64,000 nucleotides of DNA from Verrucomicrobiota bacterium (GTDB lineage: Bacteria > Verrucomicrobiota > Verrucomicrobiia > Methylacidiphilales > UBA1321): assembly GCA_013285645.1 (NCBI GenBank), contig JABDHJ010000012.1, forward strand, positions 1-64,000, written 5' to 3'. Position 1 is the first letter of the stretch. Each line of letters starts with the position of its first letter. Positions 1 to 64,000 of the stretch are shown one piece after another. The translations under genes and the position numbers were made by a program. The notes beneath the pieces were generated by a model that saw nothing but the letters and a program-made list of their open reading frames with translations, did no database searches and had not been told where the DNA came from.

Positions 1-788
<788 letters not shown>

Positions 789-819
789 AATTTTACATGA
801 AATCTTGCATTAAAACTCC

Positions 820-929
820 GTCCTCCTGAGCTTGTCGAAGGATCAGCTTCCAAGGCATTTGCTCGTTACCTGCCCTCCTTTGATTGCGCAAGTCACCAGA
901 AGCTGATCCTTCGACAAGCTCAGGAGGAC
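820..929. repeat. REP-like inverted pair, CTGAGCTTGTCGAAGGATC family
   Basis: A 30-bp sequence at 820-849 is repeated as a perfect inverted copy at 900-929, with a 50-bp spacer. RNA from either strand could fold into a long hairpin. Related copies occur near 45309, 49995/50128, 59236/59819 and 62548/62618, mostly also in inverted pairs. The pair fills the gap between ligA and the LysM gene and may stop ligA transcription, although no T-run marks it as a classical terminator. Confidence 0.85.
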
Positions 930-1043
930 AGATTGTTCGTAGAAACTTTTCTGCAAACACTGAAACTGTGCCACTACCCAGAGCTTGCGAAAAGCTGACG
1001 CACTTCGTATTCTTGGTAGACGTCGAATACCTTTCCTCCTGTC

Positions 1044-1739
1044 GTGAGAATTCTCGTCCTTCTTATCTGCCTCTCCATCATCATCCCCCTGCACGCGCAG
1101 GATCCCGGCGCGCAGCAGGATGCCGAGGCCGCTCGTGAAAAATTGCTGAAGGCTGCGGATCAGCTGGACAACATCCAGACCAACTCGGAAGCGACGAAGA
1201 CATCTGTGGATAATATGAAAGCCGATGTCACGAAGCTCCAGGCCGACGTGAGTCAGTTGCAGTCCGATAACGCGACCTTGAAGCAGCAACTGGCCGACAT
1301 GAAGGCCGCTTTCGACAAGGCCGAGGCCGCCCATGCCAAGGAGCGGCAGGTATTGATCGATAGCGTGGCCGACTTGATCAAGCAGGCGGGCGCGTCCAAG
1401 CCCAGCACCAAAAAGAAGACCCCGTCGACTCCGGAGAAGACTCCCGATACGGATACCGGCACAGGCTCGGCAGCGAATTCGACCAGCACGGCCCTCGCTC
1501 CGCCGCCGGATACCGCCCCAACCGACCCTGCCCCGGTCCCGGACACAACGCCGATAAAACCACAAAAAGGTTATTATCATATTGTCGCCAGCGGAGAGAC
1601 GCTTACGCTTATCTGTAACGCATACCGGCAGGATGGTGTCAATGTCACCACGGCCGATGTTCGAAAGGCCAATGGTTTGACCGATAAAAGCGTCCTCAAG
1701 GTGGGGCAGAAACTTTTTATCCCAAAACCGGGAACTTAA
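1044..1739 (+). CDS. Exported coiled-coil protein with C-terminal LysM domain
   Basis: Probably a periplasmic or envelope protein that binds peptidoglycan. The start is GTG at 1044, which places an export signal right at the N-terminus (MRILVLLICLSIIIPLHAQ, cut expected near residue 19). Residues about 20-110 are heptad-rich (SVDNMKADVTKLQADVSQLQ) and predict a coiled coil. Residues about 115-170 form a Pro/Thr/Asp-rich linker. Residues about 175-229 match a LysM module (YYHIVASGETLTLICNAY ... VLKVGQKLFIP). The layout resembles tether proteins that hold the cell wall through LysM and oligomerise through the coiled coil. Specific function unknown. It is followed 7 bp later by the GYF-like gene, so the two may share a transcript. 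Confidence 0.8.
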   Translation: MRILVLLICLSIIIPLHAQDPGAQQDAEAAREKLLKAADQLDNIQTNSEATKTSVDNMKADVTKLQADVSQLQSDNATLKQQLADMKAAFDKAEAAHAKERQVLIDSVADLIKQAGASKPSTKKKTPSTPEKTPDTDTGTGSAANSTSTALAPPPDTAPTDPAPVPDTTPIKPQKGYYHIVASGETLTLICNAYRQDGVNVTTADVRKANGLTDKSVLKVGQKLFIPKPGT

Positions 1740-1746
1740 TTATTTT

Positions 1747-2328
1747 ATGAGTGAAATCTTAGGCGACGAAGCGTCAATGGTGTGGCGGGTGAAGAAGGCG
1801 CCGGGTGATACCGATACCGTCTATGGCCCGGTCAGCACGGAGGTGCTGAAGGAATGGGCGGACTCGGCCCAGATCGCACCCCACGACATGGTGGACGAAA
1901 GTGACGAGAACTGGCGCCCAGCGTCGGAAGTGGAATTTCTCGAGATGCTGTGGGTGGTCCATTTGCCCGGCGAGGAGACCTATGGCCCCACGACGATCGG
2001 CACGCTCCGTGAGTTCATCCACGAAAAGCTGATCACGGAAAAGACCGTGGCCACGCATGTGAAGACGAACCAGTCGCTGCCGATCGCCGCCCTGTTTGCA
2101 GCGGTGGAATTTGAAAAGAAGCGCGCCATGAAGCGTCCGCCGAAGGAAGTCATGAAATCGACCGCATCGCTGGCGGTGGACATGGCCAAGGACCAGCGCA
2201 TCCGGCAGTTGGAGGAGGACCTGAAAGAATTGCGCCGCGAGCACGAATCGCTGACGCACCGTTTTCGCCAACTCTCCCTGCAGTTGGAGGGTGGCACCGT
2301 CCCGAAGATCGCTTCGTCTAAAAAATAG
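1747..2328 (+). CDS. Protein with two GYF-like domains and a coiled-coil tail
   Basis: 193 residues, no signal peptide. Two successive segments look like the bacterial GYF_2 fold: residues about 9-60 (VYGPVSTEVLKEWADSAQI) and about 68-120 (TYGPTTIGTLREFIHEKLI), each with the Y-G-P-x turn followed by an L-x-x-(W/F) helix. The C-terminal part (QRIRQLEEDLKELRREHESL) predicts a coiled coil. In bacteria these domains are thought to mediate protein-protein contacts, so a scaffolding role is an inference. It starts 7 bp after the LysM gene stop. The pair may be a small envelope or cell-shape operon, but nothing in the sequence fixes the job. Confidence 0.65.
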   Translation: MSEILGDEASMVWRVKKAPGDTDTVYGPVSTEVLKEWADSAQIAPHDMVDESDENWRPASEVEFLEMLWVVHLPGEETYGPTTIGTLREFIHEKLITEKTVATHVKTNQSLPIAALFAAVEFEKKRAMKRPPKEVMKSTASLAVDMAKDQRIRQLEEDLKELRREHESLTHRFRQLSLQLEGGTVPKIASSKK

Positions 2329-2405
2329 GCCGAATTGTGCTATCTTGCCGAAGGGCCGTTAGTTTCGCTTGAGCGAAGCGGCCCTGATGTTCCATCCTGT
2401 TACTT

Positions 2406-3434
2406 ATGTCCACGCCCATTTCACGCATCCCAGTCACGGTCATCACTGGCTTCCTTGGCGCCGGCAAGACCACGCTCCTGAACCGCATCCTCACCGAAAA
2501 GCACGGCAAACGCATCGCGGTGATCGAAAATGAATTCGGCGAAATCGGCATCGACCACCAGTTGGTCATCCAATCCGACGAGGAAATCTTCGAGCTGAAT
2601 AACGGCTGCATCTGCTGCCGCGTGCGGGGCGATCTCATCCGTATCCTGGCCAAACTTTCCCAACGGCGCGACAAGTTCGACTCCGTCCTGATCGAGACAA
2701 CCGGCATGGCCGATCCGGGCCCCGTGGCGCAGACCTTTTTCACGGACGAGGAAGTGAAGGAGAACTTCATCCTCGATGGCATCGTGACGGTGGTCGACGC
2801 GAAGCATGTCGGATTGCACTTCGACGACACGCGCGAGGTGCGCGAGCAGATCGGTTTCGCCGACGTGATTCTCTTGAACAAGGAGGACTTGGTTTCGCCC
2901 GAGGAATTCGTGAAGACCGAGGCGCGCATTCGCAAGATGAACCCGATGGCGAAGGTCTATCGGACCCAGGATGCGGCCATCGATCTCAATAAGGTCCTCG
3001 ATATTGGCGGCTTCGACCTCAAGCGGGCACTGGAACTCGAACCCGATTTTCTGAAAGCCACCGAAGAGGAACATGATCACGACCACGAGGAGCACGATCA
3101 TGAACACGACGAGCATGAGCACCACGATCATCATCATGACGAAGATGTGACCTCGGTCGGAATCAGCATGCCGGGCGATCTCGACGAAAAGAAACTTTCC
3201 GATTGGCTTGGCACTCTCTTGCGCACAAAGGGGCAGGACATTTTCCGCATGAAGGGCATCCTGGCCGTCAAAGGCCGCGCGATGCGCTTTGTTTTCCAGG
3301 GTGTCCACATGCTGATGGATGGTAAGCCCGACCGCGAGTGGGGCAACGAACCGCGCCACAACACGATCATCTTCATCGGTCGCAATCTCGATCGCAAGGA
3401 ATTGAACGAAGGCTTCAAGGCGTGTTTGGCTTGA
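2406..3434 (+). CDS. CobW/COG0523-family metal-chaperone GTPase
   Basis: A G3E-family P-loop GTPase, 342 residues. The Walker A loop is at residues 15-23 (GFLGAGKTT) and the conserved ENEFGE box at 41-46. The metal-site motif C-x-C-C is at 68-71 (CICC), diagnostic of the COG0523 group that delivers zinc, cobalt or iron to target proteins. The base-recognition motif is NKED. A His/Asp/Glu-rich stretch of about 25 residues (around residues 222-246) is a probable metal-binding loop. The CobW C-terminal domain follows ([11 protein letters not shown]). It belongs to the YjiA/YeiR/ZNG1-like side of the family; no cobalamin genes are nearby, so zinc homeostasis is the more likely role. A zinc (Zur) box was not recognised upstream. 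Confidence 0.9.
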
Positions 3435-3449
3435 TGCATTATTTCTCAA

Positions 3450-4139
3450 GTGAAATCGCTCGGACAAGATGCGGCGCGGGATTTGTTGCTTCTTAGCCTG
3501 ACAGCAGGCAGCGCCGATGCGGCAGGTTATCTGGGCCTCGGCCGGGTTTTCACTTCCAACATGACCGGCAATGTCGTGCTCTTGGGAATCAATCTCGGGC
3601 AGGGAGATTTTATCGCAGCCGGTCGGATTCTCTATGTTCTGGCCATTTTTATTCTGGGCGTATGCCTCGGTGCGTGGCTTGGTCGAGACTTGCCGGAAAA
3701 GGAGTGGCCCACGCTGGCCTTTCGGTTGATCGGGCTGGAAAAAATTGCACTTCTGCTTTTTGGAATCGGCTGGTTTTTATTGGTCGATGGAATGACCGGC
3801 ATGGGCTCCCACGCGCTTTTGGCGTTACTGGCCATGGCCATGGGACTGCAGTCTGCGGCCATGGCCCGACTCAGCGCCCCGGGAGTGACGACGACTGCCG
3901 TCACCGGCACCCTTACTGCATTAGCCACCGGAACGATGACTCTCCTTTATCTTTCCAAGGTCCAGATCGATCAAAAGCTGGAGCTCCGCGAGCGGGTCAA
4001 ATTTCAGCTCACTATTGTCTTTCTCTACGGTTGCGGTGCGGCTCTCTGCGGATGGTTGATCGTGCATCTTCCGCATTGGGCCGGATGCTTTCCTGTGCTA
4101 GCGTCGGCCTTCGTTGCGCTGGGCAGGCCGAGGCCGTGA
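3450..4139 (+). CDS. DUF1275 (YoaK-like) integral membrane protein
   Basis: 229 residues with six or so hydrophobic segments. The N-terminal pattern matches the YoaK/DUF1275 family: LLLLSLTAGSADAAGYLGLG followed by FTSNMTGNVVLLG. The middle motif GLQSAAMARL and the TAVTGTLTALATG motif are also typical. The start is GTG at 3450, 15 bp after the CobW-family stop, so co-transcription is likely. Family function is unknown; a transporter role has been suggested only from topology. Confidence 0.85.
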   Translation: MKSLGQDAARDLLLLSLTAGSADAAGYLGLGRVFTSNMTGNVVLLGINLGQGDFIAAGRILYVLAIFILGVCLGAWLGRDLPEKEWPTLAFRLIGLEKIALLLFGIGWFLLVDGMTGMGSHALLALLAMAMGLQSAAMARLSAPGVTTTAVTGTLTALATGTMTLLYLSKVQIDQKLELRERVKFQLTIVFLYGCGAALCGWLIVHLPHWAGCFPVLASAFVALGRPRP

Positions 4140-4198
4140 GAGTGGTGCATTTTACCTTTAGGCGTTATGCCGAAGAAGCTAAGCTTCGCTGACAAGTG

Positions 4199-4223
4199 CG
4201 TTCCCAAGTACAACTTGGGAACG
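4199..4223. repeat. CGTTCCCAAG palindrome, copy 1
   Basis: Near-perfect hairpin with arms CGTTCCCAAG and CTTGGGAACG around a 5-bp loop. Other copies are at 45415-45439, 49866-49905 (with a nested insertion) and 62746-62770 (degenerate). It lies just before the WD40 gene and shows that an upstream in-frame start at 4196 would be encoded by repeat DNA. Confidence 0.85.
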
Positions 4224-4246
4224 AGGGAAACTCCGCTAAAATCAAG

Positions 4247-5290
4247 ATGAACAGCAATCCAAAACTCCGTCCCATCGCCTTCAAATGGCATAGCAAACTG
4301 AACGATTTCATGACGGGGCTGGCATGGTCACCGGAAGGCGACCGAATTGCCGTCGCATCGGTTTCGGGACAGGTGGCGATTTATGATGCGGTGGAAGGTC
4401 GCACGATTCATCTCTTTGAGAAAGCCCATGAGGACGGTTGCGATGCGCTGGCTTGGCGACCCGATGGCAAAGCGTTGGCCACGGCGGGGCGCGACGGAAT
4501 GTGGAAACTTTGGGATGCGGAAACAGGAAAAGTTCTCGCGGAGCATGAGGCGGGTGCTTTGTGGACTGAGCATCTGGCGTGGAGTTCCCGGCCTCTTGGT
4601 GACCAAGGACATCTGTTGGCCGTCGGTGCGGGCAACAAGGTGACGCTTTGGAATGAAGCGGGCGAGTCGGCGGATGAAACCATCAAGTTCACGAAAACGG
4701 TGGCTGATGTAGGCTGGATCTTGAATGGCACGACGTTGGCCGTGGCGACGAGTTCGGAAGTGGTCGTCGACGACCTGATCGCAGACGGGGAAGCACGGCG
4801 CTTTGTCGCGAAGGACCCGATTCTCAAGATGTCGTTCAGTCCGTCCGGCAAGTGGTTGATGACCGGCAATCAGGATTGCTCAGTGCATGTCTGGAATACG
4901 GACAACGGCGCGGAGATGCATATGCGCGGTTACGCGGCCAAGGTGCGGCAGCTGGTTTGGCATCGCGGGAGTCGCTGGCTCGCTGCTGGCGGCGGCCCGG
5001 CGATTTCGGTGTGGGATTGCTCAGGTCGCGGGCCGGAAGGACGCACGCCCACCATTCTCGAATGGCACATCGATCAGATCAGCGCGCTTCACTATCAACC
5101 GGAAGGCGACTGGCTCGCTTCGGGTGCACGCGATGGCAGCATTGCGGTCTGGTCTCCGACGCAGCGGCAGGCGCAAATCAGCGGTGCTAAAATTTCAAGC
5201 GGTGTAACGCAGGTGGCGTGGTCGCCCAATGGAAAGCTGCTGGCCGCGACCGGCGAAGATGGCGAAGTGCAGATGTTGGCCGTGGAGTAG
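4247..5290 (+). CDS. WD40 repeat beta-propeller protein
   Basis: About 347 residues with roughly seven WD40 repeats and no signal peptide, so probably a cytoplasmic scaffold. Typical blade ends are visible: VAIYDAVEG, WKLWDAETG, VHVWNTDNG, ISVWDCSG, IAVWSP. Blade starts such as LAWSPEGDRIAVAS, LAWRPDGKALATAG and VAWSPNGKLLAATG are also seen. The start at 4247 is chosen because codons upstream fall in the palindromic repeat at 4199-4223. Partners cannot be read from the sequence. Some COG0523 gene neighbourhoods include WD40 proteins, but here the link is only proximity. Confidence 0.85.
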   Translation: MNSNPKLRPIAFKWHSKLNDFMTGLAWSPEGDRIAVASVSGQVAIYDAVEGRTIHLFEKAHEDGCDALAWRPDGKALATAGRDGMWKLWDAETGKVLAEHEAGALWTEHLAWSSRPLGDQGHLLAVGAGNKVTLWNEAGESADETIKFTKTVADVGWILNGTTLAVATSSEVVVDDLIADGEARRFVAKDPILKMSFSPSGKWLMTGNQDCSVHVWNTDNGAEMHMRGYAAKVRQLVWHRGSRWLAAGGGPAISVWDCSGRGPEGRTPTILEWHIDQISALHYQPEGDWLASGARDGSIAVWSPTQRQAQISGAKISSGVTQVAWSPNGKLLAATGEDGEVQMLAVE

Positions 5291-5301
5291 ATTGAAGGAT
5301 T

Positions 5302-5403
5302 AAATTAGCCACAAAAGAACACAGGGAACTCAAAGAAACCCAAGGGGAAACCGCTGGCTTTCCCCTTCATTTTTGTGCTCTTTGCGGTCTTTCGCGGCTA
5401 AAT
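5302..5403. terminator. Bidirectional terminator within an inverted repeat
   Basis: The arms 5302-5332 and 5370-5403 are diverged inverted copies of a TTAGCCACAAAAGAACACA-type repeat. Between them is a hairpin at 5342-5367 (AAGGGGAAA paired with TTTCCCCTT) followed by TTCATTTTT on the plus strand. It sits between the converging WD40 and DUF4259 genes, where a two-way terminator is expected. Confidence 0.65.
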
Positions 5404-5411
5404 TGCAGTCG

Positions 5412-5819
5412 TTATTTCAACCGCTTCTTCAAATTCTCAAGATGCTTCTTCCAAGCATCAAAATCGTCGCTCTCCTCCCATTGCTCGAGCAACTCTGAAG
5501 GCTCGGACTGGATTCGCTCGATGGCGAGAATGGCAAGTTCGATCATGTCCTCAGGCACGGTGAGCTGCTGCTCGGCCACCCATTCGTCGACCGCTTCGGT
5601 GTGACTATTTTTGACATAGGCCTTCCCCTTGAGACGCGCCAATGTGTCGGCAGCGGCAATAGCTTCCTCGGCTTCGGGGGCCTCGATGTATTCGTCGCCC
5701 GCTGCCTCGATTTTCGACAGGGCCTCTTCGATCAGGTCGAAATCCTCGGATTCCTCGAGCGAGTAAGCCCAATCACATGCTGTGTCATTTCCAAATGGAT
5801 CCGTATCCCATGCTCCCAT
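5412..5819 (-). CDS. DUF4259 family protein
   Basis: 135 residues, acidic, no signal peptide or membrane segment. The N-terminus MGAWDTDPFGNDTACDWAY is the family hallmark (M-G-A-W, then F-x-N-D-x-A-x-D-W). The start at 5819 is set by an AGGAG six bases upstream; the adjacent in-frame ATG at 5822 would be too close to it, and codons beyond 5822 look non-coding. The family is widespread but has no known function; members sometimes act as immunity-like partners, which is not shown here. Single gene, converging on the WD40 gene. Confidence 0.8.
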   Translation of the reverse strand: MGAWDTDPFGNDTACDWAYSLEESEDFDLIEEALSKIEAAGDEYIEAPEAEEAIAAADTLARLKGKAYVKNSHTEAVDEWVAEQQLTVPEDMIELAILAIERIQSEPSELLEQWEESDDFDAWKKHLENLKKRLK

Positions 5820-5932
5820 CATTATCTCCTGGTTATTTTGATCGAGCCGCACCCTACCTTGCGTCGCGTATGACACAACAAAAAAGCGGCGACTTTCTGG
5901 CGTCGCGGGCCGCGATAGGATAAGGTTGCTTA

Positions 5933-6772
5933 ATGAAACTTACGCTGGGCCACTCGCCCGATCCCGACGACGCCTTCATGTTTTACGCCCTGGCCAAACA
6001 TTTGCTTCCCACGCCGGGCTACGAGTTCGAGCATATCCTGCAGGATATCCAGACGTTGAATGAGCGCGCCACCCGCGCGGAACTCGATATCACCGCCATT
6101 TCCATTCATGCCTACGCCTACGTTCTCAAGGATTATGCGTTGCTGCGCAGTGGTGCGAGCATGGGCGACGGTTACGGCCCGATGCTCGTCGGCAAACGTG
6201 CGTTTTCCAAAGAGGAACTCCTCAAGAAAAAGATCGCCGTGCCCGGACTGATGACGAGCGCGTTCCTGCAGTTGCAACTCTTTCTCGGCGTACCGAAGGA
6301 GAAGCTCAACTACATCGTCGTGCCCTTCGACCAGATTTTCGACGCGATCACGCGGGGCGAGGCCGAGGTTGGGCTGATCATTCACGAAGGCCAACTCACC
6401 TACGCGACGGAAGGATTTGTCCTTAGCGCCGATTTTGGGCAATGGTGGGCTGCCGAAACAGGCGGCCTGCCGCTACCGCTCGGAGGTAACGCCGTGAAAA
6501 AATCGCTGGGCAAAGAAAAAATAGCAGAGCTTTCGGAGATTCTTTACCAGAGCATCAAATACGGACTCGATCATCGCGCTGCAGGAATTGAACACGCGCT
6601 GCCTCTGGGACGCGGCCTCGATACCAAACTGGCCGACAAGTTCATCGGTATGTACGTCAACGAACTCACACTCGACTACGGCGATCGCGGCAAGAAGGGC
6701 GTCCGCGAATTCCTCGACCGCGCGCATCACGCCGGGCTGATTCCCGCGCCGGTGGAGTTGGAGTTTGTGTAA
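5933..6772 (+). CDS. mqnD: 1,4-dihydroxy-6-naphthoate synthase (futalosine pathway)
   Basis: Converts cyclic dehypoxanthinyl futalosine to 1,4-dihydroxy-6-naphthoate, a late step of the alternative menaquinone pathway. 279 residues, the usual length. The N-terminus LTLGHSPDPDDAFMFYAL is the MqnD signature (S-P-D-x-D-D-x-F-M-F). It is followed by LDITAISIHAYAYV, SGASMGDGYGP and LIIHEGQLTY, all characteristic of this periplasmic-binding-protein-like fold. An AAGG lies about seven bases before the ATG. No other mqn genes are in the window. The gene implies that menaquinone is made by the futalosine route in this organism. Confidence 0.93.
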   Translation: MKLTLGHSPDPDDAFMFYALAKHLLPTPGYEFEHILQDIQTLNERATRAELDITAISIHAYAYVLKDYALLRSGASMGDGYGPMLVGKRAFSKEELLKKKIAVPGLMTSAFLQLQLFLGVPKEKLNYIVVPFDQIFDAITRGEAEVGLIIHEGQLTYATEGFVLSADFGQWWAAETGGLPLPLGGNAVKKSLGKEKIAELSEILYQSIKYGLDHRAAGIEHALPLGRGLDTKLADKFIGMYVNELTLDYGDRGKKGVREFLDRAHHAGLIPAPVELEFV

Positions 6773-6814
6773 GATTTTTTGACGGAATTACGGGATACAA
6801 ACGGAATTAACGGA

Positions 6815-7117
6815 ATGCCTGCCTTATGTATGACCGAAGCTGAGTTAGAGGAAGCAGCATTGCTCCATTATTCACGCGTGCTTTGGAAGAATCCACGAAC
6901 CCGCCGCCGACTACTTTATATGTGGGAGCATCCGGAACATCCACAACGGGAAAACTTCAAGAAACACCGAAAACTAGTCGAGGGTTTAATGGAATGCATT
7001 GATCCAGAGAAGTACGTGATCGCCTTGGTAGACGCTGACAAGTGGTCGTTGGGGACATTGTCGCGTGAAATTCCTCGCACAATTTGGACATTGTGGGATG
7101 AATCCAAAGAAAAATAA
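6815..7117 (+). CDS. Hypothetical protein
   Basis: About 100 residues from ATG 6815, basic and rich in Arg, Trp and Tyr (HYSRVLWKNPRTRRRLLYMW). No recognised domain, signal peptide or membrane segment. A longer form from TTG 6779 would begin in a repeat: 6776-6790 shares about 15 bases with the inverted repeats near 59116 and 59950. For that reason 6815 or the next ATG at 6830 is preferred. It lies between mqnD and thiG in the same direction with short gaps, so it may be part of that transcript. Confidence 0.5.
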   Translation: MPALCMTEAELEEAALLHYSRVLWKNPRTRRRLLYMWEHPEHPQRENFKKHRKLVEGLMECIDPEKYVIALVDADKWSLGTLSREIPRTIWTLWDESKEK

Positions 7118-7154
7118 GTGCGACGATCCTAGACCACCGCTACACTAAAAGCCT

Positions 7155-7931
7155 ATGACCGGCCTTACCATTGCGGGACGCACTTTTGGCTCACGACTCC
7201 TTGTGGGCACGGGCAAGTTTTCCTCCAACCAGGCGATGGCGGAGTGCCTTGAAGCCAGCGGCACGGAGATCGTGACCGTGGCGTTGCGCCGGGCCGACCT
7301 CAGCGGCAAGGACGATCCTTATGCCGATATCCTCAACTTCATCGATCCGAAAAAATACCTCATCCTGCCCAACACCAGCGGCGCGATGAATGCCGCAGAG
7401 GCAGTGCGTCTGGCACGTCTGGCCGCTGCCGCCGGGCTGCCCAAATGGGTCAAACTCGAGATTCATCCCGATCCCCGCTATCTGCTGCCCGATCCAATCG
7501 AGACGCTGGCCGCCGCCGAAATCCTAGTCAAAGAGGGTTTCGTCGTTCTGCCCTACATCAATGCCGACCCGGTCCTGGCCAAGCGCCTTCAGGATGTCGG
7601 CACGGCCACGGTCATGCCGCTCGGCTCGCCCATCGGGTCGAACCGCGGCTTGGAGACTAAGGCGCTGATCGAAATCATCATTGAGCAGGCGACGGTTCCA
7701 GTGATCGTCGATGCGGGCCTGGGTGCCCCATCGCATGCCGCTGCCGCGCTGGAACTTGGAGCCGACGGCGTGCTTATCAATACGGCACTCGCCGCCGCCC
7801 GAGATCCGGCCCGCATGGCCCGGGCCTTCCGCGATGCGGTTGAAGCAGGTCGAACGGCATGGGAAGTCGGTCTGGCCGCCCCGACCCGAACGGCAAATCC
7901 GACTAGCCCTCTCACCGGTTTTCTGTCATAA
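7155..7931 (+). CDS. thiG: Thiazole synthase
   Basis: Forms the thiazole phosphate ring of thiamine from deoxyxylulose 5-phosphate, dehydroglycine and the ThiS thiocarboxylate. 258 residues, full length. The Schiff-base lysine is K100 in [10 protein letters not shown]. Other family motifs are [10 protein letters not shown] (residues 15-24), [14 protein letters not shown] (72-85), [29 protein letters not shown] and ADGVLINTA. No ThiS, ThiF or ThiH is adjacent and no TPP riboswitch is visible in the 37 bp upstream, so it is separated from the other thiamine genes. Confidence 0.95.
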
Positions 7932-7961
7932 TATCTGCAAGTCAAAGACCGCTTTTTTCAC

Positions 7962-8192
7962 GTGAAACGCTCCCTCAAAATTTTTACCCTGCTCATCATG
8001 AGCCTCTTTGTCGTGGTCTCAGGAGTCGATTCAGCGTTGGATCACATGTCCCGCTCCGTTTCACAAAGCAACTGCACATTGTATAATGAAAAGGGCGAAA
8101 TCGTAGCGGTCTATACCGGTGACCTCAGAGTTTCCAGGCCTGGTATCAAGCCCGAGCCCGTTGGTCTGATCCACCTCCTGCACCGGTCGTAA
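7962..8192 (+). CDS. Small exported or membrane-anchored hypothetical protein
   Basis: 76 residues from a GTG start. The N-terminus KRSLKIFTLLIMSLFVVVSG is a basic-hydrophobic signal or anchor segment. The rest is short and has no recognised family. Codon use is plausible but the small size and lack of homologous motif keep confidence low. It lies between thiG and the DUF151 gene, same strand. Confidence 0.4.
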   Translation: MKRSLKIFTLLIMSLFVVVSGVDSALDHMSRSVSQSNCTLYNEKGEIVAVYTGDLRVSRPGIKPEPVGLIHLLHRS

Positions 8193-8283
8193 AAATTCCT
8201 GCGCCGACGACTGTTGCGAATTAAAATCGTCCATCATCCGTTCCGACGTTGTCATTCGTCCGGCGGAGTGGTACTGATATAGT

Positions 8284-8778
8284 GTGAACACGGATGTCGT
8301 GCGCGTAGAGGTATTTGGAGTCTTTCCTACAGACCAGCACACGTTGGCCATTTTCATTGGCAACGACGAGAAGAGCTTTGTCATCCATGTCGAACCGAGC
8401 GTGGGGCGAGCCATTGCCATGTCGATGCAGGGCGAGCATAACGAACGCCCACTGACGCATGAGTTGATCGGCTACATTTTCAACGCCCTCGATGTCAAAG
8501 TGGAGCGCGTCGTGATCAACGCCCTGCGCAGCAACACCTATTTCGCCCGGATCATTCTCAAGGCGCAGAATGAAGTTCATTCGAAAGTCATCGAGATCGA
8601 CGCGCGCCCGAGCGATTGCATCGTCCTCGCCACCCAGGCCAAGGCGCCGATTTTCGTCAGTCAGGATGTGTGGGAAGAGACCGACGACCGGACCGAGGAG
8701 CTGGAGAAAATTCGCCAGGCGCTTCGTGAAAAAAAAGGGCATCCCCCCGGGCCTCTTTTTGGAGACGACATCGTATAG
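8284..8778 (+). CDS. Bifunctional nuclease family protein (DUF151)
   Basis: About 164 residues from GTG 8284. The DUF151 pattern is clear: VRVEVFGVFPTDQHTLAIFI, then FVIHVEPSVGRAIAMSMQGE, RPLTHELIGYIFNALDVKVE, and IEIDARPSDCIVLATQAKAP with the conserved ARPSD core. Plant members of the family have RNase/DNase activity; bacterial members are mostly uncharacterised. The protein has no signal peptide and should be cytoplasmic. The C-terminal 30 residues are charged and probably flexible. Confidence 0.88.
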   Translation: MNTDVVRVEVFGVFPTDQHTLAIFIGNDEKSFVIHVEPSVGRAIAMSMQGEHNERPLTHELIGYIFNALDVKVERVVINALRSNTYFARIILKAQNEVHSKVIEIDARPSDCIVLATQAKAPIFVSQDVWEETDDRTEELEKIRQALREKKGHPPGPLFGDDIV

Positions 8779-8867
8779 CCTCTCGATTGGAGGCAACGGT
8801 GACTCTTGAATGTAAATCTTTGCAATTATTAAGACCGTTATTGATCGGATATGGGAGGTATGGTAGT

Positions 8868-9263
8868 ATGTGTGCCGTGAGACTGTTATTAATACTCGTT
8901 CTGGCCTTCGCGACTCTTCCAGCTTATGCGGAGGACTGGACGACATCCGACGGCAAATCGTATCAAAATGTCAAAGTTGTTAAGGTCGAAGACGACGCGG
9001 TGACCATACTTTGTAAAGACGGGGGAGCCTTGATTCCCATCGCTAAGCTTTCCCCCACTCTTCAGAAACGTTTTTCATACGACCCCGTCAAGGCCAAGGC
9101 CGCAGCGGCAGCGCGTGCCGATGCTGACGCCAAAAACGCCACGCAGCTACAGGCCGAGATGAATCAAGCTGAGGCATTGAAGCAGCAACAGCGCATTCAA
9201 AACGCCAAGCAGATTAACGATGGCAAAGCGGGAACTGCGCCCCCCCCGCCCGCTACTCCCTGA
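8868..9263 (+). CDS. Exported SHD1-domain protein
   Basis: About 131 residues. ATG 8868 gives a clean signal peptide (MCAVRLLLILVLAFATLPAYAE). After it comes an SHD1-like module (WTTSDGKSYQNVKVVKVEDD ... IPIAKLSPTLQKRF), a short beta domain common in PVC-group bacteria. The rest is an Ala/Gln-rich helix (about residues 68-120) and a Pro-rich tail. The longer reading from 8787 adds 27 residues with no signal and is rejected. Function unknown; presumably periplasmic. Confidence 0.75.
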   Translation: MCAVRLLLILVLAFATLPAYAEDWTTSDGKSYQNVKVVKVEDDAVTILCKDGGALIPIAKLSPTLQKRFSYDPVKAKAAAAARADADAKNATQLQAEMNQAEALKQQQRIQNAKQINDGKAGTAPPPPATP

Positions 9264-9290
9264 TAATCGAAACATTTTCAAAGGCAGTTT

Positions 9291-10661
9291 TTAAACAAAC
9301 TTGCCGGGGTTGAGAATGTGCCGGGGGTCGAGCGCCCTTTTTACCTGCACGTGTAATTTGCGCAGTTCCGGCGAAGCGGCCTGCGGCCACCACGGTAGCT
9401 TGGCCAGGCCGATTCCATGCTCGCCGGTGATGGCACCGTTCCACGCAATGATTTGCCGGAATAACTCGTCGAGCGCGCGATCCGTGCGGGCCTTCATGCC
9501 GGGCTGAGTCAGGTCGGCCATGAGATTCACATGGATGTTGCCGTCGCCCGCGTGACCGAACGAGGCGATCTCGATGCCATATTTTTTTTGGAGACGCGCG
9601 GTGAAATCGAACAGATCGACGAGTCGACTGCGTGGCACGCAGATGTCTTCGTTGAGCTTGGTCAGGCCGGTCGCTTTCAGCGAGGCGGAAAACTCGCGGC
9701 GCAAACCCCAGAGACGCTCGCAATCGGCTTCCTTTGTCGCCGTCATGATTTCGAGTGCGCCACCCGCCTTGAGCAATTGGGCCAGCATGCGAATTTCCGA
9801 GCGGACGGAACCGGGCTGACCATCGATCTCGACCAGGAGATGGGCGTCGCCCTTGGGGATATGTTCGGAACCGAGATGACGTCGCGCGGCTTCCAGTGTG
9901 AAGCGGTCGGCCAATTCCAATGCGGAGGGAAGAAAGCCTTCCCGAAGCAGATGCTGCACACAGGCCGCCGCAATCGACGCATTTTTGAACGACGCCGCCA
10001 GTGCCGCACGGGCGGGCGGGGCGGGAATAAGTCTCAAGGTAATTTCCGTGACCAGGCCGAGGAGGCCTTCCGAGCCGACAAAGATTCCGACGAGATCGAA
10101 GCCACTTTTATTTTTGAGCGTGCGGCCACCCACGCGCACCAGCGTCCCGTCAGCAAGGGCGACCTGGAGACCCAGCACGTAGTTGCGCGTCACTCCGTAT
10201 TTCAGGCAACGCGGTCCGCCTGCATTCGTCGCAACATTGCCGCCGAGGGAGCATTCCTTCATGCTCGCGGGATCGGGGGGATAAAGCAGCCTCAGCCGCC
10301 GCGCCTGGGCTTGGAATTCCGCCGTGATGACACCGGGCTGCACCACGCCGACGCCATCGACAACGTTGATGTCGAGAATGCGATTCATCTTCGCAAACGA
10401 AACGACGATGCCGCCCTTCTTCGGCACGCACCCGCCAACGTAGCCGCGCCCCGCGCCCCGGGCGGTGACCGGAATCCGCCGCCGGTTGGCGAAGCGAAGC
10501 ACCGCCGCGACATCTTCCGCCTTACGCGGAAAAACAACGGCCTGCGGCAGGGTGCTGGCGAACCAGGCATCCCCGGAATGAGCTCTCAACGTTTCCGCAT
10601 CAGTGACGACAAAGCCTCGCGGAAAAAGGGCATTAAGCGGGCGGAGCCAAGACAAGAACAT
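9291..10661 (-). CDS. FAD-binding oxidoreductase, glycolate oxidase/D-lactate dehydrogenase GlcD-like
   Basis: 456 residues. It has the PCMH-type FAD-binding N-terminal half (VVFPRKAEDVAAVLRFANRR, then PVTARGAGRGYVGGCVPKKG and the GGNVATNAGGPRCLKYG loop). The C-terminal half matches FAD-oxidase_C (DICVPRSRLVDLF, SFGHAGDGNIHVN, ITGEHGIGLAKLPWW). These motifs place it with GlcD, D-lactate dehydrogenase and related 2-hydroxyacid oxidases; the substrate cannot be set from sequence. No GlcE or GlcF partner is adjacent, so it probably works alone or with a distant iron-sulfur subunit. It converges on the SHD1 gene. Confidence 0.88.
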   Translation of the reverse strand: MFLSWLRPLNALFPRGFVVTDAETLRAHSGDAWFASTLPQAVVFPRKAEDVAAVLRFANRRRIPVTARGAGRGYVGGCVPKKGGIVVSFAKMNRILDINVVDGVGVVQPGVITAEFQAQARRLRLLYPPDPASMKECSLGGNVATNAGGPRCLKYGVTRNYVLGLQVALADGTLVRVGGRTLKNKSGFDLVGIFVGSEGLLGLVTEITLRLIPAPPARAALAASFKNASIAAACVQHLLREGFLPSALELADRFTLEAARRHLGSEHIPKGDAHLLVEIDGQPGSVRSEIRMLAQLLKAGGALEIMTATKEADCERLWGLRREFSASLKATGLTKLNEDICVPRSRLVDLFDFTARLQKKYGIEIASFGHAGDGNIHVNLMADLTQPGMKARTDRALDELFRQIIAWNGAITGEHGIGLAKLPWWPQAASPELRKLHVQVKRALDPRHILNPGKFV

Positions 10662-10802
10662 GTGCCAATTTACGCCGAATTGGCGAAATGGTTCACGCTT
10701 TTCCTTAAAATCGAAAGTGTTTCATATCACGCCATTGACAATGGTACGTGCATCTAAAAAAAGCTGTCCTCTCAGTTTGATTTATGCGACCTCTTGTGTG
10801 AT

Positions 10803-11675
10803 ATGACGAGCTTCGTACAATCTTGGGAAAAAATAATAGCTGCGTCCCTTATTATCATTTTTTTCCTATTGAATTTTTCAATTGCTTCCAGGTCTCCTTA
10901 CGGAAGATGGATGGATGAAGTGACCTACGTAGATCCTGGGCTAAATTTGACATGCGGAATGGGATGGATTTCCACGACATATCCTTTCCAGACCGATCAT
11001 GAATTTTTTGCAGGGACTTCGCCATTATATCCAGTTGGCCTTTCGCTTTGGGCACGTGTTTTCGGAGTCTCCATGGTCTCTGCCCGAACCTACTGTTATT
11101 GTCTTGCGGCCTTGGGAACATTTTTGCTGTGGCTAGGTACTTTTCGTTTTAATCTACTGACACCCGCTTACCGTTTAATGTGGCTAACGTTTTTCTCAAT
11201 GGAATACGCCATGAACTGGATGGCGCGAAACAACCGTTATGACGTCTGGATTTTTGTCGGTTTAGGGTTGGCTTGGTTTGGCGCATCTTTACATCCTTTA
11301 CGGTTAAAATATGCCGTGATTTTCACGGGCTGCTTTCTTATTCCATTTGGCGGTTTTGTTGGAGTTCCTTACGTTTTTTTAGCAGCAGGTTTAGTCATCA
11401 TTCTTTCGAAATTCAAATTCTTAAAGGAGGCTGTCACTGCAATGTCAGGGGCAGTACCTGGAGTCGTTGGAGTGGGATTATTTTATCTGGCGTTTGGAAA
11501 ATTGGACACGTTTCGAAACGTTCTACATAATATGACTTTCACTGAGCAAAGTAAGACCTCTTCTCTGTTCAAAGTTTTCCTTTATCCAATGTACGATTGC
11601 TTCTGGTTTTCCAAAATTTGGCGGTATTTGGAAAAAGATCGCTGTCTTTCCCTCCGCCGAATTAATGGAACTTAA
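10803..11675 (+). CDS. GT-C (ArnT/PMT-like) membrane glycosyltransferase, apparently truncated
   Basis: About 290 residues with at least six hydrophobic segments. After the first segment the loop SRPYGRWMDEVTYVDPG-like stretch carries an acidic pair (WMDEVTY) as in dolichyl/undecaprenyl-phosphate-sugar dependent GT-C enzymes. Such proteins usually have 450-600 residues, so this one lacks the C-terminal part. From about 11581 another plus-strand frame reads on to 11730 in a protein-like way (FPKFGGIWKKIAVFPSAELM), which hints at a frameshift or decay near 11560-11590. The region is visibly richer in A+T than its neighbours, suggesting transfer. ATG 10803 is preferred to TTG 10794. Confidence 0.6.
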   Translation: MTSFVQSWEKIIAASLIIIFFLLNFSIASRSPYGRWMDEVTYVDPGLNLTCGMGWISTTYPFQTDHEFFAGTSPLYPVGLSLWARVFGVSMVSARTYCYCLAALGTFLLWLGTFRFNLLTPAYRLMWLTFFSMEYAMNWMARNNRYDVWIFVGLGLAWFGASLHPLRLKYAVIFTGCFLIPFGGFVGVPYVFLAAGLVIILSKFKFLKEAVTAMSGAVPGVVGVGLFYLAFGKLDTFRNVLHNMTFTEQSKTSSLFKVFLYPMYDCFWFSKIWRYLEKDRCLSLRRINGT

Positions 11676-11801
11676 TGGCGCCAAGAAACACGAAACCTAT
11701 ACTCTATATAGACGCGAGATCGTGTCTCCTTGATCGAAGCCATTGTCTCTATATCATCGACTGTTTTCCACAATTGAATCCAAGTAATTGATACTACTAA
11801 A

Positions 11802-12851
11802 ATGTCCTCATCTCAAGACACGGTATTCAAGGAAAAAAAAGTGCGTCCCGCATTTTCTCTGGTCGTTCCGTGCTACCGAGAGGAGCTTTCACTTCCCCTT
11901 CTTTTGAAAGAAGCACTTCCCGCCCTCGAATTGGCAACTAATGGCAATTTTGAAATCATTTTAGTAGATGACGGCAGTCCGGATGCAACGTATGCCGTTA
12001 TCACCGCGCACCATCGTTTGGATCCCCGAGTAAAGGGACTTCAATTAAGTCGAAACTTTGGTCATCAACCAGCCGTGGCATGCGGACTAGCTTTTGCACA
12101 AGGCGATGTAATTGGAATTATCGACGCAGATTTACAGGATCCGATCAACGTTTTACTTTTACTTTACGAAGCGGTGCGCAATGGTACATGCGATGTGTGC
12201 TACGGAGTTCGCCGTAAAAGAGATGCCCCGCGTATATTGCGATTCTTCTACTGGCTATTTTATCTTCTCATTAATCGATTTGCGAGTCACCCCTGGCCTC
12301 GCAATGCAGGCGACTTTTCAGCTTTTAACCGGGATGTCCTGGAAAGCTTGCTCGCGCTGCCCGAAACCTCCCGGATGAATCGGGGCTTAAGAGCATGGGT
12401 CGGTTTTCGACAAACCGCCATTCCCTATGACCGCCCGAAACGAAGTGCCGGAGTCTCTACTTACAACCTGATCTCCCTGACCCGACTGGCTCTGTCGGCC
12501 TTCATCGGCTTTAGCCATCTTCCCCTCCAACTGGCCAACTACTTGGGGCTGAGCATGGCGGGGCTCACCATGGGGGGCGGCTTGCTGTTCTTGGGAAAAC
12601 TTTTCATGCCGAAGGAATGGACCGGTATAATGAATTTGGACCCGAGTCTTACCATTCTCTTTCTTTATCTTTCCTTTGTGGCATCGATGCTCTTCCTGTG
12701 TCTCGGGATCTTGGGTGAATATATCTCCGTGTTGATCCTGGAGGTCAAAAAGAGACCGACCGCCATTGTCAGGCGTAGCGTGGGCGAGGTCCAGTACCTG
12801 CCCGCGGCCGACTATATTCAAGTTCCCAAGCTCGATAACCGGGTCGATTGA
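11802..12851 (+). CDS. GT2 polyprenyl-phosphate sugar transferase (DPM1/ArnC/GtrB-like)
   Basis: 349 residues. The catalytic GT2 domain covers about residues 17-240: FSLVVPCYREE, IILVDDGSPD and IDADLQDP (the D-x-D metal site), and the acceptor-loop region KRSAGVSTYNLISLTRLALS. Two C-terminal membrane hairpins follow (LGLSMAGLTMGGGLLFLGK and FLYLSFVASMLFLCLGILG). This design transfers a sugar from an NDP donor to undecaprenyl phosphate on the inner face of the cytoplasmic membrane. The lipid-linked sugar would serve a GT-C enzyme such as the truncated one just upstream. Confidence 0.9.
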   Translation: MSSSQDTVFKEKKVRPAFSLVVPCYREELSLPLLLKEALPALELATNGNFEIILVDDGSPDATYAVITAHHRLDPRVKGLQLSRNFGHQPAVACGLAFAQGDVIGIIDADLQDPINVLLLLYEAVRNGTCDVCYGVRRKRDAPRILRFFYWLFYLLINRFASHPWPRNAGDFSAFNRDVLESLLALPETSRMNRGLRAWVGFRQTAIPYDRPKRSAGVSTYNLISLTRLALSAFIGFSHLPLQLANYLGLSMAGLTMGGGLLFLGKLFMPKEWTGIMNLDPSLTILFLYLSFVASMLFLCLGILGEYISVLILEVKKRPTAIVRRSVGEVQYLPAADYIQVPKLDNRVD

Positions 12852-12871
12852 ATTCGCCCGATCTTTTTCCC

Positions 12872-13624
12872 ATGAGTATTACGCACCTCTCACCGGTTGT
12901 TCCGGTCAATATGTCGGACGTATGGTTCGATATCGCGACGCCAGAACACTTTTGGATCAAACGCCGGGACGAAGTTTTTCGGGCCTTATGGAAGAAAACC
13001 AAGGCAGACATTCGAATTGCGGAAATTGGTTGCGGTCATGGGATCGTTCTGAAGGCGATCGAAAAAAATTTTGGTGTCCAAGCTGATGGCTACGACCTTA
13101 ATGAAATGGCGCTTAAACAGGCCGACCCCACCTGTGGCCGGCTCTTCTATTATAATATCCATGATCGAAAGGATTCCCTTAAGCAGACTTATGACATCAT
13201 TTTTCTCTTTGACGTAATCGAACATATTGAAGACGACAAAGGCTTTATCGAATCAGTTCTCTTTCATCTGAAGCCCGGCGGAAATCTTATTATCAACGTT
13301 CCCGCGTTTCAGTCTTTATACTCCGATTATGACCGGGTTGTGGGACATCAACGTCGCTATGACATTGAGATGCTAAGAAAGCTTTGCGTCGCCACGGGCT
13401 TGAGCGTCGAGACATGGAGTTACTGGGGCTTGATGTATATTCCGATCCTGCTGGTGCGCCGGATGATGCTGGTTGGCGTGCCGGACTCAGAAGTAATTAG
13501 ACGTGGGTTTGCGCCGCAGTCCTCTCTTACCAACAAGCTTTTGTTATATCTCGGACGGATGGAGTTGCTCCCCAATCATCTGGCTGGAAATTCCGTGATG
13601 GCCATCCTGAAGTATGGGAGTTGA
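12872..13624 (+). CDS. Class I SAM-dependent methyltransferase
   Basis: About 250 residues. The SAM-binding motif I is IAEIGCGHGIVLKAIE, followed by the acidic motif II (ADGYDLNEMAL), IIFLFDVIEHIEDD and HLKPGGNLIINVPAF. The sequence after motif IV (SDYDRVVGHQRRYDIEMLRKL) is usual in sugar or polyprenol-linked methyltransferases found in polysaccharide clusters. A TTG at 12848 would overlap the previous stop, and ATG 12872 is preferred. Likely co-transcribed with the GT2 gene. It converges on the next gene with a 13-bp gap. Confidence 0.85.
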   Translation: MSITHLSPVVPVNMSDVWFDIATPEHFWIKRRDEVFRALWKKTKADIRIAEIGCGHGIVLKAIEKNFGVQADGYDLNEMALKQADPTCGRLFYYNIHDRKDSLKQTYDIIFLFDVIEHIEDDKGFIESVLFHLKPGGNLIINVPAFQSLYSDYDRVVGHQRRYDIEMLRKLCVATGLSVETWSYWGLMYIPILLVRRMMLVGVPDSEVIRRGFAPQSSLTNKLLLYLGRMELLPNHLAGNSVMAILKYGS

Positions 13625-13637
13625 GTCGGGATTCGGC

Positions 13638-14357
13638 TCATCCTTGCACCCTTCGCCAGACGCTCCAGGTATCCCGAAATATCTGCCAAACCGTGCCCAC
13701 GCCGATACCACCAAATTTGAACGAGTGTTGGACCACGACGGGCGCTTCAACCATGACCGCGCCGAGTTGCACCAGTCGCACGAGTAATTCGAGATCGAGC
13801 GTGAAGCCGCAGGACTCGGTTTGATCGAGGGCCTTCAGGAGAAGGTCACGGCGCACCAGCTTCAGGCCAGTTTGAGTATCGCGAACGGGCAGACCGAAGA
13901 GAAATTTCACGAGCCAGAAGTAACCCAGACTGTAGATGCGGCGCAGCAGTGGGTACTCGACTGTGCTGTCGGGGTGCATCTTGCTGCCGATGACCGCGTC
14001 GGCTTTTTTCACGCGTTGGATGGCGATAAAAAAAAGAATCTGTTCCGGAGGCAAATCGAGATCGGCGTCGATGAAGACGACAAACTCGCCCCGGGCCCTT
14101 TGCGCGCCCCGGCGCAGCGCCTCGCCCTTACCGGAACGCGGAAGTTGAAGGGAAACGATTTCCTCCGGAAATTTCTCGGCGAGCCGGGTGATCTCTTCCT
14201 CTGAATTATCGGAGCTGCCATCGTTGACGAGAATGATTTCGAACGGGCCCAGCATGCGGAGCACGCCGAGGGTTTGCTCGACGTTGGAGGTGATGCGCGC
14301 ACCCTCGTTGTAAAGCGGCATGACCACCGAAATCCCAACGGGGACTGACGCGCTCAT
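13638..14357 (-). CDS. GT2 glycosyltransferase, DPM1-like
   Basis: 239 residues. The GT2 fold is clear: GISVVMPLYNEGARI, IILVNDGSSDNS, GKGEALRRGAQRA, VFIDADLDLP (D-x-D), AVIGSKMHP and DTQTGLKLVRRD. There are no C-terminal membrane hairpins, so it resembles soluble dolichol-phosphate-mannose synthase types. ATG 14357 overlaps the upstream flippase-like stop (ATGA), indicating translational coupling; the longer frame from 14516 is antisense-like DNA inside that gene. It probably makes a polyprenyl-linked sugar for the envelope polysaccharide. Confidence 0.88.
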   Translation of the reverse strand: MSASVPVGISVVMPLYNEGARITSNVEQTLGVLRMLGPFEIILVNDGSSDNSEEEITRLAEKFPEEIVSLQLPRSGKGEALRRGAQRARGEFVVFIDADLDLPPEQILFFIAIQRVKKADAVIGSKMHPDSTVEYPLLRRIYSLGYFWLVKFLFGLPVRDTQTGLKLVRRDLLLKALDQTESCGFTLDLELLVRLVQLGAVMVEAPVVVQHSFKFGGIGVGTVWQIFRDTWSVWRRVQG

Positions 14358-15661
14358 GGCTGCTTGCGTCCCCAACGGACGATACCCACGAAAAGAAGGA
14401 GCATCAGCGCGACGAGTCCACCCCCAAACATATAGGCTGGCATCAGCACAGGCTGCCTGCCCACGAGAAAAAGCAGCAACAAGTAGGCGATGCTGCAACC
14501 GCCCAGGACGAAGCATTCAGGATACCGGCGCGAAGCCAGGGAGAACATGCCAAGCCCCTGAAGCAGGCCGAGCGGAATCATCGTCATGGCGAAACCGGGG
14601 ACAAGATGGGACGTCCGGAAATAGTCCCGTCCGCAAAAAAGCCAGCTCAGCGGCGCGTGAAAGAGATCGAGGAAAGTTATCCCCATCACCAGGGCACCGA
14701 TGTAAATCCAGAACCAGTCGAGAGAAGCGCGTGTGGTCTTGTCCAATTGCGAGCGCCGGACAAACAGCACCAGGAGCAGGGGTTGCGTGCCCCAGAGAAT
14801 GGCGCGTCCGAGGAGTCCCGCCGTCTGATAGGCGTCGAATATCTGCCAATCGACGTATCCGATATCATTTGCGGTGGTCGTCCCGAACCAGCTTTGCGCG
14901 ACGATCCGGTCCGCACTCGAAAAGAGAAAAATAGCCAGTAGTACGCTGAACGTTGCGCCGAGATCGAGCAGAAAAACGCGGTCCAGCGCCACGGTCTTTA
15001 GCGCCTTCATCCGTTCGGATTTCCCGGCTTCGGATTGACTCAAGGCCGGAGCGGTGGTGATCAATCCGGCGATGAGAAAAGCGGCAAGGCCCGACTCGGC
15101 CCAGGGTTCAGAATGGGCCAGTCCCCCGCTCACAAATAAGCGCGCCACGGCGGAAATCGCCAGCAGCCATCCCCAAAGTCGCAACCGGCCGTTGCTGCGA
15201 CAGATAGCCCCGCTCAAAATGCCGCCCAGCGCGATCAAGACGCTGAGTAGAGTGAAGAGGTGGAGCGAAAGGCGAGGCAACTGGACCACCGACACCGCAG
15301 AGAGCAGCAGCAGGCCGGAAATCACACCCCAAACCCAGGCAAATGTCTCCGTGACGAGAAGGGCGGAAGCGCGAAGAGCGGCGAGGCGTTCTTCCTGTCC
15401 GGGGCTGTGCTTGCGCGTGAGATGCCAGGTGAACGCCTGGCTTACGGCGAGCAGTGGCACGGCCATCAAACCGATCACACCGAGTGCGGTGTTGAGCGTG
15501 CCGAATTCTCCCGGCAGCAGTTCCCGTCGCAAGAGAATCTGCGTCATAAAACTGGCCAGTGCGATGAAAGCCCACAGCATCAATGGCTGTCCCGTTTCCT
15601 CTCGATAGAAAAGCTGGGCGCGACGCGGATAATCGGTGATGGCGGAAAATTTAGCGTTCAT
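14354..15661 (-). CDS. Polysaccharide flippase-like membrane protein (MATE/Wzx type)
   Basis: 435 residues with about 12 hydrophobic segments. The N-terminal region LASFMTQILLRRELLPGEFG followed by TLNTALGVIGLMAVPL resembles the opening helices of oligosaccharide flippases (Wzx, PST family). A second half begins near FSVLLAIFLFSSADRIVAQS, matching the usual two-lobed layout. The product would flip lipid-linked oligosaccharides across the inner membrane. Annotation rests on topology and local motifs, so a different MOP-superfamily exporter is possible. It overlaps the M20 peptidase gene upstream by 11 bp and the GT2 gene downstream by 4 bp, so three genes form one minus-strand operon. Confidence 0.72.
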   Translation of the reverse strand: MNAKFSAITDYPRRAQLFYREETGQPLMLWAFIALASFMTQILLRRELLPGEFGTLNTALGVIGLMAVPLLAVSQAFTWHLTRKHSPGQEERLAALRASALLVTETFAWVWGVISGLLLLSAVSVVQLPRLSLHLFTLLSVLIALGGILSGAICRSNGRLRLWGWLLAISAVARLFVSGGLAHSEPWAESGLAAFLIAGLITTAPALSQSEAGKSERMKALKTVALDRVFLLDLGATFSVLLAIFLFSSADRIVAQSWFGTTTANDIGYVDWQIFDAYQTAGLLGRAILWGTQPLLLVLFVRRSQLDKTTRASLDWFWIYIGALVMGITFLDLFHAPLSWLFCGRDYFRTSHLVPGFAMTMIPLGLLQGLGMFSLASRRYPECFVLGGCSIAYLLLLFLVGRQPVLMPAYMFGGGLVALMLLLFVGIVRWGRKQP

Positions 15662-16799
15662 GCATCGACTCTTCGGCTAGCTGAATCCAACGCTTAAAGA
15701 GTGCGGTGCCTTCTTCCAAGTCACGCAGTAGAATGAATTCGTCCTTCGTGTGCGCCTGGGCGATGGAGCCCGGCCCAATGCAGACGGAGGGACATTTCGG
15801 GCTGCTCAGCACCGATGCGTCGGAGAACCACGGCGCGGTGGTGAATCCGCGCGCCTGCCCACCGAGCTTCTTCACCCAAGGCAGTGACTCGTCAGTATCG
15901 AGCGGCGGCGAATAGCGTTGCAGGCGCACTTCGGCCTCGGGCACGACGGCGCGCAATTCGGCTTCGATAGAGGCGCGGAGTTTTTCCGTTTCGACACCGG
16001 GCACCACGCGGCAATCGACCTCAATGCGGCAGGCGTCCGGCACGATGTTGACTTTGCTGCCGCCGGAAATGGTGCCCACGCTCATCGTGCTCGGACCAAG
16101 CTTGGGGTGCGACTGCCGGGCGAGATTGGGAATGATTTTTTGCTCGATGACTTCAAGCACGCGCCGCATCGCGTAGATGGCATTGCGTCCTTTGTCGGGT
16201 GTCGAGCCGTGACAGGCAAGGCCAGCCGTTGTGATCTCGATCCAGAGAGAGCCTTTGTGCGCTGTGACGACGCCAAGGCTGGTCGGCTCGAGCACCAGTG
16301 TGAGGTCGCTCGAAAAATCTTTTTTGGCCATGGCATGGGCGCCGTCGTTGCCCGCCTCCTCGCCCATCAGCGCAAGGAATGTCCAGCGAATGCGCGACTT
16401 CGCCCGGGCGGAGCTTTGCGCCCAGTCGCGCAAGGCCCAGAGCGCGGCGGCCATCGGGCCCTTGGTATCGCTCGAGCCGCGCCCGAACATTTTGCCGTCG
16501 CGAATGACCGGATCGAAGGGCGGGATCGTCATGCCCGTGACACTCACCGTGTCGAGATGCGGAGCGAAGGCCAGATGCGCCTCGGCCTTTTTCGGTTCAA
16601 ACGAGGCGACGACATTGGGGCGGCCCGGTTCGATCGGATCGAGGGCCACCTCCGCGCCGAGTCCGCGCAGAAAATCGGCGACATACTCGCCCATGGCCTG
16701 CTCACCGACATGGTCGGTACCGGGATTACCGTGGGGATTCACGCTCGGTATCGCCACGAGCTCCTGCAGCAGTTCGATGACATTCGTTGGTCGGGCCAT
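15651..16799 (-). CDS. M20 family metallopeptidase (ArgE/DapE-like)
   Basis: 382 residues. The di-zinc M20 motifs are present: HLAFAPHLDTVSV (first metal His and catalytic Asp), MFGRGSSDTKGPMAAALWAL, the Glu pair in ALMGEEAGNDG, and a C-terminal metal His in IAQAHTKDEF. The dimerisation domain includes GSLWIEITTAGLACHGSTPD. The substrate is probably an N-acyl amino acid or small peptide; ArgE, DapE and carboxypeptidase G2 members cannot be told apart here. It leads an operon with the flippase-like and GT2 genes, which may be only a positional link. Confidence 0.87.
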   Translation of the reverse strand: MARPTNVIELLQELVAIPSVNPHGNPGTDHVGEQAMGEYVADFLRGLGAEVALDPIEPGRPNVVASFEPKKAEAHLAFAPHLDTVSVTGMTIPPFDPVIRDGKMFGRGSSDTKGPMAAALWALRDWAQSSARAKSRIRWTFLALMGEEAGNDGAHAMAKKDFSSDLTLVLEPTSLGVVTAHKGSLWIEITTAGLACHGSTPDKGRNAIYAMRRVLEVIEQKIIPNLARQSHPKLGPSTMSVGTISGGSKVNIVPDACRIEVDCRVVPGVETEKLRASIEAELRAVVPEAEVRLQRYSPPLDTDESLPWVKKLGGQARGFTTAPWFSDASVLSSPKCPSVCIGPGSIAQAHTKDEFILLRDLEEGTALFKRWIQLAEESMHER

Positions 16800-16990
16800 A
16801 CCTATAGACTAGGCGGTCTCTGGAAAAGAGGGCAAGGCCGCGTTACTGCGTTATAACGGCGCTAATCGTAAGTTTTTCGAGGGCGATTGACGTAGCATTG
16901 AAATCAATTGCGTCTTCAAGAGCTCTCCCGTTATTCTCGCGAAGAATCCGACAGGCGGTGGAAGTGACCAGCGGAATTCACAGATGATTC

Positions 16991-18136
16991 ATGAAAATTG
17001 CCCTGTTGATGTCGGATAATCGCGAGCCGTTCAAGGAATACGAAAAGGAAATTCCATGGTTCGGAACGGCCCCGGAAGCACTGCTGCAAGGATTTGTCGG
17101 AATGCCCGGGGCAGAGGTGCACGTGGTGACCTGCACGCAACGGGTGATGAAATCGCCGGTGAAATTGGCGGAGAATATTTTTTTCCATAGCCTGCATGTC
17201 CCTAAAATAGGCTGGCTGCGCACGGGCTATCTGGGTTGTGTGCGGGCGATCCGGCGCAAGTTGAGGGAGATCGAGCCAGACATTGTGCATGGCCAGGGGA
17301 CGGAGCGGGAATGCGCCTTGAGTGCGGTCTTTTCCGGTTATCCCAACGTGCTGACGATTCACGGCAATATGCGTGCAGTGGCTCGCGGAAACCGGGCACC
17401 AATCTTCAGTTTTAATTGGCTGGCCGCGCGATTGGAGGCTTTTGTCCTGCCTCGCACGGATGGCGTAGTGTGTATTACCACGTATACCCGCAAGGCGGTC
17501 GAGCAACTGGCCCGACAAACATGGCTGGTGCCGAATGCGGTGGACGCGTCCTTTTTTGAAGTACCGCGCAAGACGGCTGTGGAGCCACGGCTATTATGCG
17601 TGGGTAATATTTTGAAACTGAAAAATCAACTCGCGCTGATCCACGCCCTGGACGATCTTCAGGGGTCAAAAAAATTCGACCTGATTTTTTTGGGATTAAC
17701 CTACCGCAACAGCGCCTATACACGCGAATTTCTGGAAGCACTGACGGCACGCCCTTGGTGCAAGTACGAAGGTTTTACGGACCGGGAAGGCCTCAAAGCA
17801 CAATTGGCATCGGCAACGGGACTTATTCATCCGACTCTGGAGGACAATTGCCCGATGGTCATTTTAGAGGCGATGGCGGCTGGCGTACCGGTTGCCGCAT
17901 CGCGAATTGGAGGAATTCCGGATCTTATTCGTCACGGAGAAACAGGCTTGCTTTTTGATCCTTTGGACAAACATGCGATTGCCGGGGCTGCCAGGGAGTT
18001 ACTGGGAGATGCCGCGCAAGAACGGGCGGTTCGGGCACATGATGAAGCACTGTCGCGGTTTCATCCTCAAACCATTGCGACACGGCATGTGGAAATCTAC
18101 GATGAGGTGATTTCCCTTTCTCAGGCTAAGCTCTAG
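16991..18136 (+). CDS. GT4-family glycosyltransferase
   Basis: 381 residues, GT-B fold. The N-terminal domain has VHGQGTERECALSAVFSGYP and LTIHGNMRA. The C-terminal donor-binding domain begins near RLLCVGNILKLKNQLALIHA and has the family signature P-x-x-x-E/D in PTLEDNCPMVILEAMAAGVPV, then RIGGIPDLIRHGETGLLFDP. It likely transfers a nucleotide-activated sugar to a growing envelope polysaccharide. It is monocistronic on the plus strand and its end overlaps the converging epimerase gene by 11 bp. Confidence 0.9.
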   Translation: MKIALLMSDNREPFKEYEKEIPWFGTAPEALLQGFVGMPGAEVHVVTCTQRVMKSPVKLAENIFFHSLHVPKIGWLRTGYLGCVRAIRRKLREIEPDIVHGQGTERECALSAVFSGYPNVLTIHGNMRAVARGNRAPIFSFNWLAARLEAFVLPRTDGVVCITTYTRKAVEQLARQTWLVPNAVDASFFEVPRKTAVEPRLLCVGNILKLKNQLALIHALDDLQGSKKFDLIFLGLTYRNSAYTREFLEALTARPWCKYEGFTDREGLKAQLASATGLIHPTLEDNCPMVILEAMAAGVPVAASRIGGIPDLIRHGETGLLFDPLDKHAIAGAARELLGDAAQERAVRAHDEALSRFHPQTIATRHVEIYDEVISLSQAKL

Positions 18137-19073
18137 CCTGGACTTTGAGCATGCGACCCAATCCGTCCGCCAGGGAAAATTGAGGTTGGTAACCGAAGGC
18201 AGCCTGCGCCGCTTCGATCGAAGCCTCTGAAATGCGGATATCTCCGAGCCTGGCAGGACCAAACTTCGGTTTTAAAGTCTGACCTGTGAGGCGATTGATG
18301 GCATCGACGAGATCCAGCAGGGAAACCGAGCGACCGGTGGCAATATTGAAGCGTTTTCCTGCCACCGCATCGACGGGGGCGGCAGCACATCTCGCCGCCG
18401 CTTCCACGACGTTCTCGACATAGACAAAGTCTCTTGTTTGACCGCCATCCCCGAGGATTTCCGGTTCGCGGCCTTGAACCATCTGATGACAGAATCGCGC
18501 GATGACCCCGGAATATCCGGAATCATAAGACTGACGAGGGCCGTAAACATTGAAAAATCTCAACGCAACGGCGGGCAGACCATAGAGATCAGAGAAGACC
18601 CGGCAATAGCCTTCGCTTGCAAGTTTTTGCAAGGCATAGGGAGAAAGAGGATTGGTTGCCATCTGCTCCGTCTTGGGGTTGGCGGGCTCATTTCCATAAA
18701 CGGCGCAGGAAGAAGCAAATATAAAGCGATCCACCCGGGCCTCGCGGGCGGCCAATAGAATTTTTAGCGTAATGTCGAGATTGTGCTGATGGCTTTTGAG
18801 GGGATCCTTCACCGATTCCGCCACTGAAGGGAGTGCAGCTAAGTGAAAGACCTGACAGCAGGAAGGCAGAATTTGGCGGAGCACGGCCTCATCGCCTGCG
18901 GTTGCTTCGATCAGGTCGAGATTCATCCCCGGCGTTTTCCAATCGAGATTGGAAACTTTGCCGGTGCTGAGGTTGTCGAGAACGACGACCGCCTGGTCTC
19001 GCTTACAAAAATATTCCGCCAAGTGCGATCCAATAAAACCGCAACCTCCAGTGATGAGAATTTTTTTTGCCAT
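18126..19073 (-). CDS. NAD-dependent sugar epimerase/dehydratase (GalE/WbpP-like SDR)
   Basis: About 315 residues. An extended SDR: the NAD-binding GGCGFIGSHLAEYF at the N-terminus, VVLDNLSTGK, the catalytic Ser-Tyr-Lys set (FASSCAVYG, then NPLSPYALQKLASEGY with Y-x-x-x-K), and the substrate region FFNVYGPRQSYDSGYSGVIA. These point to UDP-glucose/GlcNAc 4-epimerase or a related dehydratase. ATG 19073 is chosen since it begins right before the Rossmann strand; the longer frame to 19280 is non-homologous. It supplies a nucleotide sugar to the neighbouring glycosyltransferases. Confidence 0.9.
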   Translation of the reverse strand: MAKKILITGGCGFIGSHLAEYFCKRDQAVVVLDNLSTGKVSNLDWKTPGMNLDLIEATAGDEAVLRQILPSCCQVFHLAALPSVAESVKDPLKSHQHNLDITLKILLAAREARVDRFIFASSCAVYGNEPANPKTEQMATNPLSPYALQKLASEGYCRVFSDLYGLPAVALRFFNVYGPRQSYDSGYSGVIARFCHQMVQGREPEILGDGGQTRDFVYVENVVEAAARCAAAPVDAVAGKRFNIATGRSVSLLDLVDAINRLTGQTLKPKFGPARLGDIRISEASIEAAQAAFGYQPQFSLADGLGRMLKVQARA

Positions 19074-19108
19074 AGAATTTGGTAGGTTGGGAAGGATCCA
19101 CTTCTTCT

Positions 19109-19927
19109 TTACGTCTGCCGTCTGTTTTTTTGCCGACTGGCCATAAATGCTCCCGAGATATGGGCCAATTCTCCCATCCAGGCGATAAAGCAAAAATTCT
19201 CCCAAAGCAAATGCCTGGTGGCATGCGCGGCACCGATTGCGAGCTGCCGAAGGCTCATGGGCCCTGCATCCGGCATGCAAGTGGTGACATCATCATAGGC
19301 TTTTCTGTACCGGTACACTGGGCCTTTGTCGTGACGATAAAACATGCAGGCTTCCGGCGCTTCCGCGCAGCAGAAGCCTGTTTTGAGGGCCCATTTCCTC
19401 CATTCGCCATCTTCGCCCCTGGGGATAGTTTCATCGAAGGGATGTCTTTCCCACGCGGAACGAAAATAGAGCGCATTGGTGTTGCCTCCCCCGCGCCAAT
19501 GCTTCGGGGAAACGGGCCCGCGATGAACGATGATCGTTTTCGTGAGCTTTTCGTACCCTTTCATGGAAAAAGCCTGCAATCCGTAGATGACAGCAGGGGT
19601 TTCCTCCAGTGTCGCCAGTGCCGCACGATAGCGGTCGAGAAAGTCCGCGTTAACCGGCACGCAATGGACGCTCAGCGATAACAGCCAATCATTTTTTGCG
19701 GCGCGAAATCCCAAGTTCAGGGTGTGGGAATAGTTAAACGGTTCGAGATTCCGGACGACTTTTGCGCCCGCCTGTTCTGCGAGGGCGACCGTGCCATCTG
19801 TTGAGTTCGTGTCCACGATGACGATTTCATCGGGCGGAGCGATTCTCATTTGGCTTAGGAGAATGCGCAGAGGCTTCTCGGAATTTGAAGTCCTGATGAT
19901 GACGCTGATGCCGGTACCGGGGCTCAT
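19109..19927 (-). CDS. GT2 family glycosyltransferase
   Basis: 272 residues. N-terminal GT2 motifs: ISVIIRTSNSEKPLRILL, IVIVDTNSTDGT and KVVRNLEPFNYSHTLNLGFR. The usual D-x-D position reads LSLSVHCVPVN, so the metal-binding aspartates are atypical; SVHCVPV is common in a subgroup of GT2 enzymes that keep activity through other residues. A later RGEDGEWRKWAL stretch carries the E-D/E-W acceptor-site motif. It overlaps the next gene upstream (stop at 19924) by 4 bp, so both belong to one transcript. Confidence 0.82.
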   Translation of the reverse strand: MSPGTGISVIIRTSNSEKPLRILLSQMRIAPPDEIVIVDTNSTDGTVALAEQAGAKVVRNLEPFNYSHTLNLGFRAAKNDWLLSLSVHCVPVNADFLDRYRAALATLEETPAVIYGLQAFSMKGYEKLTKTIIVHRGPVSPKHWRGGGNTNALYFRSAWERHPFDETIPRGEDGEWRKWALKTGFCCAEAPEACMFYRHDKGPVYRYRKAYDDVTTCMPDAGPMSLRQLAIGAAHATRHLLWENFCFIAWMGELAHISGAFMASRQKNRRQT

Positions 19928-20886
19928 GTCGGTAGAGTGGGTTTGGTGGAGGGACCCGATTGTTGCCTCAATTCACCCATCGCGCGGTCAATTGCCTCGC
20001 ACACGAGATCCGGTTCGGGTCGATGTGTGTCGTTGGCGACAACGAAGATCGGCACATGAAAGACGTTCCAGCTTTTGCAGGTATCGATGCGCCATTGTCC
20101 ATCGGCCCAGATCAAAATGGGCACACCGCACAACTGCGCGAGATGCATGGGGCCACTCAGTTCTCCCGCGAGCAGACGGACGGATGAGATGGCATTGATG
20201 CTTGACTGGAGGTCTTCGGAACGCAGGTCATCCACTCCCGCCGGGCAGTAGGAATAGAGAGGATGCCCGACGCAGCAGATGGAATAACCGCGCTGGCGGC
20301 AGGAGGCTGCGACTTGGTCGCAAAGGTCCGGGTCGTAGTTGCGCGTCTGGTCCGGGCCTTCCTTTTTCACCCGGCGAAAGTGAAAGGCCATATCGTAGAA
20401 ACGCCCCGGCGGGGAGGATGCCCGCAGTAATTCAAACTTTGCCGGCAGCAGATAACGTTTGTGGTAGCGCGTGCAAAGATGCAAGGCGGTAAGAACATCG
20501 TAATTTTTAAGTCCCAGTTCCTGCGCCTTGGCCCGGGCCATTTCCTCCCATTGCAACGGAGTCATTCGTCCATACCGATAACCGGCTTTTTCCAGGGCGA
20601 TGTCATGCGTATGCACATGGCACCCAGGATAGAGCGCCTCGCGTCCGGGATACGTGATCACATGGACTTCGTCATACCGGCCAACCTGGGCTCGCACCCA
20701 GGCCTGCCAGTCCATCAACTCGTGTCCAAACTCGCCGGCAAAGGGACCCGCCACCAGGATTCGTCGCGGAAAAAAGCGGAGACGGAGCGCGCCCAGTGCT
20801 CCCACGATTTTATCGCCGAGGCTGAATTGATACGATGCCGCGAGCGCCGCTTGGCGGAAAGATGAACTTGAAGTTTTAATGCCCAC
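19924..20886 (-). CDS. Unrecognised glycosyltransferase-like protein
   Basis: 320 residues from a GTG start. I do not recognise the family with certainty. Visible features: a hydrophobic-turn N-terminal strand ILVAGPFAGEFGHELMDWQA, a central IAF-like MAFHFRRVKKEG, and a C-terminal half with CCVGHPLYSYCP, SSVRLLAGELSGPMHLAQLC and GVPILIWADGQWR. The S-x-P-x-H-L-A-Q-L-C-G-V-P-I run looks like the donor-binding end of GT-B enzymes (GT9 or fucosyltransferase-like). Position inside the glycosyltransferase cluster and the 4-bp overlap with the GT2 gene support a role in polysaccharide assembly. No signal peptide. Confidence 0.6.
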   Translation of the reverse strand: MGIKTSSSSFRQAALAASYQFSLGDKIVGALGALRLRFFPRRILVAGPFAGEFGHELMDWQAWVRAQVGRYDEVHVITYPGREALYPGCHVHTHDIALEKAGYRYGRMTPLQWEEMARAKAQELGLKNYDVLTALHLCTRYHKRYLLPAKFELLRASSPPGRFYDMAFHFRRVKKEGPDQTRNYDPDLCDQVAASCRQRGYSICCVGHPLYSYCPAGVDDLRSEDLQSSINAISSVRLLAGELSGPMHLAQLCGVPILIWADGQWRIDTCKSWNVFHVPIFVVANDTHRPEPDLVCEAIDRAMGELRQQSGPSTKPTLPT

Positions 20887-20973
20887 GGAATTCTAAGACC
20901 GCCCTTTTCAACAGGTCAAGGTCACGTTATCAGCTTGATGACTCGAAGATTCCAAAAAAATCTTCCGCAGGAA

Positions 20974-22266
20974 TCATAGTCCCAGCTTCTTGAACGTCTC
21001 ATCCACATAGCGGAAATGACGCTCGGGCGAACAAAGTTCGTCGATCTCCTTTTCGGAAAGCACGGAAAGAATCTCCTTCGATTTCTTGAGATGGACCTGA
21101 AGCGGTTCGGTTCCGCGCCAGCAAGCCATCGAGGCGGCCTGAACGGCTTCGTAGGCGGTCTGGCGCGGCAGACCCTTGTCGGCCAGGGCGAGTAGGATGG
21201 TCTGGGAAAAAATGAGGCCCTTCGATTTGGCCAGATTGTTGGCCATGTTCTCGGGATAGACAATCTGCCGCGCGACGAGGTCGGTCGTGAGCTTGAGCAT
21301 GTAGCTGAGCAACTCGCAGCTATCCGGAAAGATGATCCGCTCGACCGAAGAATGGGATATGTCGCGTTCGTGCCAAAGCGCCACATTTTCCAGCGCCGCG
21401 ACCGCATTACCGCGAATGACCCGCGCCAAACCACTGAGCTTCTCGCCCGTGATCGGGTTGCGCTTGTGCGGCATGGCGCTGCTGCCTTTTTGCCCGGCCG
21501 CGAAGAACTCCTCCACTTCGAGCACCTCGGTACGCTGGAGATGGCGGAACTCCGTCGCCCAACGATCGATGCTGCTAGCAATGAGCGCCAGCGTGCTCAT
21601 GAAATGGGCGTGCCGATCCCGCTGAATGATCTGCGTGGAAAGGTCCGCCGCCTTGAGACCCAGTTTCGTGCAGACATATTCTTCCACGCGAGGATCAAGA
21701 TGCGCGTGCGTCCCAACGGCCCCGGAAAGCTTCCCCACCGCGATCTGCTCCTTCGCTTCCGACAGCCGCTTGATCGCCCGGCCAAACTCGTCGTACATCA
21801 GAGCCAGCTTGAGACCATAGGTGATCGGTTCCGCATGAATGCCGTGCGACCGCCCCATCATCGGCGTAAACTTGTGTTCCTTCGCGCGAACGGCGACCGC
21901 TTCACGAAGTTTCCCGAGGTCGGCAAGAAGCAAATCGGCACTCGCGACACATTGCAGTGCAAGAGTGGTATCGAGCAAATCAGACGAAGTCAGTCCGCGA
22001 TGAATGAACCGGCCCGGCCCGCCAACGTTCGCCCCGACATCCTCTAGAAAAGCGATGACGTCATGGTTCGTGCGCTTCTCATTTTCGCGCACTTTCTCGA
22101 TATCGAACTTCGCCTTGGCGCGGATAATTTGCGCGTCTTCGGCGGGAATATGTCCGAATCGCGCCATGCCTTCGCAGGCGAGCACTTCAATTTCGAGCCA
22201 GTGATTAAGCTTGGCCTCTTCGCTCCAAAGCGCGGCCATTTCAGGACGGGAATAACGTGGGATCAT
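20974..22266 (-). CDS. purB: Adenylosuccinate lyase
   Basis: Cleaves succinylaminoimidazolecarboxamide ribotide and adenylosuccinate in purine synthesis. 430 residues, as expected. The fumarase/aspartase-superfamily signature GSSAMPHKRNP is at about residue 260. Other motifs: IHRGLTSSDLLDT, MGRSHGIHAEPITYG with the catalytic His, and the N-terminal MIPRYSRPEMAALWSEE typical of PurB. ATG 22266 is preferred to the longer frame (22344) because family proteins start at this IPRYS motif. Monocistronic on the minus strand, with divergent genes upstream. Confidence 0.95.
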   Translation of the reverse strand: MIPRYSRPEMAALWSEEAKLNHWLEIEVLACEGMARFGHIPAEDAQIIRAKAKFDIEKVRENEKRTNHDVIAFLEDVGANVGGPGRFIHRGLTSSDLLDTTLALQCVASADLLLADLGKLREAVAVRAKEHKFTPMMGRSHGIHAEPITYGLKLALMYDEFGRAIKRLSEAKEQIAVGKLSGAVGTHAHLDPRVEEYVCTKLGLKAADLSTQIIQRDRHAHFMSTLALIASSIDRWATEFRHLQRTEVLEVEEFFAAGQKGSSAMPHKRNPITGEKLSGLARVIRGNAVAALENVALWHERDISHSSVERIIFPDSCELLSYMLKLTTDLVARQIVYPENMANNLAKSKGLIFSQTILLALADKGLPRQTAYEAVQAASMACWRGTEPLQVHLKKSKEILSVLSEKEIDELCSPERHFRYVDETFKKLGL

Positions 22267-22301
22267 CTGAAGAAAGAGCTTAGGAGCGGAAATGGAGATG
22301 T

Positions 22302-22445
22302 GAAGACAAAGTATCCTTTCTCCAAGTTGACATAAATGCGACAAAAGCCGAAATTAGGACCTTTGATTCCTCGCATGATGGCATGCCCCAAGGCTGGACC
22401 GGAACATTGGATAACCTCGCCGAATACCTGGCGAACAATCCGTAA
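22302..22445 (+). pseudogene. Remnant of an SRPBCC/AHSA1-domain protein (C-terminus)
   Basis: A frame open from about 22284 to the TAA at 22443-22445 encodes a C-terminal piece ending in MPQGWTGTLDNLAEYLANNP. The G-M-x-x-G-W-x-x-x-L-D-x-L-A pattern is the last helix of AHSA1-type START-like proteins. No start codon or N-terminal domain precedes it; purB begins just upstream on the other strand. AHSA1 proteins are often found beside PhnB-like VOC and DoxX genes, which follow here, so this is best read as the rest of a deleted first gene. Assigned from short similarity only. Confidence 0.45.
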
Positions 22446-22462
22446 TTAAAGAAAACCCTACC

Positions 22463-22915
22463 ATGCAAAAGATCACCCCGTTTTTGTGGTTCGATAACAA
22501 AGCCGAAGAAGCCGCCAGGTTCTATTGTTCGATTTTTAAAGACTCGAAAATCGTGAAGGTGGCTAGGGACGAGAAAAAAGTCTGGTGCGTGACCCTTAAA
22601 ATCAACGGCCAGGAGTTGATGGCCTTCAACGGCGGCCCTCGTTTCAAGTTCACCCATGCCATCTCGCTCTTCGTTCACTGCAAGACACAGCGCGAAGTGG
22701 ACGACTATTGGGAGAAGCTTTCGAAAGGCGGAGAAAAAGGGCAGTGCGGCTGGCTGAAAGACAAATACGGCCTATCTTGGCAAATCATTCCCGAGACCCT
22801 GGGCGATCTCCTCCAGGAAAAGGATCCTGTCAAGGCGGACCGCGTTTTTAATGCTATGCTGAAAATGACGAAAATTGACATCAAAGCCTTAAAGAAAGCT
22901 CATGCTCAGAAATGA
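22463..22915 (+). CDS. VOC superfamily PhnB-like protein
   Basis: 150 residues. N-terminus MQKITPFLWFDNKAEEAARF followed by YCSIFKDSKIVKVARDE is the standard opening of the PhnB/3-demethylubiquinone-methyltransferase-like VOC group. Later motifs LMAFNGGPRFKFTHAISLFV, DDYWEKLSKGGEKGQCGWLK and YGLSWQIIPETLGDLL also match. Despite the old name, these proteins lack methyltransferase motifs; their reaction is unknown. Spaced 31 bp from the DoxX-like gene and probably co-transcribed. Confidence 0.85.
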   Translation: MQKITPFLWFDNKAEEAARFYCSIFKDSKIVKVARDEKKVWCVTLKINGQELMAFNGGPRFKFTHAISLFVHCKTQREVDDYWEKLSKGGEKGQCGWLKDKYGLSWQIIPETLGDLLQEKDPVKADRVFNAMLKMTKIDIKALKKAHAQK

Positions 22916-22946
22916 AACGTCGCTTCAATGAAATGGTAAATAAATC

Positions 22947-23327
22947 ATGAAAATCGCAACCAACATCGTCGGAGGCCTCCTCGGCTTTCTCTTCATCGCG
23001 TTCTCACTCATCGTCCTGCTGAACCTCATCCAACCACCGCCGCCGCCAGCTGGCTCGCTGGTCGATCTGTTCATGAAGGCATTTGTTCCGTCCGGTTGGT
23101 TGACGATGGTCAAGATTTTCGAATTGACCGGTGGCATTCTCGTCGCCATTCCGAAAACCCGTAACTTTGGACTCCTGATACTTGGCCCCATCATCATTAA
23201 TATCCTGGCCTTCCACATCCTTGTCGCCAAGGGAGAGGGTCTGGTCGGAATTCCTCTCTTCATCGCCTTCCTCGCCTTGTTCCTCCTGTGGGCCGAACGC
23301 AAATCGTTCCTTGGATTGCTGCACTAA
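22947..23327 (+). CDS. DoxX-like small membrane protein
   Basis: 126 residues with four hydrophobic segments: about residues 5-27, 48-66, 73-93 and 100-118. The layout and the short loop after helix two (TGGILVAIPKTRNFGLLILG) resemble the DoxX/SURF4 family. Family roles range from quinol oxidase subunits to redox and oxidative stress; none can be chosen here. It converges on the DUF1348 gene with a gap of 1 bp. Confidence 0.7.
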   Translation: MKIATNIVGGLLGFLFIAFSLIVLLNLIQPPPPPAGSLVDLFMKAFVPSGWLTMVKIFELTGGILVAIPKTRNFGLLILGPIIINILAFHILVAKGEGLVGIPLFIAFLALFLLWAERKSFLGLLH

Positions 23328-23328
23328 A

Positions 23329-23796
23329 TCACAGACCCAGATCGGAAAGACCTGGCTGGTCGTCGGGGCGGCGACCAGAAGGCCAGAAGAATTTCCGGTC
23401 TGCTTCCTTGATGGGCAAATCGTTGATACTCGCAAACCGAAATTGCATCAGGCCGTCCGGATTAAACTCCCAATTCTCGTTTCCATAAGATCGGAACCAA
23501 TTTCCGCTATCGTCATGCCACTCATAGGCAAACCGGACCGCGATCCGGTTTGCATGAAACGCCCAGAGTTCCTTGATCAGCCGGTAATCCAATTCCTTCG
23601 TCCATTTCCTGGTAAGAAATTGAACGATGGCTTCCCGGCCCGTGACGAATTCCGAACGGTTTCGCCAGACACTGTCAGCGGCGTAAGCCAACGAGACTTT
23701 TTCTGGATCACGACTATTCCAGCCATCCTCCGCCAGCCGCACTTTCTGTACGGCCGAACCATGATCAAAAGGTGGTAGAGGCGGTCTTTCGTTCAT
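23329..23796 (-). CDS. DUF1348 family protein (NTF2-like fold)
   Basis: 155 residues. The sequence follows the DUF1348 pattern closely: [93 protein letters not shown]. It belongs to the SnoaL/NTF2-like superfamily of cone-shaped folds. The catalytic role is unknown. No signal peptide. Confidence 0.9.
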
Positions 23797-24351
23797 TTTG
23801 TCCCTTATGAATTTGTGCTTCGAGTTCGGTGATTCTCACATAAAATCCAAATTTTTACGAATCAATAGCAGTTCACCGCCGATTGGCCGCTGCCGCAAAA
23901 TTTTGATCGGAAAACCTGGCGCGCTTGCAACCATACTTTTATGTCTTTCGTCATACCTCCCGGAGCTTCTTCCTCATGGCCTACGAATGGCTGCGGGTCC
24001 TGAATTTCTGACGCGGTGCTTTGCGCAGCAAATGCGCAAAATTTCACCGCATAGACGCATCTGCAAGGTGCGGCCCCTTGTACAAAATCGTTTCTAGACT
24101 ATGTTTAGGTATCGATCGCTAGGCCCGCTTGATCGACGTAAGTTTTATGAGTGCAACTCGGTTTTTCACAGGAAAAATCAAGAGGATATCGGGATCCGGC
24201 CTCCAGGCGTTTTCAGCGATCCGATCATCCTTTCTTCGCCGAACGCAAAAGCTGTTCAACCGCAAGATTGTCCACATCCCACAACCGATGATGATTCCTC
24301 CTATGAAACCCAACACCCATCCCCACCCACTTTACCGAAAGCGTGATTACT
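23797..24351. other. Intergenic region without a convincing gene
   Basis: 555 bp between DUF1348 and the OxlT-like transporter. Short frames exist on both strands (for example 23862-24047 and 24119-24316, minus) but none shows a recognisable domain or a good ribosome site. The promoter of the transporter should lie in its last 100-200 bp. I see no tRNA, riboswitch or repeat in it. Confidence 0.5.
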
Positions 24352-25800
24352 ATGTTAGACATACTTGACCGCAAATATTCTGTAGCCGGTCCCGGCTATA
24401 ATCGCTGGCTGGTGCCGCCCGCCGCCCTGGCGATTCATCTCTGCATCGGGCAGGTCTACGCGTTCAGTGTCTTCATTTTACCGATGACCAAACTTCTGGG
24501 CACCACCCACTCGGTACCGGGAGACTGGACGCAATCGCAACTCGCCGTAATATTTTCGATTGCGATTTTCTTCCTCGGCCTTTCCGCCGCTCTCTTTGGC
24601 AAATGGGTGGAAAAGGAGGGGCCGCGCAAGGCCATGTTTGCCGCCGCCAGTTGTTTTGGCAGCGGCTTCATCGTAGCCGCGGCCGGCGTGACCCTGCACA
24701 ACCTCTGGCTCGTCTACCTGGGCTACGGAGTGCTCGGCGGCATCGGTCTGGGCATTGGATACATCTCGCCTGTTTCGACGCTGGTGAAATGGTTTCCTGA
24801 CCGTCCGGGCATGGCCACCGGGATGGCGATCATGGGTTTCGGGGGCGGTGCCATGATCGGAAGCCCGCTGGCAGTGGGGCTCATGAAATTTTATTCGACT
24901 CCCTTCTCGGTCGGTGTCGTCGAGACCATGCTGACCATGGGCGCGATTTATTTTCTCTTCATGATGTTCGGCGTATTTACCGTTCGCGTACCTGCGCCGT
25001 ACTGGAAACCGGCGGGCTTTGTACCGGACGATCAGCCGCACAAGCTGGTCACCAACGCGAACGTCCTGGCTGATGACGCCTGGAAAACGCGCCCCTTCTG
25101 GCTTCTGTGGGTCATTCTCTGTTTCAACGTGACGGCGGGAATCGGCATTCTTGAGCAAGCCTCGCCGATGATCCAGGAGATGCTTCTGGTCCCGGCCGCC
25201 ACCAAGGGAATTGATCCGGCCAATACAACGGCGATGGCCCAGGCCACGGCGCCTCTGGCTGCGGTGGCTGGGGGATTCGTCGGTCTGTTGAGCCTTTTCA
25301 ACATGTTGGGACGTTTCTTCTGGTCTTCGATTTCCGATTATATTGGGCGCAAGAACGTCTATTTCATCTATCTCCTGCTCGGTTCCGTGCTTTATTTTCT
25401 GATTCCGATCGCGGGCCGGATGGGGAGCACGCCGCTGTTCGTCGGCGTCTGCGTATTGATCCTGACCATGTATGGCGGAGGCTTCGCGACAATCCCGGCC
25501 TATTTGCGGGATCTCTTCGGCACGATGCAGGTTGGCGCCATTCACGGTCGGCTGATTACCGCCTGGTCGGTGGCAGGCGTGCTTGGGCCTTTGCTCGTCA
25601 ACGGCATCCGGGACTATCAGATCGCTCACGGAGCCGTGGGGGTCGAACGCTACGCGCCCACGATGTATCTCATGTGCGCGCTGCTCCTCATCGCCGCGCT
25701 GTGCAATTATCTGGTGGGCCCGGTCGACTCCAAATATCACGTTCGGGTGAAGGACCTCGGCCATGTCCCAGCAACCGAACTTCAATTGAAAGGAAAATAA
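24352..25800 (+). CDS. MFS transporter, OxlT (oxalate/formate antiporter)-like
   Basis: 482 residues with 12 predicted membrane helices. The N-terminal region NRWLVPPAALAIHLCIGQVY followed by AFSVFILPMTKLLG is typical of the OxlT/NarK-like branch of the major facilitator family. The loop motif AALFGKWVEKEGPRKAMFAA corresponds to MFS motif A, and GIGLGIGYISPVSTLVKWFP followed by DRPGMATGMAIMGFGGGAM is the branch signature. The central loop with ILEQASPMIQEMLL is longer than in OxlT itself. The substrate is probably a small organic anion. ATG 24352 is preferred to GTG 24343. A 50-residue companion follows after 3 bp. Confidence 0.88.
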   Translation: MLDILDRKYSVAGPGYNRWLVPPAALAIHLCIGQVYAFSVFILPMTKLLGTTHSVPGDWTQSQLAVIFSIAIFFLGLSAALFGKWVEKEGPRKAMFAAASCFGSGFIVAAAGVTLHNLWLVYLGYGVLGGIGLGIGYISPVSTLVKWFPDRPGMATGMAIMGFGGGAMIGSPLAVGLMKFYSTPFSVGVVETMLTMGAIYFLFMMFGVFTVRVPAPYWKPAGFVPDDQPHKLVTNANVLADDAWKTRPFWLLWVILCFNVTAGIGILEQASPMIQEMLLVPAATKGIDPANTTAMAQATAPLAAVAGGFVGLLSLFNMLGRFFWSSISDYIGRKNVYFIYLLLGSVLYFLIPIAGRMGSTPLFVGVCVLILTMYGGGFATIPAYLRDLFGTMQVGAIHGRLITAWSVAGVLGPLLVNGIRDYQIAHGAVGVERYAPTMYLMCALLLIAALCNYLVGPVDSKYHVRVKDLGHVPATELQLKGK

Positions 25801-25803
25801 ATC

Positions 25804-25956
25804 ATGACTGCCATGCCTCGCTTTTCAAGTCAGCCGATGGAACGCCGTCCGTCCCGGTCGTGGGCGCTTATCATCACGACTTGGCTTTTTGTCGGCGTAC
25901 CGCTTGCCTGGGGCGTAACCCAGAGCATCATCAAGTCGATGGCGCTTTTTCACTGA
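25804..25956 (+). CDS. MFS transporter small companion subunit
   Basis: 50 residues, one membrane helix: a basic N-terminus (PMERRPSRSW), then ALIITTWLFVGVPLAWGVTQ and a short tail. It starts 3 bp after the OxlT-like stop, so it is translationally linked. Tiny proteins with a V-G-V-P-L-A-W-G-V core occur after OxlT-like genes in many bacteria and are annotated as MFS small subunits; the family name is recalled knowledge and not checked here. It may stabilise or regulate the transporter. Confidence 0.72.
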   Translation: MTAMPRFSSQPMERRPSRSWALIITTWLFVGVPLAWGVTQSIIKSMALFH

Positions 25957-26012
25957 AACCAGTGACGAAATTTAAATATCGTCCGAGGCGTTCGCAAGAT
26001 GCCACCCTAAAA

Positions 26013-26072
26013 GTGCCCGAGGTGGGAGTCGAACCCACACGAGGGTTTCCCCTATCAGGATTTTAAGTCCTG
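26013..26072 (-). repeat. Displaced 3' fragment of tRNA-Leu (attL of the mobile element)
   Basis: Read on the minus strand this is the anticodon stem-loop, variable arm, T arm and acceptor 3' strand of a tRNA-Leu. The 17-bp core 26056-26072 equals 36482-36498 of the intact gene, and the 29-bp block 26013-26041 equals the 3' arm of that gene. The variable arm differs in sequence but still pairs (AGGG GAAA CCCT). The D arm and 5' acceptor strand are missing. It marks the left boundary of the integrated element. Confidence 0.88.
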
Positions 26073-26110
26073 CTTATACTACCTCTGATAGATAGCGATT
26101 TGCATTGACT

Positions 26111-26133
26111 AGTGACACGATGGTGACATGATA
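26111..26133. promoter_or_regulatory. Arm-type repeat, left end
   Basis: Twenty of 23 bases match the motif at 36338-36360. Each copy contains two GTGACA hexamers in direct orientation, about ten bases apart. Location just inside the element end and before the integrase gene suggests an integrase/excisionase arm site. It also overlaps the likely integrase promoter, so autoregulation is possible. Confidence 0.5.
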
Positions 26134-26140
26134 AGGGCCT

Positions 26141-27406
26141 ATGCCAGAAAAACCGGAAACAAAAGCGCGAAAACAACGCAGTCCATTTTACGCGAACGTG
26201 TTCAAGGACAAAACCCGGAAGAGCAAACCGTGGTGCCTCGACATCCATATCCGCTCCGAGGGCGGCAAGCGGCGCACCCGCACATTCTACGCACTGGAGC
26301 GCGAGGCCAAGGCGGCCGCCGTCGCCGCAAGGGAAGGCAATGTTAAAACAGGCCTAGCCTCGGCTGACATCTCCACCGCGCTCAGCACCGAGGCCATCAA
26401 AGCCGCCGCCATCCTCAACGGGCGCGGCTCCCTGGTCGAGGCCGCTGCCTATTTCATAAAGCATGCCTACCCCATCGGTGGGGAAATGAAGCTCAGCGAT
26501 GCCGTCGAAAAATATCGCGCATGGCAGGAAGCCGAAGGCGCATCCAAAGCCTACCTTAGCGACATGCGCTGGCGTTTGGCCAGATTGGTACGAGAACTCC
26601 CAGCAGGTATCAAAATGCCCGAGGTCAGTTGGCCCGTGCTGGCCAAATATCTCGGAGAACTGAAACTCAAACCAATCGGGCGACAAAACGAGATTCGGAA
26701 CATGCGCCCACTGTTCAACTGGGCAATCGACGAAAAACTCATTGCCAGCAATCCAATACCTTCCAAAGCCTTAGCCACTAGGAAGAAAGACCGTACCCAG
26801 GAAAAGTCCATCCGCATCCTGACGCTCGATGAAATCCAGCTACTCCTCGAACACGCAGGAGACTTCCTGCCGCATCTCATCTTCGGCTTATATTGCGGAG
26901 TGCGACCTGACGAAACAAAAGGCCTGGACTGGAAGGACGTGAACTGGGCGCAAATGCGCGTAACCGTTAACAACCGTGCAAGCGCCATGCACGACAGACG
27001 CACGATCCCAATCCCGCCAAATGCCCTTGCTTGGCTCCAACCTCATCGGGAAGCAACCGGCGAAGTTTCTTCACCCAAACACTACCTGACCCTGCTTCAC
27101 AAGGCAGGGAAGGCGGCTGGGCTATGCGAACCCTGCAAGATCATGAAGCCGGGTGACCCACCGAAAAAAAAGTGGCCTAAAGACTGTCTTCGCCACAGCT
27201 TCGCATCGTACTGGCTCGCCAAACACGACGACGAAACCCGTCTGAAATTCTTGATGGGCCATCACTGGGCCAGCCAGATGCTCCGCAAACACTACCTCGA
27301 CAGAGGCATCACGGCAGAGCAGGCTGAAGTGTACTGGAACCTCGTACCCAAAGCCCCCGCTAACGTCATACAAATGCCCAAGAAGCAGCCGAAATCCGGC
27401 ACGTAA
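26141..27406 (+). CDS. int: Tyrosine recombinase (integrase)
   Basis: 421 residues. Residues about 1-100 carry a basic arm-binding region (KPETKARKQRSPFYANVFKD), residues about 110-200 a SAM-like core-binding domain, and the rest the catalytic domain. Catalytic residues: R255 in GLYCGVRPDE, R351 in DCLRHSFASYW, H374 in LMGHHWASQM and nucleophile Y385 in RKHYLDRG. The usual His three residues before the second Arg is Asp here, a variation seen in some integrase groups. It lies 69 bp inside the left end, as expected for a tRNA-targeting integrase, and should catalyse insertion into and excision from tRNA-Leu. Confidence 0.92.
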   Translation: MPEKPETKARKQRSPFYANVFKDKTRKSKPWCLDIHIRSEGGKRRTRTFYALEREAKAAAVAAREGNVKTGLASADISTALSTEAIKAAAILNGRGSLVEAAAYFIKHAYPIGGEMKLSDAVEKYRAWQEAEGASKAYLSDMRWRLARLVRELPAGIKMPEVSWPVLAKYLGELKLKPIGRQNEIRNMRPLFNWAIDEKLIASNPIPSKALATRKKDRTQEKSIRILTLDEIQLLLEHAGDFLPHLIFGLYCGVRPDETKGLDWKDVNWAQMRVTVNNRASAMHDRRTIPIPPNALAWLQPHREATGEVSSPKHYLTLLHKAGKAAGLCEPCKIMKPGDPPKKKWPKDCLRHSFASYWLAKHDDETRLKFLMGHHWASQMLRKHYLDRGITAEQAEVYWNLVPKAPANVIQMPKKQPKSGT

Positions 27407-27494
27407 GGAAAACGGCACCTACACCAAGAACACAGCGCGGAAATGGCCAAACGCATGACTTTCAGCCTCACTCCAACCAAAGAGCCAGATAACG

Positions 27495-27662
27495 TCACGC
27501 CCATTTCAGTAGCGGCCTGAAGTCTAAGGTAGATTGAAACGCGTGCGCGGCCTTCATCGCCCACTGGCGGTATACCCACTGACGCGCGCGCCCAGATCCA
27601 CTGTTCGTCACGAATCGCGAGAGGGCTTTACTCCAGCGGGGGCTCGCCGCTACCGTATGCAT
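27495..27662 (-). CDS. Possible small basic protein in the integrase-cargo gap
   Basis: A 55-residue frame from ATG 27662 fills the only gap between integrase and the cargo lipoprotein, on the opposite strand. It is rich in Trp, Arg and Lys (SPRWSKALSRFV, ARQWVYRQWAMKAA) and looks more protein-like than either plus-strand frame here. No ribosome site is obvious and no family is recognised. It could be a chance frame. Confidence 0.3.
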   Translation of the reverse strand: MHTVAASPRWSKALSRFVTNSGSGRARQWVYRQWAMKAAHAFQSTLDFRPLLKWA

Positions 27663-27684
27663 TAAGTCGGCACCACAGAACTTT

Positions 27685-28296
27685 ATGACCCTGATAAAAC
27701 TACTTCTCTCGGTAGTTCTCTCCTTTTCCATGGCCAGTTGCAGTAGGGCCGATGATGATTTTAACGCTCCCTTAACCCTCCAAATCCCTAAATCCACCCC
27801 TGGCTATCAAGCCGACCCGACACACGAGAAGGGTGACGATGCCATTTATCAAACCCACGGCAAGCTCTTCTCGGAAGGGGCGAATGCCACCAAGCTGAGC
27901 GACCTGCCAGGCGCGACCGAACCCATGGCTACTTTTAAAGAAATAATCAACTCCTTTGGGACCAAAGACCCCGACGTTGTAAAAAAGTTCTACGATTCAG
28001 AAGGAGCCGCCGCCCTCACCAAGCTGACATCCGACCCGCAAATTAGGGCGAGGTGGGTAGCGGAAGCAGGGCGTATGGGCGGAGGAAATCTCGTTGCCGT
28101 CATCCAGATCGATACCGGCACCTACTATTTTCTGATTAAATATCCAAGTTCCCAAGGAACACTAGTGCCGGTTCCAGTTCTGATTCGGCGAGAGGGAAAC
28201 GCCTTTTTGGCCACGTCAGAAACGATTAGCGGTCAGATGATCCCGAATATCTTGATGTTTCTCTTTAATCAGCCCGCTGAGGCCCTTGCAAGGTAG
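27685..28296 (+). CDS. Exported lipoprotein of unknown function (element cargo)
   Basis: 203 residues. The N-terminus MTLIKLLLSVVLSFSMASCS ends in a lipobox-like M-A-S-C, predicting lipid anchoring at C19. The mature part has ATFKEIINSFGTKDPDVVKK, resembling the short helical opening of NTF2-like exported proteins, and a C-terminal beta region (TGTYYFLIKYPSSQGTLVPV). No family can be named. It is the first cargo gene after the integrase. Confidence 0.62.
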   Translation: MTLIKLLLSVVLSFSMASCSRADDDFNAPLTLQIPKSTPGYQADPTHEKGDDAIYQTHGKLFSEGANATKLSDLPGATEPMATFKEIINSFGTKDPDVVKKFYDSEGAAALTKLTSDPQIRARWVAEAGRMGGGNLVAVIQIDTGTYYFLIKYPSSQGTLVPVPVLIRREGNAFLATSETISGQMIPNILMFLFNQPAEALAR

Positions 28297-28386
28297 GCCT
28301 TCTCGGCATTGGTAATGGAACAACCGAGTGAAAAGTCCATGATCCCTAGTTGACTGCTAAGGGATCCGCCGCAGTATCGAATCGAC

Positions 28387-28761
28387 TTGAAAAACACTCT
28401 CCTTACCTCGGCCCTTGTGGCCATTCTGGGACTCGCTTCTGCTGGTACGCCCGTTATTGCGCAGACCCAAACCTCTACGACCTCGACGCCTTCCCCCGCC
28501 CCGGCTCGGGTTCTGAAGGCAAAGCCTACGAAATTCACTGGATTGATTACCGCCATTGATGCCATTTCGTTCACGGTCGCGAACACAGCGAAAACGCTAG
28601 CGGGGCAGACGCTGACCATAGTCATTGCACCCTCAACCACCTTCCAGAAGGATGGAGAGATGGCAACTCTGGCTGACTTTGCGGTGGGCGACAAAGCCAC
28701 TGGCGATTACAAGACGGATGCGACTGGTACGATGACGGCAGTCTCGCTTCGTAAGAAATAA
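28387..28761 (+). CDS. Exported small beta-rich protein (DUF5666-like)
   Basis: 124 residues from a TTG start. Signal peptide: MKNTLLTSALVAILGLASAG and a cut near AQT (residues 25-27). A Pro/Thr/Ser linker leads to a beta-rich domain (KFTGLITAIDAISFTVANTA ... FAVGDKATGDYKTDATGTMT) in which the F-x-G-x-I-x-x-I-D and D-F-x-V-G-D-K-x-x-x-x-Y motifs resemble DUF5666-type OB-like periplasmic domains. Function unknown. Same direction as the lipoprotein upstream. Confidence 0.6.
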   Translation: MKNTLLTSALVAILGLASAGTPVIAQTQTSTTSTPSPAPARVLKAKPTKFTGLITAIDAISFTVANTAKTLAGQTLTIVIAPSTTFQKDGEMATLADFAVGDKATGDYKTDATGTMTAVSLRKK

Positions 28762-28834
28762 AACAGTTAAAGCCGATCCGACAACATCGACCCCAAGCAG
28801 TGTATTAGGATCTTAGGTGGAATAGCGACGTTCA

Positions 28835-30130
28835 TTAAGTTATAAACCATAGAACGATCCCCTGTCCGAGCATCAAAAGTAAAAGAGGCCCCGCGACCTT
28901 CGCCTCTAGCGAATCTTTGCGAAAATAAGTCGTATGCCCCATCGTCACAGTGCCGCGGGGAGTGGATATACATATGGCAGCCAATAGAACAATGAACGAT
29001 AAGACCAAGGTTGAACTGACTAAGCGTTGAAAAACGCCTGGACGCAATCCGACCAAAAGCATCGCTTCCCGTGGATTTGTCGGCGAGAAATGAATCGGCA
29101 CCAAGCTTTGGACTGGAAACATGTTGACGACGCGCTGACTAGACCCATGAGTCCAAAACCAGTGCGGGTACACTTGGCTGCACTGATAAGGAATTCCGTT
29201 TATCGTGTAGGCGTAAGTGATGTCAGGAAAATTACCAGAAGACGAGCCCACAATTCTTCCTGTGGTGACGGGCCAATCCTTACTTGCGACGGCTTTTCTG
29301 ATATCGTTGATTCCATGTGAACTAATGACCAGCCCAACAATCAGACAAGGGATAAGCAACAGAAGTAGAAACATGGACTGGAAAGTCGCCGTCTTTACAG
29401 ATACCGGCACTGTTTGTTTCGGCTCCGAACCAGCAAAATTGTCAGGCCTTGGAAAAGCGCCTGTGCCCAAGGGAACTTCGTGACCGCCATAAATCGGGAC
29501 TTCGTATTTTTCCAAAAAAGAAACGCCACGAAAAGGGGCCTTGACGGTCAGACGCCAATGAATGCTATCGAATGGATTTTCGAGGGCGGTTTGCGGCTGC
29601 TCCACCGGGACTGCCATTGAGACGAGAAGAGTTCCGCCCGAGAGTAAGGTCGCCTTTTTCTCGGCAGACCAAAGCACCATTTCGCTGATACTGTTATGGT
29701 TGCCGGTGTTCACTACCACTCGGTGAATGCAGGCTAGCAGGAGCGTGAACTCGGGAGCATTGTCGGCCCTTGAGCGGATGGTAATTCGTCCGTCTATCGA
29801 TCCACCGAGGGGAATTGGAACTGCGTTAAGCTCTAGCACGGGATCGCCGAAGCGCTTCAATCGGAGGATTTGAAAAATTGCTCTGCACAATAGGAACAAG
29901 CAGACGCCGGGAAAAAACCAGAATAAGTAAAAGCCCAGGCCTGCACTATGGTCGGGATGCCTCACAAACCAGAAGAACATGAAGGAAGAGCCCAGAGCTA
30001 CGAGCCAAGTCCTGATGGCCGACACCTTTTCAATCCCCTTGACCTGATGGTTGGCCCAATCGTCCCGCGCGTTCCATTGCTCAGAAGAATTACGGACATT
30101 GTTCCCAATCGTATTTTTCCTGAACTTCAT
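28835..30130 (-). CDS. DUF3592-domain membrane protein
   Basis: 431 residues. Hydrophobic segments: about residues 40-58 and 66-84 near the N-terminus, 250-270 centrally, and two near the C-terminus (SSTLVLSFIVLLAAICIS and VAGPLLLLMLGQGIVLWF). After the central helix the domain WPVTTGRIVGSSSGNFPDIT, YAYTINGIPYQCSQVYP and VPIHFSPTNPREAMLLVG is a typical DUF3592 module. The large N-terminal extramembrane region (about 90-245) has a beta-rich look and no recognised family. Role unknown; cargo of the mobile element. Confidence 0.7.
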   Translation of the reverse strand: MKFRKNTIGNNVRNSSEQWNARDDWANHQVKGIEKVSAIRTWLVALGSSFMFFWFVRHPDHSAGLGFYLFWFFPGVCLFLLCRAIFQILRLKRFGDPVLELNAVPIPLGGSIDGRITIRSRADNAPEFTLLLACIHRVVVNTGNHNSISEMVLWSAEKKATLLSGGTLLVSMAVPVEQPQTALENPFDSIHWRLTVKAPFRGVSFLEKYEVPIYGGHEVPLGTGAFPRPDNFAGSEPKQTVPVSVKTATFQSMFLLLLLIPCLIVGLVISSHGINDIRKAVASKDWPVTTGRIVGSSSGNFPDITYAYTINGIPYQCSQVYPHWFWTHGSSQRVVNMFPVQSLVPIHFSPTNPREAMLLVGLRPGVFQRLVSSTLVLSFIVLLAAICISTPRGTVTMGHTTYFRKDSLEAKVAGPLLLLMLGQGIVLWFIT

Positions 30131-30176
30131 GGCGCTACTGTTTCTGTTCGGGTTTCGCTTTTAAAGTGAACATCCT

Positions 30177-30998
30177 TCAAGGAAAAACAATATCGTCAGC
30201 ACTCTTATTTCGATCGTTGAGCAAAAACGGGTGAATCGTGGGGTCTGCCTTGAGAATCCAAAGATAGTATCGATAGTCGTTGCCAATCTGCTGGGACGTT
30301 GCCGCCATTATATAATAGTCCCCCCCTGCCGGAGGTACGTTGATCGAGAAGTTACCGTTAGCATCGGTCTTTGTTTCGAGACTCTCTGGAGTCCTCACAG
30401 CCGATAACATATTGGTGTACCGGGACTGACTGGACCACACCAATTGTTTGAGCTTTAGAACATCCAGCAAGTTCGGATTCCAATGATAAGGTCGAGGGTA
30501 GCCGGGATTCGCTTGCGACTCATAACTCACCAAGGTGGCCAAGGATGCTCTTTCCCTGGGTGCAAGGTTGTTTACACCTTCAATCCACTGCTGGAGTTGT
30601 GTCTTCGTGTACAGGCCGATTTTGATGCCCGTGAGGCTGATCTGTTTCCCGTCGGCTGAGGTGACGGACGCCTGTCCAGATACGGATCGGGTAAACGATA
30701 GGCCCATGGCCTCAGTCGCGGCGGCTTCTGAACCTTTCGAGAGTGCCTCAAGCAAATGCAACTCTTCAAATTTCAATTTGGTCTGCTCGTCGTGGGTATC
30801 GGATAAAGCCTTTTCCAGTGCCGCGTTGGCTGGGGACAGTGTCTGCCCAACCACGGAAGGATTGCTCACAGAGTTTGTGCTGTTTGCGGAATCTGCATGA
30901 GAGCTGAGCTCTCCAAACACGAGCATTCCGGTTAGAATAATTACGATCGGGTTCGTGATCATAAACGAGGATACCATACTGACTGCACTAGCATCCAA
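30177..30998 (-). CDS. Exported protein with C-terminal carboxypeptidase-regulatory-like segment (cargo)
   Basis: 273 residues. A hydrophobic N-terminal segment (NPIVIILTGMLVFGELSSHA) suggests export. Residues about 55-95 are helical and charged; about 110-200 are unassigned; TPESLETKTDANGNFSINVP near residue 215 is the usual turn of a carboxypeptidase-regulatory (CNA-B-like) beta sandwich, followed by GGDYYIMAATSQQIGNDYRY. It lies 46 bp upstream of the DUF3592 gene on the same strand, so the two may work together at the envelope. The exact start (30998 or the ATG 12 codons in) is uncertain. Confidence 0.6.
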   Translation of the reverse strand: MDASAVSMVSSFMITNPIVIILTGMLVFGELSSHADSANSTNSVSNPSVVGQTLSPANAALEKALSDTHDEQTKLKFEELHLLEALSKGSEAAATEAMGLSFTRSVSGQASVTSADGKQISLTGIKIGLYTKTQLQQWIEGVNNLAPRERASLATLVSYESQANPGYPRPYHWNPNLLDVLKLKQLVWSSQSRYTNMLSAVRTPESLETKTDANGNFSINVPPAGGDYYIMAATSQQIGNDYRYYLWILKADPTIHPFLLNDRNKSADDIVFP

Positions 30999-31381
30999 GC
31001 AAGATGTTGCCGAGGTGATTTACGGCCACCCCTCGTAATAGTGGCCAGACATGGTTAGGCCAGCATTACATCGAGCCCTCTGAGGCTTCATGCTGCGCAG
31101 GCCGCCTACGCCACATCAAGCCGCACCAGTCGCGCCAGCTCCTCAGGCGCCCGGAACGTCAATCGCCGGGGTTCACTCAGGCGGTGCGGGGTGCCCGGTG
31201 CTGAGCATTCGACCCCGTCCTCTCGCCCAGCGTGTAACCTCGCTGCTCATGTCGTTCTCGACCTGCGGCAGCCTGTCACTCCCGTTGCAGGAAACGGGAT
31301 CACGGCCCTGGGGCCGCCAGAAATGAACCCCGGCGCTTTTGAGGGGTTCATTTTTCGCACCGAAATACCACCAACCCATGA
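30999..31381. other. Gap between cargo and mobilisation operon
   Basis: 383 bp with G+C-rich frames on both strands and no supported gene. A minus-strand frame 31173-31379 could start right after the preceding stop but runs through a perfect terminator-like hairpin. A transfer origin could lie here or upstream of the mobilisation operon; I cannot recognise one. Confidence 0.4.
31321..31355. terminator. Hairpin terminator after the mobilisation operon
   Basis: Perfect 11-bp stem (AAATGAACCCC with GGGGTTCATTT) with an 11-base loop. It lies about 30 bp after the last leftward gene. The T-run is stronger on the plus strand (TTTTT) than on the minus strand (TTT), so it may act both ways. Confidence 0.55.
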
Positions 31382-31849
31382 CTACCTCGCCTTGCTCCCG
31401 TCGAGCCCCATGGGATCCTCGCCCACTCTCCGCAAGGCAACCCGCCCCAAACCGCAAGACGCAGAAGACCGACGCATCGCACCACCGCCAACAGCAACCG
31501 AGGGCGGCGGCCTCTTCAAAATCTGCCCAGCGACAACCCCGTCCTTGGCCGTCAGGTGGTACACATCAACCGGCGGCGGCGAGGTCTCGCACAAATAGGC
31601 CCGTTCCTCCAACCACACCACATGCAAAGCTTCAACTGCCGCGACGAAAGCGGGATCATCGAGACCCTCAGCGACTTTCAACAGATAGATAGATCGCGTC
31701 CTCAAACCGGCGCTGCACCAGGACGGTGACCACACCGCCAAAAAGAGCTCAGCACCCATCTCCGCAGCGTCGTGAATGATCGCCCGGTCATCGTACCCAG
31801 GCAGGAAATAAATTTTACCGCAACGGTACAAAATTTCACTTTCAGTCAT
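31382..31849 (-). CDS. Hypothetical protein, last gene of the mobilisation operon
   Basis: 155 residues, no signal peptide, no recognised family. The N-terminal part is compact and protein-like (ILYRCGKIYFLPGYDDRAII, GAELFLAVWSPSWC, AFVAAVEALHVVWLEERAYL); the last 45 residues are low-complexity and basic. It follows the previous gene by 40 bp in the same direction. Confidence 0.5.
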   Translation of the reverse strand: MTESEILYRCGKIYFLPGYDDRAIIHDAAEMGAELFLAVWSPSWCSAGLRTRSIYLLKVAEGLDDPAFVAAVEALHVVWLEERAYLCETSPPPVDVYHLTAKDGVVAGQILKRPPPSVAVGGGAMRRSSASCGLGRVALRRVGEDPMGLDGSKAR

Positions 31850-31889
31850 AAAATGCGCCCAATCCTATCGGTCACAGAAATACACCTCA

Positions 31890-32378
31890 TCACGACTCCG
31901 ACGCTACGGGAGTAGCCGCGAATGGCAGCCAATCCAATTCGCCGAGAATGATTCCCATGCTGATCCGCAAGGGATCGAAGTCCTCCGGCACATCGACCCT
32001 CCAAACCCCGTCGGAGCGAGTACTCATCATGATCGTATGCGCCGCCACATCCGCTTCGAGCGCGGTCATTCCGCTTCCGTCCACGAAAAGCAACTTCCCG
32101 TCCTTCTCGACAACGATCCACCCCCCGAGACAGCCCTGGTACTTGCGCAGCCGCTTCTTTATCTCCTCCAAACCGAGGGCCTTCACCAATGCCGCCCGAT
32201 CGGCTGGCGGCCTCGCCGCCGCCGAGCTTGCCGCGCCCGTGCGCCCTGGCGGTGAGCTTGGCGAGGCTGCTGAGGCGACACCGCCGCCCCCCGACGATGA
32301 TGGAGGTGATGCGGCCTCGCTTATCGCGGCGGCCAACTCCAATTCTTCCGGCCCTGACGAGTTCATTGATTTGTTCAT
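31890..32378 (-). CDS. Hypothetical protein downstream of the relaxase
   Basis: 162 residues from ATG 32378, whose ATGA overlaps the relaxase-frame stop; an AAGGA lies about nine bases upstream. Residues about 1-60 are an Ala/Ser/Pro/Gly-rich disordered stretch, followed by a folded part (KALGLEEIKKRLRKYQGCLG, GWIVVEKDGKLLFVDGSGMT, ADVAAHTIMMSTRSDGVWRV, ISMGIILGELDWLPF). No family recognised. The tight coupling suggests an accessory role in mobilisation. Confidence 0.55.
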   Translation of the reverse strand: MNKSMNSSGPEELELAAAISEAASPPSSSGGGGVASAASPSSPPGRTGAASSAAARPPADRAALVKALGLEEIKKRLRKYQGCLGGWIVVEKDGKLLFVDGSGMTALEADVAAHTIMMSTRSDGVWRVDVPEDFDPLRISMGIILGELDWLPFAATPVASES

Positions 32379-32920
32379 GCGTTGCATTCCTTAGTTGAGA
32401 GAGAACCAGATTGTTTTCGGCGGCAGGATGAAGTTCCGCCGGCATCGGGCGAGAACGCCCAGCGCCACGGACCACAGCCTGAGCCCGCCCCGTAAAAGCC
32501 AGTGTACGCATGGCCTCGATGTCCCTGCGGGACCAGTGAAAGACACCTCCCGTCAGGGCCGCGCCGCGCCATGACTAAGTGAATATGCCCATGATCCGTG
32601 TCAGTGTGAGAAACAGCGACCCACGCCCGCCCATCCGCATAAATGCGCGCCCAATCCTGAGCTATCAAAACGAGCGCCTGGGTCACCTCCGGCGACGGTT
32701 TTTGATCGGAAGAAATAACAACGTGGCAGACCTCGGAACCCAAGCCGAAATCATCACACGATGCGGTAAAAATCGGGGCGTCAACGACGCTCACACCCGT
32801 AAAGACGCCGACCGGAGAATGACCACACATTGGAGTACCCTTCGCATAGACGTAGGCGAGCGAAGCCGCCGCCGATGACCGCTTCCCACGTAGCCGAACA
32901 ACCTTGCAAATCACCTTCAA
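32375..32920 (-). CDS. mob: Short HUH relaxase (MobP-like), possible frameshift
   Basis: Nicks DNA at oriT and leads the strand into the recipient. 181 residues from TTG 32920, overlapping the MobC-like stop. The relaxase three-histidine motif is WVAVSHTDTDHGHIHLVMAR (H-x-H plus an upstream His), preceded by SEVCHVVISSDQKPSPEV. The usual N-terminal Tyr motif is weak (SLAYVYAKG). After GPDGR the reading becomes Cys/Gly-rich and unlike a relaxase, while the next frame continues as VFHWSRRDIEAMRTLAFTGR; removing one G from the run near 32532 would join them. Yet the annotated frame ends in an ATGA overlap with the next gene. So either a frameshift or a genuinely short relaxase. Confidence 0.68.
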   Translation of the reverse strand: MKVICKVVRLRGKRSSAAASLAYVYAKGTPMCGHSPVGVFTGVSVVDAPIFTASCDDFGLGSEVCHVVISSDQKPSPEVTQALVLIAQDWARIYADGRAWVAVSHTDTDHGHIHLVMARRGPDGRCLSLVPQGHRGHAYTGFYGAGSGCGPWRWAFSPDAGGTSSCRRKQSGSLSTKECNA

Positions 32921-33312
32921 GCCGCCCCCCGCAGTCGTTCAATCAAATGCAATACCGCCAGAACCCGCGAAGCGTCCAAAACAACACCATCACGATGACA
33001 AATATGCAGGGCCTGATTCAAAAGAATCCCGGCACGGCGAAGCTCCTCCTGAACCGCAACCAACCGCACCAAATCCACCCCCACAAAAGCTGCCCCAAGC
33101 ACCAACGCCGCCACACGCCACCGCAACCGACGAGGCAGCTCAGCTAGGCGATCCGCCTGCGGCGGCGACAACTTCAACCGCACCCGGATTTCCCGAAGGG
33201 AATCGGAAACAGGGGGCGGGCAAGCCAGCCGTTTTGGGCCAAGCCCCAAAAACGACGCTTGCAAAGGGGCCGCTTCGCCGTCCCCCTTGACCCCCTTATG
33301 AGGCGTCGTCAT
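32917..33312 (-). CDS. MobC-like relaxosome accessory protein
   Basis: 131 residues from ATG 33312. The C-terminal half has the MobC pattern: VRLKLSPPQADRLAELPRRL, then EELRRAGILLNQALHICHRD, matching the usual (E/A)-L-R-R-x-G-x-x-L-N-Q. MobC proteins help the relaxase open and bind oriT. Its start lies inside the end of the gene before it and its stop overlaps the relaxase start. The N-terminus is basic and low in complexity. Confidence 0.68.
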   Translation of the reverse strand: MTTPHKGVKGDGEAAPLQASFLGLGPKRLACPPPVSDSLREIRVRLKLSPPQADRLAELPRRLRWRVAALVLGAAFVGVDLVRLVAVQEELRRAGILLNQALHICHRDGVVLDASRVLAVLHLIERLRGAA

Positions 33313-33577
33313 GACTGCCTCCTTCCGCCGCCGACGGCTCATACCCCACAACCCCAGCCAAGGGCGGCGCGGTCGCCGTCGCTGGCGCCACCGCCACAAA
33401 CACTGCCACCCGCTTCCGCGTCAAAGACGCGACGTAGGCATCGCCTGCCCTCGCGGCCTCAACGGCCCGCTCGGCTTCCAAACCATCTACCACCGACTGC
33501 GTCATTGGCCACAGGCCCAGCGAGCGTAGTTTGTGAACCAGATTCTTCGAGGACGACATCTTCATATCCACAAGCAT
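33296..33577 (-). CDS. Hypothetical small protein of the mobilisation operon
   Basis: 93 residues from MLVDMKMSSSKNLVHKLRSL; a second Met (KMSS) is possible. The N-terminal half is helical (VVDGLEAERAVEAARAGDAY) and the rest Ala/Pro-rich. No family recognised. Its 3' end overlaps the MobC-like start by 17 bp, which supports it as a translated gene. Confidence 0.5.
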   Translation of the reverse strand: MLVDMKMSSSKNLVHKLRSLGLWPMTQSVVDGLEAERAVEAARAGDAYVASLTRKRVAVFVAVAPATATAPPLAGVVGYEPSAAEGGSHDDAS

Positions 33578-33625
33578 GGGTACAAAGACGCCACCCCCGC
33601 AACTGTCCGGCCCCGTCCGGTGAAA

Positions 33626-33967
33626 TTAGTTCGTGGCCGCCACGCAAACCATATGAACGTGGCGACAGTCGCCCCGTTGGCGGAAGCCAGGGCAAGTGCA
33701 CCACGTGCGGAGTAGTGACCGCCAATGACGATGCGCACTTTTCGGGTGGCAGACGACGTGAGTGACGACGTGATCGGGTTCGCCTTGGCGGGGCAACCGT
33801 GCGACCACCCATGCGCCGTTTTGGCTAGAGGCTTCGACAATCCCGTACGTCTCATTGCGCTTACCTATTTGGGTTATGTAACGGCGTTTTCCGGGGATGG
33901 TTGCCACAACCTGCTGTAAAAGAGGCGGGATCGTGGGAATGTATGTTTGGGTGGGGGTAGGAGGCAT
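33626..33967 (-). CDS. SWIM-type zinc-finger small protein
   Basis: 113 residues, no signal peptide. The C-terminus carries CTCPGFRQRGDCRH with C90, C92, C101 and H103, fitting the C-x-C-x(n)-C-x-H SWIM zinc motif that binds DNA or proteins. The N-terminal part (RRYITQIGKRNETYGIVEAS) is beta-like. It is the first gene of the leftward mobilisation operon, 48 bp before the next, so a DNA-binding regulator or oriT-binding helper is a reasonable inference. Confidence 0.6.
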   Translation of the reverse strand: MPPTPTQTYIPTIPPLLQQVVATIPGKRRYITQIGKRNETYGIVEASSQNGAWVVARLPRQGEPDHVVTHVVCHPKSAHRHWRSLLRTWCTCPGFRQRGDCRHVHMVCVAATN

Positions 33968-34181
33968 ATGCGTCTTTCTTTCTTTGGTTGGTTTTACTGC
34001 GGGCGAGAAATTTTTATACGGCGTTACCGTTCCGGGGTTAGTGGGGCTTTTTGGATTTATTTTCGAGGCATTCCATGCCGATTATATCGCAATTTCGACT
34101 CATGGCGGCGACTCCGTGGGTGTTTCCGTGGAAATCTTTTCGCCTGCGGCTACCGCCTCAGGCGAACTTACGGCGTTATGA
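33939..34181 (+). CDS. Possible small membrane protein overlapping its neighbours
   Basis: 80 residues on the plus strand with two hydrophobic stretches (VWVGVGGICVFLSLVGFTAG and YGVTVPGLVGLFGFIFEAFH). It covers the gap between the SWIM gene and rep and overlaps both slightly. No ribosome site is evident. The clean membrane-protein look is the only support. Confidence 0.28.
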   Translation: MYVWVGVGGICVFLSLVGFTAGEKFLYGVTVPGLVGLFGFIFEAFHADYIAISTHGGDSVGVSVEIFSPAATASGELTAL

Positions 34182-35800
34182 TCCGAATGAAGCAGCCGGT
34201 GCGGAAGGCCATAAAAGCGCGCGCAAAGATTCCTCCAAAAATCTCTGATCGCCTTCTTCTTTTCCGCCGGGTTATACAAATGCTCCCAACCGCGATAGTC
34301 CAAGATTCGTGCGTGCAATAGCTCCAAAGCCCGACGGCGTTGAAACAGTTTTGAATGGCGCGGCAAGTCTGACCATTCAGTCGCAATGATCATACGGGGC
34401 TGACGTTTCCCTGACGTAGACCTTGCTGGGCGGGTTACGGTTATCAGCCTTACATCGGCGACCATACCGCCAGCGCCAGGGCACAGGAGGCCCTCGGGCC
34501 GCTTAAATAACCGTGAAGCGGAGGTTTCACCGAGCTCCTTTGACCGAGGTGGCAACTTAATCTTGCAATCGAGATACCTTCCTTCTCGCTTCCCGTGGTA
34601 ATCGTCGCCGAAGCGTCCAGTTTCGGGATTTGCCATTTTGGGTTCATCACTCTTCCACCGTAAAACAAAGGAGGGCTCACTTTGCCTGCTGCGCTGCTTG
34701 AGGCGAACGATAGCCCTCGCGGGTACGTTATGTTGTGGGTCACCTTTCAACGTGGTCCGGAGAGCCGCGAGGGTGCCGTAAGCCTCGATCAGGTGGGTGT
34801 AGTAACCCGCCACGGCCCACGCTGCTATTGCCTGCGGCGGCAAATCCAGCAGGGGTGATTCAGTTGGATTCCGCTTCTCGCGACCAAAATCCTCCTCGGT
34901 CAATTTCTGAGGCGCTTTAAGGATGTAGCGGGCACCTGCCCGACTAAGTTTTTCGACATGGACATAACCAACCCAACCCCGCCCTTCCATTGACTTACGC
35001 AAGCGCTCTAACCTCTTCCGCCACTCATCCTTTTTTAAGAAGCAGAGCACAGAAACGACGCAATGCGCGTGCAAATGAACCCAGACAGACCCGTCATCTT
35101 CAACGAAGAAGCAACCCTCCGTTTTCCGCAAGAGCGCAGTAAAATCCTCTTTCCCTGTTGCCCCCATAATCTGCGGATCACGCAGAACACGGCCAACATC
35201 ATTCTGAAATTTACGGAGAGTGGCGCGTAACCGCAAACCGGCATCAAGAGGTAAATCCCCAGGTGACCACAAGAGATGTCGCCCCGCATTGAATACAAAT
35301 TCCCGGGCACTCTGGCCACGCGCGCGAAACACGCTGAGGACGTAGGTTAACTGATCTTCTATCTCCCTCGTAACCCGCGAGACTACGGACGGAAAGAGCA
35401 TAAGTTTCCGCTTCACAACTGAAACGAGCACGTCTTCAAGGTTGAACAACGCTACAGAGAATACCCTAGTCTCACTCGCCACTTGCAAACACTGGGATTC
35501 CAGAACCGTAACTAGCCACTCCTCTACCTCCTCGCGACGCCGTGCCTCTGGGTCATCCGGCCTGCACACCTCCCCAATATGACGAAGCAGAGCTGCCTCT
35601 TGGGTTAACGTCTCTGGAAGTGGCAGGCCGTCCGAAGTGGCACGAGGAAGAGGAGCCTGTAACGGCGCGGTGTAGGTGCCGAAAAAGTGAACCTTGCAGC
35701 CGTCAACGAGGCCACTCTGGCCCGGATTGAGCACAACCGGATGATGAGTTATCTCAAGCGGCTTCATGTGAGCCGTCGAGAGAGAATGTTTTCTCGGCAT
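34100..35800 (-). CDS. rep: HUH-endonuclease replication protein (rolling-circle Rep-like)
   Basis: About 566 residues. The HUH metal motif is VWVHLHAHCVVSVLCFLKKD (H-x-H-x-x-V), followed by an EWRKRLERLRKSM helix and GWVGYVHVEKLSRAGARYIL, where a Tyr after the alpha helix is placed as in Rep-type nicking enzymes. Nicking by this residue would start strand-displacement replication. ATG 35800 has a GAGG six bases upstream, better than 35830. The long C-terminal part (SEPSFVLRWKSDEPKMANPE onward) has no family match. Replication of the excised circle is the likely role. Confidence 0.72.
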   Translation of the reverse strand: MPRKHSLSTAHMKPLEITHHPVVLNPGQSGLVDGCKVHFFGTYTAPLQAPLPRATSDGLPLPETLTQEAALLRHIGEVCRPDDPEARRREEVEEWLVTVLESQCLQVASETRVFSVALFNLEDVLVSVVKRKLMLFPSVVSRVTREIEDQLTYVLSVFRARGQSAREFVFNAGRHLLWSPGDLPLDAGLRLRATLRKFQNDVGRVLRDPQIMGATGKEDFTALLRKTEGCFFVEDDGSVWVHLHAHCVVSVLCFLKKDEWRKRLERLRKSMEGRGWVGYVHVEKLSRAGARYILKAPQKLTEEDFGREKRNPTESPLLDLPPQAIAAWAVAGYYTHLIEAYGTLAALRTTLKGDPQHNVPARAIVRLKQRSRQSEPSFVLRWKSDEPKMANPETGRFGDDYHGKREGRYLDCKIKLPPRSKELGETSASRLFKRPEGLLCPGAGGMVADVRLITVTRPARSTSGKRQPRMIIATEWSDLPRHSKLFQRRRALELLHARILDYRGWEHLYNPAEKKKAIRDFWRNLCARFYGLPHRLLHSDHNAVSSPEAVAAGEKISTETPTESPP

Positions 35801-35886
35801 AAGTAGCCTCGGAAGGGCTACCGCTGTCAACTTGACAAAAACGACAAACGCAACTAGGTTGCGCTTAGAAAATCAGTTAGCAGCGG

Positions 35887-35928
35887 AAGCGAAAAGCCTC
35901 TTCGGTTGAGCCCGAAGAGGCTTTTTTT
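35887..35928. terminator. Bidirectional hairpin terminator
   Basis: A 12-bp stem (AAGCCTCTTCGG with CCGAAGAGGCTT) and a 6-base loop, with T-runs on both strands. It lies just after the excisionase-like stop and separates it from rep. This is the clearest intrinsic terminator in the element. Confidence 0.85.
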
Positions 35929-35932
35929 CTTC

Positions 35933-36130
35933 TTAGAGAGGAGGTGGAACCTCTCCCTTTTTCAAACGCCGCCAACAGGCTTGAACATCGCCTCCGTCAA
36001 AAAGCACCAAGCGATGCTGCCTCCAAAATGGTTTTAACCATTCGGCCTTGACAAGCCTTCTTGCCAATTTTTCAGAGCGAAAAACTTCACTCAATTCGCC
36101 CGCCGTTACCGCCTTAAACTTACTAGCCAT
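35933..36130 (-). CDS. Excisionase-like small DNA-binding protein
   Basis: 65 residues, basic. The order VTAGELSEVFRSEKLARRLV followed by EWLKPFWRQHRLVLFDGGDV matches a winged-helix (MerR/Xis-like) layout: helix, turn, recognition helix, then a small wing. An AAAGG lies seven bases before the ATG. It sits near the right end of the element, as recombination directionality factors often do. The similarity is structural only. Confidence 0.5.
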   Translation of the reverse strand: MASKFKAVTAGELSEVFRSEKLARRLVKAEWLKPFWRQHRLVLFDGGDVQACWRRLKKGEVPPPL

Positions 36131-36150
36131 AAAGGAACCTTTCCTTTAAT

Positions 36151-36164
36151 CGAGGAGCTCCTCG
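36151..36164. promoter_or_regulatory. 14-bp palindrome before the excisionase-like gene
   Basis: CGAGGAGCTCCTCG is a perfect palindrome 21 bp upstream of the start. A second, imperfect dyad (AAAGGAA...TTTCCTTT, 36131-36147) covers the ribosome site. Either could be an operator; this is an inference from symmetry and position. Confidence 0.4.
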
Positions 36165-36439
36165 TTGAGGCCAGCTAACATATCTGCGGCGAAGACAACC
36201 GATCGGCGAACCGCTAAGCGTGCCGGGGCTACCAGGGGTCTCGGGGTTACCCGCTCCCATCTCTGGTAAGGCAACTCTAAAGGCACTACACCCAAAAGTC
36301 AATCAAAGTACGCGTCGAAGGCCTCATAGACGGATTAAGTGACACAATAGTGACAAGATAGATGCCTGTCGTTGTCCTGCGTAGACCGACCTAGTCCGAC
36401 CGGCTTTTCCCCACTAAATTTTTTTACCTCTGAAAAAGG
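36165..36439. other. Right-end non-coding region of the element
   Basis: About 275 bp without a supported frame. It contains the arm-type motif copy at 36338-36360 and a T-rich stretch (36419-36425) just outside the tRNA 3' end, which may terminate tRNA transcription. Confidence 0.5.
36338..36360. promoter_or_regulatory. Arm-type repeat, right end
   Basis: Twenty of 23 bases equal to 26111-26133 and in the same orientation, with two GTGACA hexamers. It lies about 120 bp inside the right att core, a usual distance for integrase arm or excisionase sites. Confidence 0.5.
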
Positions 36440-36524
36440 TGCCCGAGGTGGGAGTCGAACCCACACGGGGATTTCTCCCCTCAGGATTTTAAGTCCTGTA
36501 TGTCTGCCATTCCATCACTCGGGC
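36440..36524 (-). tRNA. tRNA-Leu (anticodon UAA)
   Basis: 85 nt, class II. The acceptor stem GCCCGAG pairs with CTCGGGC; the discriminator is A and CCA is not encoded. The anticodon stem CAGGA/TCCTG encloses CTTAAAA, giving anticodon UAA. A long variable arm (GGGG...CCCC) and the T arm GTGGGTTCGACTCCCAC complete it. The 3' part (from the anticodon loop or T arm on) was probably supplied by the mobile element and the 5' part by the host, since the displaced copy at 26013-26072 has another variable arm. Confidence 0.96.
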
Positions 36525-36697
36525 TATAATTGATTACGAGCAATTACGTCTGTTCTCTTATTTGGATTTAACTCCGTGCCCCTTTTTGTGCCACTGTTCG
36601 ATTGTGGAGAACGGCGCAACACCAAGTAAGGCCACGAAGAGCTTGAACGATAACAGAGCCGCCGATTAATTCCAAAGGGTCTTTGCTAATCGAAAGA

Positions 36698-36979
36698 CTA
36701 TTGACCGAAGGTTCCGTGCTTCTCCTTCATCAGGTCATTTTTAAAGATGATCGTAATGTCGGAAGCACTCGAATGATAGACGTAGGTAGTCTGCATGCCA
36801 CCGACGACGGGGATTGGCTCGGACCTGGAATCTGCGGGATCACCCAGGATGGCCCTGACTTCCGTCGGAGACATATCGGTGTGGATTTTATCGAGATTGG
36901 TTTGAGTCAACGAACTGCCGGCCATGACTCCACAGCCAACGATGAACAGGGATGCCGCAAGACAGAGATATATTTTCAT
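36698..36979 (-). CDS. BamE/SmpA-like small lipoprotein
   Basis: 93 residues. Signal MKIYLCLAASLFIVGCGVMA with a V-G-C lipobox predicts lipidation at C16. The mature part has LDKIHTDMSPTEVRAILGDP, the typical M-(S/T)-x-x-E-V-x-x-x-L-G-x-P of the BamE/SmpA fold, then TYVYHSSASDITIIFKNDLM. It is too short and divergent to be called BamE itself. It is the third gene of a tight minus-strand trio with the 47-residue and Thivi_2564-like genes. Confidence 0.68.
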   Translation of the reverse strand: MKIYLCLAASLFIVGCGVMAGSSLTQTNLDKIHTDMSPTEVRAILGDPADSRSEPIPVVGGMQTTYVYHSSASDITIIFKNDLMKEKHGTFGQ

Positions 36980-36988
36980 AGGATTTGT

Positions 36989-37132
36989 TTATTGGATGGC
37001 GATGGAGATGAGATCGCAAATTTCGTTCTTCACGTAACGGCTAAATGAGACGGCCCGGGCGCCGTTTTCCCGATACAGCCGATATCCCTTCACGAGATAG
37101 ATCATGCGAATGGCGATCAAGGTAACATCCAT
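36989..37132 (-). CDS. Hypothetical 47-residue protein
   Basis: From ATG 37132 with a CAGG seven bases upstream; basic (YLVKGYRLYRENGARAVSFS). It starts 4 bp after the small membrane protein gene ends and stops 9 bp before the BamE-like gene, so the spacing argues for translation. No family recognised. Confidence 0.45.
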   Translation of the reverse strand: MDVTLIAIRMIYLVKGYRLYRENGARAVSFSRYVKNEICDLISIAIQ

Positions 37133-37136
37133 ACGG

Positions 37137-37328
37137 TTACCTGATTTGGGGAACTTGAATGTCGCCGGTATGCCCCAGAACGCCGAACGCGGACAAGAGC
37201 CAGACGACAACGCAGATCACGACCACGATGTTGAGGATCTGTTTGATCTTCCCGTCCATCGGAATGTGGTTATTGACCAGCCAGAGGAGTACTCCGACGA
37301 CGATGAGAGTTATGATAAGGGAGATCAT
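37137..37328 (-). CDS. Thivi_2564-type small membrane protein
   Basis: 63 residues with two helices: MISLIITLIVVGVLLWLVNN and KQILNIVVVICVVVWLLSAF, separated by HIPMDGKIK. The N-N-x-I-P-M-D-x-x-I-K-x-I-L-N pattern is characteristic of this widespread family of unknown function. First gene of the trio. Confidence 0.8.
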   Translation of the reverse strand: MISLIITLIVVGVLLWLVNNHIPMDGKIKQILNIVVVICVVVWLLSAFGVLGHTGDIQVPQIR

Positions 37329-37463
37329 TTCGAGTCTTTTGTGGGATTAATTCGGGTGGTGTTGATGCAGGAGAATATCGACAGGCACGGTCAGGCACCA
37401 TGGGGTCTGTGCCCCATAAGAGTTCAGCCGTCCAGGCTTTGGAACCCTCGATGGAAATCGGAA

Positions 37464-37498
37464 CCTCAAGGCAATGATCGTCGTGCCATTGCCTGAGG
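37464..37498. terminator. Possible terminator after the 937-residue lipoprotein gene
   Basis: CCTCAAGGCAATG pairs with CATTGCCTGAGG apart from one bulged base, loop about nine bases. It lies about 110 bp past the minus-strand stop. No long T-run follows, so termination is only suggested. Confidence 0.35.
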
Positions 37499-37605
37499 CG
37501 AAATGAACCGGTCTACTCGTGATTCGGCGTCAGAAATCTGGGAACGAAAAATCGCACTTCTCCTTTAGGATATTCGCGAAATCCGTAACTGCGTTTATCT
37601 CGGAT

Positions 37606-40419
37606 TTATCGCCAGGAGCGACCGCCACCACCACCACCGCCACCCCTTGAGTATCCGCCGCCGCCGCTTCCACCCCAGCGAGAGCCACCGCCGCTATCGC
37701 CGCCGCCGCCCCAACGAGAATCTCCCCCACCGCCACCCCAACCTTGGGATTGACGATTGAGGTCCTGGTTCTGGCTCTGACCCGCATTCTGCCAGCCGTT
37801 GCTGGTCGCCTTTTGGTAGCCACCGTTTCCATCCGACTTATAAGCATTGCCACTGGAGTCCGAGTAGACGTGGTTCGAATCCGAACTGGCCGAGTTCGAA
37901 ACACCTTGTCCGTTGGTGTGGTCCCAAGACTGACTCTGGCCCGTTTTGGCATTATAGGATGAGCCTTGCTGAGTCGTGGTTCCATCCGTGCTGGTCTTGG
38001 TGCCCGACGCCGAACTGCCATCGGCCGTGGTGCCGGAACGATCGGTCTGCGAACTGTACGTGCCGTTGTAAGCGTTGCCGCTGGCCGATTTTGACGATGA
38101 CGCGCTCGCTCCAGTCTGACTGTCGTTGTATGAGCGGCTTTGATTGGCGTTCCAATTTCCATTGTACGCATTACCACTGACCGAGGTTGAACCACTGGCG
38201 CTGCGTCCCGTGCTCGGATTGTACGCGCTGCCATTTCGACCGGCATCATAGTTGCCCGTATAGGCGTTCCCCGTAACACCCCTTTCACCCTCCGCAGACG
38301 CACCTGTTGCGGGATTATACGCGGCCTTTTGTTGGCCGGCAGCATAGTTGCCCGTGTATGAATTGTAACCCGCCGCAGACCTCTGCCCGCTGTACGTTCC
38401 CGTATTGGAATTGTAGCTGCCACTCCGGCTGGCGGCGGCCCAGTTGCCGTTATAAGGATTGTAACCGGCCGCGGCATAACCGCCCCCGTGATAACCATAG
38501 GCAGTCCCGGTCGTGACTACGTGTGCGCCCCAACTATTGTAAACGCAGCCTGTATTGATCGTCGTGTTGTAAGTCGTGGTTCCCCAGCAACCCCAATGCG
38601 GCTGAAGCCACGCATCGAGAGCCACCCCTGCCGCAAACCCAAAAAGGAATCCCGCGGCACCGGCATCGGCGTAGCTCGCGCCATAGCCGTAGGTTGGCGG
38701 CGGTGCGACGTAGACCGTCGTTCCAATGTAAGGCGGATAGACGTAGCCGCTGCCATAGACCACAACTCCGCCGGGCGTCACTACCGTTCCATAGTATCCC
38801 GGCGTGTAACCGACATAGACAACCGTGTCCGTATAGCCGTAGACCTGCACGTAAGTCACATAGTGGATCGGCGAGGCAACCGGAATGGTATAGATCACCG
38901 GCGGAATGGCAGTGGCCACGACCCACGGCCCAGTCGGCACGTTGGCCACAAACCACACACCATTGGAAACCGCATAGAAAGTGGTGGGGTTGACCTGGAT
39001 CACCGGCGTGGCCGAATCCACCGCGTACTGCAAGGGAGTACCGGCGACCGGCGCGAATTGGGGCTGGTTGTTATCGTAATCAACCGTGAGCATAGCTGCC
39101 TGCCGATTAACCGTGGCCGTCTGCGGGATCGAATTGGCAATCACGGCCTCCTCGGCTTCCGGCGTGCCGGGGACCGAGACGAGGACATTGCCCTTGTCGC
39201 TGTCCGGCGGAATCTTGGCAAAGTCAGAGGGCAATTTATCACCGGGAACATAACTCCACGGCATACCTGTCAGGCTTTGAGAACTAAACCAGCGCCCAGA
39301 AATAAGCGCGTAGTAAAGTTGATTACCGATATTGAGAATGATCGCGTTGTCGCTGTTCTTCACCTGCAGCAATTGCGTGTTCGGGATCGGAACAAAACTC
39401 GGCTCACCGTTGCTTTGCAGCAACTCGGCGGGAACGGTGCTGACATAGATATCAGGCGCGGGCGGATTTTGACCCGCTGGCGGATTGATCAAGTCGATTT
39501 GCGGAATCGCTGCCGCAGCCTGCTCGACCGAGGCCAACCGGGTCGGCGCGTCGGGATCGACCGCCCACGGACCGTTGATGGAATCCGATTTAAACCAGTA
39601 ATTGAGCGCGCGTAGATAAAAGGGCCCGCCATCTGCCGCGTTCTGGACAATCAGCGCGTTGGTGTTGAAAACCCGGTTGCAATTCGTTCCGGCAAGAGGA
39701 TGCATCACGGGATTGCCTTGAACGAGAATCAGGAGCGCAGGCTCGTCGCTGAAAATAATCTGCGGCGGCGTATTCTTAACCGGCTGGCTTGCGACCTTCT
39801 TGAGGGCCTGGCCGAGCAGATATTTGTTACTGATCTGCGCCAGGGGAATGGGCATCGACTGCGCGGGTAACTTCGAAGTGAGATAAGCGACGTACTTCTG
39901 CGCATTGTCCGGCTCGGTCGGAAAATTCGACTTGGTGATGGCCATGTTCGACAACGTCACAATGCCCTCTTCCTTGTCCACGTTGGAATTAGCCGTCAGC
40001 CAGATCACGCCGAAAACGGGAGCAGGCTTGCCCGCCTCCTGAATGGAAACGGCAAAGCGCGCCTCAAAATTAAAGCCGTCCCATTTTTGAATCGCGGGCT
40101 GATAGACCATGATCGTCGCAGTGTCATCCTTGTAGGTCCGTGGCCAGTTAAACTTGCTTGCATCGATGGTCGGCGCGGGAGGTTGGGTCGTATCCGTCGC
40201 AGTTTGTGGAGTTGCGGCGGGAGCCGTCGACTGGGCCGCTTGTTGATCCGGCGCAGGCGTCTGCGGAACGGCATTCGTATCCGCTTGAGTTTTATCGCTC
40301 TCTCCGGTCTGCAGAGCCCCATTAGGCTTGGCATGGCAACCCGCCAAAAGAACGGCAGCAGAGACGACGGTGATTGCCTCAATGGCAAAGACAAAACGTG
40401 GGAAAGAAGGAGTTCTCAT
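37606..40419 (-). CDS. Large repetitive lipoprotein (carbohydrate-binding family V/XII-like)
   Basis: 937 residues. Signal with lipobox: VVSAAVLLAGCHAKPNG, lipidation at about C28. A Gln/Pro/Ala/Thr-rich spacer (30-85) is followed by a folded region of about 400 residues (FNWPRTYKDDTATIMVYQPA, VFGVIWLTANSNVD, RWFSSQSLTGMPWSYVPGDK) and a Tyr/Gly/Val-rich section (YVGYTPGYYGTVVTPGGVVV). From about residue 640 a repeat of 15-30 residues recurs (AYNGNW, AYTGNY, YNSYTGNY, YNPATG) and the end is Gly-rich with GGSRWGG blocks. Proteins of this build are annotated as carbohydrate-binding family V/XII; no carbohydrate binding is demonstrated. Follows PqiB by 87 bp. Confidence 0.75.
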   Translation of the reverse strand: MRTPSFPRFVFAIEAITVVSAAVLLAGCHAKPNGALQTGESDKTQADTNAVPQTPAPDQQAAQSTAPAATPQTATDTTQPPAPTIDASKFNWPRTYKDDTATIMVYQPAIQKWDGFNFEARFAVSIQEAGKPAPVFGVIWLTANSNVDKEEGIVTLSNMAITKSNFPTEPDNAQKYVAYLTSKLPAQSMPIPLAQISNKYLLGQALKKVASQPVKNTPPQIIFSDEPALLILVQGNPVMHPLAGTNCNRVFNTNALIVQNAADGGPFYLRALNYWFKSDSINGPWAVDPDAPTRLASVEQAAAAIPQIDLINPPAGQNPPAPDIYVSTVPAELLQSNGEPSFVPIPNTQLLQVKNSDNAIILNIGNQLYYALISGRWFSSQSLTGMPWSYVPGDKLPSDFAKIPPDSDKGNVLVSVPGTPEAEEAVIANSIPQTATVNRQAAMLTVDYDNNQPQFAPVAGTPLQYAVDSATPVIQVNPTTFYAVSNGVWFVANVPTGPWVVATAIPPVIYTIPVASPIHYVTYVQVYGYTDTVVYVGYTPGYYGTVVTPGGVVVYGSGYVYPPYIGTTVYVAPPPTYGYGASYADAGAAGFLFGFAAGVALDAWLQPHWGCWGTTTYNTTINTGCVYNSWGAHVVTTGTAYGYHGGGYAAAGYNPYNGNWAAASRSGSYNSNTGTYSGQRSAAGYNSYTGNYAAGQQKAAYNPATGASAEGERGVTGNAYTGNYDAGRNGSAYNPSTGRSASGSTSVSGNAYNGNWNANQSRSYNDSQTGASASSSKSASGNAYNGTYSSQTDRSGTTADGSSASGTKTSTDGTTTQQGSSYNAKTGQSQSWDHTNGQGVSNSASSDSNHVYSDSSGNAYKSDGNGGYQKATSNGWQNAGQSQNQDLNRQSQGWGGGGGDSRWGGGGDSGGGSRWGGSGGGGYSRGGGGGGGGRSWR

Positions 40420-40506
40420 AATGAAGCAGAGGTTTACTGGATCAGGAAATTACGAATTCTTCAAAAATCCGTCTATTGCCCTTTGGTGTTGGATTTGTTG
40501 ATCAAA

Positions 40507-42174
40507 CTACTGATTGAGCGGAATGTTGGGCTGCCATTTCAACCACGCGTCTTGAGATTGGTCCGCCAAGTCGAAAGAAGCGCCCGAGCTTGCCCGCGCG
40601 CCCATCTGCGCATTGTCCGGCGTGGCAAAAGCAACGCCGCCTGACAGCACGCTGGCCACCGACTCCGACTTGACCTGCATTCCGCCCAGCAGGCTCATGT
40701 TCGTCGTGATGCCGCTGCAATTCCAAAACTTCGTATTCGCGCGAACAAGCGGAGCGTAATCCGAAGCGATGACAATCCGTAGTTGCGCCGTCCGCCCATC
40801 CGAAGCAAGACCGCTCGTTTCAACCTGACCGACGCTAACACCGCGATAATAAACCGGTGAACCAGCAATCAGTTTCCCGATGTGCCCGGTCTTCAGCACA
40901 AGTTGCAAACCGTCCATGGGATGATACGTGCCCTCGTCCGTTTCCGTGACCGCAAAGTCCGTGCAGGGTGCGCCTTCGCCGGGTTCCAATCGGAAGAAAG
41001 GTCCCTGAACGAGATCCGGTGGCACCTGGACCGTCGAGACATTCTTGATCTGAATCTGCGGCCAGACCAGGACAACGCGCGAACTCGCCTTCGCGAGGTC
41101 TTGAAACTTCGGCGAGACCAGCACCTTGACCAGGACTCCGTTGAAATCAGGCGAGAGCTGAACGCTCACAGCCTTTCCCACGGTAAGCCCGCGATATTTC
41201 AATTCTGTCGTATCAGCCGTGATCCCCTGGCTTTGCGCCATGTGCAGGGTAAGAACCACGCCAACTCCGATGTCCGACTTGTTGATCGTCTCGGCCTCGT
41301 GCGTGATCATTTGCTGAACCGAATCGAAAAGCTGGAACTCGGTGCCTTCAGGCGCCGCGGGCGAGGTGTTCAGGAGCTCATCGGTAATTCCCAACGAAAT
41401 GCTCCCAAAGAGAATGCTGTCGAGCGATGGCGACTTGATGTTCACGCCGCTCAGCCCCATGGAAACATCCAGGCCGCTCGTATTCCAGAAGCGCGTCTCC
41501 TCCCGGATCAAACCGATGTATTCCTTGTAGATGTGAATATCGATGTGGGCCTTCTGCGCAGCCACATCGTAATTGAGCCCGACCACTTGACCCACCTGCA
41601 TCTGGCGAAACAGAATGGGTGAAGCCACGCCCACCGAAGGCATCTTGTTGCAGGTCAGCCGCAGAAACATATCGGGAGACATCGGGTCTCGTCCGTCGGG
41701 ATGACTCAACCCGATAAACTTCGTCGTCGGCTTGCCCTTGCCGCCCGTGACGATCTCGATGTAATTTCCGCTGATCAGGGTATCAAGACCGGAAATGCCA
41801 CTGAGGCTGATTTGCGGGTGCACAATCCAGAATTCTGAATCGGACAGGGCCAGGTTATTTGCCGAGCGATCGAGCTGAGCCTCAACCACGACCGACTTGA
41901 AGTCCTCGCTCAGCTTGACCTTTTGCACGAGCCCGACTTTGACTCCGTGATAGTGAAGCTCGCTCTTTCCCGGGACCAAGCCCTGTGAAGCATCGAAGGT
42001 AATCTCGATGGTGCTGCCCTGCGCCTCGATCGTCTGGTAAAAAAGATAAGCCGTCAGCGCCACGGCGGCGACAGGCACCAGCCAGAAGAAGGCAAAGCCC
42101 TTGTGAACGCGAGGTTTCGTTTCCCGCGGCGACGCGGTTGTGGTGTCAATTGATGGCGTGGGTTGCATGTGCAT
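40507..42174 (-). CDS. pqiB: Intermembrane transport protein PqiB (MCE domains)
   Basis: 555 residues. One N-terminal membrane helix (FAFFWLVPVAAVALTAYLFY), then MCE-type domains: first LVPGKSELHYHGVKVGLVQK, second SPILFRQMQVGQVVGLNYDV, third AGSPVYYRGVSVGQVETSGL, plus TTELKYRGLTVGKAVSVQLS. Proteins of this build form stacked hexameric tunnels across the periplasm for lipid movement, anchored by a PqiA partner. ATG 42174 (or 42168) overlaps the pqiA end. The original frame to 42249 is rejected because it lies within pqiA. Confidence 0.9.
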   Translation of the reverse strand: MHMQPTPSIDTTTASPRETKPRVHKGFAFFWLVPVAAVALTAYLFYQTIEAQGSTIEITFDASQGLVPGKSELHYHGVKVGLVQKVKLSEDFKSVVVEAQLDRSANNLALSDSEFWIVHPQISLSGISGLDTLISGNYIEIVTGGKGKPTTKFIGLSHPDGRDPMSPDMFLRLTCNKMPSVGVASPILFRQMQVGQVVGLNYDVAAQKAHIDIHIYKEYIGLIREETRFWNTSGLDVSMGLSGVNIKSPSLDSILFGSISLGITDELLNTSPAAPEGTEFQLFDSVQQMITHEAETINKSDIGVGVVLTLHMAQSQGITADTTELKYRGLTVGKAVSVQLSPDFNGVLVKVLVSPKFQDLAKASSRVVLVWPQIQIKNVSTVQVPPDLVQGPFFRLEPGEGAPCTDFAVTETDEGTYHPMDGLQLVLKTGHIGKLIAGSPVYYRGVSVGQVETSGLASDGRTAQLRIVIASDYAPLVRANTKFWNCSGITTNMSLLGGMQVKSESVASVLSGGVAFATPDNAQMGARASSGASFDLADQSQDAWLKWQPNIPLNQ

Positions 42175-43402
42175 AGGGTCCGTTCTGAGGTGACTGTTGG
42201 GCTTGGCGATAAGTCCAAATCCAGCGGGGTTGAAAACTGTTGGCGGCAAAAATGGTGAAGATCACCACGCCGCAAAAGGCGATGGCACCGGCCTTGGGCT
42301 CGATCGTCGCGACCACTCCCATTTGACCGAGCGCGACCAGCACCGCGAGCACAAAAACGTCGACCATCGACCAACGACCGATGCTCTTGACGATCAGGAA
42401 GACTCGCGTCTGCTCCTTTTGAAAACGATTCCATTTATAGGAAAAAAGGAGGAAGAACAGGGCGGAGATTTTCGCGATCGGCACGATGATGCTCGCGAAA
42501 AAAACAATAATGGCCGGGACAATATCGTTATCGTGCCAGAGATAAATGATCCCGCCCATGATGGTGTAATCCTGGGCGTCCCCAAGCAGGCTCATGTTCA
42601 TCACCGGAAGAAGATTCGCTGGGATGTAGAGGGCGACGGTCGTCAGCAAATAAGCCCACATCCGCCGGTCATCGATGACAAAAGGATGCAGCGGTGTTTC
42701 GCAAACCGCGCACGTTTCCTGTGAGGTTTTTTCTGGAACAGTTCCGCAATGATGACAGGCAATCGCGTCCAAGTCGGTAGATGGGTCTGACTTTGGATTC
42801 ATTCCCGAACGCAGTTGCGTCCAAATTGCTACCGGATTCAAACTTCCCAAGCAAACCCCCGATATCAGCACAAAAAGAAGCATTAACCACAGCGCCGGCT
42901 TGGGTTCGATGGCGCCCAGTCCCAGCAACTTGATCGCACCGACAGCCAGCGCGAGCAAATAGACGTCGATCATTCCCCACTCTTGAAACTCAAACAGCAG
43001 TCGCCACATGCGCCTCGTCAGACGCGGAAACCACCCAAGAAGTAGAAACGCGCACGCCGAGCTGATCATGATATGCAGGGCAAACGGCGCAATGACGGAA
43101 GTAAACAAAACCATCGCCCCCACGATGGGACTTCCCTGTTGCGTCAGCAAAATCGCCCCCGTGATAATCTGGGTTTGCGTCCATTGCCCCTGGCAACTGA
43201 ATCGAAGGATCGGGTAGATGTTGGCCGGCACCAGGAGAATGAGGCAGGAAATCGAAAGCAGCAGCGTCCGCAGAACCTGACCCCGATTCGAGGCTTCCAA
43301 TAACTGGCCGCATTTCTCGCAGTAACTGCGCATCCCGTGGTCGCAACCGTGGGATTGGTAGCGCTCCCCGCAGGTTGTGCATTCGAGTTGAATGGTGCGC
43401 AT
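42146..43402 (-). CDS. pqiA: Paraquat-inducible protein A (PqiA)
   Basis: 418 residues in two homologous halves. Each begins with a cysteine zinc-ribbon: CTTCGERYQSHGCDHGMRSY-C-x-x-C at the N-terminus and CHHCGTVPEKTSQETCAVCE around residue 220. Each is followed by a bundle of four membrane helices (LLLSISCLILLVPANIYPIL; YLLTTVALYIPANLLPVMNM). PqiA is the inner-membrane partner of PqiB in envelope lipid transport. Full-length, overlaps pqiB, and starts 4 bp after the FGE-like gene stop, so translation is coupled. Confidence 0.93.
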   Translation of the reverse strand: MRTIQLECTTCGERYQSHGCDHGMRSYCEKCGQLLEASNRGQVLRTLLLSISCLILLVPANIYPILRFSCQGQWTQTQIITGAILLTQQGSPIVGAMVLFTSVIAPFALHIMISSACAFLLLGWFPRLTRRMWRLLFEFQEWGMIDVYLLALAVGAIKLLGLGAIEPKPALWLMLLFVLISGVCLGSLNPVAIWTQLRSGMNPKSDPSTDLDAIACHHCGTVPEKTSQETCAVCETPLHPFVIDDRRMWAYLLTTVALYIPANLLPVMNMSLLGDAQDYTIMGGIIYLWHDNDIVPAIIVFFASIIVPIAKISALFFLLFSYKWNRFQKEQTRVFLIVKSIGRWSMVDVFVLAVLVALGQMGVVATIEPKAGAIAFCGVVIFTIFAANSFQPRWIWTYRQAQQSPQNGPYAHATHAIN

Positions 43403-43405
43403 AGC

Positions 43406-44488
43406 TTAGAGCTGTTTAGCGGTTACACAGCGAAAACCAACATGATTGTTGCCAGTATCGATGTCCCCCTTGCCGCGCGTCCCCATCATATATCGGGTAC
43501 AATACTGGTCCGTACAGAGGAAAGAACCGCCCCGTTGCACCTTCTGGGGCGTCGTATCGTTGGGATCATAACTGGACTCGGGGCCTTGCGGATTACGAGC
43601 AACCTGGATGCCCTCAAGTTTGAGCCGCGCGTAGTAGTCGGGCCGATACCAATCGCTGCACCACTGCCAGGCATTCCCCGCCATGTCGTAAAGCCCGTAC
43701 CCATTCGGCGGAAACTGCGCGACCGGCGCGAGCCCCGCATAGCCGTCTTCGCCCGTGTCTTTCACCGGAAACTGCCCTTCGTAGATGTTCGCCATCCATT
43801 TGCCGTTGGGCCTGAATTCGTCACCCCAGAAATACGTCTTGCCGGTCAGGCCGCCACGCGCGGCAAATTCCCATTCCGCCTCGGTCGGCAACCGCTTGCC
43901 CGCCCATTTCGCATAAGCCTCCGCATCCTTGTAGGAAACCTGCACCACCGGATAGTTTTCTTTGCCCTTCAAATCACTGTTCGACCCGGTGGGATGACGC
44001 CAGTTCGCGCCCGCCACATAGCTCCACCACTGCGTAAAATCATCCAACGGCACTGCCTGCTTCGGCGGCGTAAAGACCACGGAACCCGCCACCAGATTCT
44101 CCGGCGGCGCAGTTGGAAATTGCTCTTTCGTTGGCGTGATTTCCGCCACGGTCACATAACCAGTCGCCTTGACGAACTTGGTGAACTCCTCATTCGTCAC
44201 GTCCGTCTTGTCCATCCAGAACCCATCCACATAAACCCGGTGGATCGGTTGCGTGTCGTTCACCGCATTCATCGTCGCCATCGTGCAAACACCCGCGGAC
44301 GGCATCTTGCAGCCCATCGAGAACTCGCCGCCCGGTATCCATAGCATTCCTTTTGGGGCGGAACCGGGCGACTTGCCCGGATTCACCACCGTCGGCAAAA
44401 AGGGCGACGCCTCCGGCCCCGCCGCGTGAAGCAGCGCCACCATCGGATTCGCCACAAAGGCGAAAAGGATGAGATGCCGAAGGTTCAT
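43406..44488 (-). CDS. Exported formylglycine-generating enzyme-like protein
   Basis: 360 residues. Signal MNLRHLILFAFVANPMVALLHA. The FGE-sulfatase fold is plain: MLWIPGGEFSMGCKMPSAG, WMDKTDVTNEEFTKFVKATG, VVQVSYKDAEAYAKWAGKRL, PTEAEWEFAARGG and YDMAGNAWQWCSDWY. The end QRGGSFLCTDQYCTRYMMG keeps the two copper-binding cysteines (C325 and C330, C-x4-C) of true formylglycine-generating enzymes, which oxidise a Cys of sulfatases to formylglycine. Many bacterial FGE-fold proteins lack this pair, so activity is likely. No sulfatase gene is in the window. Lies just before pqiA. Confidence 0.88.
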   Translation of the reverse strand: MNLRHLILFAFVANPMVALLHAAGPEASPFLPTVVNPGKSPGSAPKGMLWIPGGEFSMGCKMPSAGVCTMATMNAVNDTQPIHRVYVDGFWMDKTDVTNEEFTKFVKATGYVTVAEITPTKEQFPTAPPENLVAGSVVFTPPKQAVPLDDFTQWWSYVAGANWRHPTGSNSDLKGKENYPVVQVSYKDAEAYAKWAGKRLPTEAEWEFAARGGLTGKTYFWGDEFRPNGKWMANIYEGQFPVKDTGEDGYAGLAPVAQFPPNGYGLYDMAGNAWQWCSDWYRPDYYARLKLEGIQVARNPQGPESSYDPNDTTPQKVQRGGSFLCTDQYCTRYMMGTRGKGDIDTGNNHVGFRCVTAKQL

Positions 44489-44497
44489 GCGGCGTGC

Positions 44498-45184
44498 CTA
44501 GTTTTTCCGCTGGTAACCGCCGTTGTGCACCACCACCGTGATTCCCTTGCTCTCCGCGTTAAGCGTGATGTCGGCAGGATACGACGTTCCGTTGTCCAAC
44601 TGCCCCATGACGGCGCTCATCTTCACCACGTCGCTGGGATCGTTCACATAAGTTTTCACGTTCAGGCCCACCGGACGGTTGTCCATCAGGTTCACTTCCA
44701 CGCTGTAGGTATCGCCCGCTTTTAGATAGCTCTGAAAAACGATACGGATGCGTCCGCCACCCACTTTTTGCATCGACACATTCCCGGCATCCTTCGCCGC
44801 TTGGATCAAAGACGGATTCGGCGGCACATAGCTCTTCACCAAGCTCACCGCGCTCTTCATGTAATCCATCATTTCTTGCTTCTTTTCTTCCTTGATCCGT
44901 CGGAAAAGCAGACCACCCTGCTGTTGCGGAGCCGTCGTATCGCTGATCACCACTTTCTGCAGCGAGCCATCATCGCCATAATAGCACCGCTCCTGCTTGG
45001 TCGACTTCACGTCGCCGTTCATGCTAACCGTGGTCGTCTGGATCCATTGGTACTGCTTTAAAATGATCTTGTTCGTGGCCACACTGGCCTTGAGCGCGGC
45101 GATCCGTTCCTTGGCCGAATCCTGGGCCTGCGCAAGGCCGGAAAACAACAGCGTGGTAAAAGCAATGAATGTAATAAGTTTCAT
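44498..45184 (-). CDS. Exported protein of unknown function
   Basis: 228 residues. Signal MKLITFIAFTTLLFSGLAQA. The mature part is mostly soluble: KERIAALKASVATNKIILKQ, YQWIQTTTVSMNGDVKSTKQ, a charged helix (RRIKEEKKQEMMDYMKSAVS) and a beta-rich C-terminus (GRIRIVFQSYLKAGDTYSVE ... TLNAESKGITVVVHNGGYQR). No family recognised. ATG 45184 is preferred over 45193. It is 9 bp before the FGE-like gene and leads the operon, so it probably acts in the periplasm. Confidence 0.65.
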   Translation of the reverse strand: MKLITFIAFTTLLFSGLAQAQDSAKERIAALKASVATNKIILKQYQWIQTTTVSMNGDVKSTKQERCYYGDDGSLQKVVISDTTAPQQQGGLLFRRIKEEKKQEMMDYMKSAVSLVKSYVPPNPSLIQAAKDAGNVSMQKVGGGRIRIVFQSYLKAGDTYSVEVNLMDNRPVGLNVKTYVNDPSDVVKMSAVMGQLDNGTSYPADITLNAESKGITVVVHNGGYQRKN

Positions 45185-45193
45185 GGGGTTCAC

Positions 45194-45784
45194 AGTCTGC
45201 TTCTTTTTCGGGTCGAATGCCCAGCTTGATCGCCGCGAATAAGTGAATTTCTTGTGTCAGATCGATGGCTCATTGGAGACCACTGCGAAACTCTCACATT
45301 TATCATTAGTCATCCTTGTCGAAGGATCCGTTCGGAAGCTGGTCAAAGCTGGAGGCGGTCCTGAATGGCACTAAGATAAGGCGGGTTTTAGGATGAGTTT
45401 GATGAAAAATCCCTCGTTCCCAAGTTGCACTTGGGAACGCCCTTGTCGGCGCAACTTCGTTGCTTCGGTCGCTTTCTTTTTTCATCGGATTACCTCCGAT
45501 GCCAGCAAGCTTAATCGAGCGCTTCATAAGTCGTTGAAATGATAGAAAGCGCCGACTCGAATGTAATCGATGCTGCGCAAACGACGCTTAACTTAGTGCC
45601 ATTCAGGACTGCCCCCTTAATGTACCTGTCCCCGTTTGCTCCCGCACACTTTCACACTGCCCCCTTCACATGTCTTCTCATGCGGAAAAGGCTTGTACGC
45701 CGGAGGGAGGACTACAACACTTGCACGCTACTTCCCGTTCGGAACTAGCACCCACATTGGCTCACTCTTCGGGATCACATCATC
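45194..45784. repeat. Repeat-rich intergenic region
   Basis: Contains a stretch (45286-45329) matching 62618-62672 in inverse orientation and ending in a shortened CTTGTCGAAGGATC core; a CGTTCCCAAG palindrome (45415-45439); an 18-bp perfect inverted pair GTCCTGAATGGCACTAAG at 45358-45375 and 45592-45609; and AGGACTGCCCCCTT (45605-45618), which reappears inverted after the acyltransferase gene. No convincing gene is seen. Confidence 0.75.
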
Positions 45785-47065
45785 TTGCCTACCCTTTCAC
45801 AACATAAGCAGGAAAGTATAGCCAACCTAAAACAAGGCCCGGAACATATTCTCTTTCTGGATCACTTGAGAGGAGTGGCGATCATTTTTGTTCTGTTGAT
45901 CCACTCCTTTAGTTGGACCTTCTGGCCCATTTATAATGAAGACCAGCTTCGCTGGAGTGGTTGGGTAAGAGATTTGCATGCTCCTCTGTCATTTCTCGCG
46001 CTTTGGCCGGCAAGCCTGGGATGGAGCGGTGTCAGCATCTTTTTTGTCGTAAGCGGTTTTTGCATCCACTTGAGCCACGCGCGCTCCTCCCAAAAAGGCT
46101 TTGGCACTTTTTTTACCCGACGTTTTTTCCGCATCTATCCTCCCTATCTGCTAGCCTTCCTCTTTTTTGCCTTTGTCTTTCCCCAGAGTCGGCTTGGACT
46201 GGGGCTCGGTTTCGCGACTCACCATTGGAATGGCAACCTGACGGCATTTAAAGAAACCGTGGCCCAGGTGCTAACCCATGTCTTTTTAGTGCAAAATTTC
46301 AGTCGTCACTATTGTTACGCTGTAAGCGATGCTTTCTGGAGCATAGCGGTCGAAGTCCAGCTTTATGCGCTATATCCGCTGCTCTATTGGCTCGCCATGC
46401 GCGTCGGTTGGCTCCGTGTTTTATACCTTACGGGCATGTTCGAGCTCGGCCTGAGAGGCCTGGAAAGTATCCTGTCTCTCCTGCCTCATCCCGCTGCGTT
46501 ACCGGAATGGATTTCAGGATCGCCCTTGTTCTACTGGTACAGTTGGTCGGTCGGAGCAACGCTGGCAGATGCCTATCTTAAAGGCACCCCTCTTCCTTTC
46601 AGGAATTTTTCCCTGCGCTTTTGGCCGCTGGTATTCCTGCTTTCCTATTCCCTAAAACCGCTTGCACCCTTTTGCTTTACGCTTGCGGCGGTCTCGACAG
46701 TTTATCTCATCGCCGATCTCCTAAGTCGCCCAAATCTCAATTTGAACATGAGCGGCATTCGTGGACTGATTCTTAACGGCCTGCGTTGGACGGGAATCAT
46801 CAGCTACAGCACTTATTTGATTCACGAGCCCATATTGTCGTACTGGCATGATCACCTGCCCGGTCTCTTCGCAAGACTGTTTCACTGGCACACCGTCCCC
46901 CTAACCGTCACTTTCATAAGCTGTATCTCGTTTTGCACCGTAATCATCGTCCTTTCTTATCCTTTTTATCGGCACATCGAATTACCGAGCATTGCATGGG
47001 GTAAAAGAATCTTACAAAAAGCAAAAAACTCTCCCAGGAGTGAAGGGGGCAGTCCTCACTATTGA
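45785..47065 (+). CDS. Acyltransferase family 3 membrane protein (OafA/YrhL-like)
   Basis: 426 residues from TTG 45785, with about ten membrane helices. The family motifs are LDHLRGVAIIFVLLIHSFSW (catalytic-site R-G and H), FFVVSGFCIHLSHARSSQKG and FFTRRFFRIYPPYLLAFLFF; a late ISYSTYLIHEPILSYW is also typical. These enzymes O-acylate extracytoplasmic sugars such as O-antigen. The last residues (RSEGGSPHY) are encoded inside a 14-bp repeat that occurs inverted upstream (45605-45618), so the gene may be a transferred cassette. Confidence 0.85.
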   Translation: MPTLSQHKQESIANLKQGPEHILFLDHLRGVAIIFVLLIHSFSWTFWPIYNEDQLRWSGWVRDLHAPLSFLALWPASLGWSGVSIFFVVSGFCIHLSHARSSQKGFGTFFTRRFFRIYPPYLLAFLFFAFVFPQSRLGLGLGFATHHWNGNLTAFKETVAQVLTHVFLVQNFSRHYCYAVSDAFWSIAVEVQLYALYPLLYWLAMRVGWLRVLYLTGMFELGLRGLESILSLLPHPAALPEWISGSPLFYWYSWSVGATLADAYLKGTPLPFRNFSLRFWPLVFLLSYSLKPLAPFCFTLAAVSTVYLIADLLSRPNLNLNMSGIRGLILNGLRWTGIISYSTYLIHEPILSYWHDHLPGLFARLFHWHTVPLTVTFISCISFCTVIIVLSYPFYRHIELPSIAWGKRILQKAKNSPRSEGGSPHY

Positions 47066-47567
47066 CACGAATTGGGTTCATTTTACAGCGTGGCTTTTGA
47101 TATCTGGTGCTGCAAGCGATTAGAGACGAGTGTCCAGACGCCTGTTTTTCACCGTGGCAGCAACAGGAAAGGCTTCAAGGCCGATCTTCTCACCAGCAGT
47201 CACAAACCGTCGCAATAGACCGAAAGAGACACTTGAAAGAGTGTTTCGGCCTTGTATTGCCCTTTAGGGCAATTGCTTTACCAGACCTAACATGTCTATA
47301 ACTCACTCGCGTATGTGCCTCCAACTTTTCAAGTCGATGCCACGAGCCACCCTGTTTTTCACCCGGCTCAGTCTGGCCGCTCGCGCGCTGGGTACGGGAG
47401 TTGCCTTTGTTCAGACCGCCGCCACCACAACGTCGTCATGAAAGGCCTCCAGATCATCTTCGGCGGGAATTTCTAAGAATCGTTCTCTTCACTGGTACAA
47501 ATCCGGCCTCCGCCCCAACACCCCATCAGAGGAGAAACGCTCTCTCCACTGGTAGATATCCGCTTTT
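47066..47567. other. Intergenic region with hairpins and a direct repeat
   Basis: About 500 bp. ATTGCCCTTTAGGGCAAT (47256-47273) and a longer stem just before it may end acyltransferase transcription. A 25-bp direct repeat, 20 of 25 bases identical, occurs at 47481-47505 and 47538-47562, the second copy directly before the SYLF gene. Short frames recall IS200-like transposase fragments (RRLFFTVAATG) but too weakly to call. Confidence 0.45.
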
Positions 47568-48125
47568 ATGAAAATCAATAAACTCGCCTCCACCCTCCTC
47601 CTCGCACTGGCCCTGATAGGGTCGCTCTCGACCGGCCTCCACGCCGCCACCGCCTACCAGTTGGACGTGGACTCGCGCCAAGCCCTGCACAAGCTCTACG
47701 CCATGAATCCCAAGGCGGTCGAGATCGCCAACGAGGCCACCGCAGCCCTCGTCTTCCCCACCATCGTCAAAGCCGGTTTCATCTTCGGCGCCCAAGGCGG
47801 AGAAGGCGCCCTGATCAGAAGCGGCGGCACGACCGGCTATTACCACAGCTCCGCCGTTTCCTACGGCTTACAGGCCGGCGTCCAGAAATACAGCTACGTC
47901 CTGTTCTTCATGAACCACAATGCTCTCTCCTATCTCAAGAAGAGCAACGGCTGGGAAATCGGCGTCGGCCCAAGCATCGTCATCGTCGATGCGGGAGCCG
48001 CCACGACCAAGTCCACCACGACGATGCAGGGAGATATCTATGCCTTCATTTTCCGCCAGGAAGGCCTCATGGCCGGGCTCGGAATCCAAGGCTCAAAGAT
48101 CACCCGCTTCTACCCGAGTGAGTGA
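47568..48125 (+). CDS. Exported SYLF (Ysc84-like) domain protein
   Basis: 185 residues. Signal MKINKLASTLLLALALIGSL followed by STGLHA. The mature protein is a SYLF domain: ALHKLYAMNPKAVEIANEAT, ALVFPTIVKAGFIFGAQGGE, GALIRSGGTTGYYHSSAVSY, GLQAGVQKYSYVLFFMNHNA and DIYAFIFRQEGLMAGLGIQG. Eukaryotic relatives bind phosphoinositides; bacterial ones are presumed to bind membranes or lipids. It converges on the AraC gene with a 3-bp gap. Confidence 0.9.
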   Translation: MKINKLASTLLLALALIGSLSTGLHAATAYQLDVDSRQALHKLYAMNPKAVEIANEATAALVFPTIVKAGFIFGAQGGEGALIRSGGTTGYYHSSAVSYGLQAGVQKYSYVLFFMNHNALSYLKKSNGWEIGVGPSIVIVDAGAATTKSTTTMQGDIYAFIFRQEGLMAGLGIQGSKITRFYPSE

Positions 48126-48128
48126 TGC

Positions 48129-48947
48129 TCAGCCCGCGTTCGCGCGGAATTGGCTGGGACTTTTTCCGCTGTAATGGCGGAAGCGGTTCGAGAAATAAAA
48201 CGGATCGGCATAGCCGACCTCTGCGGCGATTTCCGTCACGGTAAAATCGGTCATGCGCAGCAGACGCGAGGCGATCTGCATTCGGTGCCGCTCGAGAAAT
48301 CGCTGCGGCGACAATCCCGTTTGCGCCGTAAAAAGATGGGCCAGGCGGGAAACGGAAAGCCCGCTGTGCCGCGCCAGTTTTTCCATCTGGAACGGCTCGC
48401 GATATTGAGCCGCGAGATAATCAATCGCGCGGCGAACCCGGCCATCCATCGTCACCCATTTATCCTGATAAGCCGCGAGCCGCGCCCAGAGCAGCGCTTC
48501 CTCCAGGGCGGGCATGGCAAGGTCACGCGCAATGGGAATGGGCCGCTTCGAAAGACTGATCATGCGGCGCATCGCGGCGCGAAACTCGGACTGAATTTCG
48601 CCTTCCGCCAGCCTCAATAATTTGAGTCCCTGTTCGGTTGCAGGCCAACTCAACCACGCCTGCCAATGCGGTTTCGGAAGAAAATGCGCCCAGAGCAAAC
48701 GCCATTCTCCAGCATCCTGACTGGTGCTGTAATCGTGAGGTTCATGCGGCGCATATAGTACGATGTCCCCGGCCCTCGTAACGACCGAACCTTGGGCTGA
48801 AACGAATCGACCGGCACCCACCTCGGTATAAATAAGGAGCCAATCGTCGGTGCCCTTCGGCCTCCAGGTGGAATAGGAGGCATCCCGATGAAACTCATCA
48901 CAATAAAGTTCCCCCAGCGGTGACCAGGGAGTGGCTATACGGGCCAT
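48129..48947 (-). CDS. AraC-family transcriptional regulator
   Basis: 272 residues. The N-terminal half is a cupin-type ligand-binding domain (WLLIYTEVGAGRFVSAQGSV, DIVLYAPHEPHDYSTSQDAG). The C-terminal half has two helix-turn-helix units: QMEKLARHSGLSVSRLAHLF and VTEIAAEVGYADPFYFSNRF with the AraC signature ending PSQFR. A PhyH-type dioxygenase gene is divergent 73 bp away; the shared gap is a likely operator, and this protein the likely regulator. The ligand may be a sugar, as for most cupin-type AraC members. Confidence 0.92.
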   Translation of the reverse strand: MARIATPWSPLGELYCDEFHRDASYSTWRPKGTDDWLLIYTEVGAGRFVSAQGSVVTRAGDIVLYAPHEPHDYSTSQDAGEWRLLWAHFLPKPHWQAWLSWPATEQGLKLLRLAEGEIQSEFRAAMRRMISLSKRPIPIARDLAMPALEEALLWARLAAYQDKWVTMDGRVRRAIDYLAAQYREPFQMEKLARHSGLSVSRLAHLFTAQTGLSPQRFLERHRMQIASRLLRMTDFTVTEIAAEVGYADPFYFSNRFRHYSGKSPSQFRANAG

Positions 48948-49020
48948 GATAGCAGGATATTATAGGTATAAGGCAGTCGCGTCTATTCTCAAATAGAGGG
49001 CCATGCGTTAAGTTGTTGCC

Positions 49021-49842
49021 ATGATCTCAAAGGCCCATTCGCTGATTACCGACGAACAAAAACTTCAGTACCGGGAACGTGGCTACTGCATCGTGCCGGG
49101 ACTTTTCTCCGAAGACGAAATCCAGGACATCGAAAATTTCTTTGAGGATTTCAAATTGCGGGGCGAAAAGGTTTATGACGGGAACGCTTTTGATGAGGTT
49201 GATCCGACCAAGGGCCAGTTGCGCGCGATGCATCCGCATCGTTACGATTCACGAGCAGCCGGATGGATGCTCCATCCGAACGTGGGCGCAGTTCTGGAAG
49301 AATTGCTGGGCAAGCCGGCGCTTGGCGTGCAGACGATGTATTATTTCAAGCCGCCGGGTGGAAAAGGCCAGGGAATGCATCAGGACAATATCTATCTGGC
49401 CACGAAGCCGGCAACCTGCATTGCTGCGTGGACGGCGATTGACACGGCGGACCTCGACAACGGCTGCCTCTGGGTCGTGCCCGGTTCGCATCGCGACAAC
49501 ATCATTTGCCCGGACCGGACCGCCAATAAAAAGGACACTTGGCTCAACTATGGTGACTCCCACATTTTCAAATTCCCGCGCGACCAAAAGCCGGAACCAG
49601 TGATCGTGAAGCGCGGCGAGACCATGTTTTTCGGCGGCAACCTCATTCACGGATCGGGTCCGAATCGGACAAAGGACCGGTTTCGCCGCACGTTTATCGG
49701 CCATTATATTGATGAGGCGTCAGAGGAGGTTTCCAAGTTTTATTTTCCGGTGCTGAATATGCAGGGCGAGGTGGTCAGCCATGTGGCGGCCACGACTGAC
49801 GGCGGGCCTTGCGGGGCTGAGTTTCTGCCGAAGATACATTGA
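49021..49842 (+). CDS. Phytanoyl-CoA dioxygenase family (PhyH-like) protein
   Basis: 273 residues. An Fe(II)/2-oxoglutarate dioxygenase: N-terminal YRERGYCIVPGLFSEDEIQD, the metal-binding H-x-D in GKGQGMHQDNIYLATKPATC, NGCLWVVPGSHRDNI, and the distal His in MFFGGNLIHGSGPNRTKDRF with the 2-oxoglutarate Arg after it. Substrates of bacterial members are mostly unknown. It is divergent from the AraC gene, suggesting an inducible catabolic step. Confidence 0.88.
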   Translation: MISKAHSLITDEQKLQYRERGYCIVPGLFSEDEIQDIENFFEDFKLRGEKVYDGNAFDEVDPTKGQLRAMHPHRYDSRAAGWMLHPNVGAVLEELLGKPALGVQTMYYFKPPGGKGQGMHQDNIYLATKPATCIAAWTAIDTADLDNGCLWVVPGSHRDNIICPDRTANKKDTWLNYGDSHIFKFPRDQKPEPVIVKRGETMFFGGNLIHGSGPNRTKDRFRRTFIGHYIDEASEEVSKFYFPVLNMQGEVVSHVAATTDGGPCGAEFLPKIH

Positions 49843-50322
49843 AATTAGCGCGAAGAACAAGGGGCCGTTCCCAAGCTCCTGCGGAGGACAGCAAACTTGG
49901 GAACGAGGAACCGGCCCGGACGGAGCCGGGTCCTCGAAGAAGACACTACCGTCTAGTATTCCGTACCATTGTAACATTCGTATTAAAATCAGTTCGTCAT
50001 CCTGAGCTTGTCGAAGGATCAGCGTCCGGAAAATGACCACGATTGGCGCGGGCTTCCTTTTGCCAATTCTACCTCTGAAATTCGCCTGCTTCCCGAGGTT
50101 TTCCGCGATCGGTTGAATTCACTTGAAGCTGATCTTTCGACAAGCTCAAGATGACGGAATTTTTTATGTGTTATTTCAAGGGTTACAGCGTACTAGGGCC
50201 TGTTAATACTATTGCTATTCGCTCTGTCCCTCCGGGACGACACTATTTGCTTCTCTCGGAGTTCGACGAGCGCCCCTTAGTTAATGTTAACAGGCCCTAG
50301 TGTGCGACGGCTACCAGCGAAA
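49843..50322. repeat. Intergenic repeats including a MITE-like element
   Basis: No gene. Holds a CGTTCCCAAG palindrome with a nested insertion (49866-49905), an inverted pair of the CTGAGCTTGTCGAAGGATC repeat (49995-50023 and 50128-50156) and the MITE-like element at 50194-50299. Confidence 0.8.
50194..50299. mobile_element. MITE-like element with TA duplication
   Basis: 106 bp including the flanking TA. Terminal inverted repeats GGGCCTGTTAA (50196-50206) and TTAACAGGCCC (50287-50297) are perfect over 11 bp and are bordered by TA on both sides, as for IS630/Tc1-mariner type insertions. The interior is too short for a gene. No transposase is seen in the window. Confidence 0.65.
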
Positions 50323-51384
50323 TCAGCCCAGCGTGGCGACTTGCTCGGCGACGGCGCGCGGGATGCCTTCCAGCGTGTCGCGATAACTCGATTTCGGCAG
50401 TACCTGCAACGACGCGACAGCTTGGTCGAGATAACTTTGGATGCGACGCACCGCATTCTTAAGTCCGCCTCGCTCGACAACCTGCGCCAGCAATTCCGTT
50501 CGGTTTTCGGTCGTGCCGTGAAGAATGATCGTGTGCAGATGTTCCTGCTCAGCCGGACTGGCCTGCGCGAGAAGATGCAGAAGAGGCAGCGTCAGCTTGC
50601 CTTTGGCCAAGTCGGTGCCCACCGTTTTGCCGGTCGCTCCTTCGGTGCCGACGAGATCAAGACAGTCGTCGTAAATCTGGTAGGCAATGCCGAGGTAATC
50701 GCCGTAATTGCGCATGGCCAGAACTTCATCCGGGCGGCAGTTGTTGAGCACTGCGGACAATTCTGTGCAGATACGGAAAAGCGCGCCCGTTTTCATCGAG
50801 ATGATCTTGATGTATTCGGGGATACTCAACTTGAGATCGAACCGACGCTGCGTCTGGAGAATTTCGCCGCTGCAAACTTCGTTGGAGGCCTCGGCGATCT
50901 TGCGGGAGATGCTTTGGTCGGAAAAATTGGAACTCAGTTTCAAGGCGTGGCAGAAGAGACAATCACCGAGCAGGACAGAAAGTTCCGCACCCCATTTGGC
51001 AAATGCCGTCGGCTTGCCGCGTCGTTGCGAGGCACCATCCATGATGTCGTCATGCACCAGCGTGGCCAGATGGATCAACTCGAGTGCAACGGCGAGATCG
51101 ATGTGCTGCGGCGTCGATTTTCCGGTCGCGTGCGCGGCCAGCAAAACGAGGGCGGGGCGAATGCGTTTGCCGTTGCTGTCGAGCGCATAGCTGACGTAGC
51201 CCGAAATGCCGGGATCGAATTCCTGCACTTGGAATCGCAGCCGCTCCTCGATCATTTCGAGTTCGGGTTTGACGGTGGCAAGCTGCCTCCGCAGATCGAG
51301 TTTTTGCGAGAGCGAGGGAAAGGCCCGCTGCATCGATTTCATTGAAATATCGCCGGGCGAATAAGAGGCCGCGGGGTCGCTCAT
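50323..51384 (-). CDS. Polyprenyl (octaprenyl-type) diphosphate synthase
   Basis: 353 residues. A trans-isoprenyl diphosphate synthase: the first Asp-rich motif LVHDDIMDGASQRRGKPT (D112-D116) and the second YQIYDDCLDLVGTEG around residue 250. GKRIRPALVLLAAHATG binds the diphosphate. The chain length is set by residues before the first Asp motif (Leu and His, not bulky aromatic), which fits a long-chain product such as the side chain of menaquinone. This agrees with mqnD elsewhere in the window. Confidence 0.9.
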   Translation of the reverse strand: MSDPAASYSPGDISMKSMQRAFPSLSQKLDLRRQLATVKPELEMIEERLRFQVQEFDPGISGYVSYALDSNGKRIRPALVLLAAHATGKSTPQHIDLAVALELIHLATLVHDDIMDGASQRRGKPTAFAKWGAELSVLLGDCLFCHALKLSSNFSDQSISRKIAEASNEVCSGEILQTQRRFDLKLSIPEYIKIISMKTGALFRICTELSAVLNNCRPDEVLAMRNYGDYLGIAYQIYDDCLDLVGTEGATGKTVGTDLAKGKLTLPLLHLLAQASPAEQEHLHTIILHGTTENRTELLAQVVERGGLKNAVRRIQSYLDQAVASLQVLPKSSYRDTLEGIPRAVAEQVATLG

Positions 51385-51440
51385 GTCTTAGAAGTTACGC
51401 AGATCATTACAGGCGGTCAAACCTAGAGGTAATTTAACTC

Positions 51441-51914
51441 TTAGATTCCGTGTTCCTGCCAGAAGTCCTCTTCCTCTGTCGTGAGGTTGGGCATCCAGAA
51501 ACCGGAGGCCCGTGAAATTTGCTGACGGCTCCACTCGTCGTGGAAAACCTCCAGTTGCGAGAGGGGAACGACTGCGGCGAAGTCACCCGGGTTCACGAGC
51601 AGACCGGCGCAACCCTGGGTCTTTCGTTCCACGCACCAGGCCATGGCGGCGGGGGTGGGGATGGAGATGACTGGAGGTGGACCGATCTCGACGATTTCCT
51701 CGATTCGGGCGATATCGCTAAAAACGAGAATATACCAGTGATTTTCGATCTCCACCTCTGATGGTCGGGGATTTTGTTTTGTGCCGATGTCAAAAAAATA
51801 CCAGTGAGTTAATGCTGAAAGGGCACCGAGGACGTAGTCGACCTGGCGCGCCGGGTCAGAGCACTCGCGGGCTTTGCGGACCCAAAGATCGAAACGGTCG
51901 GGCAGGCGGGCCAT
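51441..51914 (-). CDS. Hypothetical protein (SseB-like?)
   Basis: 157 residues, soluble. N-terminal helix FDLWVRKARECSDPARQVDY, a beta strand IENHWYILVFSDIARIEEIV, then IPTPAAMAWCVERKTQGCAG and LLVNPGDFAAVVPLSQLEVF. The latter two recall the SseB-domain ends (A-M-A-W ... L-L-V-N-P), but the match is too weak to assign. 15 bp from pepA on the same strand. Confidence 0.55.
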   Translation of the reverse strand: MARLPDRFDLWVRKARECSDPARQVDYVLGALSALTHWYFFDIGTKQNPRPSEVEIENHWYILVFSDIARIEEIVEIGPPPVISIPTPAAMAWCVERKTQGCAGLLVNPGDFAAVVPLSQLEVFHDEWSRQQISRASGFWMPNLTTEEEDFWQEHGI

Positions 51915-51929
51915 GTTGGCGAAGCCTTG

Positions 51930-53360
51930 TTATACCGGCAATCCAGCGCGCAACGCTTGCAGGGTGAGGCGAACACCGAAGCCGGTGGCGCCGCCTTCGA
52001 GGTGTGCGGGGGGCTTGGTGGTCCAGGCGGTGCCAGCGATGTCGAGATGGACGAAGGGTACGTCCTCGGCCCAGGTCTTGACGAAGCTGGCGCTGATGCA
52101 GGCACTGCCTTCGCGGCCGCCGATATTTTTGACGGTGGCGACTTCGGAGGCGGTGCCTTCCTTGTATTCCTCATCGACAGGCAGAGGCCAGACGAGTTCG
52201 CCGGTGGTTTTGCCCGCGGTGACGAGGGCGTCGCGCAATTTATCCTCGGAAGTGAAGAGACCGGCACGGCGATAGCCAAGTGCCATGACGACGGCACCCG
52301 TCAGCGTCGAGTATTCGATGATGGCGGAGGGCTTGTAGGTGAGGCGCGCGTGGGCGATGGCGTCGGCGAGGATGATACGGCCCTCGGCATCGGTGTTGAG
52401 AACTTCGATGGTCTTGCCATCGAGCGTGGTGATGATGTCGCCGGGGCGATAGGCGTCGGGCCCGGGCATGTTCTCGGCGGCGGGGATGAGGCCGATGATG
52501 TTGATCGGCAATTTCAGGTCGGCAGCAGCCAGCAGAATGCCGATAACGGCTAGACCGCCCATCTTGTCCCATTTCATTTCGTCCATCTGCGCGCCGGGTT
52601 TGATGGAGATGCCACCAGTGTCGAACGTGACCGCCTTGCCGACGAGCGCGACGGGCTTGTCCTTTTTTCCCGCGCCCAGATATTCGAGCACGATAAGACG
52701 CGGCGGATGGGCGGAGCCATTTCCGACGGCGAGGATGCCGCCGAAGCCATCGCGCGCGAGGTGCCGCTCGTTCCAGATTTTGACGGTGAGATTGGCGCGG
52801 TCCTTCGCGAGTTCCTCCGCTTTCTCGGCGAGGATCGGCGGGGTGAGCATGTTGCCGGGAAGATTTCCGATGTCGCGGATGGTGTTCGTGATCGTCGCGA
52901 TAATCTCGGCGTCATGGGCCTGCACGCGGGCGTTCGTCACTTCGTGTTCGGTAACGAGGAGCTGTAATTTGTCGAGGACGCCGCGGGTCTTCTTCGAAGG
53001 GTCCTTGCCGAAGCCCAGGAATTTGTAGCTCGCGAGAATAGCACCCTCCACGGCGGGCGCGACGTGATCGGGATAAAGGGTGAGATCGAGCGCGGCTTCA
53101 GTTCCACCGATTTTGAGCAGATGTTTGATGGCGGCGCCGGTGGCGCGGCGTAGCGTGTCAGGCTCGATCTTTTCCTTGTCGCCTAACCCGACGACGAGGG
53201 TCCGCCCGGTCTTATCGCGCAGGAGAAGCGTGCTGCAGATTGTGCCGTCGAATTCCGAAATCGGAACGCCCGCAGGCAGGGCATCTCCCTTGACGAAATA
53301 GGTGATGAGATCAGGTGAGCCGAGTGGAGCAGTGCGAACGTCGATTTTGAGAGTGGACAT
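51930..53360 (-). CDS. pepA: Leucyl aminopeptidase (M17)
   Basis: 476 residues. Removes N-terminal amino acids from peptides. The M17 motifs are intact: VALVGKAVTFDTGGISIKPG (metal and Lys), DEMKWDKMGGLAVIGILLAA, IGLIPAAENMPGPDAYRPGD and the signature NTDAEGRIILADAIAH. The C-terminal region with GSACISASFVKTWAEDVPFV and AGTAWTTKPPAHLEGGATGF also fits. ATG 53360 is preferred to the frame from 53381. Confidence 0.94.
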   Translation of the reverse strand: MSTLKIDVRTAPLGSPDLITYFVKGDALPAGVPISEFDGTICSTLLLRDKTGRTLVVGLGDKEKIEPDTLRRATGAAIKHLLKIGGTEAALDLTLYPDHVAPAVEGAILASYKFLGFGKDPSKKTRGVLDKLQLLVTEHEVTNARVQAHDAEIIATITNTIRDIGNLPGNMLTPPILAEKAEELAKDRANLTVKIWNERHLARDGFGGILAVGNGSAHPPRLIVLEYLGAGKKDKPVALVGKAVTFDTGGISIKPGAQMDEMKWDKMGGLAVIGILLAAADLKLPINIIGLIPAAENMPGPDAYRPGDIITTLDGKTIEVLNTDAEGRIILADAIAHARLTYKPSAIIEYSTLTGAVVMALGYRRAGLFTSEDKLRDALVTAGKTTGELVWPLPVDEEYKEGTASEVATVKNIGGREGSACISASFVKTWAEDVPFVHLDIAGTAWTTKPPAHLEGGATGFGVRLTLQALRAGLPV

Positions 53361-53502
53361 GGTGAATGCGTAAAAGGTCAATTAAAGGCCTGTCATTCCA
53401 CTTGTCGAGGGAGCAATTCAATCGACATGCCGGATTGCTGGGTTGCCAAGCGGCGGGCGTTACCGATACTTCCCGGCGTTGCCACCGATCCAGATAAGCC
53501 TT

Positions 53503-55542
53503 ATGAGACGACGAAATTCTTTTTCACGACTGCGCAGAATGGAATTCCTGATCATTCTCTTGGGGTGCGTGACAATTCTGCCGCCGGTGCGGTCCCAATC
53601 GCCGCCGCCGTCGGATTTGGTGGTTGATGGCGTACCGGCTATTTCGCCAGACATCATGCAGGCGACGGCCCCGTACTGGGCCGCGAACGGAAATGCCTTC
53701 ATGGGTTGGGACCCGAAATCGAACGCGATGCTCATCAACTCCGTGGGCCATGAAACCCGGCAGTTGCACGTCCTTCTGTCGCCGGGAGGGGAGACGAAAA
53801 TGACGACCCAATTTCCCGGCACTATCATGAGCGGCAGTTTTATGCCGACGGCGGGAGACTTGGTTGTCTTTGATGCCGATCACGACGGCGACGAATTTTT
53901 CCAGCTTTACGGGCTCGATGTCGCCACCAACAAAACGCAATTACTGACGGATGGGGATTCCCGCAACAGCAACGTCATCTACGACCACACCGGCAAGCAA
54001 ATTGCGTTTCTCTCCACCATGCCCGAGGCCAAGTACAACGTGATTTATGTCATGGACCCGCGCAATCCCGATTCCCGCCGCGTCATCATGACGCCCGATT
54101 CCGGCGGATGGATCCTGGAGGATTGGGCCCATGACGGCGGGCACATCCTTGCCTGTCACCTCACCTCCCGTGGCGGGTACCTCTGGTCGATCGATACCAA
54201 TTCCGGTGAAACCAAATTGTTGACCAAGACGCCGGAAACCCAGCGATTTTACGTGGAAGCCAAATACACGCCGCAGGACACGGGGCTTTACGTTCTCCTT
54301 CTGGGTCCGCATGAGACCAGTTTCATTGACTATTTTCCCCTGGCCAACGACGGGCCGATCCGGAAAGTGCCCAAGAATGTGACCAAGGCATTGTCCCTGG
54401 AGCTTTCGCCCGATGGCTCCCTGCTGGCCTATATCACCGAGGAAAACGACGCGGATAAGCTGCATATTTTCAACACCATTACGGGCGACGAATTGCCGCA
54501 GATTCCATTGGAGCCGGCGCTTTTCGGTCGGATGCGCTGGACTGCGGACGGCACCGAGCTGGGATTCAATTACGGTTCCACCAGCAAACCGTTTCAGGCT
54601 TACTCCTACAAGATTGCGACCCAACAATTGCTTCAGTGGACGCAATCCGAGACCACAGGCCTTCCAGCGACGCCGGTGAAAGCGGAGTTGGTGAAGATCA
54701 ACAGTTTTGATGGACTCGAAATCTCCGGATATCTTTACCGACCGAATCCGCAGAAATTTCCCGGCAAGCGGCCCGTCGTGATTTGCATTCATGGCGGCCC
54801 GGCGGCCGAGTTTCGTCCCGACTATCTCGGGGAATATAATTATTACCTGGACGAGATGGGCGTCGCTTTACTTTATCCCAATGTACGGGGATCGACCGGA
54901 TTCGGAGCGGATTTTGTCAATCTCGACAACGGCTACAAACGCGAGGACTCGGTGAAGGACATCGGCGCGTTTCTCGATTGGATCGCGACCGATTCGAGAT
55001 TGGATGCCAATCGCATCGGCGTGCAGGGCGGCAGTTACGGTGGCTACATGACCCTGGCCACGCTGATACATTATGGCAACCAGGTGCGTTGCGGCAGCGA
55101 CCTGATGGGCTTTACCGATTTTGTGACCCTGCTACGCCATACGAAAGCGTTCTGGCAGACCGGTGCCCGGATGGAACTCGGCGACGAGCGTTATCCTGAG
55201 ATGAACAAATTCCTGGAGAGCATTTCTCCGTTGAACCACGCTGCGGAAATTCACGATCCGGTCATGATCACGGCAGGCAAGAGTGATCCACGGGTGCCGG
55301 TGAGTGAATCGGACCAAATGGTCAAGGCGATCCGGGCGCAGAACGGGATCATCTGGTACATCCTGGGTGAGAACGAGGGGCACGGTTTTCGCCGGGTATC
55401 GGATTCGCAATATCAATTCGCGGCTGAGGCTGATTTCTTTCAAACTTATTTGTTGCCGGAAAAGCGGCTCACGCCGCTGGGTCCGGCGGCTCCGGTCAAA
55501 GCCAAGTTTGGAACAACCCCGCCGCCCTCTTCGCCGGATTAA
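53503..55542 (+). CDS. Exported S9-family prolyl oligopeptidase-like peptidase
   Basis: About 679 residues from ATG 53503. Basic N-terminus MRRRNSFSRLRRMEFLIILL then a hydrophobic segment, so export is likely. A TolB/DPP-IV-like beta-propeller (VVFDADHDGDEFFQLYGLDV, IRKVPKNVTKALSLELSPDG) precedes an alpha/beta-hydrolase domain (VVICIHGGPAAEFRPDYLGE). The catalytic Ser is in GVQGGSYGGYMTL (about residue 511), with Asp in GKSDPRVPVSES (about 595) and His in ENEGHGFRR (about 627). The family cleaves peptides in the periplasm; specificity unknown. Confidence 0.87.
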   Translation: MRRRNSFSRLRRMEFLIILLGCVTILPPVRSQSPPPSDLVVDGVPAISPDIMQATAPYWAANGNAFMGWDPKSNAMLINSVGHETRQLHVLLSPGGETKMTTQFPGTIMSGSFMPTAGDLVVFDADHDGDEFFQLYGLDVATNKTQLLTDGDSRNSNVIYDHTGKQIAFLSTMPEAKYNVIYVMDPRNPDSRRVIMTPDSGGWILEDWAHDGGHILACHLTSRGGYLWSIDTNSGETKLLTKTPETQRFYVEAKYTPQDTGLYVLLLGPHETSFIDYFPLANDGPIRKVPKNVTKALSLELSPDGSLLAYITEENDADKLHIFNTITGDELPQIPLEPALFGRMRWTADGTELGFNYGSTSKPFQAYSYKIATQQLLQWTQSETTGLPATPVKAELVKINSFDGLEISGYLYRPNPQKFPGKRPVVICIHGGPAAEFRPDYLGEYNYYLDEMGVALLYPNVRGSTGFGADFVNLDNGYKREDSVKDIGAFLDWIATDSRLDANRIGVQGGSYGGYMTLATLIHYGNQVRCGSDLMGFTDFVTLLRHTKAFWQTGARMELGDERYPEMNKFLESISPLNHAAEIHDPVMITAGKSDPRVPVSESDQMVKAIRAQNGIIWYILGENEGHGFRRVSDSQYQFAAEADFFQTYLLPEKRLTPLGPAAPVKAKFGTTPPPSSPD

Positions 55543-55595
55543 ATTGTGCTCTCGCGTTGTCCCTGCGCGCCAATTAGAGCATACTTCATGGACTC

Positions 55596-57407
55596 ATGAG
55601 TTCGTCCCGCGATCTTGCCTTAAGCATCCTTCAGAAGACCTACGGCTATCGTAGTTTTCGGGGCGAGCAGGCGGAAGTCATTGAGCACGTCAACTCGGGG
55701 CGGCATACGTTTGTGCTGATGCCGACCGGTGGAGGGAAATCGCTTTGTTACCAGATTCCCGCGTTGTGCCGTGAAGGCGTGGGTGTGGTTATTTCGCCTC
55801 TGATCGCGCTGATGCAGGACCAGGTCGATGCGTTGACGCAACTTGGCGTCAAGGCGGCGGCGATCAACTCGAGCATGACGGCGGCGAGTATCGAAAAGAC
55901 CAAGAAGCTTATTCGTGCGGGTGAACTTGATTTGGTTTATGTGGCGCCGGAACGTCTCTTGATGGATGACTTCCTGGCGCTTTTGCATCAATCCAAGATC
56001 GCCTTGTTTGCGATTGATGAAGCGCATTGCGTCTCGCAGTGGGGACATGATTTTCGTCCTCACTACACACAGTTGGCCGTCCTGGCTGAGCAGTTTCCCA
56101 CCGTGCCGCGCCTTGCGTTGACCGCGACTGCCGACAAGCCGACCCGGAAGGATATTGTCGAACGCCTGCATCTCGCCGAAGGCCGCACATTTGTCGCTGG
56201 TTTTGATCGGCCTAATATCCATTACAGCATCCAGCTGAAAAGCAGTGCGCAGAAACAAATCCTGCAATTCATCAAGGAATCGCATCCTCGCGATAGCGGG
56301 ATTGTTTACTGCCTCTCGCGTAAAATGACGGAGGAAACCGCGGCGTGGTTGGTGACGCAGGGCTGCAAGGCGTTGCCCTATCACGCGGGGATGGAGGCAG
56401 AGGACCGGGCGCGCAACCAGACGCGATTCCTGCGAGAGGACAACATCATCATGGTGGCCACGATCGCCTTTGGCATGGGCATCGACAAACCCGACGTGCG
56501 CTTTGTCGCGCACATGAATATCCCGAAAAATATCGAGGCCTATTATCAGGAAACTGGGCGGGCGGGCCGCGATGGTTTGCCCGCAAACGCGCTGATGCTC
56601 TACAGCATGCAGGACGCCGTCATGCAGCGGGACTTCATCGAGAAATCGGAGGCGCCCGATGCGCAAAAAAGGATCGAGCGGCAGAAACTGAGCGCGCTGC
56701 TTGGGCTCTGCGAAGCCGCTTCTTGCCGGCGGAAAATTGTCCTCGAATATTTTGGAGACTCCGGCGAGCCCTGTGGTAATTGCGATACGTGTCTGTCGCC
56801 ACCGATTACTTTCGACGGCACCGTCGCCGCGCAAAAGGCGCTCTCCTGCGCCTATCGAACCGAGCAACGGTTTGGCGTCGGTTATCTGATCGATGTGCTA
56901 TTGGGTAAAGAGGACGAACGAATCCAGCGTTTTGGTCATGATAAAGTCAGCACATTTGGAATTGGGAAAGAGTATGCCCAGAGCGAATGGCAGAGCATCT
57001 TTCGCCAACTTGTGGCCTTGAATTTATTGACCGTGGATGGCAGCGAATTTGGTGGATTGAAAATGACTCCGCAGGGTCAGGCTTTCCTGAAGCAGAAAGA
57101 AACGCTTCATCTCCGCAAGTTTATGGGTAAAGCCAAGGCCGCGACCCCGAGGCAGGCGCGGACTGTCATTGCGTTCGATGACGAAAATGATGGGGAACTT
57201 TTCGCCGCGATGAAAACGGCTCGATTGGAATTGGCGCGGGAACAGAACGTCCCGCCCTACGTTATTTTCCATGACCGAACCTTGCGCGAACTGGCGATTC
57301 ACAAACCGCGCTCGCTTGCCGCGATGTCGCAGATCAGCGGGGTGGGAGAAAAGAAAATGGAGCGGTACGGCGATACTTTTTTACAGGTGATCGCTGAGCA
57401 TTCCTAA
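55596..57407 (+). CDS. recQ: ATP-dependent DNA helicase RecQ
   Basis: 603 residues. 3'-5' helicase in recombination and fork repair. Walker A MPTGGGKS (42-49), DEAH box in FAIDEAHCVSQWGHDFRPHY, motif III LALTATADKPTRKDI, motif IV-VI GIVYCLSRKMTEETAAWLVT ... QETGRAGRDGLPANALMLYS. The RQC domain has the zinc cysteines (CEAASC ... CGNCDTC) and winged helix; the end is an HRDC domain (LREL AIHKPRSLAAMSQISGVGEK). Ends overlap the converging hypothetical gene by 4 bp. Confidence 0.95.
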   Translation: MSSSRDLALSILQKTYGYRSFRGEQAEVIEHVNSGRHTFVLMPTGGGKSLCYQIPALCREGVGVVISPLIALMQDQVDALTQLGVKAAAINSSMTAASIEKTKKLIRAGELDLVYVAPERLLMDDFLALLHQSKIALFAIDEAHCVSQWGHDFRPHYTQLAVLAEQFPTVPRLALTATADKPTRKDIVERLHLAEGRTFVAGFDRPNIHYSIQLKSSAQKQILQFIKESHPRDSGIVYCLSRKMTEETAAWLVTQGCKALPYHAGMEAEDRARNQTRFLREDNIIMVATIAFGMGIDKPDVRFVAHMNIPKNIEAYYQETGRAGRDGLPANALMLYSMQDAVMQRDFIEKSEAPDAQKRIERQKLSALLGLCEAASCRRKIVLEYFGDSGEPCGNCDTCLSPPITFDGTVAAQKALSCAYRTEQRFGVGYLIDVLLGKEDERIQRFGHDKVSTFGIGKEYAQSEWQSIFRQLVALNLLTVDGSEFGGLKMTPQGQAFLKQKETLHLRKFMGKAKAATPRQARTVIAFDDENDGELFAAMKTARLELAREQNVPPYVIFHDRTLRELAIHKPRSLAAMSQISGVGEKKMERYGDTFLQVIAEHS

Positions 57408-57739
57408 GCCAACCACTCCGGCTCTTCGTCGGGGTCGCCGCTCCAGCCCCACTCATTGAGCATTTCAACGAAGGCCTCTTTCTCCTCGTCGTCGAAAGGC
57501 CAGTCCCGCTCGGGCTCCTCCATGGTGGCGAAGCCGTAGCCAAGTTTGATGATCTGGTCCCGATAAGGTTCGATGATCTTGTAATCCGAAACGATCAAGA
57601 GGCCTTCGTCTGCGCCAAAATTCTTGAGCAGGACTTCGGCGGTCAGGGAAAATTTCTCTGTCTTTAATTTATAGGGGACAACGATATCCAGTTCGAGTTC
57701 CTTGGCCGCCGTGCGCCAGGCTTTTTGAAGACGGGTCAT
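57404..57739 (-). CDS. Hypothetical protein
   Basis: 111 residues, no signal peptide. TRLQKAWRTAAKELELDIVV at the start and a strongly acidic end (MEEPERDWPFDDEEKEAFVE, DPDEEPEWLA). Middle SLTAEVLLKNFGADEGLLIV and KIIEPYRDQIIKLGYGFATM suggest an alpha/beta fold. No family recognised. 15 bp upstream lies the ispH stop, same strand. Confidence 0.55.
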   Translation of the reverse strand: MTRLQKAWRTAAKELELDIVVPYKLKTEKFSLTAEVLLKNFGADEGLLIVSDYKIIEPYRDQIIKLGYGFATMEEPERDWPFDDEEKEAFVEMLNEWGWSGDPDEEPEWLA

Positions 57740-57754
57740 AACAAAGATGTCCGG

Positions 57755-59053
57755 TTAATGTCCGGTGTGTTCCTCGGGCGGCAGGAGACCGACGATCTCG
57801 CGATAATCCTTGGGCAGAAGCGTTTCGACGTCGACGCCGCGGAATTCATAGAGACGGTGGATCGTTTCCTCGAGAAGATTGTTCGGACACGAAGCCCCGG
57901 CGGTGATGCCGACCACGACGTTGCCCTCGGGTAGCCAGTCGTGGCTGATAACTTCCTGCTCCTTGTGCTGGTTGTAGTGGGAGATTTCCTTGGGCGAAAT
58001 GAGCTTGTCCGAATTCTTGATGAAGTAAGTGGGCAGCACGCCTTCGCCCATTTCGGCCAAATGCGATGTATTGCTGCTGTTGTAGCCTCCGACGACGAGA
58101 AGCAGGTTCATTTTCTCCACGCTGAGCATCTCGGAAAGCGCATCCTGCCGTTCCTGCGTGGCACCGCAAATGGTGTCGGCCTTGCGGAAATGGCTGTCGA
58201 GATTTTCGGGTCCAAAACGATCGACCATGGCTTTCTCGAACCGGCGCTGCACTTCTTCGGTCTCGCCCTTCATCATGGTGGTCTGGTTGGCGACGCCGAC
58301 GGAAGTCAGATGCTGATCGGGATCGAAATTGGGCGAGTAAGCACCTTGGAATTTCTTGAGAAACTCTTCCTTATTGCCGCCCTTGCGGATGTAATTGCAG
58401 ACGTAATCGGTCTCATCAAGCGTGAAGACGACGAGGTAATGCGTGCCGCCTTTTTCGCTGATCGCCTGCGAGACGGTCGCCTTGGTTTCCTCGTGCCAAG
58501 CTTTGCCGTGGATGATGGAAGTCGTGCCTTGGTTGCGATATTGGCGCACTCGTTTCCAGACGCTCATGACGTCGCCGCAGGTGGTGTCGACCTTGTAGCA
58601 GCCGATGTCCTGGAGGCGGTTGAGCACCTTCACTTCTGCGCCGAACGCAGGCACGATGACGACGTCTTCTTCGGTCAAGTTGTCGAGATCGTAGACGCCG
58701 CGCGTCTCCTTGAGCTGCTTGATGCCGAGGTCCTGAAGCTGGTCGTTGACCTCGGGGTTATGGATGATTTCGCCGAGCAGATAGATGTTGTGGCCCTTGA
58801 AATACTTGGCGGAGGCGTAGGCGAGATTGATCGCGCGCTCGACGCCGTAGCAGAAGCCGAAGACCTTCGCGAGCTTGACCGTGAGGCCGTTGGCGGTGAG
58901 GTGCTGATTCGTATGGCGCAGGTATTCCACGACCGGGCTGCGATAGTGGCTTTCGACCTGTTCCTGCACGAGCTTCATGATTTCCGGGGTGCGGAGATTC
59001 ATGCGTTTCTTGGGCGCGGTGGCAGTTGCGATGGGCTGGGACTCGTCGGACAT
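57755..59053 (-). CDS. ispH: 4-hydroxy-3-methylbut-2-enyl diphosphate reductase (long type)
   Basis: About 432 residues, longer than the 310-330 of the E. coli type and like the plant/cyanobacterial type. It makes IPP and DMAPP in the MEP pathway. The three Fe-S cysteines are C68 in VFGFCYGVERAINL, C159 in YKVDTTCGDVMSVWKR and C296 in KADTICGATQERQDAL. IspH motifs VGGYNSSNTSHLAEMG and GITAGASCPNNLLEETIHRL are present. Start is not certain: ATG 59053 has AAGGAG directly before it, and ATG 59002 is an alternative. Confidence 0.92.
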   Translation of the reverse strand: MSDESQPIATATAPKKRMNLRTPEIMKLVQEQVESHYRSPVVEYLRHTNQHLTANGLTVKLAKVFGFCYGVERAINLAYASAKYFKGHNIYLLGEIIHNPEVNDQLQDLGIKQLKETRGVYDLDNLTEEDVVIVPAFGAEVKVLNRLQDIGCYKVDTTCGDVMSVWKRVRQYRNQGTTSIIHGKAWHEETKATVSQAISEKGGTHYLVVFTLDETDYVCNYIRKGGNKEEFLKKFQGAYSPNFDPDQHLTSVGVANQTTMMKGETEEVQRRFEKAMVDRFGPENLDSHFRKADTICGATQERQDALSEMLSVEKMNLLLVVGGYNSSNTSHLAEMGEGVLPTYFIKNSDKLISPKEISHYNQHKEQEVISHDWLPEGNVVVGITAGASCPNNLLEETIHRLYEFRGVDVETLLPKDYREIVGLLPPEEHTGH

Positions 59054-59111
59054 CTCCTTAGTAACCGCGATAGAGACGGTTCCGTCAAGTCCGGCATTTG
59101 GCGGGGAGGGG

Positions 59112-59953
59112 CTGAATTTTGACGGAATTACCAAATTTCTCCAAATTTACGGAATTTTGACAGGGGAACATGAGGGAAGACAGGGGAGTTTTTGGACAGG
59201 ATTAACAGGATTGGGGACGATCCCTCTTCCTTATTCGTCATCCTGAGCTTGTCAAGGGATCAGCTTCCATTGGCTTTCACCTAATCTGTCAATATCCGCA
59301 CCTGCTTCAGGCCGCGATATCGTCCGTCATAATCGAGGCCGTAGCCGACGACGAAATGGTTGGGGATCTTGAAGCCGATCCAATTGGCGTGGAGGGGGAC
59401 TTCCTGTTTGCCGCGTTTTTGGAGGAGGACGCAGATTTTCACATCGGCGGCGCCGAGCTTTTTCAGGCGCGCGACGAGGGCAGAGAGGGTGCGTCCGGTG
59501 TCGAGGATGTCATCGACGATGAGGACGTGGCGGCCTGCGATTGAATCGTCGAGGGCATCGAGGCCGAGGATCTTGCCGGTGCTGTTTGTCCCGGCATAAC
59601 TGGCGAGGCGGACACAGGAGATTTCGGTCTCGTCGAGATCGATGGCGCGGACCAAATCGGCGAGGAAAAAGAGCGCCCCGTTCATCACGCCGAGGAAGAT
59701 CGGTCGCTTGCCGCGATAATGGCGCGTGAGACTCTTGCCCAGTTGCTGGACGCGCGCGCGGATTTGCGTCTGCGTGAGGAGAACACGGCCCGGCGTCATG
59801 GCCCAAGCAAAGAGCGGAACTGATCCTTCGACAAGCTCAGGATGACGGATCGGCCATGAAAAAATGTGTGCTCCTCCTGTTTTCATCCTTTCATGTCCTC
59901 CCGTTAAAAATTCCGTAAATTTGGAGAAATTTGGTAATTCCGTCAAAATTCAG
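59112..59953. repeat. Perfect 47-bp inverted repeats enclosing hpt
   Basis: 59112-59158 and 59907-59953 are exact reverse complements (47 of 47). Inside them, a shorter inverted pair of the CTGAGCTTGTC...GGATCAG repeat lies at 59236-59265 and 59819-59847. The unit between them is about 750 bp and holds hpt. A related half is at 6776-6790. Perfect identity suggests recent origin or active homogenisation. Confidence 0.9.
59281..59799 (-). CDS. hpt: Hypoxanthine phosphoribosyltransferase
   Basis: 172 residues, normal length. Salvages hypoxanthine/guanine with PRPP. The PRPP loop is HVLIVDDILDTGRTLSALVA; the flexible loop region is CVRLASYAGTNSTGK; IGFKIPNHFVVGYGLDYDGR is the purine-binding end. 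ATG 59799 is used because codons beyond 59810 are repeat-encoded (RHPELVEGS is the translation of the repeat). Flanked by perfect inverted repeats. Confidence 0.93.
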   Translation of the reverse strand: MTPGRVLLTQTQIRARVQQLGKSLTRHYRGKRPIFLGVMNGALFFLADLVRAIDLDETEISCVRLASYAGTNSTGKILGLDALDDSIAGRHVLIVDDILDTGRTLSALVARLKKLGAADVKICVLLQKRGKQEVPLHANWIGFKIPNHFVVGYGLDYDGRYRGLKQVRILTD

Positions 59954-60051
59954 TTTCTCCTTCTGGAACGAGAAACTTTGTTTGAAGATTTCGCGCATCC
60001 GACACGTCAATATCGACAATTCGTCACAAACCTTTATCCTTTTCTTTTACA

Positions 60052-60795
60052 ATGCCCAATCGTCTGGCTCAACGCCGCGCCTCCAAAAAACCCGTTTATA
60101 AACGGATCATTCTCAAATTAAGCGGTGAAGTCCTGAAGGGCGAGGAAGAGGTCATCGACGCCCAGGTGGCCGACAAAATCGCGCAGGAAGTGGCCGAGAT
60201 CCATGCCATGGGCGTGCAGATCGCAATTGTCATCGGCGGCGGCAATATCTGGCGCGGCATCACCTCGGCCAATCGCGGCATGGACCGCAGCACGGCCGAT
60301 TACATGGGAATGCTCGCAACGATCATCAACGGCATGGCCTTACAGGAAGCGATGGAGAAGGCGGGCGTCAACACGCGCGTGCAGACCGCCATTGAAGTGA
60401 AGAACGTCGCCGAGCCGTTCATCCGGCGACGCGCGGTGCGACACCTTGAAAAGGGGCGCGTGGTGATTTTTGTCGCCGGGACGGGTAATCCCTTTTTCTC
60501 GACCGATACAGCCGCCGCCTTGCGTGCGAGCGAAATTGGCGCCGAAATTCTCCTCAAGGCGACGAAGGTCGATGGCGTGTATGACAGCGATCCGAAAAAG
60601 AATCCCAAGGCGAAACGCTTTGAACGCGTGAGCTACGCCGACGCGCTGGTCAACCGGTTGCAAGTGATGGATTCGACCGCGTTTTCGCTCTGCATGGACA
60701 ATCATGTGCCGATCGTGGTGTTCGATATGTTTAAGGCGGGCAACTTGAAATCGGTGGTGCTGGGTGAGAAGATCGGGACGCTGGTTTCTGCGTAG
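60052..60795 (+). CDS. pyrH: Uridylate kinase
   Basis: 247 residues. Phosphorylates UMP to UDP in the bacterial-type amino-acid-kinase fold. [20 protein letters not shown] with the nucleotide lysine, [80 protein letters not shown] and [20 protein letters not shown] are canonical. The usual frr and tsf neighbours are absent. Confidence 0.95.
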
Positions 60796-60853
60796 TCTTC
60801 GCAGAGGCAGAGAACCGTCTTGCGGTTCGATTTGAGATGGATAAACTTGGTCT

Positions 60854-61069
60854 ATGAGCATTGACGCCATCAAGCAGGAGCTATCCAGCTTGGATCATGA
60901 GCGACGCAAAGAGATTATCTCCTACTTGGTCGCCATAAATCAGCGCGATAACGCCGAATATCGTGCGGCCATGGCGCGGAAAATCGACGACAAGGACCCT
61001 GCACACTGGTTGACTTTGGAAGAGTTCGAGAAACGTCTCGCCTTGAGCAACGACGAGCGACCGGAGTAA
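60854..61069 (+). CDS. Possible antitoxin
   Basis: 71 residues, charged. Residues 1-45 are amphipathic helices (IDAIKQELSSLDHERRKEII, SYLVAINQRDNAEYRAAMAR) and the C-terminus is an acidic short segment (DPAHWLTLEEFEKRLALSND). The size, order and 2-bp gap to the next gene fit an antitoxin-first TA pair. The N-terminal helix is not a recognised DNA-binding fold. Assignment rests on architecture. Confidence 0.5.
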   Translation: MSIDAIKQELSSLDHERRKEIISYLVAINQRDNAEYRAAMARKIDDKDPAHWLTLEEFEKRLALSNDERPE

Positions 61070-61071
61070 AT

Positions 61072-61326
61072 TTGTTTGCGCTACCCATCGACTACCAAGT
61101 TCTCGACTACGTCATAACGTTGAATCGAAAGGAAGGAGCAGCCGCCCGGGAACAGATGCTGCGAATCCGGGATTTTCCCGGAAATCTGACGGACTATTTC
61201 GAGATCGATAGCTCGAACCGCCAATATTGTGTCCATATTTTTGGCCAGCATGCGATCAAGTACTGGATTGATGACGCGGATCGAGTGGTCAAAATCATGG
61301 AAATTCGGCAAACCGACCAAGACTAG
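61072..61326 (+). CDS. Possible RelE/ParE-like toxin
   Basis: 84 residues from TTG 61072, 2 bp after the antitoxin-like gene. The C-terminal half (NRQYCVHIFGQHAIKYWIDD, ADRVVKIMEIRQTDQD) has the beta-sheet style and final I-x-x-I/V-x-x-R-x of RelE/ParE toxins, and LTDYFEIDSSNRQYCVHIFG is the preceding strand pattern. Catalytic residues cannot be pointed to with confidence. May be a non-toxic relative. Confidence 0.45.
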   Translation: MFALPIDYQVLDYVITLNRKEGAAAREQMLRIRDFPGNLTDYFEIDSSNRQYCVHIFGQHAIKYWIDDADRVVKIMEIRQTDQD

Positions 61327-61338
61327 CAGAGTTTCGCC

Positions 61339-62385
61339 ATGCGCATCCTCCTGATTAAGCCGAAGCAGATTGGCGATTCGCTGATCCTGACGCCGACCAT
61401 TACAGCGATTAAGCAAAAATATCCCGAGGCGGAAATCTGGGTGGTGATCCGGCGCGGTTGCGAGGGAATTCTGGTCGGATGCCCCGAAATCGCGCACATC
61501 CTTCTTGTGGCGCCAGTCGAGAAACACGACCGGCGACCCGGTGATCTTTGGAAAGGACTCCAGACGATCTGGCAGGTCTATACGCATAAGTTCAACTACG
61601 TCTTTGAACTCGGTGACGGAGGCCGGGGACGAAACATTGCACGACTGGCCAGTCTCCTCTCGCGGCCCGTTTGCTCCGTTAAGCCGGCTTATGCCCAGGC
61701 AGTCCTGGCCATGAAAAAAGCGCAGTTCAAAATTTCTACTTTCGACTGGGAATCCCGCCACCGCGTGGAAAAGGACTACTATTCAGTCAGCGAATTTCTG
61801 CCGCTACCGGAGCAAATCCCGCCGATGCGGTTTGCGCGGGAGTTGACACAACCATGGGACTCAGGACAGGTGCTTACCAATTATTGCGTCGTACAAATTG
61901 GCTCGCGCCAGGGATTCAACCGTTGGTCGCGGGAAGGTTGGCGTGAAGTCTGTCGGGCGACGCTGGAACGTTTCGAGAATGTGGTCATTTCATGTGGACC
62001 TGTAGCGCAGGAGATGGAAGAGGCCGCGTGGTTGCAGCAGGAATTGGGACCGCGCGTCCTTTCGACGGAGGGCAAAGCCAGCTGGGCGCAGATGGCGTGG
62101 TTGCTTTACGGAGCGAAGCTTTACGTTGGTCCGAATACCGCAGCGATGCATTTGGCCGCGGCCTGTCACTGCCCGACGGTGACGTTGTTCGGGCCTTCGA
62201 TTGAGGATCATTGGTATCCGTGGCAGGTGCCGTACCGAATTGTGACGAGTCACGGTTACGTGCCAGTCGATGATGTTAAAGAGCGGTATGCGCTCGTGAA
62301 AAAACGGACGATGGAACAAATCGAGGTACGCGATGTCGTAGCCGCATGCGAAGAATTATTGTTGGAGGGGCAGCCTCCGGCCTGA
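61339..62385 (+). CDS. GT9 (heptosyltransferase-like) glycosyltransferase
   Basis: 348 residues. MRILLIKPKQIGDSLILTPT is the GT9 N-terminal signature (I-K-x-x-x-I-G-D-x-x-x-x-x-P). AEIWVVIRRGCEGILVGCPE follows, and the C-terminal donor half has VGPNTAAMHLAAACHCPTVT, LFGPSIEDHWYPWQVPYRIV. Such enzymes move heptose from ADP-heptose onto LPS. 13 bp after the TA-like pair. Confidence 0.88.
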   Translation: MRILLIKPKQIGDSLILTPTITAIKQKYPEAEIWVVIRRGCEGILVGCPEIAHILLVAPVEKHDRRPGDLWKGLQTIWQVYTHKFNYVFELGDGGRGRNIARLASLLSRPVCSVKPAYAQAVLAMKKAQFKISTFDWESRHRVEKDYYSVSEFLPLPEQIPPMRFARELTQPWDSGQVLTNYCVVQIGSRQGFNRWSREGWREVCRATLERFENVVISCGPVAQEMEEAAWLQQELGPRVLSTEGKASWAQMAWLLYGAKLYVGPNTAAMHLAAACHCPTVTLFGPSIEDHWYPWQVPYRIVTSHGYVPVDDVKERYALVKKRTMEQIEVRDVVAACEELLLEGQPPA

Positions 62386-62796
62386 CCCATTTCCCCTCGT
62401 TCCCTGAAAGGGCGGCCCAAAATGATGATCAGATTAGGTCGCCCTTTCAGGGCTTCTCTCGCTTTTCCACCTACCCAGGGCGTTGCCCTGGGCTGAGATT
62501 AGATCGCCCCGTTGGAGATCTCTGCGAAAGTCTTTCTTCAAGCAATCCGTCATCTTGAATTTGTCGCACACAATGTGGCAAGATCAGTTCTGTACCTCTG
62601 AGAAAAGGCAGACCGAACTGATCCTTCGACAAGCTCAGGATGACTAATGCTAAATGTGAGAGTTTCGCAGAGATCCCCGTTGGGGCTGAAGGAATTCCGC
62701 TGGTTGACTCCGTGTTTAGTGTGAAATTTCGCGGTGAACAGGAGGCATTCCCAAATAAAATTTGGGAACGAGGGGATTAGAGAGAGTGTGTGTGAG
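62386..62796. repeat. Intergenic repeat cluster
   Basis: About 410 bp without a gene. GAAAGGGCG/CGCCCTTTC and CCAGGGC/GCCCTGG hairpins at 62405-62493; an inverted pair around GCAGAGATC at 62505-62530 and 62661-62690; the CTTGTCGAAGGATC pair at 62548-62587 and 62618-62644; and a degenerate CGTTCCCAAG palindrome at 62746-62770. Together they look like overlapping insertions of short repeats. Confidence 0.75.
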
Positions 62797-63840
62797 TCAG
62801 GCCGGAGGCTGACCCTCCAGGAACTTCAGGGTGCGGCCAATGGCGTCGCGCAGGGGAATCGTCACATCGAGATTCAACTCGGTACGCGCGCGCTGAACAT
62901 TGGGCAGATAGATATTCTGTGGTCCCTGGGGCTGGAGCGACTGGACGGTGATTTCCAACTTGGGATCGACGGCATTTGCGATGTGGCGGGCAAGTTCCGC
63001 CGTGCTCACGACTTCATCCGAACCTACATTGTAGGCCCGTGCGCGTTGACCGTGCAGAAGAATGCACAGAAGCCAGATGACCAGATCAGTGGGATAGAGA
63101 TAGGAGCGAAGGGCGGTGCCATCGCCGCGAACGAGAATCGGCACGCCCCGGTGCGCATCGCGCAGAAAATTTCCCGCAGCGAAGTGAGCGTCGAGGGGGA
63201 GATGCGGTCCGAGAAACGCAAAAGCACGGGCAGTGACGAAATCGAGGTCCGACTCCGCGCAGAGATGCTCCGCTTCCCGCTTGGCCTCGGCGTATGGCAT
63301 CAAGGGTTCGGCCAAGGCGTAGTCGTCTTCCTTCGCGCCGGTCGGTTGACTGCTGAAGACGCCATAGACTGCGCCGGAACTGATATTCAAAAGCCGTTGG
63401 GCACCGCTTTGTCGCGCGAGATCGAGCATGCTTTGCGTGCCTGCGACGATGGTCCGCGAGCGTTCTCGTTCCTGCGCTTCATCGGTGAAGGCGGTCGTGT
63501 CTGTCGCGGCATGGAGGACATAATCAAAGCGACGATGGTCCGGTGAAAAATGGGCGACATCTCCTGCGACAAAGTCGAGTCCATGAATTCCATCCGCGTG
63601 CGGATACTGTTGTTGAAAAGCTGCCGGGTTGCGGGAAAGCACCGTAAGATGCAGTCCCAAACCCAGTTCCGTATTGGCATGCAGCAACGCGCCAAGCAAC
63701 CACTTGCCGAAGAAGCCGGTGCCTCCCGTGATGAAAAGATTTTTTCCCCGCAACTCCTCAAATTCCGTCGCTGCGTGGTGGAGAATATGGGCAAGATCAG
63801 GTGCCGGAAGCGCGAAGAGATTTTTTTGTGATTTGCTCAC
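62797..63840 (-). CDS. NAD-dependent epimerase/dehydratase
   Basis: 347 residues from GTG 63840. Extended SDR: LRGKNLFITGGTGFFGKWLL binds NAD, and catalysis is set by LLNISSGAVYGVFSSQPTGA and PLMPYAEAKREAEHLC (Y-x-x-x-K). RAFAFLGPHLPLDAHFAAGN and DVAHFSPDHRRFDYVLHAAT fit UDP- or CDP-sugar epimerases/dehydratases. The product probably feeds envelope polysaccharide. It is divergent from the partial gene at the window end. Confidence 0.86.
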   Translation of the reverse strand: MSKSQKNLFALPAPDLAHILHHAATEFEELRGKNLFITGGTGFFGKWLLGALLHANTELGLGLHLTVLSRNPAAFQQQYPHADGIHGLDFVAGDVAHFSPDHRRFDYVLHAATDTTAFTDEAQERERSRTIVAGTQSMLDLARQSGAQRLLNISSGAVYGVFSSQPTGAKEDDYALAEPLMPYAEAKREAEHLCAESDLDFVTARAFAFLGPHLPLDAHFAAGNFLRDAHRGVPILVRGDGTALRSYLYPTDLVIWLLCILLHGQRARAYNVGSDEVVSTAELARHIANAVDPKLEITVQSLQPQGPQNIYLPNVQRARTELNLDVTIPLRDAIGRTLKFLEGQPPA

Positions 63841-63868
63841 GAGGTGGAAGAGGGGTTAATAGGGCGTG

Positions 63869-64000
63869 GTGAATGTGCCAGAATTGGAAGAGGAGAACCA
63901 TCAGCAAACCAGCCTCCTGGTTTTGTTGCGAAACAATCTGCTGGTCTCCGCCCTGCTTTTTGCGGTGCTGGAATTCTGGCGTCCTTATTTTTTTCTCACC
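63869..64000 (+). CDS. Partial membrane protein (start only)
   Basis: From GTG 63869 the frame stays open to the window end: VNVPELEEENHQQTSLLVLL, then RNNLLVSALLFAVLEFWRPY and FFLT. This is a hydrophobic N-terminus of a membrane protein. The start W-R-P-Y-F-F-L-T resembles large polysaccharide-related membrane proteins, but only about 44 residues are visible. Divergent from the epimerase gene. Confidence 0.5.
   Translation, partial: MNVPELEEENHQQTSLLVLLRNNLLVSALLFAVLEFWRPYFFLT

Follow-up and report, generated by a model that had tools for sequence, protein, structure and literature searches.

Canonical integrative mobilisable elements (IMEs) have their own integrase and a canonical-type relaxase, target a tRNA gene and lack genes for a coupling protein and for mating-pair formation (PMC5704250). 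NBU1 of Bacteroides is a canonical IME in the 3′ end of a tRNA-Leu gene, and several IMEs carry their own Rep (PMC5704250). The locus described here is like such elements in having a tyrosine integrase, a tRNA target and its own relaxase, a likeness drawn from their description; it differs from them in that only a fragment of its relaxase resembles plasmid relaxases. With the MobA/VirD2-type family (PF03432) this relaxase has the nuclease domain and the HxDxxHxHxH-type motif in common, but the protein is short: intact relaxases of the relatives are 274–398 aa long, except for one of 556 aa (in L080, see below).

The window analysed is a stretch of 64,000 nucleotides of contig JABDHJ010000012.1, which belongs to a metagenome-type genome (G000; 3.18 Mb, 100 contigs, 66% complete). 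We conclude with high confidence that it contains a canonical IME integrated in tRNA-Leu(UAA), for which excision and transfer are predicted and in which the relaxase gene is frameshifted in the present assembly. This conclusion is based on the integrase, the att copies, a pair of inner repeats, the MobC-like/relaxase gene pair and relatives that have this layout at other tRNA genes (Table 1).

Table 1. Features of the element in the tRNA-Leu(UAA) gene, in window coordinates.
Feature	Position	Strand	Evidence
Displaced 3′ tRNA-Leu copy, one att copy	26009–26072	-	64-nt direct repeat, 91% identical to 36435–36498
Inner direct repeat, left	26111–26133	+	2 pattern matches in window, 0 expected from shuffles
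Tyrosine integrase, 421 aa, intact, reads inward from tRNA fragment	26141–27406	+	phrog_1 E=1e-31; PF00589 E=1.7e-5
Cargo, 203-aa ORF, lipoprotein-like N-terminus	27685–28296	+	no Pfam match
Cargo, 124-aa protein, weak DUF5666	28387–28761	+	PF18914 E=2.7e-4, below cut-off
Cargo, 431-aa protein with DUF3592	28835–30130	-	PF12158 31.3 bits (cut-off 25.3)
Cargo, 273-aa protein	30177–30998	-	sub-threshold Pfam matches only
155-aa ORF	31382–31849	-	frame preferred in codon scan; no family
165-aa ORF, overlaps relaxase C-terminal frame	31890–32387	-	frame preferred in codon scan at 31902–32198
Relaxase, C-terminal part, next reading frame	32200–32550	-	family-profile positions 159–282, E=4e-11; 36% identity to L062 relaxase
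Relaxase, N-terminal part, HxDxxHxHxH-type motif	32375–32920	-	PF03432 34.3 bits; family-profile positions 88–167
MobC-like relaxosome accessory protein	32917–33399	-	38/98 identity to L062 protein, itself a weak PF05713 MobC match
93-aa ORF upstream of mobC	33296–33577	-	coding frame preferred; sub-threshold matches only
113-aa protein, SWIM-like C-C-C-H motif	33626–33967	-	PF04434 E=0.016, sub-threshold
576-aa orphan, suspected HUH replication initiator	34100–35830	-	HLHAH motif only
65-aa ORF, suspected excisionase-type DNA-binding protein	35933–36130	-	resemblance by eye only
Inner direct repeat, right	36338–36360	+	paired with left copy, BLAST E=0.005
Intact tRNA-Leu(UAA), target gene, 3′ part is one att copy	36438–36524	-	ARAGORN; Rfam RF00005 58.7 bits

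The window contains a single tRNA gene, tRNA-Leu(UAA), found with both ARAGORN and Rfam. An earlier note on this DNA had described an intact tRNA-Leu at one end of the element and a displaced 3′ fragment at the other, and both were found. The 64-nt repeat begins on the 5′ side of the anticodon stem and ends 3–4 nt beyond the tRNA 3′ end; its two copies are 10,426 bp apart. A block of 29 nt (26013–26041) is identical in both copies; the mismatches are located in the variable arm, except for one just past the tRNA 3′ end. The left copy by itself is not a tRNA. Recombination of the repeats in silico joined the outer flanks to one complete tRNA-Leu(taa), irrespective of whether the crossover was placed in the T arm or in the anticodon loop, and the circle junction did not contain a tRNA. 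Together with the inner repeats, this is the signature of site-specific integration with direct att repeats, and it agrees with the prediction made earlier that the element leaves as a circle of about 10.4 kb.

According to our reading of the sequences, base pairing remains possible in the variable arm of the displaced copy (AGGG-GAAA-CCCT). The difference of about 9% between the copies can thus be allelic, and the displaced copy looks like another tRNA-Leu allele, not like the result of random decay. Over 92 nt the intact gene shows no difference from its counterpart in a genome of the same genus, and this suggests that of the two arms the intact one is native.

Just inside both element ends a direct repeat pair of 23 nt was found (AGTGACACRATRGTGACAWGATA; left copy AGTGACACGATGGTGACATGATA, right copy AGTGACACAATAGTGACAAGATA, in equal orientation), located 38 and 74 bp from the att copies. 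A degenerate pattern matched only these two sites in the window and none in 100 shuffles; this pattern was built from the two copies themselves, and the BLAST E-value of 0.005 is the less biased figure. A second element of the host genome, on contig C2, has a weaker repeat (GGTGCCAACTAGCTGCCA / GGTGCCAACCTGCTGCCA, E=0.13) 41 and 78 bp from its att copies, and L080 has a perfect 19-nt repeat (TGGCAACAACTTGGCAACA) just inside both ends. The inner repeats are probably integrase arm sites. Neither they nor the relaxase frameshift had been mentioned in the earlier note.

The integrase gene lies just inside the element end, as the earlier note had stated. Its frame is open and the catalytic positions R, R-H and Y are conserved; the match to PF00589 (25.1 bits) is just below the cut-off of 27.1. 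Together with the clear match to phrog_1, these data show that the element encodes its own site-specific integrase.

The relaxase gene had been recognised in the earlier note, and its N-terminal part indeed scores above the PF03432 cut-off of 24.6 bits, yet the gene is divided between two frames. The relaxase of the relative L062 aligns across both frames, and a codon-usage scan showed that the preferred frame switches near 32545. The gene is not intact in the present assembly: either this copy lost its relaxase or the assembly contains an indel, the two being inseparable at this position with one MAG. The frameshift makes self-mobilisation of this copy doubtful, and it may not mobilise itself. 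The MobC-like gene named in the earlier note was confirmed by alignment with the MobC-like proteins of the relatives. Likewise, no coupling-protein, mating-pair or other conjugation genes were found among the scanned ORFs of the element, in agreement with the earlier observation that a conjugation apparatus is absent. The proposal that the element can be moved by a helper fits its gene content and is weakened by the frameshift as far as mobilisation by its own relaxase is concerned.

It is possible, though less likely than the main reading, that the locus is a decayed genomic island, that is, an old IME with a dead transfer module that has become an immobile remnant with membrane and unknown cargo genes. 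The two-frame relaxase and the difference between the tRNA copies would fit such a history, as would the 576-aa gene, which has no copy among 59 other related genomes. However, the integrase, MobC-like and 576-aa genes are all open and the inner repeat is preserved at both ends. The pairing of the displaced variable arm allows the difference between the copies to be allelic, and the frameshift, seen in a single MAG, may be an assembly error.

Two gene labels of the earlier note, a HUH Rep and an excisionase-like protein, were not substantiated. The Rep label was based on the single HLHAH motif of the 576-aa protein, for which no match was found in Pfam, NCBIfam, PHROGs, PDB sequences, plasmids, phages, two contig collections and 388 genomes of the phylum; its AF2 model (pLDDT 33.7) is unusable for reading a fold. 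We consider it rather unlikely that this orphan is the founding member of a new family of HUH replication initiators; if it were, the element would be plasmid-like, using one HUH enzyme to replicate and another to transfer, and would belong to a family of elements that ranges over a bacterial class without a named IME family. The 65-aa ORF did not match any family in sequence searches, and an uninformative fold search with its AF2 model (mean pLDDT 63.5) did not return a match either. In the C2 element, a region with tblastx similarity to the 113-aa SWIM-like protein adjoins mobC. Among the four cargo genes (27685–30998) DUF3592 is the sole informative match.

Relatives of the element were identified in at least four other genomes, in addition to the second element of the host genome. 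Common to all is the MobC-like/relaxase pair, in which the relaxase gene overlaps or abuts the MobC-like gene. Four elements for which both ends were seen have one layout, in tRNA-Leu, tRNA-Gly (twice) and tRNA-Thr: the tyrosine integrase adjoins the displaced tRNA piece, starts 63–123 bp from it and reads inward. Besides the element in the window, these are L050, L062 and L080. L050 is the element on contig C2, with the integrase, the SWIM-like gene, the MobC-like gene and the relaxase in one unit in tRNA-Gly. Pieces of 27 to 31 nt from the 3′ end of tRNA-Gly(GCC) bound this unit at C2:44854 and 66686, and the intact tRNA-Gly lies at about 98062; judged by these sequences, C2 holds two islands in tandem, with three tRNA-Gly copies. 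L062 occupies 6.4 kb at tRNA-Gly(GCC) in a genome from a different family within the order. It carries mobC, a gene for an AAA_25 protein, the integrase next to the tRNA fragment and a relaxase of 317 aa, which likewise exceeds the curated PF03432 cut-off; tandem accretion is suspected here as well. L080 lies in a genome that consists of one contig and represents a third family; it measures 11.5 kb, occupies tRNA-Thr(CGU) and displaces the 5′ half of this tRNA, whereas the element in the window displaces the 3′ half. L064, at a contig end, contains integrase, relaxase and mobC together with cargo that we read as restriction-type, and L081 and L082, from other families of the class, contain the mobC-relaxase pair. 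The relatives differ from the element in the window in their tRNAs (Gly, Thr), their cargo and their replication-type genes (a 675-aa protein, an AAA_25 protein).

Of 384 genomes of the class, 11 were matched by a profile built from six relaxases: the six that supplied its members, one with a strong match outside the set and four with weak matches (E-values of about 2e-4 to 7e-4). The strong outsider (G532, E=1.7e-28) is located near tRNA-Leu(UAG) and integrases. One candidate, L063 in G028, was dropped: it contains flagellar-type genes and its relaxase match looks like a chance hit to a GC-rich frame. Broad tblastx matches in GC-rich loci were treated as low-complexity noise and ignored, except for those to mobC and the relaxase. 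Neither an empty site nor a circle was found: a search with the flanks showed that none of the relative loci compared keeps the flanking neighbourhood; relatives carry tRNA-Leu(UAA) with other flanks and, in the stretch examined, without a displaced 3′ copy. VirB4 was not found in the host genome, which is 66% complete, and two genomes of the same genus contain VirB4 homologues, one above and one just below the curated cut-off.

The tandem accretion seen on C2 and suspected in L062 raises the question of whether the locus consists of two merged neighbours, an integrase-only island at the tRNA fragment and a mobilisable element at the intact tRNA. The G+C content, which is lowered to about 50% across the central part of the cargo (28500–30500), could also mark such a composite. 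We regard this as highly unlikely, because a third att copy was not found between 26072 and 36435, the unit as a whole is enclosed by the matching inner repeats, and relatives hold the integrase and the mob genes in one att-bounded unit (L062). That the locus is what remains of a prophage, or a defective satellite, with an integrase of phage type is barely conceivable: the integrase matches PHROG integrase families, but structural phage genes are lacking, PHROGs gave nothing significant for the other scanned ORFs and the pair of PF03432 relaxase and MobC-like protein is present.

As a canonical IME, the element would function as follows. The integrase would bind the inner repeats and recombine at the tRNA-derived core, where the T arm or the anticodon stem-loop is the probable crossover site. 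Excision would release a circle of 10,426 bp and restore a single tRNA-Leu. The relaxase and its MobC-like partner would nick a putative oriT, and the nicked strand would exit via the type IV secretion system of a helper. Replication of the circle may be the task of the 576-aa protein. Despite its split relaxase the copy in the window probably still excises and integrates; for transfer it would need the relaxase of another copy, for instance that of the C2 element, or it would be transfer-defective.

The earlier note had called the element undescribed. Its kind is known, since it is a canonical IME (PMC5704250), and the description is upheld at the level of the family. In a plasmid search the relaxase fragment was about 32–41% identical to proteins of 12 sphingomonad plasmids over 36–52% of the query, and no plasmid match at useful coverage was found. 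The relaxase did not match the NCBIfam MobP subfamilies at the curated cut-off, and the relaxases scanned against contig collections gave no match. Furthermore, our literature search found no paper on such elements in Verrucomicrobiota. Because plasmid relaxases match a short stretch only and no paper was found, the family, which occurs across the bacterial class, appears to be unnamed. For this group of bacteria the locus provides a precisely bounded mobilisable element with a recognisable MobC-like/relaxase signature. The att sites and the putative arm sites are ready targets for excision tests, and the element points to how DNA can move among mostly uncultured species.

In two same-genus genomes, a tRNA-Leu(UAA) sequence runs from its 5′ end only as far as the anticodon and then gives way to unrelated sequence. 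This arrangement suggests other elements that use the tRNA targeted by the window element and displace its 5′ half. In genome G003, the intact tRNA-Leu(UAA) is followed 2.3 kb downstream by a 28-nt 3′ piece, which is perhaps an old insertion scar; the intervening DNA contains one gene of SDR type and one of TetR type, with no integrase.

In the relaxase region of the window element, a 165-aa ORF and the relaxase C-terminal frame overlap in different frames, and from about 32200 downwards codon usage on the minus strand favours the 165-aa ORF. A palindrome-like repeat, CTGATCCTTCGACAAGCTCAGGATGAC with its complement, is dispersed in the window and is also present in a same-genus genome.

Elsewhere in G000, the genome containing the window, two tandem islands lie behind a single tRNA-Gly(GCC), their boundaries marked by two displaced 3′ pieces of this tRNA. 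The first encodes a member of the relaxase family together with EVE-domain, DUF5131 and DUF3800 genes, and a HipAB-like pair is located immediately outside it. Another contig has a tmRNA gene and, beside it, an integrase from the broad family to which the window element's integrase belongs; this is likely a further island in G000.

Coordinates of the features described (strand in brackets)
Feature	Locus	Position
tRNA-Leu(UAA) 5′ half	L043	13816-13853
tRNA-Leu(UAA) 5′ half	L040	12643-12697
Intact tRNA-Leu(UAA)	L039 (G003:C104)	57-143
tRNA-Leu(UAA) 3′ piece	L039 (G003:C104)	2385-2412
165-aa ORF	window	31890-32387 (-)
Relaxase C-terminal frame	window	31846-32511 (-)
Repeat	window	49993-50022, 59814-59846, 62582-62647
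Repeat	L037	10537-10621
Tandem islands	L050, L068, L069 (G000:C2)	44854-98062
tmRNA gene and integrase	L053 (G000:C11)	78380-80000
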